64,000 bases of DNA, from contig JAITSV010000056.1 in assembly GCA_031287575.1 (NCBI GenBank), positions 62,001 to 126,000 of the forward strand, in the 5' to 3' direction. A program made the translations under genes and the position numbers. Positions 1 to 64,000 of this stretch are shown here, in pieces. The DNA comes from Desulfovibrio sp. (GTDB lineage Bacteria > Desulfobacterota > Desulfovibrionia > Desulfovibrionales > Desulfovibrionaceae). Within the stretch, counting starts at the first letter, position 1, and the number at the start of each line of letters is the position of its first letter. Under the pieces are notes generated by a model that saw only the letters and a list, made by a program, of their open reading frames with translations, was not told the origin of the DNA and made no database searches.

Positions 1-3000
1 AGGTATCCGTGTCCGCCACGGCCGTCGGATGGTCGTCGACGATGTTGATGTTCAGGGTACCGGTGGCATTCGGCGTGCCCGCGGTGTAGTTGTCGGAGAC
101 TTCCACAGGGAGGGACAGCGTTCCGCCAGCCGGATGCGTGGCGTTGTCATCCAGGGTGAAGTGGTAGTTCACCGTGTAGGTGCCGCCAGCACCGGGCACC
201 ACGGAATCGACCACCAGGAACCCGTTGGAGGTATCCACGGTGCCGCCGTTAACCACCACGCCGCCGTTGATCACCGTGGTGCCGCCGATGGACACTTCGT
301 CGAGCCCGGCGGTGGCGGTGATGGTGAAGGCGCCGGTCATGCCGAGGTCCACGCCGTCCACGCCGTCCACGCCGGAACCGCCCGGCAGGCCGGATTCGTG
401 CACGGTGCCTTCCGGGTTTTCCAAACCCGACAGGTTCAGCACGTGGTTTTCGTTCGCGCCGTTGATGTCCACCGTCAGGGTGGCCTTGCTGAAGTCGCCG
501 TCGCCATCCGTAAGGGTGTAGGTGAACTGTTCCGCCACATCGCTGCTGGCGGTCAGGTTCTGCACCAGCGGATTGCTGTTGTCCAAGGTGTAGGTGTAGC
601 TGCCGTTCTGGTTGACATGCAGCATCCCGTACGGGGTGTCGATGTCCACGCCGTCCGCATCCACCACGTAGTCGGTGGCGCCGAACTTGACGCTGGTCAC
701 GATGGCACCGTCCGCGCCCTTCACGTCGGCGGCGGGGTCAAGGATCAGGTTGCCGGTGGCCACCTGGCCCAGGCCGCTGTCTTCCGTCACGCTGGCGGCG
801 TTGTTGTACGCAGTGGGCACGTCATCCACGATCTGGATGGACAGGGTGCCGTTGGCCACGTCGGTATCGGTGTCGGTCACCTTCACGTCCAGATGCAGGA
901 AGGTGTTGTCGGCACCCGCCGCCGAGTGCGCGGCAGCCGCGTCGAGCTTGAAGCTGTAGCCCACTTCCCCGGTGGCCGCGTTGAACGTGGTGATCACCAG
1001 GTTGCCGTTGGCGGTGTCGATGGTGCGGTCGGCCACGTTGGCCACCAGCAGGCCGTTGTCGATCACCTTCACGCCGCCCACCCACACTTCGTCCAGCCCG
1101 TCGGGGGCCGAGACGTTGAACGTACCGTTCTTGGTCAGCGCCGCATCATCGGGCGAGCTGCCGTTGGACAGGTCGTTCTCGTTGACGGCGAACTCGCCAC
1201 CCTGCGCCGCAGGCGTCAGGTTGGTGATGGTCACGCCGTCGTTCTTGCCGTTGATGGTGATGTCCAGCGTGGCGGTATCGATGTCGCCGTCGCAGTCCTT
1301 CAGGGTGTAGGTGAAGACGTCGTGCAGCTTTTCACCCGTGGTCAGGCCCTGCACATCGGCGTTGCCGTTGTTCAGGCTGTAGGTGTAGGTGCCGTCGGCC
1401 TTCACGAACAGGGTGCCGTACTGGCCGTTGATGGTTTCGCCATCCGCGTCCACGTTGGACGAGGTAGACCCGGCGATGTGCGAGACGGACGCGCCGTCGG
1501 CGCCCTTCACGTCGCCCGGGCTGTTGGTGACCAGGTTGCCGGTGGCAGTGAGGGAAATGTCTTCCGTCACGCTGCCGGTGTTGTCCTTGGCATCGGGGAT
1601 GTCATCCACGATCTGGATGGACAGGGTGCCGGGGGCCGAGGTGTCGCCGTCGGTGTCCTTCGCCGTGACCGTCAGGTCGAGGAAGTACGGGTCGGCACCC
1701 GAGGCGGTATGGGGCGCGTTGTCATCAAGGGTGAACTTGTAGCTCACCTGCCCGGTGGACGCGTTGAACCCGGTGACCACCACGTTGCCGTATGCGGTGT
1801 CGATGGTGCGGTTGGATTCGGGTCCGCCCACCAGCGCACCGTTGTTGATCACCATCTTGCCGCCGATCCACACTTCGTCCAGCCCGTCGGGGGCCGAGAC
1901 GTTGAACGTGCCGTACTGGGTCAGCGCGCCGCTGTTGGGCGAGCTGCCGTAGGACAGGTCATTCTCGTTCACGGCAAGTTCGCCACCCTGCGCCGCAGGC
2001 GTCAGGTTGGTGATGGTCACGCCGTCGTCCGCGCCGTTGATGGTGATCTTCAGCGTGGCGTTGTCGGCATCGGTGTCGCCGTCCTTCAGGGTGTAGGTGA
2101 AGGTGTCGTACAGCTTCTCGCCGGTGGTCAGGGTCTGCACCGCCGCGCTGGAATTGTTCAGCGTGTAGGTGTAGCTGCCATCGGCCTTCACGAACAGGGT
2201 GCCGTACTGGCCGTTGATGGTTTCGCCATCGGCGTCGATGGCCTTCGAATTGTCACCCTGGACGAAGCTGACCTTCGCACCGTCCGCGCCCAGCACATCG
2301 GCGGGGGTGTCGGTGATCAGGTTGCCGGTGGCCTGCTGGCCCGCGCCGCTGTCTTCCGTGACGCTGGCGGTGTTGTTGTATGCGTCGGGGTTGTCGTCCA
2401 CGATCTTGACGGTGAGCGTGGCGGAATCGGCATCGCCGTCGCGGTCCACGGCCGTGACCGTGAAGTCGCGGTACTGCGCAATGTCGCCATCGCCCGACGT
2501 GCTGTGCGCGATGTTGTCGGTAAGGGTGTAGGTGTAGCTCACCTTGCCGGTGGCGGCGTCGAACGCGGTGACCACGATGGTGCCGTAGGCGTTGGTGAAG
2601 CTGGTGCCCGTCAGGACGCCGTTGTCGATGACCTTCACGCCCTCGATGCGGATTTCATCCAGGCCGTCCTTGGCGTCCACGAAGAAGTCGCCGTTGAACG
2701 AGGTGGCCGTGAAACCTATGTGGCTGCCGTCGGCCAGGCCCGCTTCGTACACGGTGCCTTCGCTGCCGCACAGGCCGGTCAGGCTCACCTTGTCGTCCGC
2801 GCCGTCGATGGTGATGGTCAGCTTGGCGGTGTCGATGTCGCCGTCGCCGTCCTTCAGGGTGTAGGTGAACACTTCCTGCAAATGCTCGCCGGTGGTCAGG
2901 TGCTGCACCGCCGCGTTGGAGTTGTTCAGCGTGTAGGTGTAAGTGCCGTCGGCCTTCACCAGCAGCGTGCCGTACATCCCGTGGATGGTTTCGCCGTTGC

Positions 3001-6000
3001 CGTCCACGTTCACCGAGCTTGCGCCGAACTGGATCTTGGAGACGATGGCGCCGTCCGCGCCCTGCACGTCGTCACCGGCTTCGTGCCAGAAGAAGTTGCC
3101 GGTCACCACGTTGCCGGAGTCGGACTGGCCGGTGTGCGGATTCCAGTCCGAGTTGCCGTCTTCGGTCACGCTGCCGAAGTTGTCGTACGCCGTGGGAACG
3201 TCGTCCTTGATGTGCACGTCGATGGTGCCGGTGTCGGCATCACCGTTGCGGTCGATGGCCTTCACGCCGAACGAGAGCTGGTAGTCGTTCTCGCCGTTGC
3301 CGTTGGCATGCGGCGCGTTGTCGTCCAGGGTGAACTTGTACGAAACCTTGTAGTTGCCGTCACCCAGGTTCTGTACGCCGGTGATCACCAGGTTGCCGTA
3401 CGGCGAATCGAAGGTATGGTCGGCCTTCAGCACGCCGTTCTCGTACACCGTTTCGGTCACGCCGTTCAGGGTAATCTTCAGGGTGTCCAGCCCGTCGTTG
3501 GCGTTGACGATGAACGTGTCGGAATCGGTCAGCGAATCCTTGGGGAAGTCGCTGCCGTAAGGCAGGTCGTCCTCGTTCACGTGCAGGCTGTTGATGCAGC
3601 CGATTTCCACCCGGTCGTTAGCGCCGTTGATGGTGATGGTCAGCTTGGCGGTGTCGGTGTCGCCGTCGCCGTCCTTCAGGGTGTAGGTGAAGACTTCCTT
3701 CAGGGTTTCACCCGGAACGAGGTGCTGCACCGCGTCGTTGCCGTTGTTCAGTTCATAGGTGTAGGTGCCGTCGGCCTTGATGAACAGCTTGCCGTACAGC
3801 CCGTTGATGAATTCGCCGCTGGTGTCCACGCTTTCGCTGTGGCCGCCGAACTGGATGTTGGACACCTTGGCGCCGTCAGCGCCCTGCACGTCGTCGCCAG
3901 CTTCCGGCAGCCAGAAGATGTTGCCGGTGATGACGTTGCCCTCGGCCTCATCGTCGGTGTGCGGATTCCAGTCGTGACCGCCGTCTTCGGTGACCGTGGC
4001 GTAGTTGTCGTGCGCCGTGGGCACGTCGTCGGTGATGTGCACGTTGATGGACGCGGTGTCCCAGTCGCCGTTGCGGTCGCTTACCGCAAGGCCCAGCGAA
4101 AGCAGGTAGTCGTTTTCGCCGTTGCCGTTGGCGTGGTGCGCGTTGTCGTCCAGGGTGAACTTGTATTCGATGCGGTACTTGCCGTCGCCCAGGTAGTCCA
4201 CGTCGTACACCACCAGGTTGCCGTACGGGGTGTCGATGGTGTGGTCGGCCTGGATGTCACCGTTGATGATGACGCTTTCGCCGTTGATCTTCACCACGTT
4301 CAGGCCGTCGTTGGCGGTGACGATGAACTGCCCGTAATCGGTCAGCGATTCCTTGTGGATGTCGCTGCCCCACGGCAGATCGTCTTCGTTCACTTGCAGG
4401 CTGTTGATGCAGCCGATTTCCACCCGGTCGTTGGCGCCGTTGATGGTGATGGTCAGCTTGGCGGTGTCGGTGTCGCCGTCGCCATCCTTCAGGGTGTAGG
4501 TGAAGACTTCCTTCAGGGTCTCGCCCGGAATGAGGTGCTGCACCGCGTCGTTGCCGTTGTTCAGCGTGTAGCTGTAGCTGCCGTCGGCCTTGATGAACAG
4601 GGTGCCGTACAGGCCGTTGATGGTTTCGCCGTGGGAGTCCACGCCCTCGGAGTGGAAGCCGAACTTGATGTTGGACACCTTGGCGCCGTCCGCGCCCTGC
4701 TGGTCGTCACCCAGTTCCGGCCAGAAGAAGATGTTGCCGGTGATGACGTTGCCCGAGGTGTCGTCGTCGGTGTACGGGTTGTGGTCGTGCCCGCCGTCTT
4801 CGGTCACCCACGCGACGTTGTCGTGCGCGATGGGCACGTCGTCCACGATGGTGATGGTCAGGGAAGCGTAGGCGGAATCACCGGAGGTATCGGTAACGCT
4901 GATGGGAATCACGTCGCCGGTTTCGGTGCCGTCGGGGAAGGTGTGGTTCACGTTGTCGTACAGGGTGTACTTGTACGAAACAGCGTACTTGCCGGTGGCA
5001 TCGTCATAGCTGACGCCGGTGACGTCCAGCACGGCGTGGGCCAGCAGCGGGTTGTTCACCACAAGACCGTTGGCGCCGATGAACAGCGGCCCGGCCGCGT
5101 CAAGGTCATCGAGCGAGGCAAAGGTCTTGCCGCCCACGGTAACGGACGCGAAGTCCTCGTGCTGCATGTCGACGACGAAGGTGCCAGCGGCCACCACGGC
5201 TTCATGGCCGGCTTCGGTGCCCACGGCCCACGGCGTGAACAGCCCGGACTCGTGCACCACGTGCGCTTCGGTGGGCATGTCGATGTCGGGGGTGCGCTCG
5301 GCTTCGATGATCGTCACGTTGAAGGACGAACTGGCCGTGTCGCCGTCACTGTCGGTGATGGTGTAGTTGAAGTGCAGGGTGCCTTCAGCGCTGCTCGGCA
5401 GGTCCAGCAGCGCCTTCTGGGTAAAGGTCCAGTAGCCGGTGTCCGGGTCCACGCTGAGCACGAAGGCCACGTTGGACTGGCCCAACGCGGAAGTTGCGTC
5501 GGTATAGGCCGCGAGATCTTCCGGGGCATCACCGATGAAGCCCACCACCAGCCCTTCGGCGGTGGTGACCACGTTCACCACGTGACCATCGGTGGTCCAG
5601 ATTCCCGAAGGCGATTCCACGGCGTCCACCGCCGCTTGCAGTTCGCCGCCTTCCGATCCGCCCTCGGGGACGACCACCGACACCCCGGCAAAGCTCAGGT
5701 CGAACACCCCACGGTCGTCCGCGCCGTAGGTGAAGTCCAGGTCGCCGTGGGCAACGCCCACTTCCGACACCAGGTGGAAGCCGACGTTGGTGATGTAGAA
5801 GTCGCTGCTGTCGCCGACGGCGGGTGCGTCATGCCCGTGGCTGCCGTAAAGGCTGGGCATATGCTGATAGTCGAGGCCGATGATCACCACCCGGTCGAAC
5901 AGGTTCAGGTTGGTGAAGTTGTAGCTGTCACCGCTGCCGGCCATCAGCATCCGCGAATCGACAAGCTCGTCGCCCAGGAAGAACAGCACCTTGCCGACTT

Positions 6001-7330
6001 CGCCGGAGCCGCCCTCGTTGTGGTAGAACGCCGACGTTCCCATGCTGAACGCATCGGCCACGCCGTCCAGCTTGAAGACCACGGCTTCCTGTTCATGGAA
6101 CGATTTGTCGTCGCGGTGCCCCAGTTCGTTCTCGCGGTCGGGCGAATCGCCGGGCACGTGGTTGCCGTCGTAGGTCACGCCAAGTCCGGCGCCCGAACGG
6201 AAGTACGGGGTGCCGCCGCCCACGCGCAGGTCCACGATGCCGTTGTCGAGTTCGGGAACGCTGCCGTTGGTCAGGTCGAACTGCAGGTTGAGCTCGCCAT
6301 TGGCGAACATGTGCTCGACGACGCCGTCGGTGCCGATTTCGGGGTAATCGTCGGGGATGACTTCGTCTTCGGGGTTGGGATCGTTGATCTTGCCGATGAG
6401 CGGTTCGTCATCCGCGATGGTGATGGTCAGGGTACCGGTGGCGACGTCGCCGTCGGTGTCGGTGATGCTGATGCCCACGGTTTCGATGCGGTCTTCCGCG
6501 CTGGGGGTCAGCAGGGTATGGGTGCTGTCGTCCACCAGGGTGTAGGTGAAGAACACGTTGGTGCCGTCAAAGCCGGTCAGCACCATGTCGGCGTAGGCAT
6601 CCTGGGCGCCCAGGTCCACCGCCAGCGGGGTGCCCCCGGCCAGGGCGGCCAGTTGCGCCGCCGTGAACACGCTGTTGCCCACGGTCAGCGAACCGATGCC
6701 GTCGGGCGCGGTGATGGCGAAGGACCCGGAAACGCCGATGGGGCCTTCCGTGGTGCCCTGATAGGTGGAACTGCCGTCGCCCAGGTTCGATTCGTACACG
6801 GTGAGCGCGCTGGTGGTCATGATCAGGGTGGGCACCGTGTCGATGAGCGGCAGACCGTCATCCTCGATGCCCGGCAGGGCCGCCGTGCCGATGCCGGTGG
6901 TGCCCAGCGGGTCCAGGCGGTCCACGCCGCCGATCAGATTGCCGGCGTCGTCGGCGTAGTCGCCCACGCCGCCGCTGCCCGCGCCAGCGCCCGCGCCGGG
7001 ACCGGCGGCGGGCAGCAGGTCTTCGCGCAGGGCCGCGAGGAACGCGTCGCCCGGCAGCGACTGGCCGTCTTCAAGGTTGAAGGCGGGCAGCTGGTTGGAT
7101 TCGAACAGGCCGAAGAAGTTGGAAAGGACGATGCGGCCGCCGTTCTCGAACAGGAACACGAGATCCTGGCCGGACTGCTCCAGTTGTGCCGCCTCGGACG
7201 GAAAGCCCATATCCAGTGCCGCACCCGCAATGTTGTCGATGACGATCTGCTGGTTTGCCTGCGGCTCGGTCAGCTGGATGTGGCGGGCCGCCGCTGCGGC
7301 ACCCGTGGTGGTGGTGTTCTGCGTAACCAT
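1..7330 (-). CDS. Giant VCBS-repeat / LapA-like surface adhesin, 3' part beyond the window
   Basis: This is the N-terminal 2443 residues of a very large repetitive adhesin, probably secreted by a type I system and held at the outer membrane. The ATG at 7330 follows a GGGGAGA ribosome site. Residues 1-100 form a compact N-terminal domain without a signal peptide. Then come DLLPAAG, a Gly/Ala linker and DDAGNLIGGVDRLDPLG, a layout typical of retention modules of LapA-type adhesins; PAAG lies at residues 107-110. From about residue 830 the protein is tandem units of about 265 residues, each opening with VDDxPxAxDN and VTED and containing GADGAKV, INGxYGxLFxKADGxYxY and FTYTLKDGDGD (VCBS / Ig-like type). 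The frame is open to position 1, so the C-terminus and any RTX secretion signal lie outside. The long open frame on the opposite strand is a shadow. Confidence 0.85.
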   Translation of the reverse strand, partial: MVTQNTTTTGAAAAARHIQLTEPQANQQIVIDNIAGAALDMGFPSEAAQLEQSGQDLVFLFENGGRIVLSNFFGLFESNQLPAFNLEDGQSLPGDAFLAALREDLLPAAGPGAGAGAGSGGVGDYADDAGNLIGGVDRLDPLGTTGIGTAALPGIEDDGLPLIDTVPTLIMTTSALTVYESNLGDGSSTYQGTTEGPIGVSGSFAITAPDGIGSLTVGNSVFTAAQLAALAGGTPLAVDLGAQDAYADMVLTGFDGTNVFFTYTLVDDSTHTLLTPSAEDRIETVGISITDTDGDVATGTLTITIADDEPLIGKINDPNPEDEVIPDDYPEIGTDGVVEHMFANGELNLQFDLTNGSVPELDNGIVDLRVGGGTPYFRSGAGLGVTYDGNHVPGDSPDRENELGHRDDKSFHEQEAVVFKLDGVADAFSMGTSAFYHNEGGSGEVGKVLFFLGDELVDSRMLMAGSGDSYNFTNLNLFDRVVIIGLDYQHMPSLYGSHGHDAPAVGDSSDFYITNVGFHLVSEVGVAHGDLDFTYGADDRGVFDLSFAGVSVVVPEGGSEGGELQAAVDAVESPSGIWTTDGHVVNVVTTAEGLVVGFIGDAPEDLAAYTDATSALGQSNVAFVLSVDPDTGYWTFTQKALLDLPSSAEGTLHFNYTITDSDGDTASSSFNVTIIEAERTPDIDMPTEAHVVHESGLFTPWAVGTEAGHEAVVAAGTFVVDMQHEDFASVTVGGKTFASLDDLDAAGPLFIGANGLVVNNPLLAHAVLDVTGVSYDDATGKYAVSYKYTLYDNVNHTFPDGTETGDVIPISVTDTSGDSAYASLTITIVDDVPIAHDNVAWVTEDGGHDHNPYTDDDTSGNVITGNIFFWPELGDDQQGADGAKVSNIKFGFHSEGVDSHGETINGLYGTLFIKADGSYSYTLNNGNDAVQHLIPGETLKEVFTYTLKDGDGDTDTAKLTITINGANDRVEIGCINSLQVNEDDLPWGSDIHKESLTDYGQFIVTANDGLNVVKINGESVIINGDIQADHTIDTPYGNLVVYDVDYLGDGKYRIEYKFTLDDNAHHANGNGENDYLLSLGLAVSDRNGDWDTASINVHITDDVPTAHDNYATVTEDGGHDWNPHTDDEAEGNVITGNIFWLPEAGDDVQGADGAKVSNIQFGGHSESVDTSGEFINGLYGKLFIKADGTYTYELNNGNDAVQHLVPGETLKEVFTYTLKDGDGDTDTAKLTITINGANDRVEIGCINSLHVNEDDLPYGSDFPKDSLTDSDTFIVNANDGLDTLKITLNGVTETVYENGVLKADHTFDSPYGNLVITGVQNLGDGNYKVSYKFTLDDNAPHANGNGENDYQLSFGVKAIDRNGDADTGTIDVHIKDDVPTAYDNFGSVTEDGNSDWNPHTGQSDSGNVVTGNFFWHEAGDDVQGADGAIVSKIQFGASSVNVDGNGETIHGMYGTLLVKADGTYTYTLNNSNAAVQHLTTGEHLQEVFTYTLKDGDGDIDTAKLTITIDGADDKVSLTGLCGSEGTVYEAGLADGSHIGFTATSFNGDFFVDAKDGLDEIRIEGVKVIDNGVLTGTSFTNAYGTIVVTAFDAATGKVSYTYTLTDNIAHSTSGDGDIAQYRDFTVTAVDRDGDADSATLTVKIVDDNPDAYNNTASVTEDSGAGQQATGNLITDTPADVLGADGAKVSFVQGDNSKAIDADGETINGQYGTLFVKADGSYTYTLNNSSAAVQTLTTGEKLYDTFTYTLKDGDTDADNATLKITINGADDGVTITNLTPAAQGGELAVNENDLSYGSSPNSGALTQYGTFNVSAPDGLDEVWIGGKMVINNGALVGGPESNRTIDTAYGNVVVTGFNASTGQVSYKFTLDDNAPHTASGADPYFLDLTVTAKDTDGDTSAPGTLSIQIVDDIPDAKDNTGSVTEDISLTATGNLVTNSPGDVKGADGASVSHIAGSTSSNVDADGETINGQYGTLFVKADGTYTYSLNNGNADVQGLTTGEKLHDVFTYTLKDCDGDIDTATLDITINGKNDGVTITNLTPAAQGGEFAVNENDLSNGSSPDDAALTKNGTFNVSAPDGLDEVWVGGVKVIDNGLLVANVADRTIDTANGNLVITTFNAATGEVGYSFKLDAAAAHSAAGADNTFLHLDVKVTDTDTDVANGTLSIQIVDDVPTAYNNAASVTEDSGLGQVATGNLILDPAADVKGADGAIVTSVKFGATDYVVDADGVDIDTPYGMLHVNQNGSYTYTLDNSNPLVQNLTASSDVAEQFTYTLTDGDGDFSKATLTVDINGANENHVLNLSGLENPEGTVHESGLPGGSGVDGVDGVDLGMTGAFTITATAGLDEVSIGGTTVINGGVVVNGGTVDTSNGFLVVDSVVPGAGGTYTVNYHFTLDDNATHPAGGTLSLPVEVSDNYTAGTPNATGTLNINIVDDHPTAVADTDT
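35..4850 (-). repeat. Tandem repeats of about 265 codons within the adhesin gene
   Basis: Unit boundaries, read from the VDD-P-A motif, fall near 4826, 4030, 3205, 2400, 1605, 825 and 35, that is every 780-825 bp. Neighbouring units are nearly identical over long blocks, especially the units starting near 4826 and 4030. This fits recent duplication or gene conversion and would also be a problem for short-read assembly. Confidence 0.8.
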
Positions 7331-9381
<2,051 letters not shown>

Positions 9382-9382
<1 letters not shown>

Positions 9383-10566
9383 TGCACAACGCCACCGCGC
9401 CCCGGTCCGTGCCGCCACAGGCATGGACCGGGGCCGCGCGGCCCCGCCGCGCCCCGCGCATCATCCTGCTGGCCGCCCTGTGCTGGGCGGCCACGGTGGT
9501 GCTGGCCTGCCTGTTCGGGCCGTTCCACATCGCCGTGGACGACGTGCTGCGCGCGCTGGCCGAACTGGCGTTGCCGGGCGCGCTTGCGGACGGGGCCGGC
9601 GGCACGCCAGACGCTACCCACATGCTGGTGGTCACCCGCATCCGCCTGGCCCGCGTCTGCCTGGCACTGCTGGCTGGCGGCGGGCTGGCCGTGGCGGGCA
9701 CGGTGTTCCAGGGGGTGCTGCGCAACCCGCTGGCCGATCCGTTCACCCTCGGCGTGTCCGGCGGGGCGGCATTCGGCGCCTCGCTGGCGCTGACCCTGGG
9801 CATCGGCCCGCTGGCCGCGTGGCTGACCGTGCAGCTGCCCGCGTTCGCGGCGCTTTCGCCGCAGGCGTTGCTGCCGCTGGCCGCGCTGGCCGGGGCGCTG
9901 GCCTCGCTGGGCGCGGTGCTGCTGCTGGGCGGTGCTGCCGGGGGCGGCTTTCGCCGCGAAACCGTGGTGCTGGCCGGGGTGGTGGTATCCACCGTGCTCT
10001 CGGCGCTGGTCTCGCTGGTCAAGGCGCTGGACGAGGAATCCGTGTCCAGCATCGTGTTCTGGATCATGGGCAGCCTGCAGGGGCGCGGCTGGGCGCACGC
10101 GGCGGTGCTGCTGCCGTGGCTGGCGCTGGGGCTGCTGCTGGTGCTGCCGCGCTTTCGCGAACTGGACATCCTGGCCCTGGGCGACGTGCAGGCCCGGCAA
10201 CTGGGCATGGATACGGCCCGCGTGCGCCTGCAACTGCTGGTGGGCGCAAGCCTGATCACGGCGGGATGCGTGGCGGTAAGCGGGGTCATCGGCTTCGTGG
10301 GGCTGGTGGTGCCGCATCTGGCGCGGATGCGCCTGGGCGCGGCGCACGGCCCGCTGCTGGCGGCGGGATGGTTCGGGGGCGGCGTGCTGCTGGCCTGGGC
10401 CGACGTAGTGGCCCGCACCCTGCTGCCCGGCGGGGCGGAACTGCCGGTGGGCGTGGTCACGGCGCTGCTGGGCGGGCCGTTCTTCTGTCTGCTGCTGGTG
10501 CGCGGCGGGCGCGGCACGGCCGTCCGGACGGTGGCCCCGGCGGGAGGAACGGGGGGCGCGCCATGA
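9382..10566 (+). CDS. FecCD/BtuC-family ABC importer permease
   Basis: A 394-residue multi-pass inner-membrane protein of the FecCD family, the permease of importers for corrinoids, haem or siderophores. It has about ten hydrophobic segments and family motifs such as RIRLARVCLALLAGGGLAVAG, GVLRNPLADPFTLGVSGGA and VIGFVGLVVPHLAR. Start and stop overlap both neighbours (TAATG with cbiK, ATGA with the ATPase gene), so the genes are translationally coupled. Co-transcription behind a cobalamin riboswitch points to cobalt, a corrinoid or a tetrapyrrole as substrate; sequence alone does not choose between them. Confidence 0.85.
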
Positions 10567-11576
10567 TCGAACTTTCCCGCGTGCATGCCGGATACGGCGA
10601 TACGGGCGACGTGCTGCACGGCATATCGCTGTCCGTGCACCCCGGCGAACTGGTGGGCCTGCTGGGACCCAACGGCAGCGGCAAGACCACCTTGCTGCTG
10701 GTGCTGTCCGGCGTGCTGGCGCCGCGCTGCGGCACGGTGACCCTGGACGGCGCGCCCCTGCACCGGCTGCGCCCGCGCGAGCGCGCCCGGCGCATCGCCG
10801 CCGTGCCGCAGCGGCCGGAACACATCCCCGACCTGGACGCCCTGTCGCTGGTACTCATGGGCCGCTACCCGCACACCACCCTACTGCGCGGCTACGGCCC
10901 GGACGACCACGCCGCCGCGTTGGCCGCCCTGAACGACACCGGCTGCGCCCACCTTGCGGCGCGCGGTGCGCGCACCCTGTCCGGGGGCGAACTGCAACGG
11001 GTGCTGCTGGCCCGTGCCCTGGCCCAGGGCGCGGACACCCTGCTGCTGGACGAGGCCACCGCCGGGCTGGACGTGGCCCGTGCCCTGGACATCCTGGATT
11101 TGCTGCACGCCCGGCACCGGGCCGGGGCGCGCATCGTGGCCGCCGTGCACGACCTGAACCTGGCCGCCCTGTACTGCACCCGCCTGATATTCCTGAAACA
11201 TGGCCGCGTGGTGGAAGACGGCCCGGTGGAGCGCACCTTCACCGCCACGGTACTGTCCGAGGTGTACGAAACCCCGGTGACGGTGCAGACCCATCCGGTC
11301 ACTGGCGCGCCGCAGGCCTGCTACATGCCCGGAGCGTTCAGGGCGGACATGCATACGGGGCTGCCCGCACCCCCCGTGGAAGGGACTGTGGCGGACGCGA
11401 CAGGCCGCGAGCACTTACATCACCATCAGAAGGCACCACTTCCGGAATCTGCATTGCCACTGTCCGGTTTTTCCGGACACGTGCAACCTCGCCCCGCAAC
11501 GTCCCCGGCACGTTCCAGCGAACCCGGAATTTCCGCGCAAACCGCGCCCCTTCTCACGGGGACACAGGATGACTGA
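10563..11576 (+). CDS. ABC importer ATPase with His-rich C-terminal tail
   Basis: A 337-residue ATPase of the FepC/BtuD type that powers the neighbouring permease. It has Walker A GPNGSGKT (residues 35-42), the signature LSGGELQR, Walker B TLLLDEAT and the switch HDLNLAA. The family usually ends near residue 255-260. Here about 75 more residues follow, rich in His, Pro and Ser with a REHLHHHQ cluster; this could bind metal but may be disordered filler. The gene overlaps the permease by 4 bp and the next gene by 8 bp. Confidence 0.88.
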   Translation: MIELSRVHAGYGDTGDVLHGISLSVHPGELVGLLGPNGSGKTTLLLVLSGVLAPRCGTVTLDGAPLHRLRPRERARRIAAVPQRPEHIPDLDALSLVLMGRYPHTTLLRGYGPDDHAAALAALNDTGCAHLAARGARTLSGGELQRVLLARALAQGADTLLLDEATAGLDVARALDILDLLHARHRAGARIVAAVHDLNLAALYCTRLIFLKHGRVVEDGPVERTFTATVLSEVYETPVTVQTHPVTGAPQACYMPGAFRADMHTGLPAPPVEGTVADATGREHLHHHQKAPLPESALPLSGFSGHVQPRPATSPARSSEPGISAQTAPLLTGTQDD

Positions 11577-12699
11577 CCGCATGCACTCCTTCGTTCATCA
11601 GGCCGCCGCCACCGTGGCGGCAACGCCCCTCCGGCGTCCGTGCCGGGTGCTGGCCGTGACCCTGCTCCTGCTGGCCACACTGGCCATCACCGCTGCCGCG
11701 CCCGCCACCGCCCGCGCCGGACAATCCGGCGGGCAACAGCGCGAACAACCGGGCGAACAACCGGACGGGCAGACGGGCGAACAGACGGACGGACAGGCGG
11801 GCGGACCGGTCTCCATCACCGACGATACGGGGCGTGAAGTGCGCCTGCCCCACCCCGCCCGGCGCATCGTGGCCCTGTACGGCGCGTTCAACGAATTGCT
11901 GGCGGCCATGGACCTGGCCGACCGCATCGCAGCGCGCACCGCCGCCGAGGAGGAACCCGCCTCCATCCGCGCCCTGCCGGTCATCGGCACCCACATGCGG
12001 CCCAGCCCGGAAATGGTGGCCGCCGTGGCCCCGGACCTGGTGTTGCAGATGGAGGGCCGCCGCGAGGCGGGAGAGGCCGTGGAAGGCCTGCGCGCCCTGG
12101 GCATTCCCGTGGCGGTGTTCCGGGTTGGCTCGTTCGGGGAACTGTTCGGCGTGCTGCGCCGCATGGGCACCCTGACCGGCGAGCCGCAACGCGCCGCCGC
12201 GCTGGAAGCGACCCTGCGCGCCCGGCTGGACGCCGTGGCCGCGCGGGTGGCCGACCGCCCTCGTCCCTCCGTGTTCTTCGAGGTGCGCCACCCCAACCTG
12301 CTGGCCGCCGGGGCCGATTCCATCGTCACCGACATCATCGCCCGCGCGGGTGGCCGCAACTGCGTCACCGCCGAAGGCCGGGTGGCCCGCCTGAGCGAGG
12401 AGGAACTGTTGCGGCTCGACCCTGCCGTCTATCTGCTGCAACGCGGCCCCATGAACCCGGAGCCGGAACCGCCCGCCTCGCGCCCGCACTACGCCACCCT
12501 GTCCGCCGTCCGTAATGGCCGCGTGCACGAAGTGGACGAGGCCCTGTATTCCCGCCCCGGCCCCCGCGCCGTGGACGCCGTGGAAGAACTTGCCCGGCAC
12601 CTGCACCCCGATGTATGGGGCACCACCCCGGCCACGTCCACGCCCGACACCGGGCAGGTCGTCCCCCAACAGGTCGCCCCCACCCAGACCACCCCCTGA
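11569..12699 (+). CDS. Periplasmic substrate-binding protein of the same ABC importer
   Basis: A 376-residue cluster A-II (BtuF/FepB-like) binding protein. An N-terminal signal (VLAVTLLLLATLAITAAAP, ending near ATARA) is followed by a low-complexity Gln/Gly/Glu/Asp stretch built from degenerate EQPDGQTG units, and then by the binding fold (VSITDDTGREVRLPHPARRI, APDLVLQMEG, PSVFFEVRHPN, AVRNGRVHEVDE). No lipobox is evident, so it is probably soluble. Two starts are possible, 11569 and 11581; the first overlaps the ATPase stop. It delivers the substrate to the 9382-10566 permease. Confidence 0.83.
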   Translation: MTDRMHSFVHQAAATVAATPLRRPCRVLAVTLLLLATLAITAAAPATARAGQSGGQQREQPGEQPDGQTGEQTDGQAGGPVSITDDTGREVRLPHPARRIVALYGAFNELLAAMDLADRIAARTAAEEEPASIRALPVIGTHMRPSPEMVAAVAPDLVLQMEGRREAGEAVEGLRALGIPVAVFRVGSFGELFGVLRRMGTLTGEPQRAAALEATLRARLDAVAARVADRPRPSVFFEVRHPNLLAAGADSIVTDIIARAGGRNCVTAEGRVARLSEEELLRLDPAVYLLQRGPMNPEPEPPASRPHYATLSAVRNGRVHEVDEALYSRPGPRAVDAVEELARHLHPDVWGTTPATSTPDTGQVVPQQVAPTQTTP

Positions 12700-12784
12700 A
12701 CCCACAGGTAGTCCTGGCCCACGGCTTGCCCATATCCATGGCAGCTCACGCCGGACGACCACGCCATAGCCCAAGAGGTTTTTC

Positions 12785-13564
12785 ATGTCCGCCTGCAACG
12801 ATACTTCCCGGCCCGCCCGCGGCACCCTGTTCGGCATCGGCGTCGGCCCGGGCGAGCCGGATCTGCTGACCCTGCGCGCCGCCAATGCTCTTTCGCGGGT
12901 ACACGTGGTGTTTGCCGCCTCGTCCACGCGCAACGACTATTCGGTGGCGCTGGACATAGCCCGTCCACACCTGCCCGCCGACGTGCGCATCGAGACGCTG
13001 GGCTTTCCCATGACCCGCGACAAGGCGGCACTTGCCACCGCGTGGGAGGCCAACGCCCGCGCCGTGGCCGACACCCTGCGCAAGGGCGAGGACGCCGCCT
13101 TCCTGACCCTGGGCGACCCGCTGATCTATTCCACCTTCGGCTACCTGCTGCGCACCCTGCGCCGGGTGGCCCCGGACCTGCCCGACGACGCGGTGCAGGT
13201 GGTGCCGGGCGTCACCTCGTACCAGGCGGCGGCGGCCCGCACCCGCACCATCCTGTGCGAGGCGGACGAAACCCTGCTGCTGGTGCCCGGCGTGAACGGC
13301 ACGGACAAGCTGGCCGCCGACGTGGCGGGCGCGGACAACGCGGTGATCCTGAAGGCATACCGCAAGTTTCCGGAAATCCGCCGGGTGCTTGCCGACCAGG
13401 GCGCGGCGGAGCAGGCGGTGTTCGTCTCCCGCCTGGGGTTGCCGGGGGAAATCATCGCCCCCACGCTGGCCGATGCCCCGGACGCGCCGCACTACCTGAC
13501 CCTGCTGCTGGTGCCCAAGGCCCGCACCGGTGACGATTCCGGCGACGATACCGGCGAGGCGTAG
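12785..13564 (+). CDS. cobI: Precorrin-2 / cobalt-factor II C20-methyltransferase
   Basis: A 259-residue SAM-dependent methyltransferase of the tetrapyrrole methylase family that methylates C20 of the B12 precursor, the step after cobalt insertion in the anaerobic route. It shows the glycine-rich N-terminus GTLFGIGVGPGEPDLLTLRA, FLTLGDPLIYSTFGYLL, VVPGVTSYQAAAA and a KAYRKFPEI segment typical of CbiL/CobI. The ATG at 12785 follows AAGAGG. It closes the operon, 85 bp after the binding-protein gene. The substrate is probably the cobalt form because a cobaltochelatase heads the operon. Confidence 0.88.
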   Translation: MSACNDTSRPARGTLFGIGVGPGEPDLLTLRAANALSRVHVVFAASSTRNDYSVALDIARPHLPADVRIETLGFPMTRDKAALATAWEANARAVADTLRKGEDAAFLTLGDPLIYSTFGYLLRTLRRVAPDLPDDAVQVVPGVTSYQAAAARTRTILCEADETLLLVPGVNGTDKLAADVAGADNAVILKAYRKFPEIRRVLADQGAAEQAVFVSRLGLPGEIIAPTLADAPDAPHYLTLLLVPKARTGDDSGDDTGEA

Positions 13565-13599
13565 CCCCTCCCTGCTTCCATCTCCTTTCCGGCAACGCG

Positions 13600-13630
13600 A
13601 AGGGCCGTCCGCTTCCTGCGGGCGGCCCTT
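13600..13630 (+). terminator. Hairpin after cobI
   Basis: AAGGGCCGTCCGC pairs imperfectly with GGGCGGCCCTT across a short loop, 36 bp after the cobI stop, followed by the mixed tract TGTCTGTGTGT. A plausible stop for the cobalamin operon. Confidence 0.55.
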
Positions 13631-13869
13631 GTCTGTGTGTAACCGGGCAAAGCCAATTCCCCCTACCCCATGGCGTCTCCGCCCATCCAATCATCCAAGC
13701 CGCATCGCCCCCCTTGTCTACCTTCCCCCCCGCTCCGCCACCACACACCAACGGGGCACCCGACCATCCGCACCCCCCTGCTTTCCTTTCCCGACCGGCT
13801 TCCACCGCTATCCCGCCGTGGCCTTGCACGGCGGGGGGCTGCGCGATGAAGACGGAGCGCGAAACAAGA

Positions 13870-13969
13870 TGCTGCGGCGCTGGCAAGGAAGCGGATTGGG
13901 GGGCGAAGGGGGTGTACTCGCGTACATGACCGAGCCACCCAATCCACTGACGCCGCCAGCGCCGCAGCA
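13870..13969. repeat. Structured intergenic element, copy 1
   Basis: Outer stem TGCTGCGGCGCTGGC (13870-13884) pairs perfectly with 13955-13969. The middle stem GGATTGGG (13893-13900) pairs with 13938-13945 and extends across a G-A mismatch. The inner stem GTGTAC (13912-13917) pairs with 13922-13927 around loop TCGC. The joining segments AAGGAAG, TGACCGA and CTGACG are shared with the copies at 51143 and 52708, whose stems differ in sequence. It may be read on the minus strand, downstream of the chemoreceptor gene. Confidence 0.75.
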
Positions 13970-14083
13970 GCTGTTTCCGCTCCGGATACATCGCCACCAC
14001 TCCCACCCCATCCCTTTCCCCTGCCCTTCCCGGCTTGCCCCACCCCAGCCTGACCCTCCCCCTCCCCACGCCACCACACACCA

Positions 14084-14114
14084 ACGGGCCGCCCGGCATC
14101 GCCGGACGGCCCGT
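14084..14114 (-). terminator. Hairpin after the chemoreceptor gene
   Basis: ACGGGCCGcCCGGC pairs with GCCGGaCGGCCCGT around ATC, about 37 bp beyond the stop codon of the minus-strand chemoreceptor gene. A strong hairpin but with no T-tract. Confidence 0.55.
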
Positions 14115-14150
14115 CCCTGTGCATCCATATATATGTGGGCGCTTCCCGCC

Positions 14151-16196
14151 CTATCCCCGCTTCAACTGTTCCACCAACTGCCGCAACTCCTGCCCCATGC
14201 GGGCCAACTCGGCCACGGCCTGTGACGACTGCTCCATGACCTCCGCCGTCTCCGCCGCGATGCGGTTCACCTCGTCCGTGCCCCGGTTGATCTCCTCGCT
14301 GGCGGCGGACTGCTCTTCCGCCGCCGTGGCGATGGCCCGGACCCGGTCCGCCGTTTCCTGCACCACGTCCACGATCACCCGCAGCGAATCCCCGGCCATG
14401 GTGGCAAGTTCCGTGCTGCGGCCCACGGACATGGACGCCTCTTCCATGCCCCGCACGTTCTCGCGCGACGATCCCTGAATGGCCCGCACGGCGTCGCCCA
14501 CCTCCTTGGTGGCATTCATGGTCTTTTCCGCCAGCTTGCGCACCTCGTCGGCCACCACGGCAAAACCGCGTCCGGCATCGCCCGCCCGCGCCGCCTCGAT
14601 GGCGGCGTTCAGCGCCAGCAGGTTGGTCTGGTCGGCAATGTCGCTGATCACGTTCAGGATCTGCCCGATGGATTCGGCCCGGTCGCCCAGTTCATGCAGG
14701 CTGCCCCGCAGCAGGGCGGTCTTGTCGTTGACGTCCTCGATGGCCTCCACCACCGAATGCACGATGCCCTCGCCGTCTTCCGCCTGGCGGCGGGCCTTTT
14801 CCGCGTTGTCCGCGGCGGACGAGGCGTTGCGGGCCACCTCCATGACCGTGGAGTTCATCTCTTCCATGGCCGTGGCGGTCTCGCCGGTGCGCTCGCGCTG
14901 CACGTCGGCGCCCCGGCTGGCCTGTTCGATCTGGGCGGCCAGTTCCTCGGACGCGGAACCCACCCGGTCCACGATTACCTCCAGCCGCGCGGCGGCCTGC
15001 TGCATGCCCTCGCTCTTGGCGCGTTCCGCCTCGGCGCGGGCGGCCTCGGCCTCGGCCATGGCCCGCCGGGCCTGCGCGCCCTGTTCCTCGGCCTCGCGCG
15101 TCTTCCCTTCCGAGGTGGCGATCATGTCCTTCAGCCGATCCACCATGGTGCGCAAGGCGTTGGCCAGCGTGCCGATCTCGTCGGAACGGGCCATGTCCAA
15201 CTGCCGCGAAAGGTCGCCTTCGGCCACGGCGCTGGCGAATTCCACGCCCTTGCCCAGCGCGTTCACGATGTTGCGCACGATAAGGAAGATCACCGTCCCC
15301 ACCAGCATCAGGATGACCGTGGTGGAGGCCACGCTCACGTTACGGATGGCGGCCACCGGGTCTCTGACGTCGCTTTCGTCCACGGTGATGCACATGATCC
15401 ATTTTGAAAACGGTTCTTCCATGAAGTACGCATACTTGGTAATGCCATGCCACGGATAGGCGATGCTGCCCGTGCGTTGCGCCAGCACCTGCTTGCCCCA
15501 GTCCAGCTCGCTGATGTCGGTCTTGAGGATCAGCGAGACGTCGGGGTGGGCGATGACCTTGCCGTTGCCCGCCACCAGAAAGGCGTAGCCGGTCTTGCCG
15601 ATCTTGATGGGGTTGATGAATTCCTTGGCGTACTTGCCAAGATCCACCGCCCCATACAACACGCCCGCGACCTTGCCGTCCGCCTTGATGGGCACGGCCA
15701 GCACGACCACGGGCGTGTTGGTGGTCATGCTCATGAGCGGCTCGGACAAGGTGGCCTCGCCCTGCATGCCGCGCTTGAAGTACTCGCGGCCGGAGCGGTT
15801 CTCCTTGCCGACCGATTCGTCCAGATTGCTGGCCGCCACGATGCCGTCCGGCCCCAGCACGTTGATCACCTGGTACACGTCGTAGGTGGCCACCACCTGA
15901 CGCAAGGCCTCGTTGGCGCGCCGCACCACGGCGGCCTTGTCGCCACCCGGAGGTACCCGCAGCACGTCCGTCAGCACGTTGCGCATGGCCTGCGTGGCGA
16001 TGTCCTCTCGCTGATCCTGAATGCGCCTGCCCAGTTCGCCCATGGCGGCGCGCACCATCATTTCCGACTGGGCATTGATGGCCTGGTGCAGGGCGTCTTC
16101 CGACACGGAATACGACAGCCACGAGGACACGACCATGCCGATGAGCACCAGCCCCAGCGTTGGCACCAGGAAACGGTTGCGGAGATTCCAACCCAT
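14151..16196 (-). CDS. Methyl-accepting chemotaxis protein with Cache sensor domain
   Basis: A 681-residue chemoreceptor. TM1 is at about residues 9-28, followed by a periplasmic Cache-type domain to about 285 ([58 protein letters not shown]), TM2 ([16 protein letters not shown]) and a HAMP domain. The cytoplasmic signalling domain has the conserved tip [21 protein letters not shown] long Ala/Glu/Arg-rich coiled coil (about 360-400) joins HAMP to the signalling part. There is no CheR-docking pentapeptide at the C-terminus. The start at 16196 has a GAGGTGG ribosome site. The ligand is unknown; related Cache domains bind amino or carboxylic acids. The gene stands alone between terminators. Confidence 0.9.
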
Positions 16197-16323
16197 GGAC
16201 CACCTCGCCTGTTGCAGCCCTCCCCCTGAAGTGCCGCATCAGAATCTGATGGTGCCAGCGTAGCATGCCGCCCTGACTGGCGATAGGCCCATGCCGCAAA
16301 AAATACCGCGCGGGAAAAGGAAC

Positions 16324-16345
16324 GGGGCCGGACATGTCCGGCCCC
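16324..16345 (-). terminator. Terminator of the Mla-like operon
   Basis: The perfect palindrome GGGGCCGGAC / GTCCGGCCCC, with centre AT, lies about 100 bp beyond the lipoprotein stop and is followed on the minus strand by a CCTTTTCCC tract. Confidence 0.65.
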
Positions 16346-16443
16346 GAGCACACGCGAAGGGGAAAATGCGGAGGCGGGCGGCCCTGCGTCATTGGCGGGG
16401 CGCAAGCCCGGTGCCGGAAACAGCGCCCCGGCCGCACGCCGCG

Positions 16444-17160
16444 TCAGGAACGCGCGGCGGCCATGGCCTCCAGACTCCACGCGGTGGCCCGCGCCAGCAC
16501 GTCGCCCATGGCCGTCTCGAAGGCCGTGGCCACCTGCGGCAGGGCGGACCCGGCGGCGGGGCAGTCGCGCCCGATGGCGGTAAAGGCCACGATGCGCCCG
16601 GTCTGCAGGTCCACCAGGCGCAAGGCCAGTTCCACCTCGATGATTGGGACGGAGCCTTCGCCCATGCGGGTGTTGAAACGGCGCAGGTCGGCCATCAGCC
16701 GGTAGTCGGGGTAGATGCCCGCGGATTCCTCCGCCGCGCCGTCCAGCCGCCCGTTGTGCTCGAAGGCTTCCACCAGCAGCCGCTGCACCAGGCGTGGGGC
16801 GGGGCTGGTCCATTTGGCCCCGGCGTAGTAGCGCACCTCGCGCCCGCTCGCCCCCCCCAGCACCAGCACGATGCGGTCGGTATCCAGCATGCGGCTGGTC
16901 TCCGGCAGGGAGACGGCCAGTTGCAGATGCAACGCGCCGCCCGCACCGGGGCCGGGCATGGCCGGGGCCAGCAGCAGATGGGTGGGCGCGGGGCCGGGGT
17001 CCAGCACGCGGGCACAGCCGGGCAGCGCGGCCAACAGCAGGCCGAGCAGCCACAGCCAAAGCCACCGCCCCCGGCGGGCGGGGCGGAAGGCGCCCGCGCC
17101 GGGCGCAGGCGAAGAAAACGCGAACGGAGCCGACGGACACGAAGCGGGGGCGGGCATCAT
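16444..17160 (-). CDS. ABC-transport auxiliary lipoprotein, PqiC/YmbA-like
   Basis: A 238-residue predicted lipoprotein. The lipobox LAALPGC puts the lipidated cysteine at residue 49, after a Trp/Leu-rich hydrophobic segment and an unusually long basic N-terminus, so a later start is possible. The mature part (THLLLAPAMPGP, DRIVLVLGG, VRYYAGAKWTSPAPRLVQ, IIEVELALRLVDLQTGRIV) matches the ABC_trans_aux family found with MCE-domain transporters. It overlaps the MlaD-like gene by 4 bp (ATGA) and is the last gene of the operon. It probably links the inner-membrane complex to the outer membrane. Confidence 0.75.
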   Translation of the reverse strand: MMPAPASCPSAPFAFSSPAPGAGAFRPARRGRWLWLWLLGLLLAALPGCARVLDPGPAPTHLLLAPAMPGPGAGGALHLQLAVSLPETSRMLDTDRIVLVLGGASGREVRYYAGAKWTSPAPRLVQRLLVEAFEHNGRLDGAAEESAGIYPDYRLMADLRRFNTRMGEGSVPIIEVELALRLVDLQTGRIVAFTAIGRDCPAAGSALPQVATAFETAMGDVLARATAWSLEAMAAARS

Positions 17161-18080
17161 CGGGCATCATACTCCGGTACGGGGTTGCCGAACAGGAAGC
17201 GGCGGGGGTCGCTTTCCACCTTGTGGGCCAGCCGGTCCAGCGTGGCCACCAACTGGCGCGCCTCGGCCAGCAGGCGGCGCATGTCTTCCAGCCCCTCGCC
17301 CGAAAACTTGGCCACGCCAGGCTCGGCGCGGGCCACCATGCCGTCCATGCGCCGGGCCATGTCGCCCACGGCGCGGGTGGATTCGCGCAGGTCGGTGCGC
17401 AGGTAGTCGCGCATGTCGCCGGTGGCGCCCTCCAGCCCGGCGGAGGCGTTGGCCAGGCGCCGGGTGGTCACGTCCATGTTGCCGATGATGCGATCCATGG
17501 CGTCGGTCCGGGCGGCCAGCCGCGCCGTGAGCATGTCCAGCGATTGCAGCGTCTGCGCCAGCGCCCGGCGGTTCTCGTCGTCGGCCATGCCCGCGATACG
17601 CTGGATGAGTTCGCGGCTGTCGGAAACCACGGCGGGCAGCCCGGCGAACAGGGCCTCCAGCCGCGAAAGCTGGGCGGGGATCACCGCTACCTCTTCGTCG
17701 GAGTGCGGCTTGAGCAGCGGGCTGGTGGCCGTACCGCCGGAAATCTGCACCACGGTCACGCCGGTGATGCCGCGCGCCTCCAGCGAGGCCATGGAGTCTT
17801 CGCGCACGGGGGTGTCGGCCGCGATCTCGATGCGCACCTTGACCCGGCCGGGGTCGGTGGGGCTGATGGTGATGGCCTTCACCGAGCCCACTTTCACTCC
17901 GTTGAACAGCACGTCGTTGGCCACGCTGAGGCCGGAAACGTGCCCGGTGAAATTGATGTCGTACTGCACGAGGTCCACCCCGCCGCCGCGCCCCGCCGTC
18001 CACAGGATGAAGGCCAGCGCCCCCACCACGGCCATGAGCGTGAACACCCCGACCAGCACGTAGCTTGCCCTGATCTCCAT
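17157..18080 (-). CDS. MlaD-family MCE-domain protein
   Basis: A 307-residue substrate-binding component of an Mla-like phospholipid transporter. One N-terminal membrane anchor (YVLVGVFTLMAVVGALAFIL) is followed by an MCE domain (DINFTGHVSGLSVANDVLFNG, VGSVKAITISPTDPGRVKV, GITGVTVVQISGG), then a long helical tail of the type that forms a tunnel in related proteins. I chose the ATG at 18080 because GGGAGA precedes it at good spacing and it lies one base after the ATPase stop; an upstream ATG at 18113 lies inside the ATPase gene. Confidence 0.88.
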   Translation of the reverse strand: MEIRASYVLVGVFTLMAVVGALAFILWTAGRGGGVDLVQYDINFTGHVSGLSVANDVLFNGVKVGSVKAITISPTDPGRVKVRIEIAADTPVREDSMASLEARGITGVTVVQISGGTATSPLLKPHSDEEVAVIPAQLSRLEALFAGLPAVVSDSRELIQRIAGMADDENRRALAQTLQSLDMLTARLAARTDAMDRIIGNMDVTTRRLANASAGLEGATGDMRDYLRTDLRESTRAVGDMARRMDGMVARAEPGVAKFSGEGLEDMRRLLAEARQLVATLDRLAHKVESDPRRFLFGNPVPEYDAR

Positions 18081-18081
18081 G

Positions 18082-18900
18082 TCATCTCCCTTGGGCCGGG
18101 AACTGCCCGGCATGGACGGCCCGTTCCGCAGGGCCGGACACCCCGGCGGCCACGCGCCCGCGCGGCCCCGTGAAATATTCGCGCAGCCACGGGTGGTCCA
18201 CCCGCAGCAATTCCTCGATGGTGCCCACGGCGTAAATGCGCTTTTCCGCCAGCACGGCCACCCGGTCGCACACGGCGTACAACGAATCGAGATCGTGGGT
18301 GATCATGACCACGGTCAGCCCCAGCGCGTCGCGCAGGTCCGCGATCAGCGCGTCGAAGGCCGCGGCGCCGATGGGGTCGAGCCCGGCCGTGGGTTCGTCC
18401 AGGAACACCACCGCCGGGTCCATGACCAGGGCGCGGGCAAGCCCCGCGCGCTTGCGCATGCCGCCGGAAAGCTCGGACGGGTATTTCAGCGCCGCCTCCG
18501 GCGCCAGCCCCACCATGCGCAGCTTCAGGGCGGCCACGTCGTCCATGGTGTCGGGCGGCAGGTTGGTGAACTCGCGCAGGGGCACCTTGATGTTCTCGAT
18601 GACCGACAGCGACGAGAACAGCGCCCCGTCCTGGAACAGCACCCCCCACTGGCGGCGCACGGCGCGGCGCGCGGCCTCGTCGGAATGGGTGATGTCCACC
18701 CCCAGCACGCGCACATCGCCTGCCTGGGGGCGGCGCAGGCCAAGGATGGTGCGCAGCAGCACGGACTTTCCCGAGCCGGATCCCCCGATGAGCCCCAGCA
18801 CTTCGCAGGGCCGCACGTCCAGGTCCAGGTTCTCGTGCACCGTCACCGTGCCGAAGCGGTTGGCGATGCCCCGCAGCGAGATGATGGACGCGTCCGTCAC
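18082..18900 (-). CDS. MlaF-family ABC ATPase
   Basis: A 272-residue ATPase of the Mla lipid transport system. It has Walker A GGSGSGKS (residues 39-46), Q-loop GVLFQDGALF, signature LSGGMRKRAGLARAL, Walker B VVFLDEPTAGLD and switch ITHDLDS. The start is GTG at 18900, one base after the upstream stop. A C-terminal extension of about 25 residues follows the YFTGPRGR segment. Genes are packed in the order MlaE, MlaF, MlaD, lipoprotein. Confidence 0.9.
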   Translation of the reverse strand: MTDASIISLRGIANRFGTVTVHENLDLDVRPCEVLGLIGGSGSGKSVLLRTILGLRRPQAGDVRVLGVDITHSDEAARRAVRRQWGVLFQDGALFSSLSVIENIKVPLREFTNLPPDTMDDVAALKLRMVGLAPEAALKYPSELSGGMRKRAGLARALVMDPAVVFLDEPTAGLDPIGAAAFDALIADLRDALGLTVVMITHDLDSLYAVCDRVAVLAEKRIYAVGTIEELLRVDHPWLREYFTGPRGRVAAGVSGPAERAVHAGQFPAQGR

Positions 18901-18901
18901 C

Positions 18902-20206
18902 CTACACCCCCAGCGACATGAACAGCAGGGCGAACCCCGCGTCCACCACGATGACCAGGAAGATCGATTCCACCACCGCCTGGGTGGTCAGCCGCCCCAC
19001 CGATTCCGCGCTGCCGGTCACCCGAAAGCCCTGGAAGCACCCCACGATGCCGATGATCAGCGCGAAGAACGGCGCCTTGGCCAGCCCGGTGACGAAGTTG
19101 GTCAGCCGGGTGATCTCCTGGAAGCGCACGGCGAACGCGCCGGGCGATATGCCCAGCGACAGCCAAGAGGCAATGCCCCCGCCCAGCACGCCCATGAAAT
19201 CGGCGATGAAGGTAAGCACCGGCAGCATCAGCACCAGGGCCACCACGCGGGGGATCACCAGCACCTCCATGGGGTCCAGCCCCATGGAACGCATGGCGTC
19301 CACCTCTTCGTTGGCCACCATGGCCCCGATCTGGGCGGTGAACGACGAGCCGGAACGCCCCGCCACGATGAGCGCCGTCAGCAGCACGCCCAGTTCGCGC
19401 AGGGTGGAGACCTCTATCAGGTTCACCACGAATACCTGCGCCCCGAAGCGGGTGAACTGCTCCGACCCCATGTACGCGGTGACCAGCCCGATGAGAAAGG
19501 TGAGCAGGGCCACGATGGGCACGGCCTGGATGCCGGTCTGCTCCATGTGGTGCACGATGGACACCCAGCGCAGCCGCCATGGCCGGGCCACGGCTGCCGC
19601 CAGCGAAACCAGGAACATGCCCAGGAAGCCGGTGATGGAACGGGTCTGTTCCAGTTCCTCGACGATGGATGCGCCGATGGCGTTGAGCGCGCCTACCACC
19701 GGGGATACCCGGCGCGCCCGGGGCACGGCGGAAGTGTCGATGGCGCGCACCCGGTCCAGCAGCATGGAGTGGCCGGGATCGGACACGTGCCACACCACGT
19801 GTGCCCCCGCCGCCGCCATGCGGGCAGCGGCCCGGCACAGCAGTTGCGCCCCGGCGGTATCCAGGCGGGTCACCTCGGCCAGGTCCAGATGCACCACCGG
19901 GGCATCGCCCGGCACCGCGCAGGCGTTGTCCACCTCGGCACAGCGGTGCAGCAGCCGGGTGGTCATGCGGCCAATGGAGGCCACGTCCCAGGTGCCGGAA
20001 AAGGTGAGCACCAGTTCGCGCGCGCCCCTGCCCGCCCCTTCGTCCGCCCCTTCACCTGCCAGATCGTGCGGGCCGGATTCCACGCACGACGCGGCGGGCG
20101 TGCAGGACAGCCCCGGCTCATGCGGCCCGGCGTGGGCATCCGGATCGGGGCGCCGGTAGTCGCCCTTGAGGGTAGGCTCTCGGAACGGGGGGACGGTTTC
20201 GCGCAT
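18902..20206 (-). CDS. MlaE-family permease fused to an N-terminal STAS domain
   Basis: A 434-residue inner-membrane permease. Residues 1-60 look disordered; 63-165 form a STAS domain (ELVLTFSGTWDVASIG, VVHLDLAEVTRLDTAGAQLL). From about 190 comes the MlaE fold (GFLGMFLVSLAAA, IVALLTFLIGLVTAYMG, ELGVLLTALIVAGRSGSSF, EVDAMRSMGLDPMEVLVIPR) with five or six membrane segments. In E. coli the STAS function is a separate protein, MlaB; here it is fused, which explains the absence of an mlaB gene. The start at 20206 lacks a clear ribosome site, so the N-terminus is uncertain. Confidence 0.87.
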   Translation of the reverse strand: MRETVPPFREPTLKGDYRRPDPDAHAGPHEPGLSCTPAASCVESGPHDLAGEGADEGAGRGARELVLTFSGTWDVASIGRMTTRLLHRCAEVDNACAVPGDAPVVHLDLAEVTRLDTAGAQLLCRAAARMAAAGAHVVWHVSDPGHSMLLDRVRAIDTSAVPRARRVSPVVGALNAIGASIVEELEQTRSITGFLGMFLVSLAAAVARPWRLRWVSIVHHMEQTGIQAVPIVALLTFLIGLVTAYMGSEQFTRFGAQVFVVNLIEVSTLRELGVLLTALIVAGRSGSSFTAQIGAMVANEEVDAMRSMGLDPMEVLVIPRVVALVLMLPVLTFIADFMGVLGGGIASWLSLGISPGAFAVRFQEITRLTNFVTGLAKAPFFALIIGIVGCFQGFRVTGSAESVGRLTTQAVVESIFLVIVVDAGFALLFMSLGV

Positions 20207-20502
20207 GCGGGCAATCTACCATGCCCCACGGGCCGCGCCAAGGGCATCGGACGCGGTCGGTCCGGAAAGGGACGGGAGGATTCGGGAGATACCGGGACGG
20301 TCCGGGTGGCGCGTGATGTGCGCGTGGTGTGCGTGTGGCGGCACGCGGGAAAGCAGGAGAGGGAGAAGGGAGGTACGGACGGGATGCGGCGTCGGCAGGA
20401 CGCACCCATGAGGCGCGGCAAGCGCGGAGAGCCGCGCGGCCAGGGCCCGCGCGCGGCGTGTACGATTCGACGGTGATACCCGGCGGGCCTTACCGACGGC
20501 GG

Positions 20503-20775
20503 CTATTCCACGTCGTCGTCGTACCACTCGTGCTCGTAGCCGTCGGTGAGCTTGTAGCTGCGCACCTGCAACAGCAGCTCGCCATCCTTTTCGCGCACCG
20601 TGCCCACCACTTCCACGTGGGCATTGATGTGCGCCGCCAGGTCGGCCCCGGCACCGCGCGGAACGATGTGGAACTCGGTATCCCCGGCGGACACGGCCAC
20701 CTTGGCGGCCATGTCGTCGTGCCCCTTCAGGGTGAGCGGCACGATGTACCCCTGAATAGTCCTGATGCCTTCCAT
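20503..20775 (-). CDS. Small protein of unknown function, possible OB fold
   Basis: A 90-residue acidic protein (MEGIRTIQGYIVPLTLKG, ending EWYDDDVE) with alternating hydrophobic strands (VAVSAGDTEFHIVP, INAHVEVVGTVREKDGELLL) that suggest a small beta-barrel. I did not recognise a family. I use the ATG at 20775; the frame runs on upstream through poor, AT-biased codons that are probably leader. It resembles in character, not clearly in sequence, the two small proteins at 22083-23026. Confidence 0.6.
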   Translation of the reverse strand: MEGIRTIQGYIVPLTLKGHDDMAAKVAVSAGDTEFHIVPRGAGADLAAHINAHVEVVGTVREKDGELLLQVRSYKLTDGYEHEWYDDDVE

Positions 20776-21092
20776 GGTGTTCACAAATGGCTCTCGTGCG
20801 AACGGGAAAGGGTCCGCCTTTCGGACCCACACAACACTGCGGAATATTACCCCTTTCCCCAAAACGCAAGTGTTTGGTGGGCCCGATGTGCAAAAAATTT
20901 CCTGCCCAAAAAAACACACGTTATTTCAAACCATTGCATCCTCGACATTTCGCGAGCCACGGTTGGCGCGGGCCGTGCCGCCCGTTCACGATATGCCGCA
21001 ACGGGCGCTTGCGCCCAATGCCCCCGCTTGCGCTCCCCCCCGGGTGACCGGCCAGACGCCGACACGAGGTCGCCGGGGGCCGACCTCCGGCA
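20776..21092. promoter_or_regulatory. Leader region of the small gene at 20503-20775
   Basis: On the minus strand an AT-rich stretch contains TTGCGT and TAATAT about 14 bp apart, then a 7-bp hairpin GGGTCCG/CGGACCC (20810-20828) in the probable leader. A second hairpin, GGGCGC/GCGCCC (21004-21017), follows the dioxygenase-family gene and may stop it. Promoter spacing is poor, so this is tentative. Confidence 0.35.
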
Positions 21093-21896
21093 TCAGCCGA
21101 AACGGTGCGCGGCGATGGTGGCCCCCATGGCCCGGCAGGCGAATACCCGTTCCCCCACGTCCGCATCCGCGGCCCCGGCAACCACCATCAGCGGCAGCAG
21201 ATGATCCTCGCGGGGGTGCGCGTCGCGGGCGGCCGGGGCGGCCTGCCAGCGGACCAGGGCGTGGTCGCGCCGCCTCGGGTCCGTGTCGGTGACCGTGGCC
21301 GTGAGCCACGCGTCGAACACGTCGGAGTCCGGCAGGGGCAGGTTGTCGGCCCGGCGGAAGGCCCGCATGTTGTGATAGCTCATGCCGCTGCCAACCAGCA
21401 GTACGCCCTGGTCGCGCAGGGGGGCCAGGGCGCGGCCCAGCGCGATGTGCGCGGCCGGGTCCAGGTCGTGGCGCATGGATATCTGCAACGTGGGAATGGC
21501 GGCCTGCGGCCACGACAGCAACAACGGCACGAACACCCCGTGGTCGAAGTCGCGGCGCGGATCCTCGCCCAGGGGAATGCCCGCCCCGGCCAGCAGTTCG
21601 CGCACGCGGGGGAACAGGTGCGGCGCGGGCGGTGCGGGCCATCGCAGTTCGTAGGTGTGCGGCGGAAAGCCGTAATAGTCGAACAGCAGCCCCGGACCGG
21701 GCGTGGTGACCAGGGTGAAGTCGCGCTCTTCCCAATGGGCGGAGATGACCAGCAGGGCGGCGGGCGGCTCCGGCAGAAAGCCGGGCAGCGCGCGCAACCA
21801 TGCGGCCAGCGCGTTCCAGGTGTCGGGCGGGGTCCAGTCCATGAAGAAGCAGGGGCCGCCACCATGCGGAATGTAGAAAACGGGCTGTCGGGCCAT
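21093..21896 (-). CDS. DODA-type extradiol ring-opening dioxygenase family protein (LigB/YgiD-like)
   Basis: A 267-residue metal-dependent enzyme of the class III extradiol dioxygenase superfamily. Likely metal ligands and catalytic histidines are in FYIPHGGGPCFF, LLVISAHWEERDF, FDHGVFVPLLL and SYHNMRAF, with DHLLPLMVVAGAA near the end. Relatives include 4,5-DOPA dioxygenase YgiD and plant DODA. The true substrate in a strict anaerobe is unknown. The ATG at 21896 follows GAGGTGA. Four near-tandem 13-14 bp repeats lie 43-91 bp upstream. Confidence 0.83.
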   Translation of the reverse strand: MARQPVFYIPHGGGPCFFMDWTPPDTWNALAAWLRALPGFLPEPPAALLVISAHWEERDFTLVTTPGPGLLFDYYGFPPHTYELRWPAPPAPHLFPRVRELLAGAGIPLGEDPRRDFDHGVFVPLLLSWPQAAIPTLQISMRHDLDPAAHIALGRALAPLRDQGVLLVGSGMSYHNMRAFRRADNLPLPDSDVFDAWLTATVTDTDPRRRDHALVRWQAAPAARDAHPREDHLLPLMVVAGAADADVGERVFACRAMGATIAAHRFG

Positions 21897-21938
21897 GGAT
21901 TCACCTCGTTGCCATCCGGCAGGAACCGCCTGCCCTGA

Positions 21939-21987
21939 AAAATGGCGACTGAAAATGCCACCCGGAAAATGCCACCCCAAAAATGCC
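21939..21987. repeat. Four near-tandem 13-14 bp repeats upstream of the dioxygenase-family gene
   Basis: AAAATGGCGACTG (21939), AAAATGCCACCCGG (21952), AAAATGCCACCCCA (21966) and AAAATGCC (21980) repeat every 13-14 bp. They sit in the 5' region of the minus-strand gene starting at 21896, where a multi-site operator would be expected. Confidence 0.65.
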
Positions 21988-22082
21988 AACGGACACGCCA
22001 CGCCGCACCCAAGGGCGCGACGCCGTGTCCGTCCAATGCCCCGCGCGTGACGCGCCAGGCAATCCCGAACCGCCGGTGCCGG

Positions 22083-22517
22083 CTAGATCCTGCGCCCCAG
22101 TTCCGCGGTATCCACGCCGTACAGGTGCGAGGCCTGCGGCGCGGATTCCCCGTTGTCCTCGTCCACCACCGAATACCCGGTGACGTCAAGGGTGAAGTAA
22201 CCGTCCTCGATCTGGCTGGCAACGCCCGTCACCACCACTTCCAACCCGTCCAGCTCCAGGTCGGTGACGCCCCGCAGCAGAAAGATGCGGTCGTCCATGG
22301 TTTCCAGCAGCGGACCGTCATCGGTGACCACCACCACGCCGGCCACCACCACCTCGGGGGTTTCCGGGCCCATGGTCATGCCCGTCGCGCGGGCCGCCGT
22401 TCCCGCAAGCATCCAGTTTGCCAGCAGCACCAGCAGCAGCGCCGCCACCACCGCCCGCAACCCGCGCAGCGCAGGCACCGCCGCGCCGCGCATCCCTTCC
22501 TGTATCCGCGCCTTCAT
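22083..22517 (-). CDS. Exported small protein of unknown function
   Basis: A 144-residue protein with a signal sequence (AVVAALLLVLLANWMLAGTAARA) and a mature part of about 97 residues made of beta strands (PEVVVAGVVVVTDDGPLL, LELDGLEVVVTGVASQIEDG, YFTLDVTGYSVVDEDNGE). The shape suggests a periplasmic OB-like fold. The ATG at 22517 has AGGA upstream. It forms a pair with the similar small protein encoded just upstream at 22601-23026. No function is proposed. Confidence 0.65.
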   Translation of the reverse strand: MKARIQEGMRGAAVPALRGLRAVVAALLLVLLANWMLAGTAARATGMTMGPETPEVVVAGVVVVTDDGPLLETMDDRIFLLRGVTDLELDGLEVVVTGVASQIEDGYFTLDVTGYSVVDEDNGESAPQASHLYGVDTAELGRRI

Positions 22518-22600
22518 GATCCTGTCCTCTTCCTTGCGCACTGTCCTTGCCCCAACCGTTGCGCCCAAAACGCCATGCCCGGCACCTTCCGGCGGCATTC

Positions 22601-23026
22601 CTACCCAGCCCCGTCCACCACCGCGAAATCGCGCACCGTGAACAGCAGCCGCCCGTCGCGCGCCGCCAGCCAGCCCGTGGCCGTCACCTTGCGGCGGCAC
22701 AGGCCCAGCAGTGCCGGATGCTCCGCCATGTTGCCCACCACCAGTTCGCGCTCGCGGTCGTCGGCAATGAGCACGCCGGCAACCTCGAAATCCTTGCCCC
22801 AGGCATTCGGCAGCACATACCCGGTGACGGACACCAGCGCGTCCGCCTCCCGCCCCTGCTGCCCCTGCGCCGCCGGGGCCGGAACGTCCGCACCGCCCAT
22901 GGCGTCGGCGGGCCTCCCGGAGCCCTCGGGAAGCCCGCCGCGCGGGTCGGAGACCAGTGGTCGGGACGCGGCGGCAACGGAAACCGTGCCGCTTTGACCC
23001 TTGTGCGGGTATTGCCGGGAATCCAT
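22601..23026 (-). CDS. Small protein of unknown function, partner of 22083-22517
   Basis: About 141 residues. The C-terminal 80 (ALVSVTGYVLPNAWGKDFEV, ELVVGNMAEHPALLG, KVTATGWLAARDGRLLFTV, RDFAVVDGAG) follow the same strand pattern as the next gene: a TGYV strand, a charged turn, a VTATGW strand and a closing V-D element. The N-terminal 60 residues are low-complexity. The start is uncertain: ATG at 23026 is used; there is no convincing signal peptide or ribosome site, so the N-terminus may be wrong. Confidence 0.5.
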   Translation of the reverse strand: MDSRQYPHKGQSGTVSVAAASRPLVSDPRGGLPEGSGRPADAMGGADVPAPAAQGQQGREADALVSVTGYVLPNAWGKDFEVAGVLIADDRERELVVGNMAEHPALLGLCRRKVTATGWLAARDGRLLFTVRDFAVVDGAG

Positions 23027-23382
23027 GCCCGAAGTTGAGCATTTTCCGCGCCATAGCGGCAAGTTGGCGCTCTTTCTAGATTTTTTGTATAGGCATTGCA
23101 AAAACAGGAACTGGTGATTCTTATATTTACAGGTTGCGTGATCACCGCAGTGCAGAATGCATCATAACCTGTCATTTTCCATGAGCATACTTCACTGCAA
23201 CATATTGTATCAAAAGACAATATGCAATAATAAGAACTCATAATTCCTAAAAAATGAAAAGAGAACTCATGATTCTCTTTTCCCGCTGCCCCTCCCAAAA
23301 AAACCACCGCGCGCCGACGGCGGGCAATCCTCCACCATCGGCGCGCGGCATGCCGGGCATGACGGGCACTCCGAAATTTCCG
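23027..23382. other. AT-rich intergenic island
   Basis: About 250 bp (23060-23290) are strikingly AT-rich for this genome. It holds an 8-bp inverted repeat CATATTGT/ACAATATG (23202-23209, 23218-23225) and two near-copies of AGAACTCAT-ATTC at about 23234 and 23262. It probably contains the promoter of the small minus-strand genes, and could be a site for an AT-binding protein. The terminator of the sigma-54 activator gene is at its right end. Confidence 0.5.
23297..23348 (-). terminator. Rho-independent terminator of the sigma-54 activator gene
   Basis: CCGCGCGCCGA (23307-23317) pairs perfectly with TCGGCGCGCGG (23338-23348). On the minus strand it is followed by GGTTTTTTT, a good T-tract, 35 bp after the stop codon. 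Confidence 0.8.
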
Positions 23383-24795
23383 CTAGGGGCGCAGCTTGTA
23401 GTCCTCCTTGCGCAGCCCGTGCCGGGTCATCAGCTTGTGCAGTTGCCGGGTGGTCACCCCGGCCAGCGCGGCGGTGCGCTGCACGCTGCCCCCGCACTGG
23501 GCCAGCGCCCGTTCCAGGTAGGCCCGTTCGAACACGTCCACCGAACGGCGGCGCGCCTCGGCCAGGGGCAGGGTGGTGTCCACCGTGGCCAGCCGCCCGC
23601 CCCCGCCGGGGCCGAAGAATTCCGCGGGAAAGCTGTCCGGCGTGAGCACGTTGCCGCCTTCCAGAATGCAGGCCCGCTCGATGAGATTTTCCAGTTCGCG
23701 CACGTTGCCCGGCCAGTCGTAGCCCATGAAGGCGTCGATGACCTCCGGATGGATGGACCGGATGTCCTTGACCATCTGGGCGTTGTAGCGGCGCACGAAC
23801 AGTTCGGCCAGCAGCAGCAGGTCTTCCTTGCGTTCGCGCAGGGGCGGCACGTCCACGGGAAACACGTTGAGCCGGTAGTACAGGTCACGCCGGAAGCGCC
23901 CCTGCGCGCACAGCGCGGCCAGGTCCTCGTTGGTGGCGGCGATGACCCGCACGTCGGCCCGCAGCACCGCCTCGCCCCCCACCCGCTGGTAGGCCCGGTC
24001 TTGCAGCACGCCCAGCAGCTTGATCTGGGCCGACTGGCTGACGGTGCCGATTTCATCCAGAAAGATGGTGCCGCCCTCGGCGATTTCGAACTTGCCCGGC
24101 TTCTTGCGCACCGCGCCGGTAAAGGCGCCCTTCTCGTGGCCGAACAGTTCGCTTTCGATCAGCGTGTCCGGTATGGCGCCGCAGTGCACGCTGATGAACC
24201 GCCGCGTGCGCCGGTTGCTGTGGTTGTGGATGAGCCGGGCGATAAGGCTCTTGCCGGTGCCCGTCTCGCCCGTGAGCAGCACGGTGCTGCGCGTGCCCGC
24301 CACCAGCCGCACCTTGTCGAACACCTCGCGCATGCGCGGGCTGTTGGTGTGGGCCAGGTCCACCCCGTCGCCCGCCCAGTGGCGGTCGCGCAGGTAGTCC
24401 AGTTCGGACCGCACCAGCGCGGATTCGTGCAGCTTCTGGGCGACAAGGCGCACCTCCTCCTCCAGCAGGGGGTACGGCAGGTAGCCCCCGGCCCCGGCCT
24501 GCACCGCGTCCACGGCGTGGCGCACGGCATCGGCATCGGCCAGCACGATGATCTCGGCGGAGGGCACCCGGCGCTTCACTTCCCACACCGCCTCGTGCAG
24601 TACCCGGCGCGAGGCCTCGCGCCCTTCCAGCAGCAGGCCGAGGTCGATCATCACCATGTCCAGCGCGCGGCCGGTGGCCTGGGCCAGCGCCTCGGCCCTG
24701 GTGCGGCAGGGAATGACCGTGACGTCGCCGGAAAAGCTGGCGCGCAGCACGTGCAGGGCGTCTTCATGGGGGGTGACGGCGAGCAGGTATTTCAT
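23383..24795 (-). CDS. Sigma-54-dependent activator with degenerate receiver domain
   Basis: A 470-residue NtrC-type regulator. Residues 1-125 form a receiver-like domain; the possible phospho-acceptor is D51 (MVMIDLG), but the usual acidic pair is not evident (LLAVTPHED) and the conserved lysine is replaced (GYLPYPL). The AAA+ domain has Walker A GETGTGKS (176-183), the sigma-54 contact motif GAFTGA (223-228) and FLDEIGTVSQSAQ. The C-terminus is a Fis-like helix-turn-helix (GSVQRTAALAGVTTRQLHKL). The start at 24795 follows GAGGA; an ATG six codons earlier is possible. No partner kinase gene is adjacent. The target genes are unknown. Confidence 0.88.
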   Translation of the reverse strand: MKYLLAVTPHEDALHVLRASFSGDVTVIPCRTRAEALAQATGRALDMVMIDLGLLLEGREASRRVLHEAVWEVKRRVPSAEIIVLADADAVRHAVDAVQAGAGGYLPYPLLEEEVRLVAQKLHESALVRSELDYLRDRHWAGDGVDLAHTNSPRMREVFDKVRLVAGTRSTVLLTGETGTGKSLIARLIHNHSNRRTRRFISVHCGAIPDTLIESELFGHEKGAFTGAVRKKPGKFEIAEGGTIFLDEIGTVSQSAQIKLLGVLQDRAYQRVGGEAVLRADVRVIAATNEDLAALCAQGRFRRDLYYRLNVFPVDVPPLRERKEDLLLLAELFVRRYNAQMVKDIRSIHPEVIDAFMGYDWPGNVRELENLIERACILEGGNVLTPDSFPAEFFGPGGGGRLATVDTTLPLAEARRRSVDVFERAYLERALAQCGGSVQRTAALAGVTTRQLHKLMTRHGLRKEDYKLRP

Positions 24796-25023
24796 GCGGT
24801 CCTCGTTGCCCATTCGCCTATGGGAAGCCGGGCCGGAGCGCAAGCCCCGCGAAAGGTGCGCGCGCCACGCCCGGCTGCAACACCACGCGTCCAAGCGCCC
24901 GTCATGCCGCATGGCGCCTTTACAAGCACGCGGCCACGCGGCTAGGCTGCGCCATCGTCCCCCGTGCACCCGGCGGACCGCCGCCGGGCCCCTTCCTTCA
25001 CCCCGCATCGCAGGAGCGCGCCA

Positions 25024-25410
25024 ATGGCCCAACGCACCGCCATCATTCCCGCCGGGGCCCCCGCCCCGGTCGCCCCCTATTCCCCCGGCCTCGCCTGCGG
25101 GGGGCTGTTGTTCGTCTCCGGCCAACTGCCCGTGGACCCGGCCACCGGCACCTTCGTGGAAGGCGACATGGACGCGCGCGCCCGCCAGTGCCTGCGCAAC
25201 GTGCAGGCCGTGGCCCAGGCCGCTGGCGCCGACCTTGACCGGGTGGTCAAGGTCACCGTGTTCCTCACCGATCTGGCCGACTTCGCGGCCATGAACGCCG
25301 CCTACGGCGAATTCTTCACCGCGCCCTTCCCGGCGCGCTCCACCATCCAGGTGGCCGCGCTGCCGCTGGGTTCGAACATCGAGATCGAAGCCATCATCGA
25401 TCTGCCGTAA
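25024..25410 (+). CDS. ridA: RidA family reactive-intermediate deaminase
   Basis: A 128-residue RidA/YjgF protein that hydrolyses reactive enamine/imine intermediates of amino-acid metabolism. The family arginine is R105 in PFPARSTIQV and the glutamate is E120 in GSNIEIEAII; GLLFVSGQLPVDPATG is a family hallmark. The length is normal. ATG at 25024 with AGGAG upstream. It is divergent from the sigma-54 activator gene and apparently monocistronic. Confidence 0.92.
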   Translation: MAQRTAIIPAGAPAPVAPYSPGLACGGLLFVSGQLPVDPATGTFVEGDMDARARQCLRNVQAVAQAAGADLDRVVKVTVFLTDLADFAAMNAAYGEFFTAPFPARSTIQVAALPLGSNIEIEAIIDLP

Positions 25411-25626
25411 CGGGCCGGAACGGCCCCTGCCCGCGCGTTCACGATGCACGGCGCGCCCGGTCCCCCTCCGGACAGGGCGCGCCGCCGCGCTCCGCCCCTT
25501 GCGCACCCAACCCGGCCCCGCTCCCGTTAGGCGGCCATCCCGACCCCACACCGACACGCATGGGGCAACCCTTGCGGCGCGGTCCACTTTTTCCGGACAA
25601 TCGGGATTTCTCCCACCCCATCCCCA

Positions 25627-25677
25627 TTGACCTCCCACGGTGATGGGGATATTCCCTGCTCATGAGAATGATTTTCA
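25627..25677 (+). promoter_or_regulatory. Promoter with a Fur-like box before the HD-GYP/GGDEF pair
   Basis: -35 TTGACC (25627-25632), a 17-bp spacer and -10 TATTCC (25650-25655). Starting 7 bp after the -10, TGAGAATGATTTTCA (25663-25677) matches the 7-1-7 Fur consensus TGATAATGATTATCA at 13 of 15 positions and is almost palindromic. Its place over the likely transcription start fits repression by iron-loaded Fur. Confidence 0.65.
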
Positions 25678-25756
25678 ACTTCGAAATGGCGAGCCGGACA
25701 TCCAGCCTGCCGTGCCGCCGGGGCACGCCTGCGTCCGCCAGCGCGGAGGGCGGGCC

Positions 25757-26641
25757 ATGCTGAGCACCCTGCTGCACCAGTTCGCGGAATCCCTCGGCAA
25801 CGCCATCGACGCCAAGGACGCCCACACCCGCTCGCATTCGGAAGAAGTGGCCCTGGCCGCCTTTCTGCTAGCGCGGGCCATGGGATTTTCCCCGACGGAC
25901 GCCGACCGCGTGCACGTGGCCGGGCACCTGCACGACATCGGCAAGATCGGCGTGCCCGACGCCGTGCTGCTGAAGGCGGGCACCCTGACCCCCGAAGAAT
26001 GGGAACACATGCGCGCCCACCCGGTCATCGGCGCGCGCATCGTCAGCCCGGTGGCGGACCTTGCCGACGAAGGCGTGGCCGCCATGATCCTGCACCATCA
26101 CGAACGATGGGACGGCCGGGGCTACCCGCACGGCCTGCGCGGCGAGGCCATACCCCTTGGCGCGCGCATCATCGCCCTGGCGGACAGCCTGTCCGCCATG
26201 CTCCAGCATCGCCCCTACCGCCCGGCCATGCACTTCGAGCAGGCCGAGGCGGAACTGCTGCGCTGCTCCGGCAGCCAGTTCGATCCCGCGGTGGTGCAGG
26301 CCTTCGTCACCGTGCGCGACGAGATGCACCGGGCCTTCAGCACGCCGCGGTCGCCCCGGTCCGAGTTGGGCGGCATTGCCTCCGCCGCCGTGGCCAGCTG
26401 CTGCCGCACCGCCACGGCACCGCATGCCGCCGCACCCGACGCACCCGGTGCACCCTCCGCCCCCCTGCCGTCCGAAACATCCGCCGCCCCGGCGGCCACC
26501 CCCATCGGCCCTGGCGCGGCGGGCAGTGCCGACCCCGTCCGCCGCAACGACATCACCGCCCCACGGAGCGCCACATGGGAAGACACGTGGGAAGACGGGC
26601 GCGCCACGCCGCGCGGCCTGCTGATCCCGGTGCCCGCATGA
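25757..26641 (+). CDS. HD-GYP domain protein, probable c-di-GMP phosphodiesterase
   Basis: A 294-residue cytoplasmic protein. The HD motif is H59-D60 in HLHDIGKIGVP and GYP is at 122-124 in HHHERWDGRGYPHGLRGE, with metal ligands H88 and H113/H114 in between. The usual ADxxDA near the end of the domain reads ADSLSA. After about residue 195 the sequence is Ala/Pro-rich and probably disordered. I chose the ATG at 25757 because GGAGGG precedes it; a GTG at 25640 would lie upstream of the Fur-like box. The stop overlaps the next start (ATGA). Confidence 0.85.
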   Translation: MLSTLLHQFAESLGNAIDAKDAHTRSHSEEVALAAFLLARAMGFSPTDADRVHVAGHLHDIGKIGVPDAVLLKAGTLTPEEWEHMRAHPVIGARIVSPVADLADEGVAAMILHHHERWDGRGYPHGLRGEAIPLGARIIALADSLSAMLQHRPYRPAMHFEQAEAELLRCSGSQFDPAVVQAFVTVRDEMHRAFSTPRSPRSELGGIASAAVASCCRTATAPHAAAPDAPGAPSAPLPSETSAAPAATPIGPGAAGSADPVRRNDITAPRSATWEDTWEDGRATPRGLLIPVPA

Positions 26642-27807
26642 ACCACACCACTTCCTGCAATACCGGCGCCACCGGTGCTCCCAACTCCGTTGGTTCCACC
26701 GGCACCGCCCGCGCCACGGACAGCGTCTCCGCGTCGGGTCTGGCCGGGCTGGTCACGCCTCGCTGGCTGCGCCGCCTCGGCGACGCCTTCTGGCGCGGCG
26801 TGGATGCGCTGAACCCCCGCACCCGGCTGGCCATCGCGTTGTTCCTGGTGGTGGCGGTGCCCGCCGGGATACTGCTGCACCATCTGGAATCGCAGGGGCA
26901 CGCCGTGCTGCCGGGCCTGCCCCGCGCATTGCCCATGAGCATCTATGATGACGTGGTCCTGGCCGTGGCCCTGTACCTGGCCGGGGCGCTGGTGCTGTGC
27001 ATCCCCGTGGCCGGGTTGATCTGCCGCTTCGTGCTGCTGCGCGATATCCGCGAGATCAACGCCTTCTGCCTGGCCCTGCGCGAAGGCCGTCAGCCGCGCC
27101 CGCTGGCGCTGCCCAACGAGCAGGAGGACGAACACGACCTGCTGCGCCTGAAGCGCAATCTGGAATGGATGGCCCACCTGGTGGCCAGCCGTGAACGGCA
27201 CCTGATGGCCCGCCTGGAGGCCACGGACAGCCGCGCCCGGCACATGGAGGAACTGGCCGTACGTGACGCGCTGACCGGCCTGTTCAACCGCCGCCACTTC
27301 GAACGGCGTCTGGCCGAGCTGACCGCAGAGGTCCGGCTGCGCCCGCCCTTCCACCTGATGCTGGTGGACTGCGACCGCTTCAAGGCCGTCAACGACACCC
27401 ACGGGCATGCGGCGGGCGATGAACTGCTGCGCCTGCTGGGCGACGTCATCGCCGAGGCGGTGCGCGCGGGCACAGACACCCCCTGCCGCATCGGGGGCGA
27501 CGAGTTCGGCATCCTGTTCGCCTGCCCGGACGAGAATTCCGTGCGCGCCGTGGCCGAACGCATCCGCCACCGCTTCGCCCAGTGCCAGAACCACGGCTGC
27601 ACCCTGAGCATCGGCATTGCCCGCTACCGCCAGCAGGGCGAAGGCCGCGCCGACGCCGCCTGCCAACTGGCCCCGGTGACCGACGCGGGCAACGCCGCCT
27701 GCGCGGGCGAGGGCGCGCCCCTGGCCGTGCAGGCCATGGTGGCCCGCGCCGACGGCGCCGTGTACGCGGTGAAGCGGCGGGGGGGCGACGGCATCGCCGT
27801 GCGGTAG
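26638..27807 (+). CDS. Membrane-bound diguanylate cyclase (GGDEF)
   Basis: A 389-residue protein with an N-terminal disordered Thr/Ser/Gly segment, two membrane segments (LAIALFLVVAVPAGILL; VVLAVALYLAGALVLCIPV), a short HAMP-like linker and a GGDEF domain (DALTGLFNRRHFE; GGDEF at 286-290). The active site is intact, so it should make c-di-GMP. The inhibitory RxxD motif is not in register (AGTD in place of RxxD). A low-complexity insert (DAACQLAPVTDAGNAAC) lies near the C-terminus. It is translationally coupled to the HD-GYP gene, which has the opposite activity. Confidence 0.87.
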   Translation: MNHTTSCNTGATGAPNSVGSTGTARATDSVSASGLAGLVTPRWLRRLGDAFWRGVDALNPRTRLAIALFLVVAVPAGILLHHLESQGHAVLPGLPRALPMSIYDDVVLAVALYLAGALVLCIPVAGLICRFVLLRDIREINAFCLALREGRQPRPLALPNEQEDEHDLLRLKRNLEWMAHLVASRERHLMARLEATDSRARHMEELAVRDALTGLFNRRHFERRLAELTAEVRLRPPFHLMLVDCDRFKAVNDTHGHAAGDELLRLLGDVIAEAVRAGTDTPCRIGGDEFGILFACPDENSVRAVAERIRHRFAQCQNHGCTLSIGIARYRQQGEGRADAACQLAPVTDAGNAACAGEGAPLAVQAMVARADGAVYAVKRRGGDGIAVR

Positions 27808-27915
27808 ATCCTGTCACCGACGAGCCGTTGCGCCCGTTTAATTGCAATCCGGGGGAGCATCCACACCGCGCATTCCCTCTGTCCTTCTCCCCTCTTTTCT
27901 TTTCCCCGCACGCAG

Positions 27916-27949
27916 ACACCCCCACCGATGCGCACATCGGTGGGGGTGT
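27916..27949 (+). terminator. Strong hairpin between the GGDEF and RND genes
   Basis: ACACCCCCACCGATG pairs perfectly with CATCGGTGGGGGTGT across loop CGCA, followed by TCGTCTTG. It lies between convergent genes and probably serves both. Confidence 0.75.
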
Positions 27950-28090
27950 TCGTCTTGATGCAGCCGGATCGAAAGCGGATCGAAGCCGGGTCGCGGGGCG
28001 TGGCGCGACGTGGTCAGGGACACGGCGATGTTGACCGGCATCGCCCGTCAACATCTGCCGACAGTCACCACACCGTACCCGTCAGCCGGT

Positions 28091-31000
28091 CTACCCCTGC
28101 TCCTGCGGCACGGCCCGTTCGTTGCCCAGCGAGCGCCCCAGCTTGCGTTGCAGCCAGCGGCTCAGCCTGTCCATGTACATGTAGTACACCGGGGTGATGT
28201 ACAGGGTCAGCATCTGCGACACTATCAGGCCGCCCACCACGGCAAGGCCCAGCGGCCTGCGCTCCTCGGCGCCCGCGCCGAAGCCCACGGCGATGGGCAG
28301 CGCGCCCATGAGCGCGGCCATGGTGGTCATCATGATGGGCCGAAAGCGCACCAGGCAGCCGTGGAAGATGGCGTCCGCCGGGGCGCGGCCCTCCACCCGC
28401 TCGGACTCGATGGCGAAGTCGATCATCATGATGGCGTTCTTCTTCACGATGCCGATCAGCATGATGATGCCCACGAAGGCGTACAGGTTCAGGTCGTACC
28501 CGAAGAACATCAGCGTGAGCAGCGCGCCCATGCCCGCCGAAGGCAGGCCGGAGAGGATGGTCAGCGGGTGGATGAAGCTTTCGTACAGGATGCCCAGCAC
28601 GATGTAGATGACGAACACCGCCAGGGCCAGCAGCACGGTCATGCCTTGCAGCGAATTCTGGAAGGCCTGCGCCGTGCCCTGGAACGAGCCCACCACGTCG
28701 GCGGGCAACAGGGGCTCCGCCACCTGCTCGACCTGCGCCACCCCCTCGCCCAGGGCCACGCCGGGCCGCAGGTTGAACGACAGGGTCACCGAGGTCAACT
28801 GGCCGGAATGGTTCACCGACAGCGGCCCCACCCCCTCGCTCAGGCTGGCCAGGGTATCCAGCGGCACCAGCATGCCGGAATTGGCCCGCACGTACAGAAG
28901 CGGCAGCACGGATGCGTCGCGCTGGTATTCCGGCAGCAGTTCCAGCAGCACCGCGTAGTCGTTGGTGGGCGCGTAGATGGTGGAAACCTGGCGCGAACTG
29001 AAGCCCGACTGCAACGCCTCTTCCACCCGCTGGGCCGAAACGCCCAGCGCCGCCGCCTTGTCGCGGTGAATGGTCACGCGCACCTCGGGGTTCTTCAACT
29101 GCAAGTCGCTGGTCACGTCCTGCAGGCCGGGCAGGGTGCGCATCCGTTCTTCCAGCAGGGGGGCCACCCGGTACAACTCGTCGGTGTCCGGCCCCTGGAT
29201 GGTGTACTGGTACAGGCTCTTGGTGGTGCGCCCGCCGATGTTGATGGACGGCGGGTTGGACACGAAGGCCTGGATGCCGGGCAGGGTGTTCAGCCTGGGC
29301 CGCAGCCGCTGGATGATCTGTTCCGGCGTCTCCTTGCGCTCGTGGCGGTCCTTCAGCATGATCACCAGCCGCCCGGCGTTGCCGCCAAGGTTGGGGCCGC
29401 CCGATCCCACGATGGAGGTGAACGAGGCAATGGCCGGGTCCGCCGCCAGCACCGCGTGCAGGGCGGTCTGGTTGCGCACCATGGCGTCGAACGAGATGGA
29501 CTGGTCCGCCTCGGTGAAGCCGGAAAGCTGCCCCGTGTCGCCGCTGGGCAGAAAGCCCTTGGGCATGGCCACGAACAGCCACACCGTCAGACCCAGCACG
29601 CCCAATGACACGAGAAAGGTCATGAAGTGATGGCGGGTGGTGAAGCGCAGGCTGCGTTCGTAGATGTGCAGCAGCCCGTCGAAGAACGTCTCCAGCGCGT
29701 TGTAGACGCGCCCGTGGCGCTCGGCGCCGTGCGGCTTCAGGAAGCGGCTGCACAGCATGGGCGTGAGCGTCAGCGAGACCACGCCCGAAAGGCCGATGGC
29801 CACCATGATGACCACCGAGAATTCGCGGAACAGCCGCCCCACCACCCCGCCCATGAACAGCACGGGAATGAACACCGCCGCCAGCGAGATGGTCATGGAG
29901 ATGATGGTGAAGCCGATTTCCTTCGACCCGTCCAGGGCCGCCTGCATGACCGGCTTGCCCATTTCCTTGTGGCGCACGATGTTCTCGAGCATGACGATGG
30001 CGTCGTCCACCACGAAGCCCACGGCCAGGGTCAGGGCCATCAGCGACAGGTTGTCCAGGCTGTGCCCGAACACGTACATCAGGGCGAAGGTGCCCACCAC
30101 CGACATGGGCAGGGCCAGGCTGGGGATGACCGTGGCCGACAGGCTGCGCAAAAACAGGAAGATCACCAGCACCACCAGGCACACGGTGAGCACCAGGGTG
30201 AACTTCACGTCGTCCACCGATTCGCGGATGGTCTGCGAGCGGTCGTACATCACGTTCAGCTGCACGGACGCGGGCAACTGCCGCTCGAACGAGGGCAGCA
30301 GGTCCTTCACCGCGTTGACCACGGCCACGGTGTTGGAGCCGGGCTGGCGCTGCACGGCCAGCACGATGCCGCGCGTGTCGTTGAACCAGGTGAACTGCTT
30401 GTCCTGCTCCACGCTGTCGACCACCTGGCCAAGCTCGCCCAGGCGTACCGGCGCGCCGTCGCGCCAGGCCACCACCATGGGTCGGTACGACGCGGCGTCG
30501 AACAGCTGGCCGCTGGCCTGGATGTTGCGCGAGGTATGGTCCCCTTGCAGGGTGCCGGTGGGCAGGTTGACGTTGGAATCGGCAATGGCCGTGGCCACCT
30601 CGTCCAGGCCAAGGCCGCGCGTGGCCAGGGCGCGCGGGTCCACCTGGGCGCGCACCGCGTACTTCTGCGAGCCGTACACCTGCACCTGGGCCACCCCGGC
30701 CACCATGGAGATGCGCTGGGCCAGCATGGTGTCCGCATATTCGTTCACCTGCGACAGGGGCAGGGTGGGCGAGGTGAGCGCGATGTACAGGATGGGCTGG
30801 TCGGCGGGGTTGACCTTGCGGAAGTAGGGCGGGGTGGTCATGTCGTCGGGCAGGCGGCGCGCCGCCTGCGAGATGGCCGACTGCACGTCCAGCGCGGCCG
30901 CGTCGATGTCGCGGTCGAGGGCGAACTGGATGGTGATGCGGGTGCGCCCAAGGGTGCTCGACGAGGTCATGGAGTCGATGCCCGCGATGGTGGCGAACTG

Positions 31001-31207
31001 GCGCTCCAGCGGGGTGGCCACGGCGCTGGCCATGGTTTCCGGGTCGGCCCCGGAAAGTTCCGCCGTGACCTGGATGGTGGGAAAGTCCACGTTGGGCAGG
31101 TCGCTTACCGGCAGGTTGCGGTAGCCCACCACCCCGAACAGGAACATGGCCAGCATGACCAGACAGGTGGTCACCGGCCTGCGGATGAAGAACGCCGCGA
31201 TGTTCAC
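28091..31207 (-). CDS. RND efflux transporter, AcrB/MdtB-type inner-membrane pump
   Basis: A 1038-residue hydrophobe/amphiphile efflux RND pump, normal in length. It starts [19 protein letters not shown], as pumps of this family do, and has the proton-relay pair in GFVVDDAIVMLEN, the repeat GIVKKNAIMMIDF in the second half, and large periplasmic loops (SVQLNVMYDRSQTIRESVDD; VRVTIHRDKAAALGVSAQ). It should export drugs or amphiphiles together with the adaptor encoded next to it and an outer-membrane channel not found in this window. Its ATG overlaps the adaptor stop by 4 bp. Confidence 0.93.
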   Translation of the reverse strand: MNIAAFFIRRPVTTCLVMLAMFLFGVVGYRNLPVSDLPNVDFPTIQVTAELSGADPETMASAVATPLERQFATIAGIDSMTSSSTLGRTRITIQFALDRDIDAAALDVQSAISQAARRLPDDMTTPPYFRKVNPADQPILYIALTSPTLPLSQVNEYADTMLAQRISMVAGVAQVQVYGSQKYAVRAQVDPRALATRGLGLDEVATAIADSNVNLPTGTLQGDHTSRNIQASGQLFDAASYRPMVVAWRDGAPVRLGELGQVVDSVEQDKQFTWFNDTRGIVLAVQRQPGSNTVAVVNAVKDLLPSFERQLPASVQLNVMYDRSQTIRESVDDVKFTLVLTVCLVVLVIFLFLRSLSATVIPSLALPMSVVGTFALMYVFGHSLDNLSLMALTLAVGFVVDDAIVMLENIVRHKEMGKPVMQAALDGSKEIGFTIISMTISLAAVFIPVLFMGGVVGRLFREFSVVIMVAIGLSGVVSLTLTPMLCSRFLKPHGAERHGRVYNALETFFDGLLHIYERSLRFTTRHHFMTFLVSLGVLGLTVWLFVAMPKGFLPSGDTGQLSGFTEADQSISFDAMVRNQTALHAVLAADPAIASFTSIVGSGGPNLGGNAGRLVIMLKDRHERKETPEQIIQRLRPRLNTLPGIQAFVSNPPSINIGGRTTKSLYQYTIQGPDTDELYRVAPLLEERMRTLPGLQDVTSDLQLKNPEVRVTIHRDKAAALGVSAQRVEEALQSGFSSRQVSTIYAPTNDYAVLLELLPEYQRDASVLPLLYVRANSGMLVPLDTLASLSEGVGPLSVNHSGQLTSVTLSFNLRPGVALGEGVAQVEQVAEPLLPADVVGSFQGTAQAFQNSLQGMTVLLALAVFVIYIVLGILYESFIHPLTILSGLPSAGMGALLTLMFFGYDLNLYAFVGIIMLIGIVKKNAIMMIDFAIESERVEGRAPADAIFHGCLVRFRPIMMTTMAALMGALPIAVGFGAGAEERRPLGLAVVGGLIVSQMLTLYITPVYYMYMDRLSRWLQRKLGRSLGNERAVPQEQG

Positions 31208-32544
31208 TGGCGCGCCTCCGCCGGGGCCGCGCCCGTGGCGCCCGCCTCGCCCGGTTTTGCGCCCTGCCCGCCGGGTTCGCCGGATTTTGCGGCAGATTCG
31301 CCCGGCGTTGCCGGCTGCCCGCCGGAAACCGCCCCGGCGGAGGCCTTTTCCTCCACCACGGCACCGGGGGTCAGGCGCAGGTGACCGTCAATGACCACCC
31401 GTTCGCCCGGGACCACGCCCTCCTCGATCACCACCAGGCCGTCATGGGCAAGGCCGGTGCGCACCTTGCGCAGCTGCACGGTGTTGTCCTGGCCCACCAC
31501 GTAGGCGAACAGCCCCTGGCTGCCGGTCTGCACCGCCTGCGCGGGCACCACCACGGCGCCGGGGACCTGGCCCAGCTCCACGTACACGTCCACGAACTGG
31601 CCGGGCCACAGCACGCGCGCCTCATTGGCGAAGGTGCCGCGCATGCGGATGGTGCCGGTGGCGGTGTTCACCGTGTTGTCCACGAAGGTCACCGTGCCGC
31701 GCGCCGACACCCCGCCCCCGCCGCTGCCGGAACCGGGCACCCGCGCCTCCACCGGCACGCCCCCGGCGGCCATGCGCGCGCGGGCGGCGGCCAGGTGCAT
31801 TTCCGGCAGGGCGAAGCCCGCGTAGATGGGCTCTATCTGGTCGATGACCACCAGCACGGTATCCGCCCCGGCGCGCACCATGTTGCCCAGGTCCACCTTG
31901 ACCTGCCCGGCGCGGCCCGACATGGGCGCAACGATGGTGGTGTAAGAAAGCTGCACCTTGGCCGTCTCCACCGAGGCCTCGTCGGCGCGCACGGTGGCGC
32001 GCAGCGAATCGGCGGAGGACCGGTACTGCTCGTACTGGTCGCGGCTGACGTAGCCGTCGGCCACCAGCTTTTCGAAGCGGCGCACGTCCTCGTCGGCCTT
32101 GGCCAGCAGCACGCGGTCGCGTTGCAGCTTGGCCTGGGCCTCGTTCAGCGCCGCCTCCAGCGCACGGCGGTCCACGGTGAACAGCAGGTCGCCCTTGCGC
32201 ACGTCCTGCCCCTCCCTGAAATGCACGCCCACGATCTGGCCGTCCACGCGCGACTTCACGGACACCGTGGCGTACGGTTCCACGTTGCCCACGGTGCGCA
32301 CCACCACGGGCAGGTCGCGCTTTTCGGCAAGGGCGGTGGCCACGGGCACGGGCCGCTTCTGGGCCTTGGCCTTGGCGGCGTCGTCACCGCCGGAACACCC
32401 TGCCAGCATGGCCAGCAGCGACAGCAGGACGGCCAGGACGGGCAGGGCTGGCAGGAGGGCCGCCGCGCGCCGGATGGGTGCAACGGTACATGGGGCGGCG
32501 GGGCGGGGCCGGAATTGGGGTCTGGACTGGACGTCGATGTTCAT
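31204..32544 (-). CDS. RND periplasmic adaptor lipoprotein (membrane fusion protein)
   Basis: A 446-residue adaptor of the AcrA/MdtA family. The lipobox LLAMLAGC places the lipid-carrying cysteine at residue 50. It has the biotinyl-lipoyl halves ([40 protein letters not shown]), an alpha-helical hairpin between them, a beta-barrel ([16 protein letters not shown]) and a membrane-proximal domain. The last 45 residues are Gly/Ala/Glu/Pro-rich. Start and stop overlap both neighbours by ATGA, giving a tight tetR-adaptor-pump operon. Confidence 0.9.
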
Positions 32545-33560
32545 GCGGGGTTCCGTTGGCGGCTGGGAGTGGGGGGAGTGGATGCGGCGCTCGACGTGGC
32601 GCCGTCGGGGCTGCCGGTACTGTCTGTATTGTCTGGGCTGTCTCTGAAATCCGGGCTGTCTCTGAAATTTGGGCATTCGGGGCGGGCGGCACGCAGCCGC
32701 TCGCGCAGGGCGGCGATGCCCGCCAGTGAAAAGGCGGTGATGTGCTCCTCCAACTCGTCGAGGCTGGCGGCATCGTACGAAATTTCGGGGTACAGCAGCG
32801 GAATGACGTTGCGGGCGAAGTGATGGTGCAGGCTCTGCCCCACCACGCTCAGCGCGCACAGGGCCACGGCGCGGCTGCGGTCCGGCTCGTCCAGCAGTTC
32901 GCGCACCGTTTCGGCCAGGTAGCCCGCGCGCGTGCCGATGACCTTGCCCACGATGTCGCCGATGACCCCGGTGGGGTCGGTCATCTCGCGGATGAGCAGC
33001 CGGTTGTACCATTCCGGGCGGCGCGAACCGCGCGTGCGGTGCAACTGCGAGCGGATGAAGGCGCGCAGCCGGGCTTCCGGCGCGGCGGCCCCGGACGGGC
33101 CGTCGGCAACGCCGCCGGGCACGCGGACGGACATGCGAACGGACATGCCCGATGGGCACGACGACGGAGGCAGCGGCGGCTCCGGAAAGGGTTGCAGCAG
33201 CACCGCGCGGTACAGGCCCTGCTTGTCCCCGAAGTGGTATTTCACCAGGGCCACGTTGACGCCCGCGCGGCGGCATATCTCGCGCAGCGAGGCGCGGTGG
33301 AAGCCCAGTTCCGCAAAGGTCTCGCCCGCGGCGGCCATGATGCGCACCCGGCTGTCCGGAGTCTGGCTGTCTTGGGCTTGACTGTCCGGGACCTGGCCAT
33401 CCCGATCCGTTGCCCCGGCAAGCGGATTGACGGGCGCGGCCAGAGGGGAAGCCGGTGCCCGCTCCTGCGTGGTCACGCCCCGCGTGGCCGTGCGCGGTTC
33501 GCGCCCGGTGGCCGTTGCGGGGGTGGCTGGGGTTTGGCGGGCAGGCAGGGCGTCGTGCAT
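32541..33560 (-). CDS. TetR-family repressor, CecR-like
   Basis: A 339-residue regulator heading the efflux operon. The helix-turn-helix is at about residues 85-130 ([38 protein letters not shown]). The C-terminal domain ([37 protein letters not shown]) resembles the DUF1956 domain of E. coli CecR. It is longer than usual because of disordered ends with degenerate repeats ([24 protein letters not shown]) and an internal Pro/Ser insert. The ATG at 33560 is chosen because the frame before it is poor. The palindrome at 33703-33720 is the likely operator. Confidence 0.8.
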
Positions 33561-33702
33561 GAGGCATCCCGACGGCGCGGCCACGGGCGGCCACGGCAAA
33601 AGGAGGGCGGCCCCGATCCGGCAAGCGGATGCTGGGGGCCATGCGCGGGCCCGCCGATGCGGGCCGGACATCTCCGGTCTTACCCGGAGGGCGTTCGGCC
33701 TA

Positions 33703-33720
33703 CTTAAACGAGTGTTTAAG
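33703..33720. promoter_or_regulatory. Palindromic operator upstream of the TetR/efflux operon
   Basis: CTTAAAC, GAGT, GTTTAAG: a perfect 7-bp inverted repeat about 143 bp before the tetR start, in an AT-rich pocket. The size and symmetry are typical of TetR-family operators and suggest autoregulation. Confidence 0.6.
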
Positions 33721-34357
33721 AAAGTCAATAGCCCGTCAACACATTGTAATAAAAGGTCATCGAAACCTCGTTACGCTAAGGCTCCCCCATCCCGCCGCTT
33801 GTGCCCATTCGTCACATGCTCCACCGGGCGCACTCACTCCCCGCCCTGCGCGGGCGACACCCCGTTGCGCGCTCCATGCCGCCCGTACCAACGAATGTGC
33901 CGCAGCGCGCCTCGCCCCGTACTCCGGTGGCGCCACAGTGGGTCCGGGCCCTGAAACGCGTGACGGCACCACGCCGCGCTCCGGCATCGCCGCCGGAACC
34001 TCCTTTCCGTCCTTGCCACGCACCACCCGGCAACGGAGAGGACAATGGCCCAACGGCCCGCCCCCTGCGGCATGGCGACCATCCCGAAGAGTTCCCGCGT
34101 CCGTGACATTGCTCCATGCTTGTGCAAATAAAAGCAATACTCACATATGAGACACGAGCTAATTCCTACCTGCCAATTGGACTGTGCAACCAACCACCTG
34201 TAGTATTTTACAATTCCCTTGACGTTTCCGTGTTGCCGGGACATAGAATCCGTGCGGGAATCCAAGGGCCCATGCCTGTAGGGGCATGCAATCCGTGAGC
34301 GGCGACGTCCACCCGGAGGTGTCGCGGCTCTCCTTTGTCCTTTGTTACGAGGTGCGT
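33721..34357. promoter_or_regulatory. Upstream region and probable promoter of the ech operon
   Basis: No gene is supported. An AT-rich segment (34110-34220) precedes TTGACG (34219-34224) and TAGAAT (34244-34249), spacing 19 bp, a plausible though long-spaced promoter. A small hairpin CATGCC/GGCATG (about 34271-34287) lies in the leader, about 70 nt before echA. I saw no clear Fnr/HcpR-type palindrome. Confidence 0.45.
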
Positions 34358-36304
34358 ATGCTGGACACCCTTGTCTTTGGAAGCGTCGTGTTTCCACTCT
34401 TAGCTGCCCTGGCGGTCTATTTCGTCAGGGGCGACGCCGCGCGCAACATCATCGTCCCGGTATCGGTGGCGATAACCGCCGCGGCGGCGGTGGGACTGGC
34501 GGGCCTCGGCTCGTTCTCCTACTCGCCCCAAGCCATTCTTGGCGTCAGCCTCAACGGCCTGATCACCGTTCTTGATTTCGCCCTGCTCGGGTTCATCTTT
34601 CTCATCGCGCTGCGCATGGGCAACCTGCTCATCATGGGCCTGACGGCCCTGCAGGTGCTGGGCATGGTCTATCTGGACTTCTTCCTGATGGATCACGGCG
34701 CGCAGGTCACCGGCTTCTACGCCGACAGCCTGTCGCTGACCATGGTGCTGATCATTTCCATCGTGGGGGGCCTGATCTGTTTTTACGGCCTCGGCTACAT
34801 GAAGGAGCACGAGGAGCACCTGCACCTCGCCAAGAGCCGCCAACCGCGGTTCTTCTTTTTCATGCTGCTCTTCCTGGGCGCCATGAACGGCCTGGTGCTG
34901 GCCAACAACCTGTCGTGGATGTACTTCTTCTGGGAAGTGACCACCCTGTGCTCGTTCATGCTCATCGGGCATGACGGCACCGACGAGGCCAAGACCAACG
35001 CCACCCGCGCCCTGTGGATGAACATGGCGGGCGGCGTCGCCTTCGTGGCCGCGCTCATGTTCCTGCAGAAGAGCACGGGCACCCTTTCGGTGCAGGACAT
35101 CCTGGCCAGGTCGGCCGCCCCGGGCATGAAGACCGCGGCAATGCTGCTGCCCATGGCCTTCCTGTGCTTCGCGGGCTTCACCAAGGCCGCGCAGGTGCCC
35201 TTCCAGAGCTGGCTGTGCGGCGCCATGGTCGCGCCCACCCCGGTTTCCGCGCTGCTGCACTCGTCCACCATGGTCAAGGCGGGCGTGTATCTGGTCATCC
35301 GCATGGCTCCGGCCTACCAGGGCACCATGCTCTCCGCCGCCGTGGCCATCTTCGGCGCGTTCACCTTCATCGCCGCCTCCGCCCTGGCCGTGGGCCAGAG
35401 CAACGGCAAGAAGGTGCTGGCCTACTCCACCATCGCCAACCTGGGCCTGATCATCGCCTGCGCGGGCATCAACACCTCGGCCGCCATCGCCGCCGCCGTG
35501 ATGCTGATCATCTTCCACGCCATCTCCAAGGGCCTGCTGTTCCTGTGCGTGGGCGCCATCGAGCAGAAGATCGGCTCGCGCGACATCGAGGCCATGCGCG
35601 GCCTGTTCAAGGTGATGCCCCGCACCGCGGTGATCACCGTGATCGGCATCGTGACCATGATGCTGCCGCCCTTCGGCATGCTGCTGGCCAAGTGGATGGC
35701 CCTCGAATCCGCCGCCACCGCCACCGCCGCCATGCCTCCGCTGGTGATCATGCTGGCCCTCGGCAGCGCCCTGACGGTGCTGTTCTGGGCCCGCTGGGCC
35801 GGCGTGATGCTGGGCTCCACCATGCCGGGCGAAAACCCGCCCGCCGAACGCCAGCCCTTCTCGGTGCGCCTGCCCCTGCTGCTGCTGGCCGCCGGTGCCG
35901 TGGGCCTGTCGCTGCTCTCCCCCTTCGTCTACAGCGTGCTGGTGGCCCCGGCCACGGCCCTGTACGCCAAGGCGTCCGCCTACACCGTCTCCATGGGCGT
36001 GTTCGAGAACAACGCCGGGGTGTTCGCGGTGTACCCGCTGTTCCTGCTGCTGGGCGTGGGCTTCATGTACGCCCTGCGCGCCGCGAAGAAGGTCGGCCCC
36101 GAAGCGGCCAGCCTGCCCTACATGGGCGGCTCGCAGAAGGTGGTGGACGGCAAGATCGGCTTCAACGGCCCCATGAACGGGTTCGTGGAAACCGTCGCCG
36201 GCAACTACTACCTGGAAGCCCTGTTCGGTGAATCCAGACTCTCGAAGTCCATCAACGTGATCGCCATCGTGCTGCTTGCGGTCATGCTCGGGGGGGTGCT
36301 GTAA
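34358..36304 (+). CDS. echA: Ech hydrogenase subunit EchA, NuoL/MrpA-like membrane subunit
   Basis: A 648-residue integral membrane protein related to the antiporter-like subunits of complex I, which in Ech hydrogenase carries ion translocation. It has about 14-16 hydrophobic segments, with conserved charged or polar spots such as WMYFFWEVTTLCSFMLIGHD, FTKAAQVPFQSWLCGAM, PTPVSALLHSSTMVKAGVYL and LIIFHAISKGLLFLCVGAIE. The ATG at 34358 follows GAGGTG; the frame is open upstream but without support. The stop overlaps echB (TAATG). Confidence 0.93.
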   Translation: MLDTLVFGSVVFPLLAALAVYFVRGDAARNIIVPVSVAITAAAAVGLAGLGSFSYSPQAILGVSLNGLITVLDFALLGFIFLIALRMGNLLIMGLTALQVLGMVYLDFFLMDHGAQVTGFYADSLSLTMVLIISIVGGLICFYGLGYMKEHEEHLHLAKSRQPRFFFFMLLFLGAMNGLVLANNLSWMYFFWEVTTLCSFMLIGHDGTDEAKTNATRALWMNMAGGVAFVAALMFLQKSTGTLSVQDILARSAAPGMKTAAMLLPMAFLCFAGFTKAAQVPFQSWLCGAMVAPTPVSALLHSSTMVKAGVYLVIRMAPAYQGTMLSAAVAIFGAFTFIAASALAVGQSNGKKVLAYSTIANLGLIIACAGINTSAAIAAAVMLIIFHAISKGLLFLCVGAIEQKIGSRDIEAMRGLFKVMPRTAVITVIGIVTMMLPPFGMLLAKWMALESAATATAAMPPLVIMLALGSALTVLFWARWAGVMLGSTMPGENPPAERQPFSVRLPLLLLAAGAVGLSLLSPFVYSVLVAPATALYAKASAYTVSMGVFENNAGVFAVYPLFLLLGVGFMYALRAAKKVGPEAASLPYMGGSQKVVDGKIGFNGPMNGFVETVAGNYYLEALFGESRLSKSINVIAIVLLAVMLGGVL

Positions 36305-37152
36305 TGCTGACGTTCATCGCCGCTCTCATCGGGCTTGCCCTCACCCCGGTGGTCGGGGGCCTTCTGGCCGGGGTCGACCGCCGCGTCACCGCCCGCCTCC
36401 AGTCCCGCTTCGGGCCGCCCATCCTCCAGCCGTTCTACGACGTGCTGAAGCTGCTGGGCAAAGCGCCCATGGTGGTCAACTCGTGGCAGGTCATGTCGGC
36501 CTACATCTACGTGATGTCCTCCGCCCTGGCCGTGCTGCTGTTCTTCATGCAGGGCGACCTCTTGCTGCTCTTCTTCGTCATGACCATCGGCGCGGTGTTC
36601 CAGGTGGTGGGCGCGCTGTCCGTGCCTTCTCCCTACGCCCAGGTGGGCGCCCAGCGCGAACTGCTGCAGATGCTGGCCTACGAGCCGCTGATCATCGTGG
36701 TGTTCGTGGGCATTTCCATGGCCACCGGCAGCTTCAAGATCGCCGACGTGTACGCCATGGACAAGCCGCTGCTGCTCAGCATGCCCTTCCTGTTCATCGC
36801 GCTGGGCTACGCGCTGACCATCAAGCTGCGCAAGTCGCCCTTCGACATCTCGGCCTGCCACCATGCCCACCAGGAACTGGTGCGCGGCGTGCTGACCGAA
36901 TACTCCGGCCCGCACCTGGCGCTGCTGGAAATCGGCCACTGGTTCGACGTGGTGCTCATCCTGGGCCTGTGCTCGCTGTTCTGGCACACCAGCATCGTGG
37001 GCATGGTCGCCCTGCTGGTGGTGACCTACGCGGCGGAAATCCTGATCGACAACATCTGCGCGCGCATGACCTGGCCGTGGATGCTCAAGAACGTACTGGG
37101 CGTGGGTCTCGTGTTGTCGGTGTTCAACCTGCTCTGGCTCTACGTCAGCTAA
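36304..37152 (+). CDS. echB: Ech hydrogenase subunit EchB, NuoH-like membrane subunit
   Basis: A 282-residue membrane protein homologous to NuoH, which links the hydrogenase module to the ion-pumping subunit. It has the cytoplasmic loops RRVTARLQSRFGPPILQPFY and KLRKSPFDISACHHAHQELV, with EYSGPHLALLEIGHWFD, all hallmarks of the family, and eight membrane segments. One base overlaps echA. Confidence 0.94.
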   Translation: MLTFIAALIGLALTPVVGGLLAGVDRRVTARLQSRFGPPILQPFYDVLKLLGKAPMVVNSWQVMSAYIYVMSSALAVLLFFMQGDLLLLFFVMTIGAVFQVVGALSVPSPYAQVGAQRELLQMLAYEPLIIVVFVGISMATGSFKIADVYAMDKPLLLSMPFLFIALGYALTIKLRKSPFDISACHHAHQELVRGVLTEYSGPHLALLEIGHWFDVVLILGLCSLFWHTSIVGMVALLVVTYAAEILIDNICARMTWPWMLKNVLGVGLVLSVFNLLWLYVS

Positions 37153-37167
37153 GGGGAGGAGGCGATA

Positions 37168-37641
37168 ATGGGTCTGCTTGAAAACTGGATCAACAAGGGC
37201 CGTCTGAAGTCCCCGTGGGTCGTCCATTTCGACTGCGGGTCGTGCAACGGCTGCGATATCGAGGTGCTGGCCTGCCTTACCCCCGTCTTCGACGTGGAGC
37301 GTTTCGGCATCATCAACGTGGGCAACCCCAAGCATGCCGACGTGCTGCTGGTCACCGGCACGGTGAACCACCGCAACAAGAAGGTGCTGAAGAACATCTA
37401 CGACCAGATGCCCGATCCCAAGGCCGTCATCGCCATCGGGGCGTGCGGCACCTCGGGCGGGGTGTTCCGCGAGTGCTACAACGTGGTGGGCGGCGTCGAC
37501 CAGGTCATCCCGGTGGACGTGTACGTACCCGGCTGCCCGGCCAAGCCCGACGCCATCATCGACGGCGTCGTCACCGCCCTTGACGTGGTGAAGGCCAAGC
37601 TCGGCCTTGGCGAAATGCCCAAGGTGACCGTCATCGACTAG
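37168..37641 (+). CDS. echC: Ech hydrogenase subunit EchC, small subunit
   Basis: A 157-residue NuoB-like small subunit carrying the proximal [4Fe-4S] cluster. The probable ligands are C23 and C26 in FDCGSCNGCD, the cysteine in AIGACGTSGG and that in VPGCPAKPDAI. It passes electrons between the EchE active site and the EchF clusters. GGGGAGGAGG lies 16-7 bp before the ATG, a strong ribosome site. Confidence 0.95.
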   Translation: MGLLENWINKGRLKSPWVVHFDCGSCNGCDIEVLACLTPVFDVERFGIINVGNPKHADVLLVTGTVNHRNKKVLKNIYDQMPDPKAVIAIGACGTSGGVFRECYNVVGGVDQVIPVDVYVPGCPAKPDAIIDGVVTALDVVKAKLGLGEMPKVTVID

Positions 37642-37766
37642 GCCGCACGGCGGGGTGCCCCGCCGACGTCCGCGCCGTTTCGCCGCATGTTCGCGGACAA
37701 AACGGGCGCGAACCCTCAAGCGCCGGAACGACCGGCGAGCCCCGGCACGGGGCAACGAGGACAGCA

Positions 37767-38159
37767 ATGCCCACGCACAGCGAAATACTGAACGCAACAC
37801 CCATCGCCGCGGATGCCGTGGTCGCGCAGGCCAAGAGCATGTTCGACCAGGGCTACCGCCTGGTCACCATGTCCGTGGTGGACCTGGGCGACGGCAACGT
37901 GGATATCTTCTACCACTACGACCTGAACAACGAGATGACCCACTTCCGGCTGACCCATCCCAAGGACAAGCCGGTTCCCAGCATCTCGCCCGTCTACTTC
38001 GCCGCGCTGCTGGTCGAGAATGAATCGCGCGACCACTTCAACCTGCAGTTCGACGGCCTGGTGCTGGACTTCAACCGCACCCTGTACCTGGACGAGGAAA
38101 TCACCTCGACCATCTCGGCGCCGTTCTGCAAGATCTCCACCATCCAGAAAAAGGATTAA
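37767..38159 (+). CDS. echD: Ech hydrogenase subunit EchD, NuoC-like
   Basis: A 130-residue soluble subunit related to the NuoC (30 kDa) family of complex I, with no metal-binding motif. Typical segments are YRLVTMSVVDLGDGNVDIFY and PSISPVYFAALLVENESRDH followed by FNLQFDGLVLDFNRTLYLD. It lies 125 bp after echC and 12 bp before echE. The gap to echC is the longest inside the operon and shows no element of its own. Confidence 0.88.
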   Translation: MPTHSEILNATPIAADAVVAQAKSMFDQGYRLVTMSVVDLGDGNVDIFYHYDLNNEMTHFRLTHPKDKPVPSISPVYFAALLVENESRDHFNLQFDGLVLDFNRTLYLDEEITSTISAPFCKISTIQKKD

Positions 38160-38171
38160 GAGGTAGGTCTC

Positions 38172-39248
38172 ATGTCCCGCACCATCATTCCTTTCGGTCC
38201 GCAGCATCCGGTTCTGCCGGAACCCCTGCACCTGAAACTGGTCGTCGAGGACGAGACCGTCGTTGAAGCCGTGCCCGCGCTGGGCTACGTGCATCGCGGC
38301 CTCGAAACCCTCGCCAGCATTCGCGATTACAACCAGATGGTCTACATCGTGGAACGGGTGTGCGGCATCTGTTCGTGCATCCACGCCATGTGCTACTGCC
38401 AGGGCCTTGAAACCATGATGAACGTGGAAGTGCCGAGCCGCGCCAAGTACCTGCGGGTGATCTGGTCGGAACTGCACCGTATCCACAGCCACCTCCTGTG
38501 GCTGGGCCTGTTCGCCGACGGTTTCGGCTTCGAAAGCCTGTTCATGCAGTTCTGGAAGATCCGCGAACGCGTCATGGACATCAACGAAGCCACGGCGGGC
38601 AACCGCGTGGTCATCTCGGTCAACGTGGTGGGCGGCGTGCGCCGCGACCTGGACAAGACCCAGCAGCGCTGGATCCTCGACGAGCTGGACAAGCTGGAGA
38701 AGGAACTGCGCCAGTTGATGAAGACCATGCTCGACGACTACACCGTGAAGAAGCGCACCGTGGGCGTGGGCGTGCTGACGGCCGAACAGGCCCTCCAGCT
38801 CGGCGCGGTCGGCCCCACCCTGCGCGGCAGCGGCGTTGCCCAGGACGCCCGCCAGCTTGGCTACGCGGCCTTCGACGAACTGGACTTCGAGCCCGTCACC
38901 TCGCCCGAGGGCGACAGCTGGGCCCGTTCCAAGGTCCGGTTCATGGAAACGCTGCAATCCATGGATATCGTGCGTCAGGCCATTTCGCGCCTGCCCGATA
39001 CGGAACTGGCCGCCAAGGTTCCCGGCAAGCCCACCGGCGAGGTGGTCTGCCGCGTCGAACAGCCGCGCGGCGAGTTGCTGTACTACCTGAAGGGCAACGG
39101 CTCGAAGAACATGGAGCGGGTACGCATCCGCACCCCCACCTTCGCCAACATCCCGCCGCTTCTGGCCATGCTGCCCGGCGCGCAGCTTGCCGACGTGCCC
39201 ATCGCGGCCCTGACCATCGACCCGTGCATCAGCTGCACCGAGCGGTAA
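38172..39248 (+). CDS. echE: Ech hydrogenase subunit EchE, [NiFe] large subunit
   Basis: A 358-residue NuoD-like large subunit with the Ni-Fe active site. The two ligand pairs are C64/C67 in RVCGICSCIH and C352/C355 in DPCISCTER at the extreme C-terminus. The C-terminus ends three residues after the last cysteine, so there is no long peptide to be removed by a maturation protease, as is usual for this hydrogenase group. Maturation genes (hyp) are not in the window. ATG at 38172 with AAGAGGTAGG upstream. Confidence 0.95.
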   Translation: MSRTIIPFGPQHPVLPEPLHLKLVVEDETVVEAVPALGYVHRGLETLASIRDYNQMVYIVERVCGICSCIHAMCYCQGLETMMNVEVPSRAKYLRVIWSELHRIHSHLLWLGLFADGFGFESLFMQFWKIRERVMDINEATAGNRVVISVNVVGGVRRDLDKTQQRWILDELDKLEKELRQLMKTMLDDYTVKKRTVGVGVLTAEQALQLGAVGPTLRGSGVAQDARQLGYAAFDELDFEPVTSPEGDSWARSKVRFMETLQSMDIVRQAISRLPDTELAAKVPGKPTGEVVCRVEQPRGELLYYLKGNGSKNMERVRIRTPTFANIPPLLAMLPGAQLADVPIAALTIDPCISCTER

Positions 39249-39264
39249 GCAAGGAGACCAGACC

Positions 39265-39660
39265 ATGTACATGCTCAGCAACGTGCTGCGGAACATCATG
39301 GGGAAATACTCCACCCGGCTCTACCCGTTCGAAACGCGGCCGGCGTACGAGGGTTTCCGCGGCAAACTGGTGAACAACATCCACGACTGCATCTTCTGCA
39401 AGAGCTGCCAGATCAAGTGCCCTTCGCAGTGCATCACCGTGGACCCCAAGGAAGGCAAGTGGGACTGCGATCCCTTTGCCTGCGTGTACTGCTCGGTGTG
39501 CGTCGATGCGTGCCCCACGCACTGCCTGTCGATGGAAAACCAGCATCGCAAGCCCGCGCCCAGCAAGTTCGTGGTGAGCCTGCAGGGCACGCCCCGAAAG
39601 TCCAAGAAGGCCGAAAAGAGCAGCGACAAGCCCGCAGAGGGCGCCGCTCCCGAAGCCTAG
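39265..39660 (+). CDS. echF: Ech hydrogenase subunit EchF, two-[4Fe-4S] ferredoxin-like
   Basis: A 131-residue NuoI-like polyferredoxin. Cluster motifs are C42-x2-C45-x2-C48-x3-C52 (CIFCKSCQIKCP) and C73-x2-C76-x2-C79-x3-C83 (CVYCSVCVDACP). It connects the hydrogenase to soluble ferredoxin. The C-terminal 30 residues are Lys/Ala/Glu/Pro-rich. It is the last gene of the operon, 16 bp after echE, and is followed by three hairpins. Confidence 0.94.
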   Translation: MYMLSNVLRNIMGKYSTRLYPFETRPAYEGFRGKLVNNIHDCIFCKSCQIKCPSQCITVDPKEGKWDCDPFACVYCSVCVDACPTHCLSMENQHRKPAPSKFVVSLQGTPRKSKKAEKSSDKPAEGAAPEA

Positions 39661-39743
39661 ATGAATACCCCGCACGATCGGCACGGCGAATGCCGGTCGT
39701 GCGGCTGCCTTGAGAGCTGACCGGGAAGCGGGGAGAAACGACC

Positions 39744-39890
39744 CGGAACAGAAGGGGCGCGGTGAAAACCGCGCCCCGCTCTGTTCCGAAGTCCGGAAGA
39801 ATCAAGAAGGGGCGCGGTGCAAACCGCGCCCCGCTCTGTTCCGGGATGCGGAAAAATCGAGAAGGGGCGCGGTGCAAACCGCGCCCCTTC
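39744..39890 (+). terminator. Three tandem GNRA-capped hairpins after the ech operon
   Basis: GGGGCGCGGT pairs with ACCGCGCCCC three times, at 39754-39777, 39809-39832 and 39864-39887, every 55 bp, with tetraloops GAAA, GCAA and GCAA. The first is lengthened by CGGAACAG/CTGTTCCG (39744-39788) and the third by three more pairs. They lie between the convergent echF and flavin reductase genes and probably act as a strong two-way stop or protect the ech mRNA 3' end. Confidence 0.75.
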
Positions 39891-39990
39891 CTGTCTCGAA
39901 ACATGGGCAGGCATGGACGGTCGCGTTCCGCACCGCGCCCGTCCATGCCTGGAGTGCCTGGCGTGAGGCACCGCATCCCCCGGAACCTGG

Positions 39991-40629
39991 TTACTCCCTG
40001 GCCGCCTTCTGCCGCAGGGACTTGCCGTCGTGCCACGCCCGGCCCACCACGTCGCCCATGGACCAGTAGCGGTTGTCGGGCATGGTCAGCAGCATGGGCC
40101 GCAGCAGCCTGGGGTCGGGCGCGCCGTCGCCGTCCACACAGTCCTCGGCGCACCAGGCCCCGACAATCTCGCCGATGAAAAAGGTATTGCTGGGCAGTTC
40201 CACGGCGGTATGCACCCGGCACTCGATGCACAGCGGGCATTCCCGGATCAGCGGTGCCGCGTCCAGATGGCCATGGAACACCTCGAACAGGCCGGACTTG
40301 TCCACGCGGGCGCCGGAGGCCAGGCCCGTGTAGTCGGTCACCGCCGTCATGTCCACGGTGGGGAAGTTCACGCTGAACTGCCCGCTGGCGGCGATGGCCC
40401 CGTGGCTGAAGTTGCGCCGGTTGATGGCCACGCCCAGCATGGGCGGCTGGTAGTTGACCCGGGTCAGCCAGGCCACGGCCATGAAATTGGGCCTGCCATC
40501 GGCCATGCAGCCCACGATGGTCTGGGCCATGGGCACCACGAAGGCCTGGGGGGCGATGTCCACCCGCCCCGTGATGGTCCTGGGGCTGGGCGCGGGGCTG
40601 GACGGCACGTTGCTTGTCACGTTGACCAT
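39991..40629 (-). CDS. Flavin reductase-like FMN-binding protein (flavoredoxin type)
   Basis: A 212-residue protein of the flavin reductase-like / flavoredoxin family, which binds FMN. Family features are GRPNFMAVAWLTRVNYQPPM, VAINRRNFSHGAIAASGQFS and VNFPTVDMTAVTDYTG, then CPLCIECRVHTAVELPSNTF and FFIGEIVGAWCAEDCVD. The cysteine-rich C-terminal half (CPLCIEC, WCAEDC) is notable. A role in electron transfer is likely; the partner is unknown. ATG at 40629 with GGAGG upstream. Confidence 0.85.
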   Translation of the reverse strand: MVNVTSNVPSSPAPSPRTITGRVDIAPQAFVVPMAQTIVGCMADGRPNFMAVAWLTRVNYQPPMLGVAINRRNFSHGAIAASGQFSVNFPTVDMTAVTDYTGLASGARVDKSGLFEVFHGHLDAAPLIRECPLCIECRVHTAVELPSNTFFIGEIVGAWCAEDCVDGDGAPDPRLLRPMLLTMPDNRYWSMGDVVGRAWHDGKSLRQKAARE

Positions 40630-40732
40630 GGGGGGGCCTCCTCCCCGTCAGGGAATGCGGAAGTGAGGATGCGGCAAGCGGGTGGGGCCGAGACGCCACG
40701 GCCCGTCCGGATTCCGGAAATAGTTCCCGCCA

Positions 40733-41035
40733 CTACACCAGCCGCCACAGCCGCACGTCGGCGGGGCCTTCGAAGACCTCGGCTGCCGCCGCGCGGAAGG
40801 CCAGCAGTTCGGGCGTGGCCAGATGCGCGTCCAGGGTTGCCCTGGACGTCCACTGCTCGATGAAGGTGAAATTGCGCGGCGCGTCCAGTTGCTGTTGCGC
40901 CTCGTAACGCAGCATGCCCTCGTGCCGTTGCGTGGCGGCCACGATGCCGGCAATGAGTTCCGCCGCGCGGGCTTCGCTGCCGGGGCGGGCGGTGAGCATG
41001 GCGGTGACCGCCACGGGGGAATCGGTTTGCGGCAT
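40733..41035 (-). CDS. Antibiotic biosynthesis monooxygenase (ABM) domain protein
   Basis: A 100-residue single ABM domain (MPQTDSPVAVTAMLTARPG, ELIAGIVAATQRHEGMLRYE, NFTFIEQWTSRATLDAHLAT), dimeric alpha-beta barrel type. Relatives include YgiN-like quinol monooxygenases. ATG at 41035 follows AGGAG. It lies 103 bp upstream of the flavin reductase gene on the same strand and may share its transcript. Confidence 0.83.
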   Translation of the reverse strand: MPQTDSPVAVTAMLTARPGSEARAAELIAGIVAATQRHEGMLRYEAQQQLDAPRNFTFIEQWTSRATLDAHLATPELLAFRAAAAEVFEGPADVRLWRLV

Positions 41036-41171
41036 GATCGGTGCTCCTTGCACTGCATTGGAAGGGGTCCCCGCCGATGGCTTCACCGCGCGGACGGGGA
41101 GCACAGTCTCCCCCAATGAAACACTTTCGACAAGTACGCACCAAAAAGATACCGGCACACGACCTCGGAAC

Positions 41172-41322
41172 CTGGCCATCAGCGTGGCCCAGGCGCTGCC
41201 CCCCACGTCGCTGCCCGCCGTCATCGGCGTGGCCGCCTTTGCCGCGCTACGCGCCGGGGCGGACGTGCCGTACGTGGTGGGCGCGGGCGCGCTGGCCTCG
41301 TGGCTGCTGGGCTGCCGCCGTC
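41172..41322 (+). pseudogene. Possible remnant of a chromate-transporter-like C-terminus
   Basis: The plus strand reads SVAQALPPTSLPAVIGVAAF and then AALRAGADVPYVVGAGALAS ending WLLGC. This hydrophobic pattern, VAAFAALR followed by a VGAGALAS helix, resembles the last segment of ChrA-family transporters. There is no start, no ribosome site and no upstream part, so if real it is a decayed fragment. Based on remembered family pattern only. Confidence 0.25.
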
Positions 41323-41386
41323 CGTCCCCCGTGCGTCGTGTCGTCTCCTCTCCACCTCACGCGCCCTCGTCCTGCTCACGGCCACG

Positions 41387-41430
41387 CATGCGAAAAGGCG
41401 GCGGAATCGCTCCCGCCGCCTTTTCGCATG
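41387..41430 (-). terminator. 18-bp perfect terminator hairpin
   Basis: CATGCGAAAAGGCGGCGG (41387-41404) pairs perfectly with 41413-41430 across an 8-nt loop; both arms carry the A4/T4 runs expected of a two-way terminator. It lies 18 bp after the stop of the phospholipase-like gene. Confidence 0.85.
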
Positions 41431-41448
41431 GCATGAAAGATGGGCCGC

Positions 41449-42495
41449 TCAGGCCGCCCGGCACGGCACCGGCAGATAGGGCAGGTCCATCAGCCGCTCG
41501 TCCAGCGGAAAGCGCACGCCGCCAAGCCTGCGCGCGACCAGGGGACGCACGCCCCGGCATACGTCGCGCGCCTCGGCCAGATGGTCGCTGCCGATGGGGT
41601 CGATGCCCGTCACCGCTGACCCATACGGGTCGCGCAGCACGTCCACCACGGCCCGCACGCTGACGTCGATCATCTCGCGCAGGTAGGCCCTGTCCGCCGC
41701 GTGGGGCATGACCCGGTGCACCAGGCCCAGCGAGCGCCGCCACGACTGCTTGCCGCTGACGGCCAGACTGCCCCGGAACAGCCGTTTCTTGAAGGCAAAG
41801 GGCCAGTGCCCGCCGTGGGTAGCCCGCAGCAGTGTGCGGTCCGCCGCGCCGTTGGGCAGGCGGAACAGGCTGACGGCCTCCGCCGCGTCCCATTCCACCA
41901 TGCGGTCGGCCTGCATCTCGACATACACGTGGCTCAGCTTGCCGGTGCCGGGGGTGCCCCCCAGCAGCGTGGGCACGTAATGGTTGTGGGCCACGGTATC
42001 GGCGGCGAGGTGTGAAAGGTAGCCGCAGGCGTAGGCATGCAGGCGCGGGGTGTCCGCCGCCTCGTACAGGGCGTGGCCGGTGCTCCAGTTGTGGCTGTGG
42101 CCGGGGGTGACGGTGCAGCCCTTGCCGATGAAGATGTCGGCGGAAAGACTGCCGTACAGGAAGGCATCCGGATGGGCCAGCAGGGCCGACCCCACGGCGG
42201 CGGGCAGAAACGAGGCGTTTTGCAGCAGCCAGTGCGCTGCCACCATGTGCACGCCCGGCCCCCAGGCAAAGGCCGCGTCGGGCAGCAGCACCACGCCCAA
42301 CAGGGCCAGCACGGCGCAGCAAAGCAGCGCCGGCGCGGAGCGGGGGGTGACGCCCGTGCCGCGCGCGTGCATCACCCCGACGCGGGGAATGCCCTGCGCG
42401 GCGAAGGTGGAACACAAGGGGGCGGAACCGGTATCGGATGCGCCCAGGCCGCGCGGCATGCCGCACGATCCGGGATGCAGGAGAGGCGTATTCAT
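41449..42495 (-). CDS. Exported zinc-dependent phospholipase C family protein
   Basis: A 348-residue protein of the PF00882 type (bacterial PLC, GPLD1 N-terminal-like). A signal segment (APALLCCAVLALLGVVLLPDAAFA) precedes WGPGVHMVAAHWLL, whose Trp-Gly start and histidines are typical zinc ligands; further histidines and acids are in GSLSADIFIGKGC, HNWSTGHALYEAA, YLSHLAADTVAHNHYVP and SHVYVEMQADRM. Two starts are possible, 42495 and an ATG 41 codons later with GGGGTG before it, which would give a shorter signal peptide. Phospholipids are the presumed substrate; it may be a catalytic relative with another role. Confidence 0.8.
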   Translation of the reverse strand: MNTPLLHPGSCGMPRGLGASDTGSAPLCSTFAAQGIPRVGVMHARGTGVTPRSAPALLCCAVLALLGVVLLPDAAFAWGPGVHMVAAHWLLQNASFLPAAVGSALLAHPDAFLYGSLSADIFIGKGCTVTPGHSHNWSTGHALYEAADTPRLHAYACGYLSHLAADTVAHNHYVPTLLGGTPGTGKLSHVYVEMQADRMVEWDAAEAVSLFRLPNGAADRTLLRATHGGHWPFAFKKRLFRGSLAVSGKQSWRRSLGLVHRVMPHAADRAYLREMIDVSVRAVVDVLRDPYGSAVTGIDPIGSDHLAEARDVCRGVRPLVARRLGGVRFPLDERLMDLPYLPVPCRAA

Positions 42496-42794
42496 TCCGA
42501 AGGCTACCTTCCGGGTAAACTGCGTTGCGACCCCCCTAGTAATCTCCTGGCCGGGGGTGTCAACCCCGCGCCTGCCCCACGCGAAACGGCCATAGGCGCC
42601 ATGATGCACCATCGCAACAACCCGCCACCATTACCTTCCGCCTTTCGGCAAGGGCGGCACGCGGCGCACCGCCCCGCGCGCCCCTTCCCGCACCCTTGAA
42701 AAACGCCATGATGCCGGTGGGCTGCAAAACCCTTCCGGCACGCGATGCGGGATGATTTTTCCGAAAGAGGGGGATGGATGCCGGGGCGCTGCCC
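42496..42794. other. Intergenic region between cls and the phospholipase-like gene
   Basis: 299 bp without a gene. It contains a short hairpin GGGGC/GCCCC (42783-42795) at the end of cls and an imperfect hairpin TGCCGG/CCGGCA near 42711-42739. No convincing promoter was found. Confidence 0.4.
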
Positions 42795-44264
42795 CTACAG
42801 GTAAGGGGAAAACAACCAGCACACGGCATCACGCAGGCGCACCGGCATGCTGCGGGCGGCCAGCGACTGGGGCGTCACCTCAGTGGATACGGCGCGCACC
42901 GCCTCGAAGTGCAGGCCCAACTGGCGGGCCACGGTGGTGTCCAGCACCTCCACCGTCAGTTCGAAGTTCAGGCGCAGGCTGCGTGGGTCGATGTTGGCCG
43001 AGCCCACGTGGGCGTAGCAGCCGTCGATGAGCAGCAGCTTGGTGTGGCAGAACGGCGGCGGCTGGTAGTACACCCGCACCCCGCTTTCCAGCAGCGAGGG
43101 CAGCAGGTTGCGGGTGGCCCAGTGCACGAAGGGCAGGTTGTTGCGGCCCGGCAGCACGCAGTGGACCTCCACCCCGCGCAGCGAGGCGGCCCGCAGCCCG
43201 CTGATCAGTTCACGCGAGGGCAGGAAATAGGGCGTCATGATGTGGATGCACCGCTCCGCCCCGGCCACCACGCCCGCCAGCAGGTCGTGCACGCGCTCGA
43301 AGCCGAAGCCGGGGCCGTCCAGCACCATGCGGCACAGCGAATCGCCGCAGGGTTCCTCGCGCACTGGCGGGCCGGGCGCGTATTCGCCGGTGACGAAGCC
43401 CCAGTCGCGCAGGAAGGCCTCCTGCAACTGGGCCACGATGGGCCCGCTGAACAGGAAATGCATGTCGGTGACGCAACGGGTGCAGCCCTGCGCGGCCATG
43501 TGGTTCTGGGCGATGTTCATGCCCCCGGTGAAGCCCACCTTGCCGTCGCACACCAGCACCTTGCGGTGGGTGCGCAGGTTCACCGAAAGCTGCAACGGCA
43601 CCAGGTGCGGCGGCAGAAAGCGTTCCACGCGCACCCCGCGCCTGGCAAGGCGCCGCCAGGCGCGCGGCCAGTGATACAGGCCGCCCACGCCGTCCACGAT
43701 GACCCGCACGTCCACCCCGCGCGTTGCGGCGTCGGCCAGGGCATCCACGAAGCGCTGGCCCACGTCGCCGGTGCCGAAGATGTAGGTGGTCAGAAAGACG
43801 CTGTGCTCGGCGTTGTCGATGGCGTCGAGCATGGCGGGGTAGGCCTGTTCGCCGTTGTGCAGGGGCTGCACGTGGTTGCCCCCGGCCAGGGGGCGATCGG
43901 TGACCGCGTATCCCACCCTGGCCAGCCGCTCGTAGCGCGACGGCACGATGCCGGACGGCATGGCCCCCGGCGGCTCGTTGCGGGCCGGGCCGCCGTGCAG
44001 GCGGCCCCCTTCGCGCAGGCGGCGGGTTTCCGATTCTTCCAGCAGGCGGGCGGCGCGGCTGTGCACGCGGTTGATGCCGAACAGGAAGTAGAGCAGCGGC
44101 CCGGCCACGGGAAAGGTCAGGCAGACGGCAATCCACCCCAGCGCCGCGCGCGGGTCGCGCTTGTACAGCAGGGCATGGCCCGCCGCGTACACGGATACCC
44201 CGTACATGGCGGGGATGAGCACCCATTGCAGGGTGGTCAGGGTGGCCGCCGGGATGGGGGTCAT
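42795..44264 (-). CDS. cls: Cardiolipin synthase, phospholipase D family
   Basis: A 489-residue inner-membrane enzyme that makes cardiolipin from phosphatidylglycerol. Two N-terminal membrane helices (LTTLQWVLIPAMYGVSVYA; ALGWIAVCLTFPVAGPLLY) precede the family motif FGINRVHSR and two PLD domains with HKD-type motifs: THRKVLVCDGKVGFTGGMN and CHTKLLLIDGCYAHVGSANI. The last residues, CWLFSPYL, match cardiolipin synthases. Start at 44264, with GGGGTG upstream. It lies 109 bp downstream of uspA on the same strand. Confidence 0.92.
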   Translation of the reverse strand: MTPIPAATLTTLQWVLIPAMYGVSVYAAGHALLYKRDPRAALGWIAVCLTFPVAGPLLYFLFGINRVHSRAARLLEESETRRLREGGRLHGGPARNEPPGAMPSGIVPSRYERLARVGYAVTDRPLAGGNHVQPLHNGEQAYPAMLDAIDNAEHSVFLTTYIFGTGDVGQRFVDALADAATRGVDVRVIVDGVGGLYHWPRAWRRLARRGVRVERFLPPHLVPLQLSVNLRTHRKVLVCDGKVGFTGGMNIAQNHMAAQGCTRCVTDMHFLFSGPIVAQLQEAFLRDWGFVTGEYAPGPPVREEPCGDSLCRMVLDGPGFGFERVHDLLAGVVAGAERCIHIMTPYFLPSRELISGLRAASLRGVEVHCVLPGRNNLPFVHWATRNLLPSLLESGVRVYYQPPPFCHTKLLLIDGCYAHVGSANIDPRSLRLNFELTVEVLDTTVARQLGLHFEAVRAVSTEVTPQSLAARSMPVRLRDAVCWLFSPYL

Positions 44265-44373
44265 GCCGCACCCCACGGAGCCGCGACATGGGCAAGAGCC
44301 CGGCTGCGGCCGGAATGCGCGCGGCGCGGCCCGCGCGGCGCGGTAGGGGCGGTTCGAACCATGGCTCCGATGC

Positions 44374-44799
44374 CTAGCGGACGACCAATACAGGCACCTT
44401 GGACAACTGGAGCACCTGATGGGTGACACTGCCCATGAGCATGCCGCCCAGATCGCCCAGTCCGCGCGAACCCATGACGATGGTGTCGCAGCCTTCCTCG
44501 TCGCAGACGCGCACCACGGCCCTGCCGGGGGCGCCGTCCACGATGCGCACGGAATTGGACACGCCCAGTTCGTCCAGCAGGGCGCGCGGCTCGGCCAGCA
44601 GGGCCTCCGCCTCCTGGGTGCATTCGCGCACCAGTTCCTCGCGCGCGTCGCCGCCGATGAGGGCGGGAATCTCGCCAAAGCTGTGCATGAGCACGACGTG
44701 CCCCGTGCCGCCGCAACGGGCCAGGTTCACCGCATGGCGCAGGGCCAGGCGCGAATGCTCCGAACCGTCCATGGGAAGCAGTATCCGTGCGTAGGACAT
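44374..44799 (-). CDS. Universal stress protein, UspA family
   Basis: A 141-residue Usp domain protein (ARILLPMDGSEHSRLALRHA) with the ATP-binding pattern G-x2-G-x9-G-S in GSRGLGDLGGMLMGSVTHQ, so it is probably an ATP-binding Usp. ATG at 44799 follows AAGGAG. It is divergent from the PAS-GGDEF-EAL gene and may be co-transcribed with cls. Confidence 0.92.
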   Translation of the reverse strand: MSYARILLPMDGSEHSRLALRHAVNLARCGGTGHVVLMHSFGEIPALIGGDAREELVRECTQEAEALLAEPRALLDELGVSNSVRIVDGAPGRAVVRVCDEEGCDTIVMGSRGLGDLGGMLMGSVTHQVLQLSKVPVLVVR

Positions 44800-45166
44800 G
44801 ACGCCGACTCCTTCAAGCTGTGCGCGCCGGTGCGTCGCGTGGGTGCATCCCCCGCCGTTGCCGTGTCTTCATGCATCGGGCCGCGTGAACGGTTTTCGCA
44901 ACATGGCGGGGGGATGCCGATGCATGCACAATGGCACGACTGGCGTAACCAGCGCAACCCCCGTGCGGTTCGCCATTCGGGCCGCCTGCCCGCGCCCTGC
45001 CGTCCACGCGGCGATGCGGCGGACGGCTGACGGCAGCCAATGACAGATGTACAAGCGGCGATGGCTGATAAATGGGCCCCCCCCTCCTCTTCCGGCCCCC
45101 CGCGCTTTCTGGTATGGCATGCCATCTGGACATCCACGTGCGCCGTGTTTTGAAGGGGGGTTCCGA
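44800..45166. promoter_or_regulatory. Divergent promoter region, uspA / PAS-GGDEF-EAL
   Basis: Contains a 9-bp inverted repeat ATGCATCGG (44871-44879) / CCGATGCAT (44917-44925) with 37 nt between arms. No clear -35/-10 pair could be fixed on either strand. Confidence 0.35.
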
Positions 45167-47866
45167 ATGACGGGCGACATGCCACAGCACATGCCACGCC
45201 ATATGCAGGACGACATGCGGGACGAGGAACAGGAACACCGCGCCGCGGGGGGGCTAGCGGACGCGGAGGCCCCCGGCAAAAGCGCGTCCGGCGGAACAAC
45301 GTCCGGCCTGCTGCGCGCCCTGCTGGACAACCCCATGGTGGCGCTGTTCCTGCGCGACGGCCAGGGGCGCTACCTGGCCGCCAACCAGCTGTACGCCAAC
45401 CTGGCCGGGGTGCCCGGCAAGGACGTGGTGGGACTTTCCCCGCGCGACATCTTTCCCCATGCCCTGGCCAACGCCCTGCTGGACGAGGACCGGCGCGTGG
45501 CCGCCGACGGCACCCCCCTGCTGTGCGAACGCATGCTGCCCGACGACGAGGCCGAACGCGTGCTCCGCGTGGCCAAGCTGCCCCTGCCGCACGAGGTGGC
45601 CGGGCCGGGCGCCGTGCTGGGCCTGGCCTTCGACGTCACCGCCCTGGTCCAGGGCGAAATAGAGGAAGAGGTGCGCCAGCGCACCGCCGCGCTTGCCGAA
45701 AGCACCGCCCGCTTCCGCGCGCTGTTCGAACTGGCCCCGGACGCCGTGTACGTGCGCGGCGAAGGGGGGCGCATCGTGGACTGCAACCGCGCCGCAGAAC
45801 GCATGTCCGGCCACCCGCGCGAAACCCTGCTGTCCCTGCGCACGGCGGACCTGCTGCCGCCGGACATCGAGGCCCGCATCGACAATCTGCTGACCGGGTG
45901 CCCCCTGCCCAGTGCAATCCCGCCAGACGCCACCCCACAAGACGCCACCCTGACGGAACCGCGCCAGGGCACGGACAACGCCGGTTCCGCTAACGGATTC
46001 TGCCCCACGGGCGGCTTCTGCATGGAAGGGGTCTGCGCCACCGCCCATGGCGATCACGAGACCGAGGTGAGCGTGGAGCCCCTGCCCCTGTCCCTGCTGC
46101 GGGGCGAGGGCATGGCCGCGCTGGTGGTGGTGCACGACATTTCCGGACGCCGCGCCGCCGAACGCCAGGCCCGGCTGTTCGAACGGGTATTCCGCAACGC
46201 GCTGGAAGGCATCTGCATCACCGACCCGGAAGGGGCCATCGTGGCGGTGAACCCGGCCTTCACCACCATCACCGGCTACCCGGCGGAAGACGCCGTGGGC
46301 CAGACCCCGCGCATCCTGAAATCGCACCATCACGACAGTTCCTTCTACGAGGACATGTGGCGTGCCCTGGTGGGGGAAGGCCGCTGGGAAGACGAGATAT
46401 GGAACCGCCGCAGGAACGGCGAAGTCTACCCCGAATGGCTGAGCATCAGCGCCATTCCCGGCCCCACCGGACGCACCGAGTACTACGTGGCCGTGTTCCA
46501 CGACATCACGGAACTGAAGGCCAAGGAATCGCAGATCCAGCATCAGGCCCACCACGACGCGCTCACCGGCCTGCCCAACCGCGCCCTGCTGCGCGACCGT
46601 CTGGGCATGGCCATCAACGGCGCCCGGCGCGAGGGCCGCAAGGTGGCCGTGCTGTCCGTGGACCTGGACAACTTCAAGCAGGTCAACGACAGCCTGGGCC
46701 ACATGGTGGGCGACATCTACCTGCAACAGGCCGCCGAGCAGATGCGCCAGATGGTCCGCCCGCAGGACACCCTGGCCCGCGTGGGCGGCGACGAATTCGT
46801 GGTGGTGCTGCAAGACGTGGAGAACGAGCGCGACGCCGCGCAGGTGGCCGAACGGCTGCTGGCCCGGTTCACCGAACCGGTGCGCGTGCAGGAGCACGAA
46901 CTGTTCGTGGGCGCCAGCGTGGGCATAGCCCTGTTTCCCGATGACGGGGACGACCCGGACACCCTGGTGCGCAACGCCGACATCGCCATGTCCCGCGCCA
47001 AGGAACAGGGCAAGCGCCGCTACCACCTGTTCACCCCGGCCATGAACGAGCGCGCCGTGCGCCGCCTGTCGCTGGAAGGCGATCTGCACCGCGCCCTGGC
47101 CGCCGGAGACATCACCGCCCACTACCAGCCGCGCGTGGACCTGAACACCGGCCTGATCACCGGCATGGAGGCCCTGGCCCGCTGGACCCGCGCCGACGGC
47201 AGCCAGGAACACCCGGCGGAATTCATCCCCCTGGCCGAGGCCACGGGCCTCATCGTCCCCCTTGGCGAGCACATGTTGCGCCTGGCCTGCGCGAAAACCC
47301 ACGCCCTGTGCGATGCCGGGCATGCCGACCTGCACGTGGCCGTGAACCTTTCGGTACACCAGTTCCGCCACCGCAATCTGGTGGGCATGGTGGCCGACGT
47401 ACTGGCCGAAACGGGCCTGCCGCCGCACCTGCTGGAACTGGAAATCACCGAATCCACCATCGTCACCGACGCGGACCACGCCATCCGCAAGCTGAACCAG
47501 TTGGCGGAGATGGGCATCGCCCTTTCGGTGGACGATTTCGGCACCGGGTATTCCTCGCTGTACCAGCTCAAGAACCTGCCGCTGACCTCGCTGAAGATCG
47601 ACCGTTCGTTCATCCGCGACATCCCCGACGACCCCAACGACGCGGCCATCGCCGCCACCATCATCACCATGGCCGACAGACTGGGTCTGCGCGTGGTGGC
47701 CGAAGGGGTGGAAACGCCGGAACAGCTCAACTTCCTGCTGCTGGAAGGCTGCCACGAGGTGCAGGGATTCCTGTTCAGCCGCCCCCTGCCGCCGGAAGAA
47801 TTCACCGCGCTGCTGGCACGGGGCAGACGGCTGACCGTGCCCCGCGACTGGGGAGGCGGTATCTGA
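45167..47866 (+). CDS. PAS-PAS-PAS-GGDEF-EAL signalling protein
   Basis: A 899-residue cytoplasmic protein. Three PAS domains lie at about residues 45-165, 178-300 (with a low-complexity insert) and 338-455 (FERVFRNALEGICITDPEGA, FTTITGYPAEDAVGQTPRIL). The GGDEF domain is intact (DALTGLPNRALLRDR; RVGGDEF near 540), as is the EAL domain (GMEALARW near 668; NLSVHQF, ELEITEST, DDFGTGYSSL, KIDRSFI, AEGVETPEQ). It could make or degrade c-di-GMP; which dominates is unknown. There is no signal or membrane segment. ATG at 45167 preceded by a G-run. Confidence 0.9.
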   Translation: MTGDMPQHMPRHMQDDMRDEEQEHRAAGGLADAEAPGKSASGGTTSGLLRALLDNPMVALFLRDGQGRYLAANQLYANLAGVPGKDVVGLSPRDIFPHALANALLDEDRRVAADGTPLLCERMLPDDEAERVLRVAKLPLPHEVAGPGAVLGLAFDVTALVQGEIEEEVRQRTAALAESTARFRALFELAPDAVYVRGEGGRIVDCNRAAERMSGHPRETLLSLRTADLLPPDIEARIDNLLTGCPLPSAIPPDATPQDATLTEPRQGTDNAGSANGFCPTGGFCMEGVCATAHGDHETEVSVEPLPLSLLRGEGMAALVVVHDISGRRAAERQARLFERVFRNALEGICITDPEGAIVAVNPAFTTITGYPAEDAVGQTPRILKSHHHDSSFYEDMWRALVGEGRWEDEIWNRRRNGEVYPEWLSISAIPGPTGRTEYYVAVFHDITELKAKESQIQHQAHHDALTGLPNRALLRDRLGMAINGARREGRKVAVLSVDLDNFKQVNDSLGHMVGDIYLQQAAEQMRQMVRPQDTLARVGGDEFVVVLQDVENERDAAQVAERLLARFTEPVRVQEHELFVGASVGIALFPDDGDDPDTLVRNADIAMSRAKEQGKRRYHLFTPAMNERAVRRLSLEGDLHRALAAGDITAHYQPRVDLNTGLITGMEALARWTRADGSQEHPAEFIPLAEATGLIVPLGEHMLRLACAKTHALCDAGHADLHVAVNLSVHQFRHRNLVGMVADVLAETGLPPHLLELEITESTIVTDADHAIRKLNQLAEMGIALSVDDFGTGYSSLYQLKNLPLTSLKIDRSFIRDIPDDPNDAAIAATIITMADRLGLRVVAEGVETPEQLNFLLLEGCHEVQGFLFSRPLPPEEFTALLARGRRLTVPRDWGGGI

Positions 47867-47950
47867 CCGGGCAGGGCCGATGGACGGTGTAGCCCGGCGT
47901 CCCGGCGGGGGGCGCGGCATCCGCACTGCCCAGTACTATCTGAAGGCGAA

Positions 47951-47984
47951 CGCCCCGGCCCGGAAACATCCGGAAGCCGGGGCG
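47951..47984 (+). terminator. Terminator after the PAS-GGDEF-EAL gene
   Basis: CGCCCCGGC pairs with GCCGGGGCG, with an inner CCGG/CCGG pair, then CTTTCATTGT. It lies 85 bp after the stop and between convergent genes. Confidence 0.7.
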
Positions 47985-48149
47985 CTTTCATTGTGGTGCG
48001 GACGGATGCGGGCCGGGGCGGACCGGGGCCGGCCGGGGCAGGTGGACATGCAGTCCCCGTGGCATGCGCGAAAAGGCCGGGCCGCGCATGGGGAAAGCGC
48101 GTGGGGAGCGCTTGCGGATAAAGGGAGGGAACGTGAAACGGCGCGGTGC

Positions 48150-49019
48150 TCAGCTGCCCAGCCGCTGCACCAGTCCCATGATGTCGTACACCAGCCGCGC
48201 CGCCGCGAAGTCCGCCGCGTGGAAGCCAGGCATGGGGGCCAGTTCCACCACGTCGAAGCCCAGCACCCGACGCCCGGCCATGGCCAGTTCCAGGCAGCGC
48301 CGGGCGTCGTACCAGCCGAGGCCGCCGGGCACCGGGGTGCCGGTGGCGGGCATGATGGACGGGTCCAGCCCGTCCACGTCGAAGGTCACGTAGATGCGTT
48401 CCGGAAAGTCCGGCGGCAGCAACGGGTCGGGGATGCCGTGGCGGGCCAGCGCGGCGGCGTCCAGATGGCCGATGCCCAGCGCGGCGCGGCAGTCCACCTC
48501 TTCGCGGCACAGGGCGCGCACCCCGATCTGGAACAGCGACAAGCCAAGGTCGGCCACGGCGCGGCGCATCACCGCCGCGTGGCTGTAGGGCGTGCCGCCG
48601 TAGTTGTCGCGCAGGTCGGCGTGGGCGTCGAACTGGATGACACCGAAGGTGCCGTGCTGGCGGTGCAGCGCCCGCAACGCCCCCAGGGTGACGGTATGCT
48701 CGCCGCCCAGCAGCACGGGCAGCCCCCCGTGGGACAGGACCGTGGCCGTGGCCGCCTCGATGCGCGCCAGCACCGCCTCCGCCCCGCCGGAACAGTCCAC
48801 GGCGGGCGCGGTGTGGATGCCCAGTTCTGCGGGCACCGATTCGCCGTCCCACAGTTCCAGTTGGTCCGATGCCGCAAGAATGGCGTCCGGCCCCGCCGCC
48901 GTACCCCCGCCGTAGGAAACGCTTTCTTCGTAGGGGACGGGAATGACATGAAAACGCGCCTCTTCCGGCGCGACAGCGTCCAGTTCAGAGGCCAGAAAAC
49001 GCCCTTCGGCGTGCCGCAT
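48150..49019 (-). CDS. speB: Agmatinase
   Basis: A 289-residue ureohydrolase that splits agmatine to putrescine and urea. Mn ligands are visible: H108 in GGEHT, D131/H133/D135 in QFDAHADLRDN and the aspartates of TFDVDGLDPSIMP; GTPVPGGLGWYDAR matches the family. It is the last gene of the polyamine cluster. ATG at 49019 with GGAG upstream. Confidence 0.9.
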   Translation of the reverse strand: MRHAEGRFLASELDAVAPEEARFHVIPVPYEESVSYGGGTAAGPDAILAASDQLELWDGESVPAELGIHTAPAVDCSGGAEAVLARIEAATATVLSHGGLPVLLGGEHTVTLGALRALHRQHGTFGVIQFDAHADLRDNYGGTPYSHAAVMRRAVADLGLSLFQIGVRALCREEVDCRAALGIGHLDAAALARHGIPDPLLPPDFPERIYVTFDVDGLDPSIMPATGTPVPGGLGWYDARRCLELAMAGRRVLGFDVVELAPMPGFHAADFAAARLVYDIMGLVQRLGS

Positions 49020-49195
49020 GGCAAGCTCCGGTAACGCCTTCCCGCGCGGGGAGGCGGCTGTTTCCCCTCCGCAACGGCATGACACCCCTGACACGCCGCG
49101 CGGCCCTTCCAACAACGCCGCCCTTGCACAAGGGCGGCAGCCGAAACCATCAAACGAAACACGCCGCCCGCGCGGTGCGTGCGGGCATGGCGGCG

Positions 49196-49507
49196 CTACA
49201 GCGCCGACTTTTCCGCCGCGATGATGTCCAGATACGGCCACAGCCACAGCAGGCGGCGCAACCGCACCACCACGCTGCCGCCGGTACGTTCGGGCCGCAG
49301 GTCCGGGTCGGACCAGATGGTCACGCCGTCGCGTTCCTCGCGCCGGAACCGGGCGGCCTCGCGCCCCTTGGGTTTGCCCACGCGCACGGCGGGGAGGCTC
49401 AGCAGCGAGCCGCCGCCTCAGCAGCCGCGCAGGGGCTGGTAGTACAGCGTCACGTGCCCGCCGCGCCCGGCCACGTGGCGCAAGGCATCGGGCTTGATGT
49501 CGATCAT
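49196..49507 (-). CDS. Small selenoprotein, CC/Se-motif (HesB-like) family, in-frame UGA as Sec
   Basis: A 103-residue product if UGA at 49418-49420 (codon 30) is read as selenocysteine: MIDIKPDALRHVAGRGG, then HVTLYYQPLRGC-Sec-GGGS, LLSLPAVRVGKPKGREAARF, DGVTIWSDPDLRPERTGGS, and finally VVRLRRLLWLWPYLDIIAAE. The frame, codon bias and protein character continue unbroken past UGA to a TAG at 49196-49198. Directly after UGA (49388-49417) the mRNA can fold GGCGG, GGCTC, loop GCTGCT, GAGCC, CCGCC, a possible bacterial SECIS with a G-led loop. The Cys-Sec/Cys-Cys followed by GGGS matches a family I know as CC/Se-motif proteins. Function unknown; it sits between nspC and speB. Confidence 0.8.
49388..49417 (-). 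promoter_or_regulatory. Candidate bacterial SECIS hairpin
   Basis: Lies immediately 3' of the UGA. Stem 1 GGCGG/CCGCC, stem 2 GGCTC/GAGCC, hexaloop GCTGCT starting with G, the base SelB commonly needs. The loop is 12-17 nt after UGA, slightly closer than the textbook 16-37 nt, so it is a candidate only. Confidence 0.5.
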
Positions 49508-49612
49508 GACGGCCTCCGGTGGAATGCGCCTGTCACCGGACGGTAAGCATGTCGACCATGCCGCGCAAGCGCCGCGCACCGGCGTCCGCCCGCCCCCTGC
49601 CCGGGCAACGGC

Positions 49613-49664
49613 CAGAACAGGTGGCCAGAACAGGTGGTCAGGACAGGCGATCAGGACAGACGGT
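49613..49664. repeat. Four 13-bp tandem repeats at the nspC stop codon
   Basis: CAGAACAGGTGGC (49613), CAGAACAGGTGGT (49626), CAGGACAGGCGAT (49639) and CAGGACAGACGGT (49652). The last two cover the nspC stop codon (49651-49653) and its final codons. Probably a slippage tract; it may tune coupling to the selenoprotein gene. Confidence 0.7.
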
Positions 49665-50880
49665 ACTTGAACGCCTCGTACCCGAACGAGCGCACCACCT
49701 CGCGCCGCGCGCCCCGCCCTTCGGCGCCACCTTCCGTTTCGGCTGGCCGGTAGCGGGCGATGGCGGGCAGTTGCAGCCCGTTGAAGGTGGTGGTCTTGAC
49801 CATGCTGTAGATGGCCATGTCCAGGAAGGCCAGCCGGTCGCCGGGTTGCAGGGGCGCATCGAACGAGTATTCGCCGATGACGTCGCCCGCCAGACACGAC
49901 TTGCCCGCGAAGCGGCAGGTCCACGCCTTCTCCCCCGGCAGGCCGGAGCCGATGCAGCCGGGGCGGTAGGGCATTTCCAGCACGTCGGGCATGTGCGCGG
50001 CGGCGGAGGCATCCAGGATGGCAACGGGCATGTCGGCCTGCACCACGTCCAGCACGGTGCACAACAGCACCCCGGCGTTCAGGGCCACGGCCTCGCCCGG
50101 CTCGATGTACACCTGCACCCCGTACTTCTGCTGCATGCGGTCGATGCACCGGCACAGCAGGTCCAGGTCGTAGCCGGGACGGGTGACGTGGTGCCCGCCG
50201 CCGAAATTCAGCCATTTCATGCGCGAAAGGTGCGCGCCGAATTTCGCCTCCACCGCGTCCAGGGTGCGGTCCAGCGCGTCGGCGTCCTGCTCGCACAGGG
50301 TATGGAAATGCAGGCCGGAGATGCCGTCCAGCGCGTCCTGCCCGCGCGCCGCCGCCTCCGCCAGGGCGGCCTTGAAGTGGTGGGGCCGCACGCCCAGGCG
50401 AGAACCGGGCGAACACGGGTTGTAGATGGCCACGGCCCCTTCGGAATGCTCCGGATTGATGCGGATGCCGCACTCGATGGGCCGCCCCGCCGCCGCCACC
50501 GCCGGGCGGAAACGGTCCCACTGCGCGAACGAGTTGAACACCAGATGGTCGGCCAGGGTCACCAGTTCGGCCATGTCCGCGTCGCTGTACCCGGCGGCAA
50601 AGGCGTGCACCTCGCCCCCGAATTCCTCGCGGCCCAGGCGCGCCTCGTGCGGGGAACTGGCGCAGGTGCCGTGCAGCACCCCGCCATGCGCGCGCGACAG
50701 CAGCGGAAACAGGCTCCACATGGCAAAGCCCTTCAGCGCCAGCAGCACCCTGGCCCCGGTGCGGCGCTGCACCGTGTCCAGGATGGCGGCGTTGGCCTCG
50801 ATGCGGGCCTCATCCACCACGAAGCACGGGGACGGGAAGCGGGTGGGGTCGAGCTTGGCGAGATAGGCTTGGTCCATCAT
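49651..50880 (-). CDS. nspC: Carboxynorspermidine / carboxyspermidine decarboxylase
   Basis: A 409-residue PLP enzyme of the alanine-racemase-fold decarboxylases that removes the carboxyl group of carboxy(nor)spermidine, the last step of the aspartate-semialdehyde spermidine route. The likely PLP lysine is K50 in VLLALKGFAMW. Other family features are GIRINPEHSEGA, YNPCSPGSRLGV, GISGLHFHTLCEQDAD, LNFGGGHHVTRPGYD, IEPGEAVALNAG and EYSFDAPLQPGDRLAFLDMA. ATG at 50880 (an ATG-ATG pair) after GGGAG. Confidence 0.92.
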   Translation of the reverse strand: MMDQAYLAKLDPTRFPSPCFVVDEARIEANAAILDTVQRRTGARVLLALKGFAMWSLFPLLSRAHGGVLHGTCASSPHEARLGREEFGGEVHAFAAGYSDADMAELVTLADHLVFNSFAQWDRFRPAVAAAGRPIECGIRINPEHSEGAVAIYNPCSPGSRLGVRPHHFKAALAEAAARGQDALDGISGLHFHTLCEQDADALDRTLDAVEAKFGAHLSRMKWLNFGGGHHVTRPGYDLDLLCRCIDRMQQKYGVQVYIEPGEAVALNAGVLLCTVLDVVQADMPVAILDASAAAHMPDVLEMPYRPGCIGSGLPGEKAWTCRFAGKSCLAGDVIGEYSFDAPLQPGDRLAFLDMAIYSMVKTTTFNGLQLPAIARYRPAETEGGAEGRGARREVVRSFGYEAFKYRLS

Positions 50881-51142
50881 TCTGGGGGTACTCCCTGGAG
50901 GCTGGGGGACTGCTGCCGCAGCTAGTTCACGTGCCCCGCCCCCTCAACGTGACGAGACAATTTCCGGCAACCACACTGCCGACATTCTACATTCTAGAAT
51001 CCAGAATAGCACACGGATTCCCGAAGAAAACGCCTGCCTCCACCCACGCGGCAGGACAAGGACCGGGGGATCACCAGCGCGCCCCCCCGGAATTCATGCT
51101 GCTCACTGTGCCGAGACAATCGGCATTCAGAGGGATTTTGTT

Positions 51143-51230
51143 CTCCGGCAAGAAAGAAAGGTCTTCCGCTGAGGGAGCGTACGGATTTGGTACGTGACCG
51201 AAGCGGAAGACCTTTCTGACGCAGCCGGAG
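51143..51230. repeat. Structured intergenic element, copy 2
   Basis: Outer stem CTCCGGC (51143-51149) with GCCGGAG (51224-51230); middle stem of 14 perfect pairs, AAAGGTCTTCCGCT (51157-51170) with 51202-51215; inner stem GCGTAC/GTACGT (51177-51182, 51190-51195). Joining segments AAGAAAG, TGACCGA and CTGACG match the other copies. It ends 20 bp from the stop of the dehydrogenase gene (minus strand), so it would lie in that gene's 3' UTR. Confidence 0.8.
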
Positions 51231-51249
51231 GGCAAACTCCCCCGAATGT

Positions 51250-52440
51250 CTATTTTTCCACCACAACCCACGGCAAGCCGTGCTTGTTCAGGGCATCCAT
51301 GAACGGGTCGGGGTCCAGCTGTTCCATGTTGTACACGCCCTTGCCGGACCACTTGCCGGTCACCATCATCATGGCGCCGATCATGGCGGGCACGCCGGTG
51401 GTGTACGAAATGGCCTGCGAGCCCACCTCGCGGTAGGCCTCCTGATGGTCGCACACGTTGTAGATGTAGACGGTCTTGGGCTTGCCGTCCTTCACCCCCT
51501 GCATCAGGCAGCCGATGCAGGTCTTGCCCTTGGTGCGCGGGCCGAGGGATGCCGGGTCGGGCAGCAGCGCGCGCAAGAACTGGATGGGCACGATCTTCTT
51601 GCCGTCGTGCTCCACTTCGTCGATGCGGGTCATGCCCACGTTTTCCAGCACCTTCAGGTGGTTCAGGTAATTGTCCGAAAAGGTCATCCAGAACCGGGCG
51701 CGCTTCAGGCCCTTCAGGTTCTGCACCAGCGATTCCAGTTCCTCGTGATACATGAGGAAGCACTTCTTGGCGCCGATGCCCTCCGGAAAATCGTAGTTCA
51801 TGGACCACGACAGGGGATCGGTTTCCACCCACTCGCCCCGTTCCCAGTAGCGGCCGCGTGCGGTCACTTCGCGGATGTTGATTTCCGGGTTGAAGTTGGT
51901 GGCAAAGGGGTGCCCGTGGTCGCCCGCGTTGCAGTCGATGATGTCGAGCACGTGCACCTCGTCCAGCAGGTGCTTCATGACGTAGGCGCAGAACACGTTG
52001 GTCACGCCGGGGTCGAAGCCGCTGCCCAGAAGGGCCATCAACCCGGCCTTCTCGAAGCGTTCCTGGTAGGCCCACTGCCACTTGTACTCGAACTTGGCTT
52101 CGTCCAGCGGCTCGTAGTTGGCGGTGTCCAGGTAGTGCACGCCGGTTTCGAGGCAGGCGTCCATGATGGTCAGGTCCTGGTACGGCAGGGCGATGTTCAG
52201 CACCATGTCCGGCTTGTACGCGCGGATCAGCGCCACCAGCTCGGGCACGTTGTCGGCGTCCACCTTGGCCGTTTCGATGGTGCGCCCGGTGCGGGCCTTC
52301 ACGTCCGCGGCAATGGCGTCGCACTTCGACCTGGTGCGGCTTGCCAGCATGATTTCGGAAAACACGGAGGGAACCTGCGCGCACTTGTGGACGACCACGC
52401 CGCCCACGCCGCCAGCGCCGATGATGAGGACACGTGCCAT
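51250..52440 (-). CDS. Carboxynorspermidine (carboxyspermidine) dehydrogenase, saccharopine dehydrogenase family
   Basis: A 396-residue NAD(P)-dependent enzyme that condenses aspartate semialdehyde with putrescine or diaminopropane. It has the dinucleotide fold IIGAGGVGGVVVHKCAQVP, then NIALPYQDLTIMDACLETG, HYLDTANYEPLDEAKFEYKW, GFDPGVTNVFCAYV and CNAGDHGHPFATNFNPEIN. These match CANSDH rather than lysine-pathway saccharopine dehydrogenase, and the neighbour nspC supports the assignment. ATG at 52440 after AGGAG. Given agmatinase here, putrescine to spermidine is the likely direction. Confidence 0.9.
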   Translation of the reverse strand: MARVLIIGAGGVGGVVVHKCAQVPSVFSEIMLASRTRSKCDAIAADVKARTGRTIETAKVDADNVPELVALIRAYKPDMVLNIALPYQDLTIMDACLETGVHYLDTANYEPLDEAKFEYKWQWAYQERFEKAGLMALLGSGFDPGVTNVFCAYVMKHLLDEVHVLDIIDCNAGDHGHPFATNFNPEINIREVTARGRYWERGEWVETDPLSWSMNYDFPEGIGAKKCFLMYHEELESLVQNLKGLKRARFWMTFSDNYLNHLKVLENVGMTRIDEVEHDGKKIVPIQFLRALLPDPASLGPRTKGKTCIGCLMQGVKDGKPKTVYIYNVCDHQEAYREVGSQAISYTTGVPAMIGAMMMVTGKWSGKGVYNMEQLDPDPFMDALNKHGLPWVVVEK

Positions 52441-52707
52441 GACGCACTCCTTTGCGCACCCCGCCCGCCCCGAACACCCGTGCCCGGAAACGCGCGACCG
52501 CGCGACACTGCTGTGGTTATCCCGAACGGCCTGCCCCACACCATGGGACGGCCCCGCTTGTTGCCTGTATGCGCCGGTGGCCGACGTCAGCATACCATGC
52601 GATCGGCAGGGCATGCATCAAGGGTATCCTGCTTCGATGGGTGCGGAGGCTTTGAAGGCCCAAGCCTTCTTCACGACACCGCCGCCCATGGCGACAGTGC
52701 GATTTCG
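52441..52707. other. Spacer between speA element and dehydrogenase gene
   Basis: About 265 bp of the 376-bp gap between speA and the dehydrogenase gene, beyond the structured element. No gene. I could not fix a promoter for the dehydrogenase gene; it may be read through from speA. Confidence 0.35.
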
Positions 52708-52800
52708 TTCGCTGGCAAGGAAGACGAGTCTTTCATGATGGGAGTGTACTCTTCCGTACACGACCGAAATGAAAGATGATGTCTGACGATGACCAGCGGA
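52708..52800. repeat. Structured intergenic element, copy 3
   Basis: Outer stem TTCGCTGG (52708-52715) with CCAGCGGA (52793-52800), including one G-T pair; middle stem TCTTTCAT (52729-52736) with ATGAAAGA (52769-52776); inner stem GTGTAC (52744-52749) with GTACAC (52756-52761). Joining segments AAGGAAG, CGACCGA and CTGACG. It begins 17 bp after the speA stop on the minus strand. Confidence 0.8.
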
Positions 52801-52816
52801 CGAAACCGCCTGTCGC

Positions 52817-54754
52817 CTAGCGTTCGAAGTAGGTGTAGCCCCGCAACCCATCCTCATACGCCTGCATCACCCGGTACCGGTCCGAGGGGGTGATGCGCCC
52901 CTCGCGCACGGCCTGTTCCGCGGCCTCGCGGATGTCGTCGATGATGCGTCGGGGGTCGTATTCCACGTACGACAGGATGTCGGCCACGGAATCGCCGCGC
53001 AGTTCGCGCACGAATTCGTAGCTGCCGTCCTCGTGCACGCGCACCGAGACCACGTTGGTGTCGCCCAGCAGGTTGTGCAGGTCGCCCAGGGTTTCCTGAT
53101 AGGCCCCCACCAGGAACACGCCGAGGTAGTATTCCTCGCCGTCCTTCAGGGGGTGCAGGTCCAGGGTGCCCTTCACGCCTTGCGGGTCGATGAAGTGGTC
53201 GATGCGGCCGTCGCTGTCGCAGGTGATGTCGGACAGGATGCCCTGGCGCGAAGGCAGCTCGTTCAGGCGGTGCAGGGGCACCACCGGAAACAGCTGGTCG
53301 ATGGCCCACGAATCGGGCAGCGACTGGAACACGCTGAAGTTGCCGTAGTAGATGTCGGCCAGGGCCACGTCTATCTCGGCAAGGTCTTTCGGCACGTGCT
53401 TCAGCTTCTGCTTTTCCTGGGCGATGCGCTTCATGATGGCCCAGAAGTAGCGTTCGCCAAGGGTGCGTTCGCGCAGGGTGATGCGCCCGGTCAGGAACTG
53501 CTGGCGCACTTCGTCGCGGTAGTACACGGCGTCGTTGTAGCATTCCTGCAGGTTGCGCAGGGTAAGACCGGCCAGCGCCTCGCGCATGTTGCGCACGGGC
53601 TCGGGGCAGTCGTCGGGCAGGATGTCGGGCAGGTTGCCGATCTCCACGCGGCTCACGTCCAGGATGTTGAACAGCAGCATGGAGTAGTAGGCCACGGTGG
53701 CGCGGCCCGATTCGGTGACGATGTGCGGATGGGCGATGCCTTCCTCGTCGAGGATGTTCATCACCGCCTCGATGATGTCCGCGCAGTATTCGTCGAGGCT
53801 GTAGTTGCGGCTGCTCACGTAGTTGGTGTGCGAGCCGTCGTAGTCCACGGCAAGGCCCCCGCCAAGGTCCAGGTAGCCCATGGCCGCGCCTTCGGCCACC
53901 AGGCCGCCGTAGATGCGGCAGGCTTCCATGACGGCGGCGCGGATGTCGCGGATGTTCGGCACCTGCGACCCCAGGTGGTAGTGCAGCAACTGGAAGCAAT
54001 CGAGCATGTCGTGGTCCTTCAGCTGGTCCACCACGTCGACGATCTGCGCCGTGGTCAGGCCGAAGGTGGAGCGTTCGCCGCCGGAATCGGTCCAGTGGCC
54101 GCCCGCCTTCACGGACAGCTTGGCGCGCACGCCGATGAGCGGACGCACGCCAAGGCACTTGGAGCGTTCCAGGATCAGCGGCAGCTCGCTGGCCATTTCC
54201 AGCACGAAGAAGCACTTGTAGCCCATGCGCACGGCGTGCAGGCCAAGGTCGATGAACTCCTCGTCCTTGTAGCCGTTGCAGACCAGGCAGGCCTCGTGGT
54301 CGCGCAGTTGCGAGACGGCGGCGATGAGTTCGGCCTTGCTGCCCACCTCGAGACCGTGGTGGTAGCGGGAGCCGAACTGGGCGATCTTTTCGACCACCTG
54401 CTGCTGCTGATTGACCTTGATGGGGAAGATGCCCCGGTATTCGCCCTTGTAGCCGAGCGACCCGATGGCCTTGCGGAAGGATTGGTGAAGACTGGTGATC
54501 TGGGAATCGAGAATGTTCTCGATGCGCAGGAGCACCGGCATGTCATAGCCGCGCTCCCGCATGCCCCGGATGATTTCCGGAATGCTTACGGCAGGACCGC
54601 GGTTGTCTCCGAAAGGATAGACCACGACATCGCCGCCCGGGGCGACATCGAAGTACCCGGCACCCCAATTGCGGATGCCATAGAGCTCAGCGGAGTCTTC
54701 GACACTCCACTGTTGCAGCGTACGGTTTCTTGCCAATTCCCGAACCTCATACAT
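52817..54754 (-). CDS. speA: Biosynthetic arginine decarboxylase
   Basis: A 645-residue PLP-dependent enzyme, close to the usual 630-660, making agmatine from arginine. The PLP lysine is K113 in GIFPIKVNQQQQVV. Other family blocks are GLEVGSKAELIAAVSQL, LLHYHLGSQVPNIRDI, DLGGGLAVDYDGSHTNY, TESGRATVAYYSML and DSDGRIDHFIDPQG. I chose the ATG at 54754 (MYEVRELARN) because the frame upstream of it is low-quality and because the promoter at 54872-54900 would lie within a longer version. It heads the polyamine cluster. Confidence 0.94.
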   Translation of the reverse strand: MYEVRELARNRTLQQWSVEDSAELYGIRNWGAGYFDVAPGGDVVVYPFGDNRGPAVSIPEIIRGMRERGYDMPVLLRIENILDSQITSLHQSFRKAIGSLGYKGEYRGIFPIKVNQQQQVVEKIAQFGSRYHHGLEVGSKAELIAAVSQLRDHEACLVCNGYKDEEFIDLGLHAVRMGYKCFFVLEMASELPLILERSKCLGVRPLIGVRAKLSVKAGGHWTDSGGERSTFGLTTAQIVDVVDQLKDHDMLDCFQLLHYHLGSQVPNIRDIRAAVMEACRIYGGLVAEGAAMGYLDLGGGLAVDYDGSHTNYVSSRNYSLDEYCADIIEAVMNILDEEGIAHPHIVTESGRATVAYYSMLLFNILDVSRVEIGNLPDILPDDCPEPVRNMREALAGLTLRNLQECYNDAVYYRDEVRQQFLTGRITLRERTLGERYFWAIMKRIAQEKQKLKHVPKDLAEIDVALADIYYGNFSVFQSLPDSWAIDQLFPVVPLHRLNELPSRQGILSDITCDSDGRIDHFIDPQGVKGTLDLHPLKDGEEYYLGVFLVGAYQETLGDLHNLLGDTNVVSVRVHEDGSYEFVRELRGDSVADILSYVEYDPRRIIDDIREAAEQAVREGRITPSDRYRVMQAYEDGLRGYTYFER

Positions 54755-54871
54755 ACCCCGTTTACAGGTGCATGCCACGGCGCCGCCTTTGCGGCGGGCC
54801 GGCCAGAGCCTCTCTCTATCCCCCGTGCGCGGGTGCAGGGCAGGGGCGCGCATGCGTGGGAAGAGTGGCAC

Positions 54872-54900
54872 CTTCTATTGACAGAGGGGGGCCTTGTCAA
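54872..54900 (-). promoter_or_regulatory. Promoter of speA overlapping a TTGACA palindrome
   Basis: On the minus strand -35 TTGACA (54895-54900), 17 bp, -10 TAGAAG (54872-54877). The -35 is one arm of a perfect inverted repeat TTGACA-N11-TGTCAA (54878-54900), so a dimeric repressor bound there would block the promoter. The other arm could be a -35 for weak transcription to the right. Confidence 0.55.
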
Positions 54901-55565
54901 CGGTATTTTCCCCCATTTCGCACGAACGTCACAGAGTCCTGCAATCATTGACCGCGTACGACAAGGACTGCACGCCCGGTGGGCATTCCACCCATTTTGG
55001 AGTAGGGCATGACATGAGGGTGGACTTGCCGCTGACAGGGTGGGCAACGCTGTGCTATGGCGAGGCTGTAGCATCTTGCAGGCCATATCCAACAAGGCCT
55101 AAAGGCCGGGCCATGTTTCGCCGTAAAGGGAAGGGTGGCCGACGACCGGTTCGCCTGCCGCGCGACCGACCATGGCCTGTCGGGCCAGTTGCCTGGTCAA
55201 CCCGGTGGGGAATCCGCCAGGTGGATCATGTCGAACCGGCTGATTGTCCACCAGGTCGGCCAGCTACCTGCCAGTTACCGGAAATTTCCCGGCCAGCCGC
55301 ATCGGCGGTGGCCCGCACCACCCGGCAACGTCACGCGGCATGGCTTCACGGTTTCACTGTTCCCAGGTTCCATCCGGCAGGCGCGCGTACGGCACGTTTG
55401 GGGAAACGTGCGGGGAGAACGCCGCTGCCGGCCCGCCCGGCACACCCCTTGCGTTCCCCTCACGCATGGACACGCCAGCCCGACCTTCGCCCCGGCACCG
55501 CATGCCGTGGCGCGTTGCGGGCATGCGCGGCTTTGTCCGCCCCCATTGTGGCACGAGAGGCATCA
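54901..55565. other. Long leader or spacer before the membrane GGDEF gene
   Basis: About 665 bp without a supported gene. Open frames here have no ribosome site and no recognisable protein. I saw no c-di-GMP or other riboswitch core. Confidence 0.4.
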
Positions 55566-56711
55566 GTGCACGACAAGAACAGGTTGCACCACTGCATGAA
55601 CGCCCTGCTGGCCAACGGCCTGCAGGACGACGCCGACCCGGAGACCGCGCGCGTCACCGGGGTGGCGAACCTGTTCTACGGTGTCACGGCGCTGTTCTCC
55701 GCCGTAATGGCCCTGCTGGATTTCATACAGGGGCAGAACACCTTCACGCTGTTCCTGCTGGTGATGCTTATCCTTGCCCTGTTCGGGCTGTTCTGGGTGG
55801 GCCGCACCGGCCGCCACGTGCTGCCCAGCACCACGCTGGTGCTGGCGCTGTTTGCCCTGTCGCTGTACATGGTGTCCCACGGCGGCGTGGAGGGCAGCGG
55901 TTTCGTGTGGCTGTTCATCTTTCCGCCCGTGGTCATGCTGACCTTCGGCCTGTCCATCGGCATCCTGCTGATGGGCGCCCTGCTGCTGGGGGTGGGCGCC
56001 ATCCTGTTCCTGCCCGGCGATCCCTTCCTGTACGCCGACTACTCGCAGGCCTTCCGCATCCGCTACATGGTGGCCCTGCTGTGCTGCGGCATCTTCGCGG
56101 GGCTTGCGGAATACACCCGCCGCCACACCCAGCGCCTGCTCATCCTGCTTACCCAGCAGCTGGCCGAAAGCGCCCGCACCGACGAACTGACCGGCCTCGC
56201 CAACCGGCGCGCCCTGTGCGAACGGCTGGAATACGAGCAGGTGCGCGCCCGCCGCACCGGCAGGCCGCTGTCCATCGCCATCTGCGACATCGACCACTTC
56301 AAGTCGGTGAACGACTGTTACGGCCACCAGTGCGGCGACCAGGTGCTGCAATCGGTGGCCGGGCTGCTGCACGACAACCTGCGCCACCAGGACACCATCT
56401 GCCGCTGGGGCGGCGAGGAATTCCTGCTGCTGCTGCCGGAAACCGACGAGGCCGGGGCCGCCCGGCTGGCCGAAAAGCTGCGCGGCCAGGTGGAAGCCAT
56501 GGAATACTCGTACCACGGCATCCCCGTCAGCGTTACCCTGTCCTTCGGGGTGCACACCTGTGGCCCGGAAGGCGACATCGACTACCACATCCGCAAGGCC
56601 GACCAGAAGCTGTATCTGGCCAAGGAACAGGGCCGCAACCGGGTGTTCGCCGGGGAAGTGCCCGACATTTTCCTGCCCGAGGGGTTGTTGCTGGACGAGG
56701 AAGAAGCGTAG
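55566..56711 (+). CDS. Membrane diguanylate cyclase with GGEEF and intact I-site
   Basis: A 381-residue protein. Five or six membrane segments fill residues 25-190 (ANLFYGVTALFSAVMALLDF, LFLLVMLILALFGLFWV, TTLVLALFALSLYMVSHGG, PVVMLTFGLSIGILLMGALL). The GGDEF domain follows (RTDELTGLANRRALCE; RWGGEEF at 280-286). RHQD at 273-276 is a proper RxxD inhibitory site, so activity should be limited by c-di-GMP. I used GTG at 55566, which has GAGAGG seven bases before; an ATG ten codons later is the alternative. Confidence 0.85.
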   Translation: MHDKNRLHHCMNALLANGLQDDADPETARVTGVANLFYGVTALFSAVMALLDFIQGQNTFTLFLLVMLILALFGLFWVGRTGRHVLPSTTLVLALFALSLYMVSHGGVEGSGFVWLFIFPPVVMLTFGLSIGILLMGALLLGVGAILFLPGDPFLYADYSQAFRIRYMVALLCCGIFAGLAEYTRRHTQRLLILLTQQLAESARTDELTGLANRRALCERLEYEQVRARRTGRPLSIAICDIDHFKSVNDCYGHQCGDQVLQSVAGLLHDNLRHQDTICRWGGEEFLLLLPETDEAGAARLAEKLRGQVEAMEYSYHGIPVSVTLSFGVHTCGPEGDIDYHIRKADQKLYLAKEQGRNRVFAGEVPDIFLPEGLLLDEEEA

Positions 56712-56772
56712 AGCCTCCTCCCGAAACATTTCCCCGGCATCCCTGCCGGGCACGCACCCCACCGCAACGCAT

Positions 56773-56804
56773 GCGGGCCGCGAAGGTTTCCCCTCGCGGC
56801 CCGC
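56773..56804 (+). terminator. Terminator between the GGDEF gene and pepA
   Basis: GCGGGCCGCGA pairs perfectly with TCGCGGCCCGC around a 10-nt loop, then TGGTCGTTTT. It lies 62 bp after the GGDEF stop and 30 bp from the pepA stop, so it probably serves both. Confidence 0.8.
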
Positions 56805-56833
56805 TGGTCGTTTTCCGGATTCGATGTCGGGCG

Positions 56834-58435
56834 CTACACGCCGCCGCGCACCAGTTCCAGCAGCGTGCGCACCGCAAAGCCGGTGCCCCCGCCAGGGCAG
56901 GTGGAGCTTTTCTTGGCGGTATAGGCAGGCCCGGCAATGTCCAGGTGCGCCCAGCGCACGCCCTTGTCCACGAACTGCTTCAGGAACAGCGCCGCGTTGA
57001 CCGCTCCACCCTCGCGCGGGCCCACGTTGGCGATGTCGGCCACGTCGCTCTTCAGGTTCTCGAAGTACATGTCCCACAGCGGCAGGGGCCAGAAGCGGTC
57101 GCCCACCACGTCGCCCACGGCGCGGATGCGGCCCGACAACCCGTCGTCGTTGGCGAACACCGCCGCCACGTCCGTGCCCAGCGCCACCACGCAGGCCCCG
57201 GTCAGGGTGGCCAGGTCCACCATCACTTCGGGATCGTATTCGCGCTGGGCCCAGGTCAGGGCGTCGCACAGCACCAGCCGTCCTTCGGCGTCGGTGTTGA
57301 TGATCTCCACCGTCTTGCCGGACAGGGTGGACACGATGTCGCCGGGGCGGGTGGCCCGGCCGTCGGGCATGTTCTCGGTGCAGGGCATGATGCCCACCAC
57401 CCGGCGGGGCACGTCGGAACGACCCAGCGCCTCGAACAGGCCAAGGATGGCCGCCGCGCCCGCCATGTCGCCCTTCATCTCGTGCATCTTGGCGGGGGGC
57501 TTCAGGCTGATGCCGCCCGTGTCGAAGGTGATGCCCTTGCCCACGAACACCAGCGGCTTCTGGTCTTCGGTGCCCTTGGGGGCATGCTCGATGACCACCA
57601 GCCGGGGCTCTTCCTCGGCACCACGGAACACCGAGGCAAAGGCTCCCATGCCCATCTCCACCAGTTCGGCGCGGCCCAGCGAACGGGCCTGCATGCCGTA
57701 CTTCCTGGCAATGGTCACGGCCTGCTCGGCCAGATGGCCGGGGGTGACGAAGTTGGGCGGGCCGTTGACCAGGTCGCGCGCCAGGGCCACCCCGGCGGCT
57801 GCGGCCTCGCCCCGGCGGGCGGCGGCGTGCAGGTCGTCCGGCACCGAGGCTTCGGCGCACAGCAGGGCCAGCCAGCGCGGCTCGAAGCGGGCGTCGGTCG
57901 CAGCTTCGGCGCCGCCGTTGCCATTGCCGTTGGTCTTGAACCTGTCATAGCGATACAGGCCCAGCAGCGCGCCGCACACGGCTTCCTCGAAGGGGGACCA
58001 TGCCGGGGCGCCGTCGCCGGTCGGCGTGACGCGCGCCAAGGCCACCGCGTCCAATCGAACAAGGGACGAAGCGTCCAATCGAACAAGGGACGAAGCGTCC
58101 ATCGCCACCGTCTCTATCTTCAGTTCGCGGCAGCGGCGCAGGGCCGCGCCCGCCGCCGCGCGCAGCACGGCAGGGGCCGTGGCCGCGAACGCCTCGCGCT
58201 TGCCAAGGCCCGCCGCGATCACGCGCGGCACCGCCAGGTCCGGGTGCCCGTGGAACACGGCAACCTCGTCCTTCCTGCCCCGAAAATCACGCACCGCAGG
58301 GGCAATGCCCAGCCACGGCGCGGCCTCCAGCAGTTCCGGCGCCGCGTCCGCAAGGGCCTCGCCCTCGAACAGGAACACGATCACCGCATCCGCACGCCAC
58401 TGGGCAGGACCGCCCACCTGAAAGCGAATGTCCAC
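56834..58435 (-). CDS. pepA: Leucyl aminopeptidase, M17 family
   Basis: A 533-residue cytosolic two-metal aminopeptidase. Key regions are FVGKGITFDTGGISLKPPAK (about residues 296-315), MKGDMAGAAAILG, and the signature NTDAEGRLVLCDAL (from 380). An in-frame direct duplication (DASSLVRLDASSLVRLDA, from 24-bp units at 58047-58070 and 58071-58094) lies in the N-terminal domain, away from the active site. A low-complexity NGNGNGG segment follows. ATG at 58435. Confidence 0.93.
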   Translation of the reverse strand: MDIRFQVGGPAQWRADAVIVFLFEGEALADAAPELLEAAPWLGIAPAVRDFRGRKDEVAVFHGHPDLAVPRVIAAGLGKREAFAATAPAVLRAAAGAALRRCRELKIETVAMDASSLVRLDASSLVRLDAVALARVTPTGDGAPAWSPFEEAVCGALLGLYRYDRFKTNGNGNGGAEAATDARFEPRWLALLCAEASVPDDLHAAARRGEAAAAGVALARDLVNGPPNFVTPGHLAEQAVTIARKYGMQARSLGRAELVEMGMGAFASVFRGAEEEPRLVVIEHAPKGTEDQKPLVFVGKGITFDTGGISLKPPAKMHEMKGDMAGAAAILGLFEALGRSDVPRRVVGIMPCTENMPDGRATRPGDIVSTLSGKTVEIINTDAEGRLVLCDALTWAQREYDPEVMVDLATLTGACVVALGTDVAAVFANDDGLSGRIRAVGDVVGDRFWPLPLWDMYFENLKSDVADIANVGPREGGAVNAALFLKQFVDKGVRWAHLDIAGPAYTAKKSSTCPGGGTGFAVRTLLELVRGGV

Positions 58436-58504
58436 GTCACACCTCCATCACGCGCCTCTCCGGCGCGATTCACTCAGGATAATCCTTGTCGGAGAAAGAA
58501 GGAA

Positions 58505-58544
58505 CCGGGGGAAGGAACCTTTTGGGAAAGGTTCCTTCCCCCGG
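58505..58544. terminator. 18-bp perfect hairpin upstream of pepA
   Basis: CCGGGGGAAGGAACCTTT (58505-58522) pairs perfectly with 58527-58544 around TGGG. On the minus strand it lies after the malic enzyme gene and 70 bp before pepA. It is a terminator-like structure but without a run of T directly after it. Confidence 0.55.
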
Positions 58545-58656
58545 ACCCCCATCCTCCAAAACTTTTCATTAGGGTTGTTGCAACGGCACCCGGCACAGAC
58601 AGCCCGTGCTGCGTACCCGATTATCCACAATGAAAACGTTTTGGAGGGAGGGGTTC

Positions 58657-58759
58657 GGGGAGGGAGGAAACCCCTTTTGCGGCAGCTGTTAGCAAAACGC
58701 GAAGCGTGATGCTTACAGATGGCGACCGCAAAGCGTGAAAAGGGGTTTCCTCCCTCCCC
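58657..58759 (-). terminator. Long nested hairpin after the malic enzyme gene
   Basis: A 22-bp perfect outer stem (58657-58678 with 58738-58759) encloses a second hairpin at 58686-58718: CTGT, AGCA, ACGC, loop GAA, GCGT, TGCT, ACAG, with symmetric T/T and AA/GA internal loops. It lies 23 bp after the stop. An alternative pairing TTTGCGG/CCGCAAA shares the same bases. Confidence 0.7.
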
Positions 58760-58781
58760 CGTTTATCCCCTTCAAAATCCT

Positions 58782-60101
58782 TTAAAAATCTAACCCATAC
58801 GTATCGATAAACTGCCCGATACGGGCACGCGCGGCCTGCATGCGCTCGCGCAGTTCCACCTTGTAGGCGGCCAGGTCCAGTTGACGACGCGCCACGCCGG
58901 TGCGCATGGCGGCTTCGGCCACGGCCGGGGCCACCCATTCGATGACGCGCGGGTCCAGCGCCTTGGGGATGATGTAGTCCACCCCGTACGCCAGTTCGGA
59001 CAGGTCGTAGGCGGCCAGCACCTCGGCGGGCACGGGTTCGCGCGCCAGGGCGGCCAGGGCGCGGGCGGCGGCCAGCTTCATTTCCTCGTTGATGGCGCTG
59101 GCGCGGGTGTCCAGCGCGCCCCGGAAGATGAACGGAAAGCCCAGCACGTTGTTGATCTGGTTGGGGTAGTCGGAGCGCCCCGTGGCCATGATCACGTCCT
59201 CGCGCGCGGCCCTGGCGTCCCCGTAGGAGATTTCCGGGTCGGGGTTGGCGCAGGCGAAGATGATGGGGTTCGGGGCCATGGAACGCACCATGTCCTGGGT
59301 GACCATGCCCCCCACGGACAGGCCCAGGAAGCAGTCCGCGCCGTGCATGACCTCGGCGAGGCTGCCGTGGTCCCGTTCCTGCGCGAATTCCAGCTTCTGG
59401 GGGTTCAGGTCGGTGCGGCCCTTGTGGATGAGCCCGCGCGAGTCGAACATGAACACGTTCTCGCGCCGCACGCCGAACGATTCGAAGAACCGGGTGCAGG
59501 CGATGGCCGCGGCCCCCGCCCCGCTGATCACCAGCTTGACGTCCTGCGGCAGGCGTCTGGTCATTTCCAGCGCGGAGATGAGCCCCGCGCCCGAGATGAT
59601 GGCCGTACCGTGCTGGTCGTCGTGAAACACCGGGATGTCCATCTGCGGGATGAGCGTCTGCTCCACCTCGAAGCATTCCGGCGCCTTGATGTCCTCAAGG
59701 TTGATGCCGCCAAAGGTGGGTTCCAGCATCTTCACGAATTCGATGATCTTCTTGGGGTCCTTCTGGTCGATGGACAGGTCGTACACGTCGATGTCCGCGA
59801 AAATCTTGAACAGGACGCCCTTGCCTTCCATCACCGGCTTGCCCGCCAGCGGCCCGATGTTGCCAAGCCCCAGCACCGCCGTGCCGTTGCTGACCACGGC
59901 CACCAGGTTGCCCTTGTTGGTGTAGTCGTAGCCCAGTGAAACGTCGGCGTGGATGGCGCGGCACACCTCGGCGACGCCGGGGGTGTAGGCCATGGAAAGA
60001 TGCTTCTGGGTGGCGCAGGGCTTTACGGGAACCACCTCGACCTTCCCGGGGTGGCCGCAGGAATGGTAGCGCAGCGCCTCGTCCTTGGTGAACAGGGCCA
60101 T
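58782..60101 (-). CDS. Malic enzyme (NAD(P)-dependent, short form)
   Basis: A 439-residue oxidative decarboxylase converting malate to pyruvate and CO2. It contains [57 protein letters not shown] (metal and substrate site) and the nucleotide fold [20 protein letters not shown]. There is no phosphotransacetylase-like C-terminal domain, unlike E. coli MaeB. ATG at 60101 after GAGG. It links the C4 and C3 acid pools in a sulfate reducer. Confidence 0.93.
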
Positions 60102-60394
60102 GAATGCCTCGCTTGTCGTTGACGGTGCGGAAAAACGGAACAAAACCTCACGTCGGACCGGATGTTCGCACGTCCCCACGTCCTCACATCCGGGCAAGGC
60201 GTTCAGCCCGCAGTCGGCACACGGTGCGCACCGCCATGGGGCCGACGTCCCCACGCCTGCCCGTGGCGGAATGCGCCCCCGCGTCCGGATGGCTGCATGT
60301 CCTCACGTCCGGGCAACGTAGTGCAGCGGCGCATCCATTGCAAGCCGCGCCGCACCCCGCTTGCCGCGCCGAACGAACCGGGATAGTTTCAGGA
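60102..60394. promoter_or_regulatory. Divergent region, malic enzyme / trkH, with 18-bp direct repeats
   Basis: GTCCTCACRTCCGGGCAA occurs at 60180-60197 and 60299-60316, 119 bp apart, with related CGTCCCCACG segments between. No clear promoter was found. The repeats may be regulatory sites shared by the divergent genes or simple duplications. Confidence 0.4.
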
Positions 60395-61759
60395 ATGCTC
60401 CACCGTCGCCTGCTCTCGCCCCTCATCCTGCCGGTGTACTCGTTCGCGGGCGCCATCCTTGCCGGGGCCGCGCTGCTGTACCTGGACATCAGCCACGCCC
60501 CGGCGGCGGGCGGCCAGGGGCTGGCCTTCGTGGACGCGCTGTTCACCGCCACCTCCGCCGTGTGCGTCACCGGGCTGTCCGTGGTGGACACGGGCACCAC
60601 CTTCAGCCAGGCCGGGCAGTGGATCATCCTCATACTCATCCAGCTTGGCGGCCTCGGCATCATGACCTATTCCAGCCTGCTGCTGTTCCTGCTGCGGCGG
60701 CGTGTCTCCCTGACCGACAAGCTGGCCGTGGGCCAGGCCTTGATGCACGACGCCTCGTTCCACCTGGGGCGGTTCCTGTACCGGCTGGTGCGCACCATCC
60801 TGTGCATCGAGCTGGCGGCAGCGTGCCTGCTGTACATCTTCGCCCCGCAGGGCATGGGCGCGTTCGGCGCGCTGTTTCACGCCGTTTCGGCCTTCTGCAA
60901 CGCGGGCTTCGGCCTGCGGCCCGACAACCTGATGCCGTGGCAGGAGCACGCCGGGGTGAACCTGGTGATCATGTTCCTGATCGTGGTGGGGGGCATCGGC
61001 TTTTCGGTCATCGACGAACTGCTGGGGGCCGCGCGGACGAAACTTTCCGGCAGGCCCTATCGCCCCCTCAGCCGCCACACCCGGCTGGTGCTGTCCACCA
61101 CCGCGTTCCTCATCGTGGCCGGGGCCGCGCTGATCTGGCTGGCCGAATACCTTAGCGACTACACCGGGCTCAGCCCCGCCGGGCTGGTGCTGCCCGCCTT
61201 CTTCCAGTCCGTCACCTGCCGCACGGCGGGCTTCAACACCATGGACATCGCGCGCCTGACCGACTTCACCCTGATGGTGATGATCTGCCTGATGTTCGTG
61301 GGCGGCTCGCCAGGGTCGTGCGCGGGCGGCATCAAGACCACCAGCTTCCGGGTGCTGGCCGGATTCGTGGAAATGCAGTTGCGCGGCAGGCGGCAGAACG
61401 TACTGCTGGGCCGCGCCGTGGACGCCCCCACCCAGGCCAAGGCGCTGACCCTGTTCCTGTTCGCCATCATCGTGGTGACCGTGGGCACCATGGTGCTCAG
61501 CCTGACCGAGGGCGGCATCAGCCCGCATACCCATGGCCGGTTCGAACAGCTGGACCTGATGTTCGAGGTGGTATCCGCCTTCGGCACCGTGGGCCTGACC
61601 ACCGGCGTCACCCCGCACCTCAGCGTGCCCGGCAAGATTTTGATAACCCTGCTGATGTTCATAGGGCGCATCGGCCCCATCTGGCTGCTGGCCACCTTGC
61701 AGCATTTGCAGGGCGAACCCAAGTTCCGCTGGCCCGAGGTGGACTACCCCATCGGGTAG
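60395..61759 (+). CDS. Potassium uptake protein TrkH/KtrB family
   Basis: A 454-residue membrane protein with four pore-loop repeats carrying the selectivity glycines: TSAVCVTGLSVVD, SAFCNAGFGLRP, SVTCRTAGFNTMD and SAFGTVGLTTGVTP. The size fits KtrB better than TrkH. ATG at 60395 after AGGA. It is followed 36 bp later by its NAD-binding regulatory subunit. Confidence 0.92.
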   Translation: MLHRRLLSPLILPVYSFAGAILAGAALLYLDISHAPAAGGQGLAFVDALFTATSAVCVTGLSVVDTGTTFSQAGQWIILILIQLGGLGIMTYSSLLLFLLRRRVSLTDKLAVGQALMHDASFHLGRFLYRLVRTILCIELAAACLLYIFAPQGMGAFGALFHAVSAFCNAGFGLRPDNLMPWQEHAGVNLVIMFLIVVGGIGFSVIDELLGAARTKLSGRPYRPLSRHTRLVLSTTAFLIVAGAALIWLAEYLSDYTGLSPAGLVLPAFFQSVTCRTAGFNTMDIARLTDFTLMVMICLMFVGGSPGSCAGGIKTTSFRVLAGFVEMQLRGRRQNVLLGRAVDAPTQAKALTLFLFAIIVVTVGTMVLSLTEGGISPHTHGRFEQLDLMFEVVSAFGTVGLTTGVTPHLSVPGKILITLLMFIGRIGPIWLLATLQHLQGEPKFRWPEVDYPIG

Positions 61760-61795
61760 GCCGCGCGGACAGGCGACGCATCCGGGAGCACCACC

Positions 61796-62461
61796 ATGGT
61801 GAACGTGGCGAAGAAACTGGAAATCGGCATCGTGGGCCTTGGCAAGTTCGGCCTGCAACTGGGGCGCACCCTGACCGGCATGGGGCACACCGTGGTGGGC
61901 CTGGATACCGGCGAGGCCCGCGTGCGCCTGGCCCAGGACGTGCTGGCGCAGGTCTATCAGGCCAACGCGGCGGACATCGCGGTATTGCAGCAACTGCGCT
62001 TCCAGGACCTGGACATCGTGTTCGTGAGCGTGGGCGATTCCATGGAAACCTCGCTGCTGGTGGTGCTGAACCTTCAGGAGCTTGGGGCGCACAAGATCGG
62101 GGTCAAGGCGGCCTCCATCGAACACCGCAAGGTGCTCACGCGGCTTGGCGTGGACCTGGTGATCCTGCCCGAACACGACGTGGCCACCCATGTGGCCCAC
62201 CGGCTGGCCAACCCCGGCATGCTCGACCTGCTGCCCCTGGGCGGCGGGGTGCTGGTGCAGGAACTGGTGGTGGACAAGTGGGCGGGCCGCACCCTGCTGG
62301 ACCTGAAGCTGGTCAACGCCTACGGGGTCATGGTGGTGGCCGTGAAGCCCGCGGGCGGCAAGGAGTATCGGTTTGTGCCGCAGGCGCACCAAACTTTGGA
62401 GCGCGGGGACGCGCTGGTGGTCATCGGCAAGCAGGAGGATGTGTTGCGGCTGGTGCCTTGA
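61796..62461 (+). CDS. TrkA/KtrA-type potassium uptake regulatory subunit
   Basis: A 221-residue RCK protein that gates the channel encoded upstream. It has an N-terminal nucleotide-binding fold (IGIVGLGKFGLQLGRTLTG, VGLDTGEARVRLAQ, DIVFVSVGDSMETSLLVV) and a C-terminal RCK_C domain from about residue 135 (LDLKLVNAYGVMVVAVKPAG). A single RCK unit is the KtrA arrangement. Confidence 0.92.
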   Translation: MVNVAKKLEIGIVGLGKFGLQLGRTLTGMGHTVVGLDTGEARVRLAQDVLAQVYQANAADIAVLQQLRFQDLDIVFVSVGDSMETSLLVVLNLQELGAHKIGVKAASIEHRKVLTRLGVDLVILPEHDVATHVAHRLANPGMLDLLPLGGGVLVQELVVDKWAGRTLLDLKLVNAYGVMVVAVKPAGGKEYRFVPQAHQTLERGDALVVIGKQEDVLRLVP

Positions 62462-62508
62462 AGTCATTCGCGCGGCGAAGGAGATGGGAAGAGGCGCGTG
62501 CTGATGGA

Positions 62509-62811
62509 TGCGGCCTCTACGAAGACACGCCAGCCCGTTTGATTGCGCTCGATTTCGTTACGCCTCCGGCGGGAGGCAAAAGAGATGTCGCGCGCCGCTG
62601 GGTGCGGCTTCTACGAATACAGTACTGCCCTTTTGTTCAAGCTCGATTTCGTTATGTCTCCGACGGGCAGGGGGTGTTGTAACGAACACCCCCTGCACCC
62701 CCGCGTTCCAAGGGGCTGCGCCCCCTGGACCCCCGTGTCATCCTGCAACGCATTCCTTTCGTCGCCAGCTTCCCTGCGGCGCTGACGCGCCTCGGGCGAT
62801 CTGGCGACGGG
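62509..62811 (+). repeat. Structured repeat module after trkA, partial copy A and full copy B
   Basis: Copy A (62509-62580) and copy B (from 62603) share TGCGGC-TCTACGAA-ACA and then GCTCGATTTCGTTA-G-CTCCG-CGGG, 94 bp apart. Copy B continues with hairpin CAGGGGGTGTT/AACACCCCCTG (62668-62695), hairpin CCAAGGGG/CCCCCTGG (62708-62728) and a third stem CGTCGCCAG/CTGGCGACG (62760-62809) enclosing CAGCTTCCCTGCGGCGC. Confidence 0.75.
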
Positions 62812-62891
62812 AACGCGATGTGCGCCAATCTCTCGTCGTCACGGCGTAGCGAGGGTGCCTTTGCAACACGTATCTCGCGCGGCGTCTCTAC

Positions 62892-62940
62892 GGCGGCAGC
62901 TTCCCTACGGCGCTGGGGCACCTCCGGGTGATCTGCCGCC
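62892..62940 (+). repeat. Structured repeat, third-stem copy D
   Basis: GGCGGCAG (62892-62899) pairs with CTGCCGCC (62933-62940). The interior CTTCCCTACGGCGCTGGGGC and CCGGGTGAT match copies B and C, while the flanking stem differs but is still complementary. Confidence 0.7.
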
Positions 62941-63148
62941 AGTGCCGCCAATGCGCGCGAAGTTCCCATTGCCGTGACCACGCTATGGGACGCGCGTGTA
63001 TTTTGGGGTTGGTTCAAGGGAAAGGCACGGCGCGTAGAAGCGTGTGACACCGGGCTTTGACGGCGGCACATGCGTCGCAACGGGGGCGTGGGTAGGGGAA
63101 CCCGAGTATGATGGAGGCAACGGGAGTTCCGCGCACATGCGCATTCCG

Positions 63149-63358
63149 CCGGGCAGATCACCCGAAGGCGCCCCGGCGCCGGAGGGAAGCTGCCCGGTGA
63201 AGAATGCGGTGCACGATGCGTTGGGGGTCCAGGGGAGGCGCAGCCCCCCTGGAGCGCGGGGGTACAGGGGGCCGCCGCTCAGCGGCCCCCTGTCCGTCGG
63301 AGACATAACGAAATCGGGCGTGCTCAGTAATGCTGGCGTGTATTCGTAGAAGCGGTGC
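63149..63358 (-). repeat. Structured repeat module, inverted copy C
   Basis: The minus strand repeats the whole of copy B over about 210 bp: CGCTTCTACGAATACA, GATTTCGTTATGTCTCCGAC, hairpin ACAGGGGGCCGC/GCGGCCCCCTGT, hairpin CCAGGGG/CCCCTGG and third stem CCGGGCAG/CTGCCCGG (63149-63156, 63190-63197). It is in inverted orientation about 540 bp from copy B. Confidence 0.75.
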
Positions 63359-63411
63359 CTAGAAGGCACAACCTTTCCCCATCCCGCCGGACACGGCCCA
63401 TCCCCCAGCCC

Positions 63412-64000
63412 CTACACCACCTTCACCCCGCCAAGCCACAGCGCCTTCACCCTGCCCACCAGATCCTTCCCCAAAAACGGCGTGTTCAGGCTCTTCGAGT
63501 GCATGGTCTCGCGCGAGGCCACCCACTTCTCTTCCGGGTCCAGCAGGAAGAAATCCGCCGGGTCGCCGACGCCAAATCCGTTCACGGGCAGCCCGAATAT
63601 CCTTCCCGGTTCCGTCGCCCACAGGCGCATCAGGTCGGCTTCGGTCAGCACGCCTTCGCGCACCAGCCCCCAGGTCAGGGCCACGGCGGTATCCAGGCCG
63701 GTGATGCCGTTGGGCGCTTCGTCCAGCGGGGTTTCCTTCTCGTGCGCCGCATGCGGGGCATGGTCGGTGGCCAGGATGTCGATGACGCCGGACTTCACGG
63801 CCGCGCGCAGGGCGGCCACGTCGTCGTCGGTGCGCAGGGGCGGGTTGACCTTGGCCTTGGTGTCGTACCCCAAGAGTTCCCTGTCGGTCAGCAGCAGGTA
63901 GTGGGGGCAGGTTTCCGCCGTTACCGGCACGCCGCGCTGCTTGGCCCAGGCGATCAACTCCACCGAGCGGCGGCACGAGATGTGCGCCAGGTGGATGGGC
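63412..64000 (-). CDS. pyrC: Dihydroorotase, C-terminal part (N-terminus beyond window)
   Basis: The last 195 or so residues of a class I dihydroorotase of pyrimidine synthesis. Visible are HLAHISCRRSVELIAWAK, VPVTAETCPHYLLL, YDTKAKVNPPLRTDDDV, the metal/catalytic DILATDHAPHAAHEK and NGITGLDTAVALTWGLV. The closing residues LVGRVKALWLGGVKVV are normal. The start lies to the right of position 64000. The name pyrC follows common use for this family. Confidence 0.92.
   Translation of the reverse strand, partial: PIHLAHISCRRSVELIAWAKQRGVPVTAETCPHYLLLTDRELLGYDTKAKVNPPLRTDDDVAALRAAVKSGVIDILATDHAPHAAHEKETPLDEAPNGITGLDTAVALTWGLVREGVLTEADLMRLWATEPGRIFGLPVNGFGVGDPADFFLLDPEEKWVASRETMHSKSLNTPFLGKDLVGRVKALWLGGVKVV

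Follow-up and report, generated by a model that had tools for sequence, protein, structure and literature searches.

The window analyzed here, a stretch of 64,000 nucleotides from a Desulfovibrio contig, contains between nspC and speB a gene of the CC/Se motif family that lies on the minus strand and is interrupted by a single in-frame UGA (Table 1). The original prediction described an open frame broken only by a UGA at codon 30, directly after a cysteine and before GGGS; these features and the length of the frame are as stated, and its position between the two polyamine genes agrees with the TIGR01047 and TIGR01230 matches of the neighbors. The strand was absent from that description, and a plus-strand reading of positions 49196-49507 is not the gene. 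The joined product, MIDIKPDALRHVAGRGGHVTLYYQPLRGC-U-GGGSLLSLPAVRVGKPKGREAARFRREERDGVTIWSDPDLRPERTGGSVVVRLRRLLWLWPYLDIIAAEKSAL, has 103 residues with the predicted selenocysteine at position 30, in the context RGC-U-GGGS, and Cys29 is its sole cysteine.

Table 1. Features of the CC/Se motif family locus and its immediate neighbors (window coordinates)
Feature	Position	Strand	Basis or remark
nspC, carboxynorspermidine decarboxylase, upstream neighbor	49651..50880	-	TIGR01047, 458.6 bits
Shine-Dalgarno-like GGAGG, a few bases 5' of the ATG	49513..49517	-	similar in Nitratidesulfovibrio copies
CC/Se motif family selenoprotein gene (predicted), form B, 103 codons and TAG stop	49196..49507	-	NF041239 above cut-off, one TGA inside
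Frame, 103 codons	49507-49199	-	TAG stop at 49198-49196
Cys29 codon, immediately 5' of the UGA	49421-49423	-	
In-frame UGA, codon 30, predicted selenocysteine	49418..49420	-	UGA in all orthologs, Cys or Sec at homologue dyads
Hairpin cited earlier, GGCUC-GCUGCU-GAGCC, G-led 6-nt loop	49396..49411	-	present, not above shuffles
Better SECIS candidate, interrupted hairpin, contains G	49377..49395	-	register of the family hairpin
speB, agmatinase, downstream neighbor	48150..49025	-	TIGR01230, 207.4 bits

The joined product matches the NCBIfam model NF041239, "CC/Se motif family (seleno)protein", at 46.5 bits (E 3e-12; curated cut-off 40 bits) over residues 1-82, and since this match runs across the UGA, the frame is not a product of chance. 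No matching model was found in a Pfam search with the product, and a sequence search of the PDB gave no match. In the family alignment, C29-U30 of the window protein shares its columns with the dyads of 24 other sequences; the motif lies in the loop that follows the second strand. One weak match to the family profile (L074 of genome G329) lacks a dyad of Cys or Sec and was left out as evidence. A family member is found at the same place in six sampled congeners, all with the UGA, which is also kept across genera, including homologues in other taxonomic families. The search for homologues with Cys at the dyad was successful: it is filled by Sec or Cys, and in the distant members L073 and L094 Cys replaces Sec. 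Reading of the UGA as Trp is rejected, since the dyads of the homologues do not contain Trp.

In the standard bacterial code UGA signals termination, and the locus might accordingly be viewed as a pseudogene or as the gene of a 29-residue peptide. However, coding conservation does not end at the UGA but runs on as far as a common stop codon, most changes in the ortholog codons 3' of the UGA being silent, the UGA itself is kept across genera and families, and the genome has the machinery for selenocysteine insertion, which together make termination at codon 30 highly improbable. All of the components looked for are present: SelA (609.6 bits), SelB (359.8 bits), SelD (352.5 bits, its own gene with one in-frame TGA), and tRNA-Sec (83.6 bits). 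The NF041239 match across the UGA, the conservation of this codon, the homologues with Cys, and the Sec machinery argue for the selenoprotein reading, and on these sequence grounds residue 30 is almost certainly selenocysteine. The window also contains a cobalamin riboswitch at positions 7945-8125 on the plus strand (102.6 bits).

The gene had been presented as an unreported-looking selenoprotein. The assignment to the selenoproteins of the CC/Se family stands, but the novelty of the kind does not, since NF041239 is a curated model and the family is listed in a recent inventory (PMC13188914) as a predicted selenoprotein family, first predicted in Moorella thermoacetica, with the motif CxxU and one Sec; "unreported" applies at most to this one gene. 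By the cut-off the window protein belongs to this same family, which it also resembles in its small size and in the location of the Cys/Sec dyad, but its Cys and Sec are directly adjacent (CU) and not separated as in the listed motif. Another HesB-like gene with an in-frame TGA, in the context APGG-U-SGPR, is found on contig 7 of the same genome, with a second HesB-like match without TGA close to it. Since this gene exists, the HesB-like selenoprotein that PMC1794560 reports from Desulfovibrio vulgaris is probably of the contig-7 type and not a CC/Se protein.

Two paralogues occur at the nspC locus, form B with RGC-U-GGGS, as in the window, and form A with RGCG-U-ASR; they stand in tandem in G124 and in the N. 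liaohensis record. Tandem paralogues, C-G-U in one and C-U in the other, were observed within one genome at L055 (positions 5001-5312 and 5399-5707). When both paralogues are pooled, 2 of 28 codons are variable among the 14 just 3' of the UGA, compared to 61 of 175 elsewhere (Fisher P 0.002). Even silent changes are thus suppressed at this point, and the near-invariance is consistent with an RNA signal embedded in the coding sequence.

In the bSECIS model, as quoted in PMC13188914, the loop lies 16-37 nt after the UGA and has a G among its first two bases. The hairpin singled out originally does exist and its loop is led by G, but it is weak as a SECIS element, as the loop begins 11 nt after the UGA, outside this range, and the folding energy is unexceptional (z -0.53; 55 of 200 shuffles fold equally well). 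The interrupted hairpin at 49395-49377 appears to be a better supported candidate, since its spacing fits the model (about 29-30 nt from the UGA to the loop) and its register is that of the family hairpin; taken alone, it is weak (P about 0.09). The register of the family hairpin is fixed and spans the codons T-P-A-V-R-x-G, or their equivalents in the group f16. In the latter, 5-8 of the 8 hairpin pairs are found in 17 of 18 sequences, with a few compensating changes, and among the relatives with a UGA-UGA dyad described below, taken together with L068, all seven register pairs are found in 8 of 9 sequences, with T-A exchanged for G-C in two. Both group totals exceed all 1000 synonymous-codon shuffles in the family register, a comparison that is made without correction for relatedness, the sequences being related and the count not independent. 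This test supersedes a mononucleotide-shuffle test, which is uninformative at this GC content.

The structure predicted from 25 family members (mean pLDDT 82.7, pTM 0.73), in which the loop following the dyad is ill-defined, has SufA and IscA (E 1.1e-3) as best Foldseek matches, followed by other A-type proteins and the related DsrR. A VIA-align comparison of the model with SufA extends over 82 residues (Z 7.8, 2.9 A). The Foldseek E values and Z are modest, yet every leading match is from one superfamily. In addition, an independent comparison of profiles, against HesB-like proteins from the same genus, gave 85%, with the dyad aligned to their Cys/Sec. The modeling thus suggests that the product probably has the IscA/SufA/HesB-like fold of A-type carriers, and the HesB-like character proposed for it at the outset is supported by both the predicted fold and the profile match. 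The HesB-like selenoproteins of TIGR01911, with the UxGP motif, resemble the window protein in its predicted IscA-like fold and in the Sec/Cys of the matching loop, but the window protein gave no listed match to this model at E up to 10 and has no C-terminal CxC. We estimate at about 0.8 the probability that the locus encodes a genuine selenoprotein with an IscA-like fold.

From this fold, and from the alignment of the dyad to the Cys that comes first among the conserved ones in HesB-like proteins, one might expect the protein to carry or help assemble Fe-S clusters in the manner of IscA/SufA, with the cluster bound by Cys29 and Sec30. The A-type carriers, however, have three separate Cys ligands, including the C-terminal CxC, whereas the window protein has just the vicinal Cys29 and Sec30. 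The absence of the CxC makes a classical carrier role unlikely, and no Fe-S assembly gene was recognized adjoining the CC/Se gene in the examined loci.

The dyad of the family is variable in order and composition. Apart from CU, as in the window, we observed CxU (form A), UxC (G017 and G118), UC (G326), UU (bacterial family f64), and, in distant members, the Cys-only CC; on the phylogenetic tree, the CU, CxU, UC, and UU forms fall into one supported group (98/95). The f64 proteins, which lie outside the window, have two adjacent in-frame UGA codons (GGC UGA UGA) at the dyad in seven genomes of three genera by their assigned labels (loci L075, L103, L104, L105, L106, L107, and L108; at about 5091-5099 of the oriented locus, or 1109 in L103), while an eighth relative, L109, has Cys-UGA in this position. 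Two of these genomes, G605 and G606, are near-identical, which leaves about six separate cases. All seven have SelA, and the shared family hairpin follows 21 nt after the second UGA. It is likely that both dyad positions are open to Sec and that in f64, which is of the same phylum, both are Sec, forming a natural vicinal Sec-Sec site. Here Sec would be inserted twice in succession, directed by one downstream hairpin. The UU motif is absent from Table 1 of the 2026 inventory of prokaryotic selenoprotein families (PMC13188914), and no relevant report of adjacent Sec residues was found in the literature searched, which included few subscription papers.

For the window protein, we propose that SelB and tRNA-Sec would decode UGA codon 30 as selenocysteine, with insertion directed by a hairpin just downstream within the coding sequence. 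The first conserved cysteine of the A-type fold would be replaced by the vicinal Cys29-Sec30 pair, the C-terminal CxC being absent, and this pair might either form a reversible selenenylsulfide in thiol/selenol redox chemistry or serve as a soft metal or chalcogen ligand. Replacement of either dyad member by Sec is what would be expected of selenolthiol/selenenylsulfide cycling or of joint holding of a soft ligand, and a role of this type is tentatively preferred. Mammalian thioredoxin reductase has the C-terminal sequence GCUG. The window protein shares with it the Gly-Cys-Sec-Gly tetrapeptide and the vicinal selenolthiol, but the fold and the position in the protein are unrelated, and the comparison is one of possible mode of action and not of kinship.

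The gene neighborhood was considered as another source of functional evidence. In the window, speA and the gene of carboxynorspermidine synthase lie upstream of the CC/Se gene and are co-directional with it, as are nspC and speB, and the CC/Se gene adjoins nspC in all six other congeners holding it, which would suit a gene of polyamine metabolism, for example one whose product protects or reduces an enzyme of the carboxynorspermidine route. None of these four genes, however, was found within about 5 kb at any of the 17 homologous loci from other genera, two congeners have no speB at the locus, and a gene order kept in one genus may be mere inheritance. The placement among the spermidine genes was encountered in this genus alone; a general link to polyamines is not borne out, and a polyamine function is improbable. 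In other genera, aldehyde:ferredoxin oxidoreductase, MFS transporters, or a 6-phosphofructo-2-kinase-like protein are among the neighbors, and so is a membrane protein of the BI-1 (Bax1-I) family with pyruvate:ferredoxin oxidoreductase genes after it. The BI-1 gene is often 3' of the CC/Se gene on the same strand in the f16 group (L062, L064, L072, and L112-L116), and at several loci pyruvate:ferredoxin oxidoreductase genes also follow it. The UxC form occurs near aldehyde:ferredoxin oxidoreductase genes at L053 and L059, the oxidoreductase family being confirmed by search only for L059. No partner gene common to the examined loci is visible, nor is there among them a conserved neighbor pointing to a particular function.

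The above analysis shows that what appears to ordinary gene finders as a broken gene clearly belongs to a known, uncharacterized selenoprotein family. The description given here of the fold and the dyad variants of the CC/Se family comes from our own computations, and the family thereby gains a predicted IscA-like fold and a possible chemical logic, that of a Cys/Sec pair in either order or with both residues Sec. In the UGA-UGA relatives, consecutive insertion of two selenocysteines would be directly testable.
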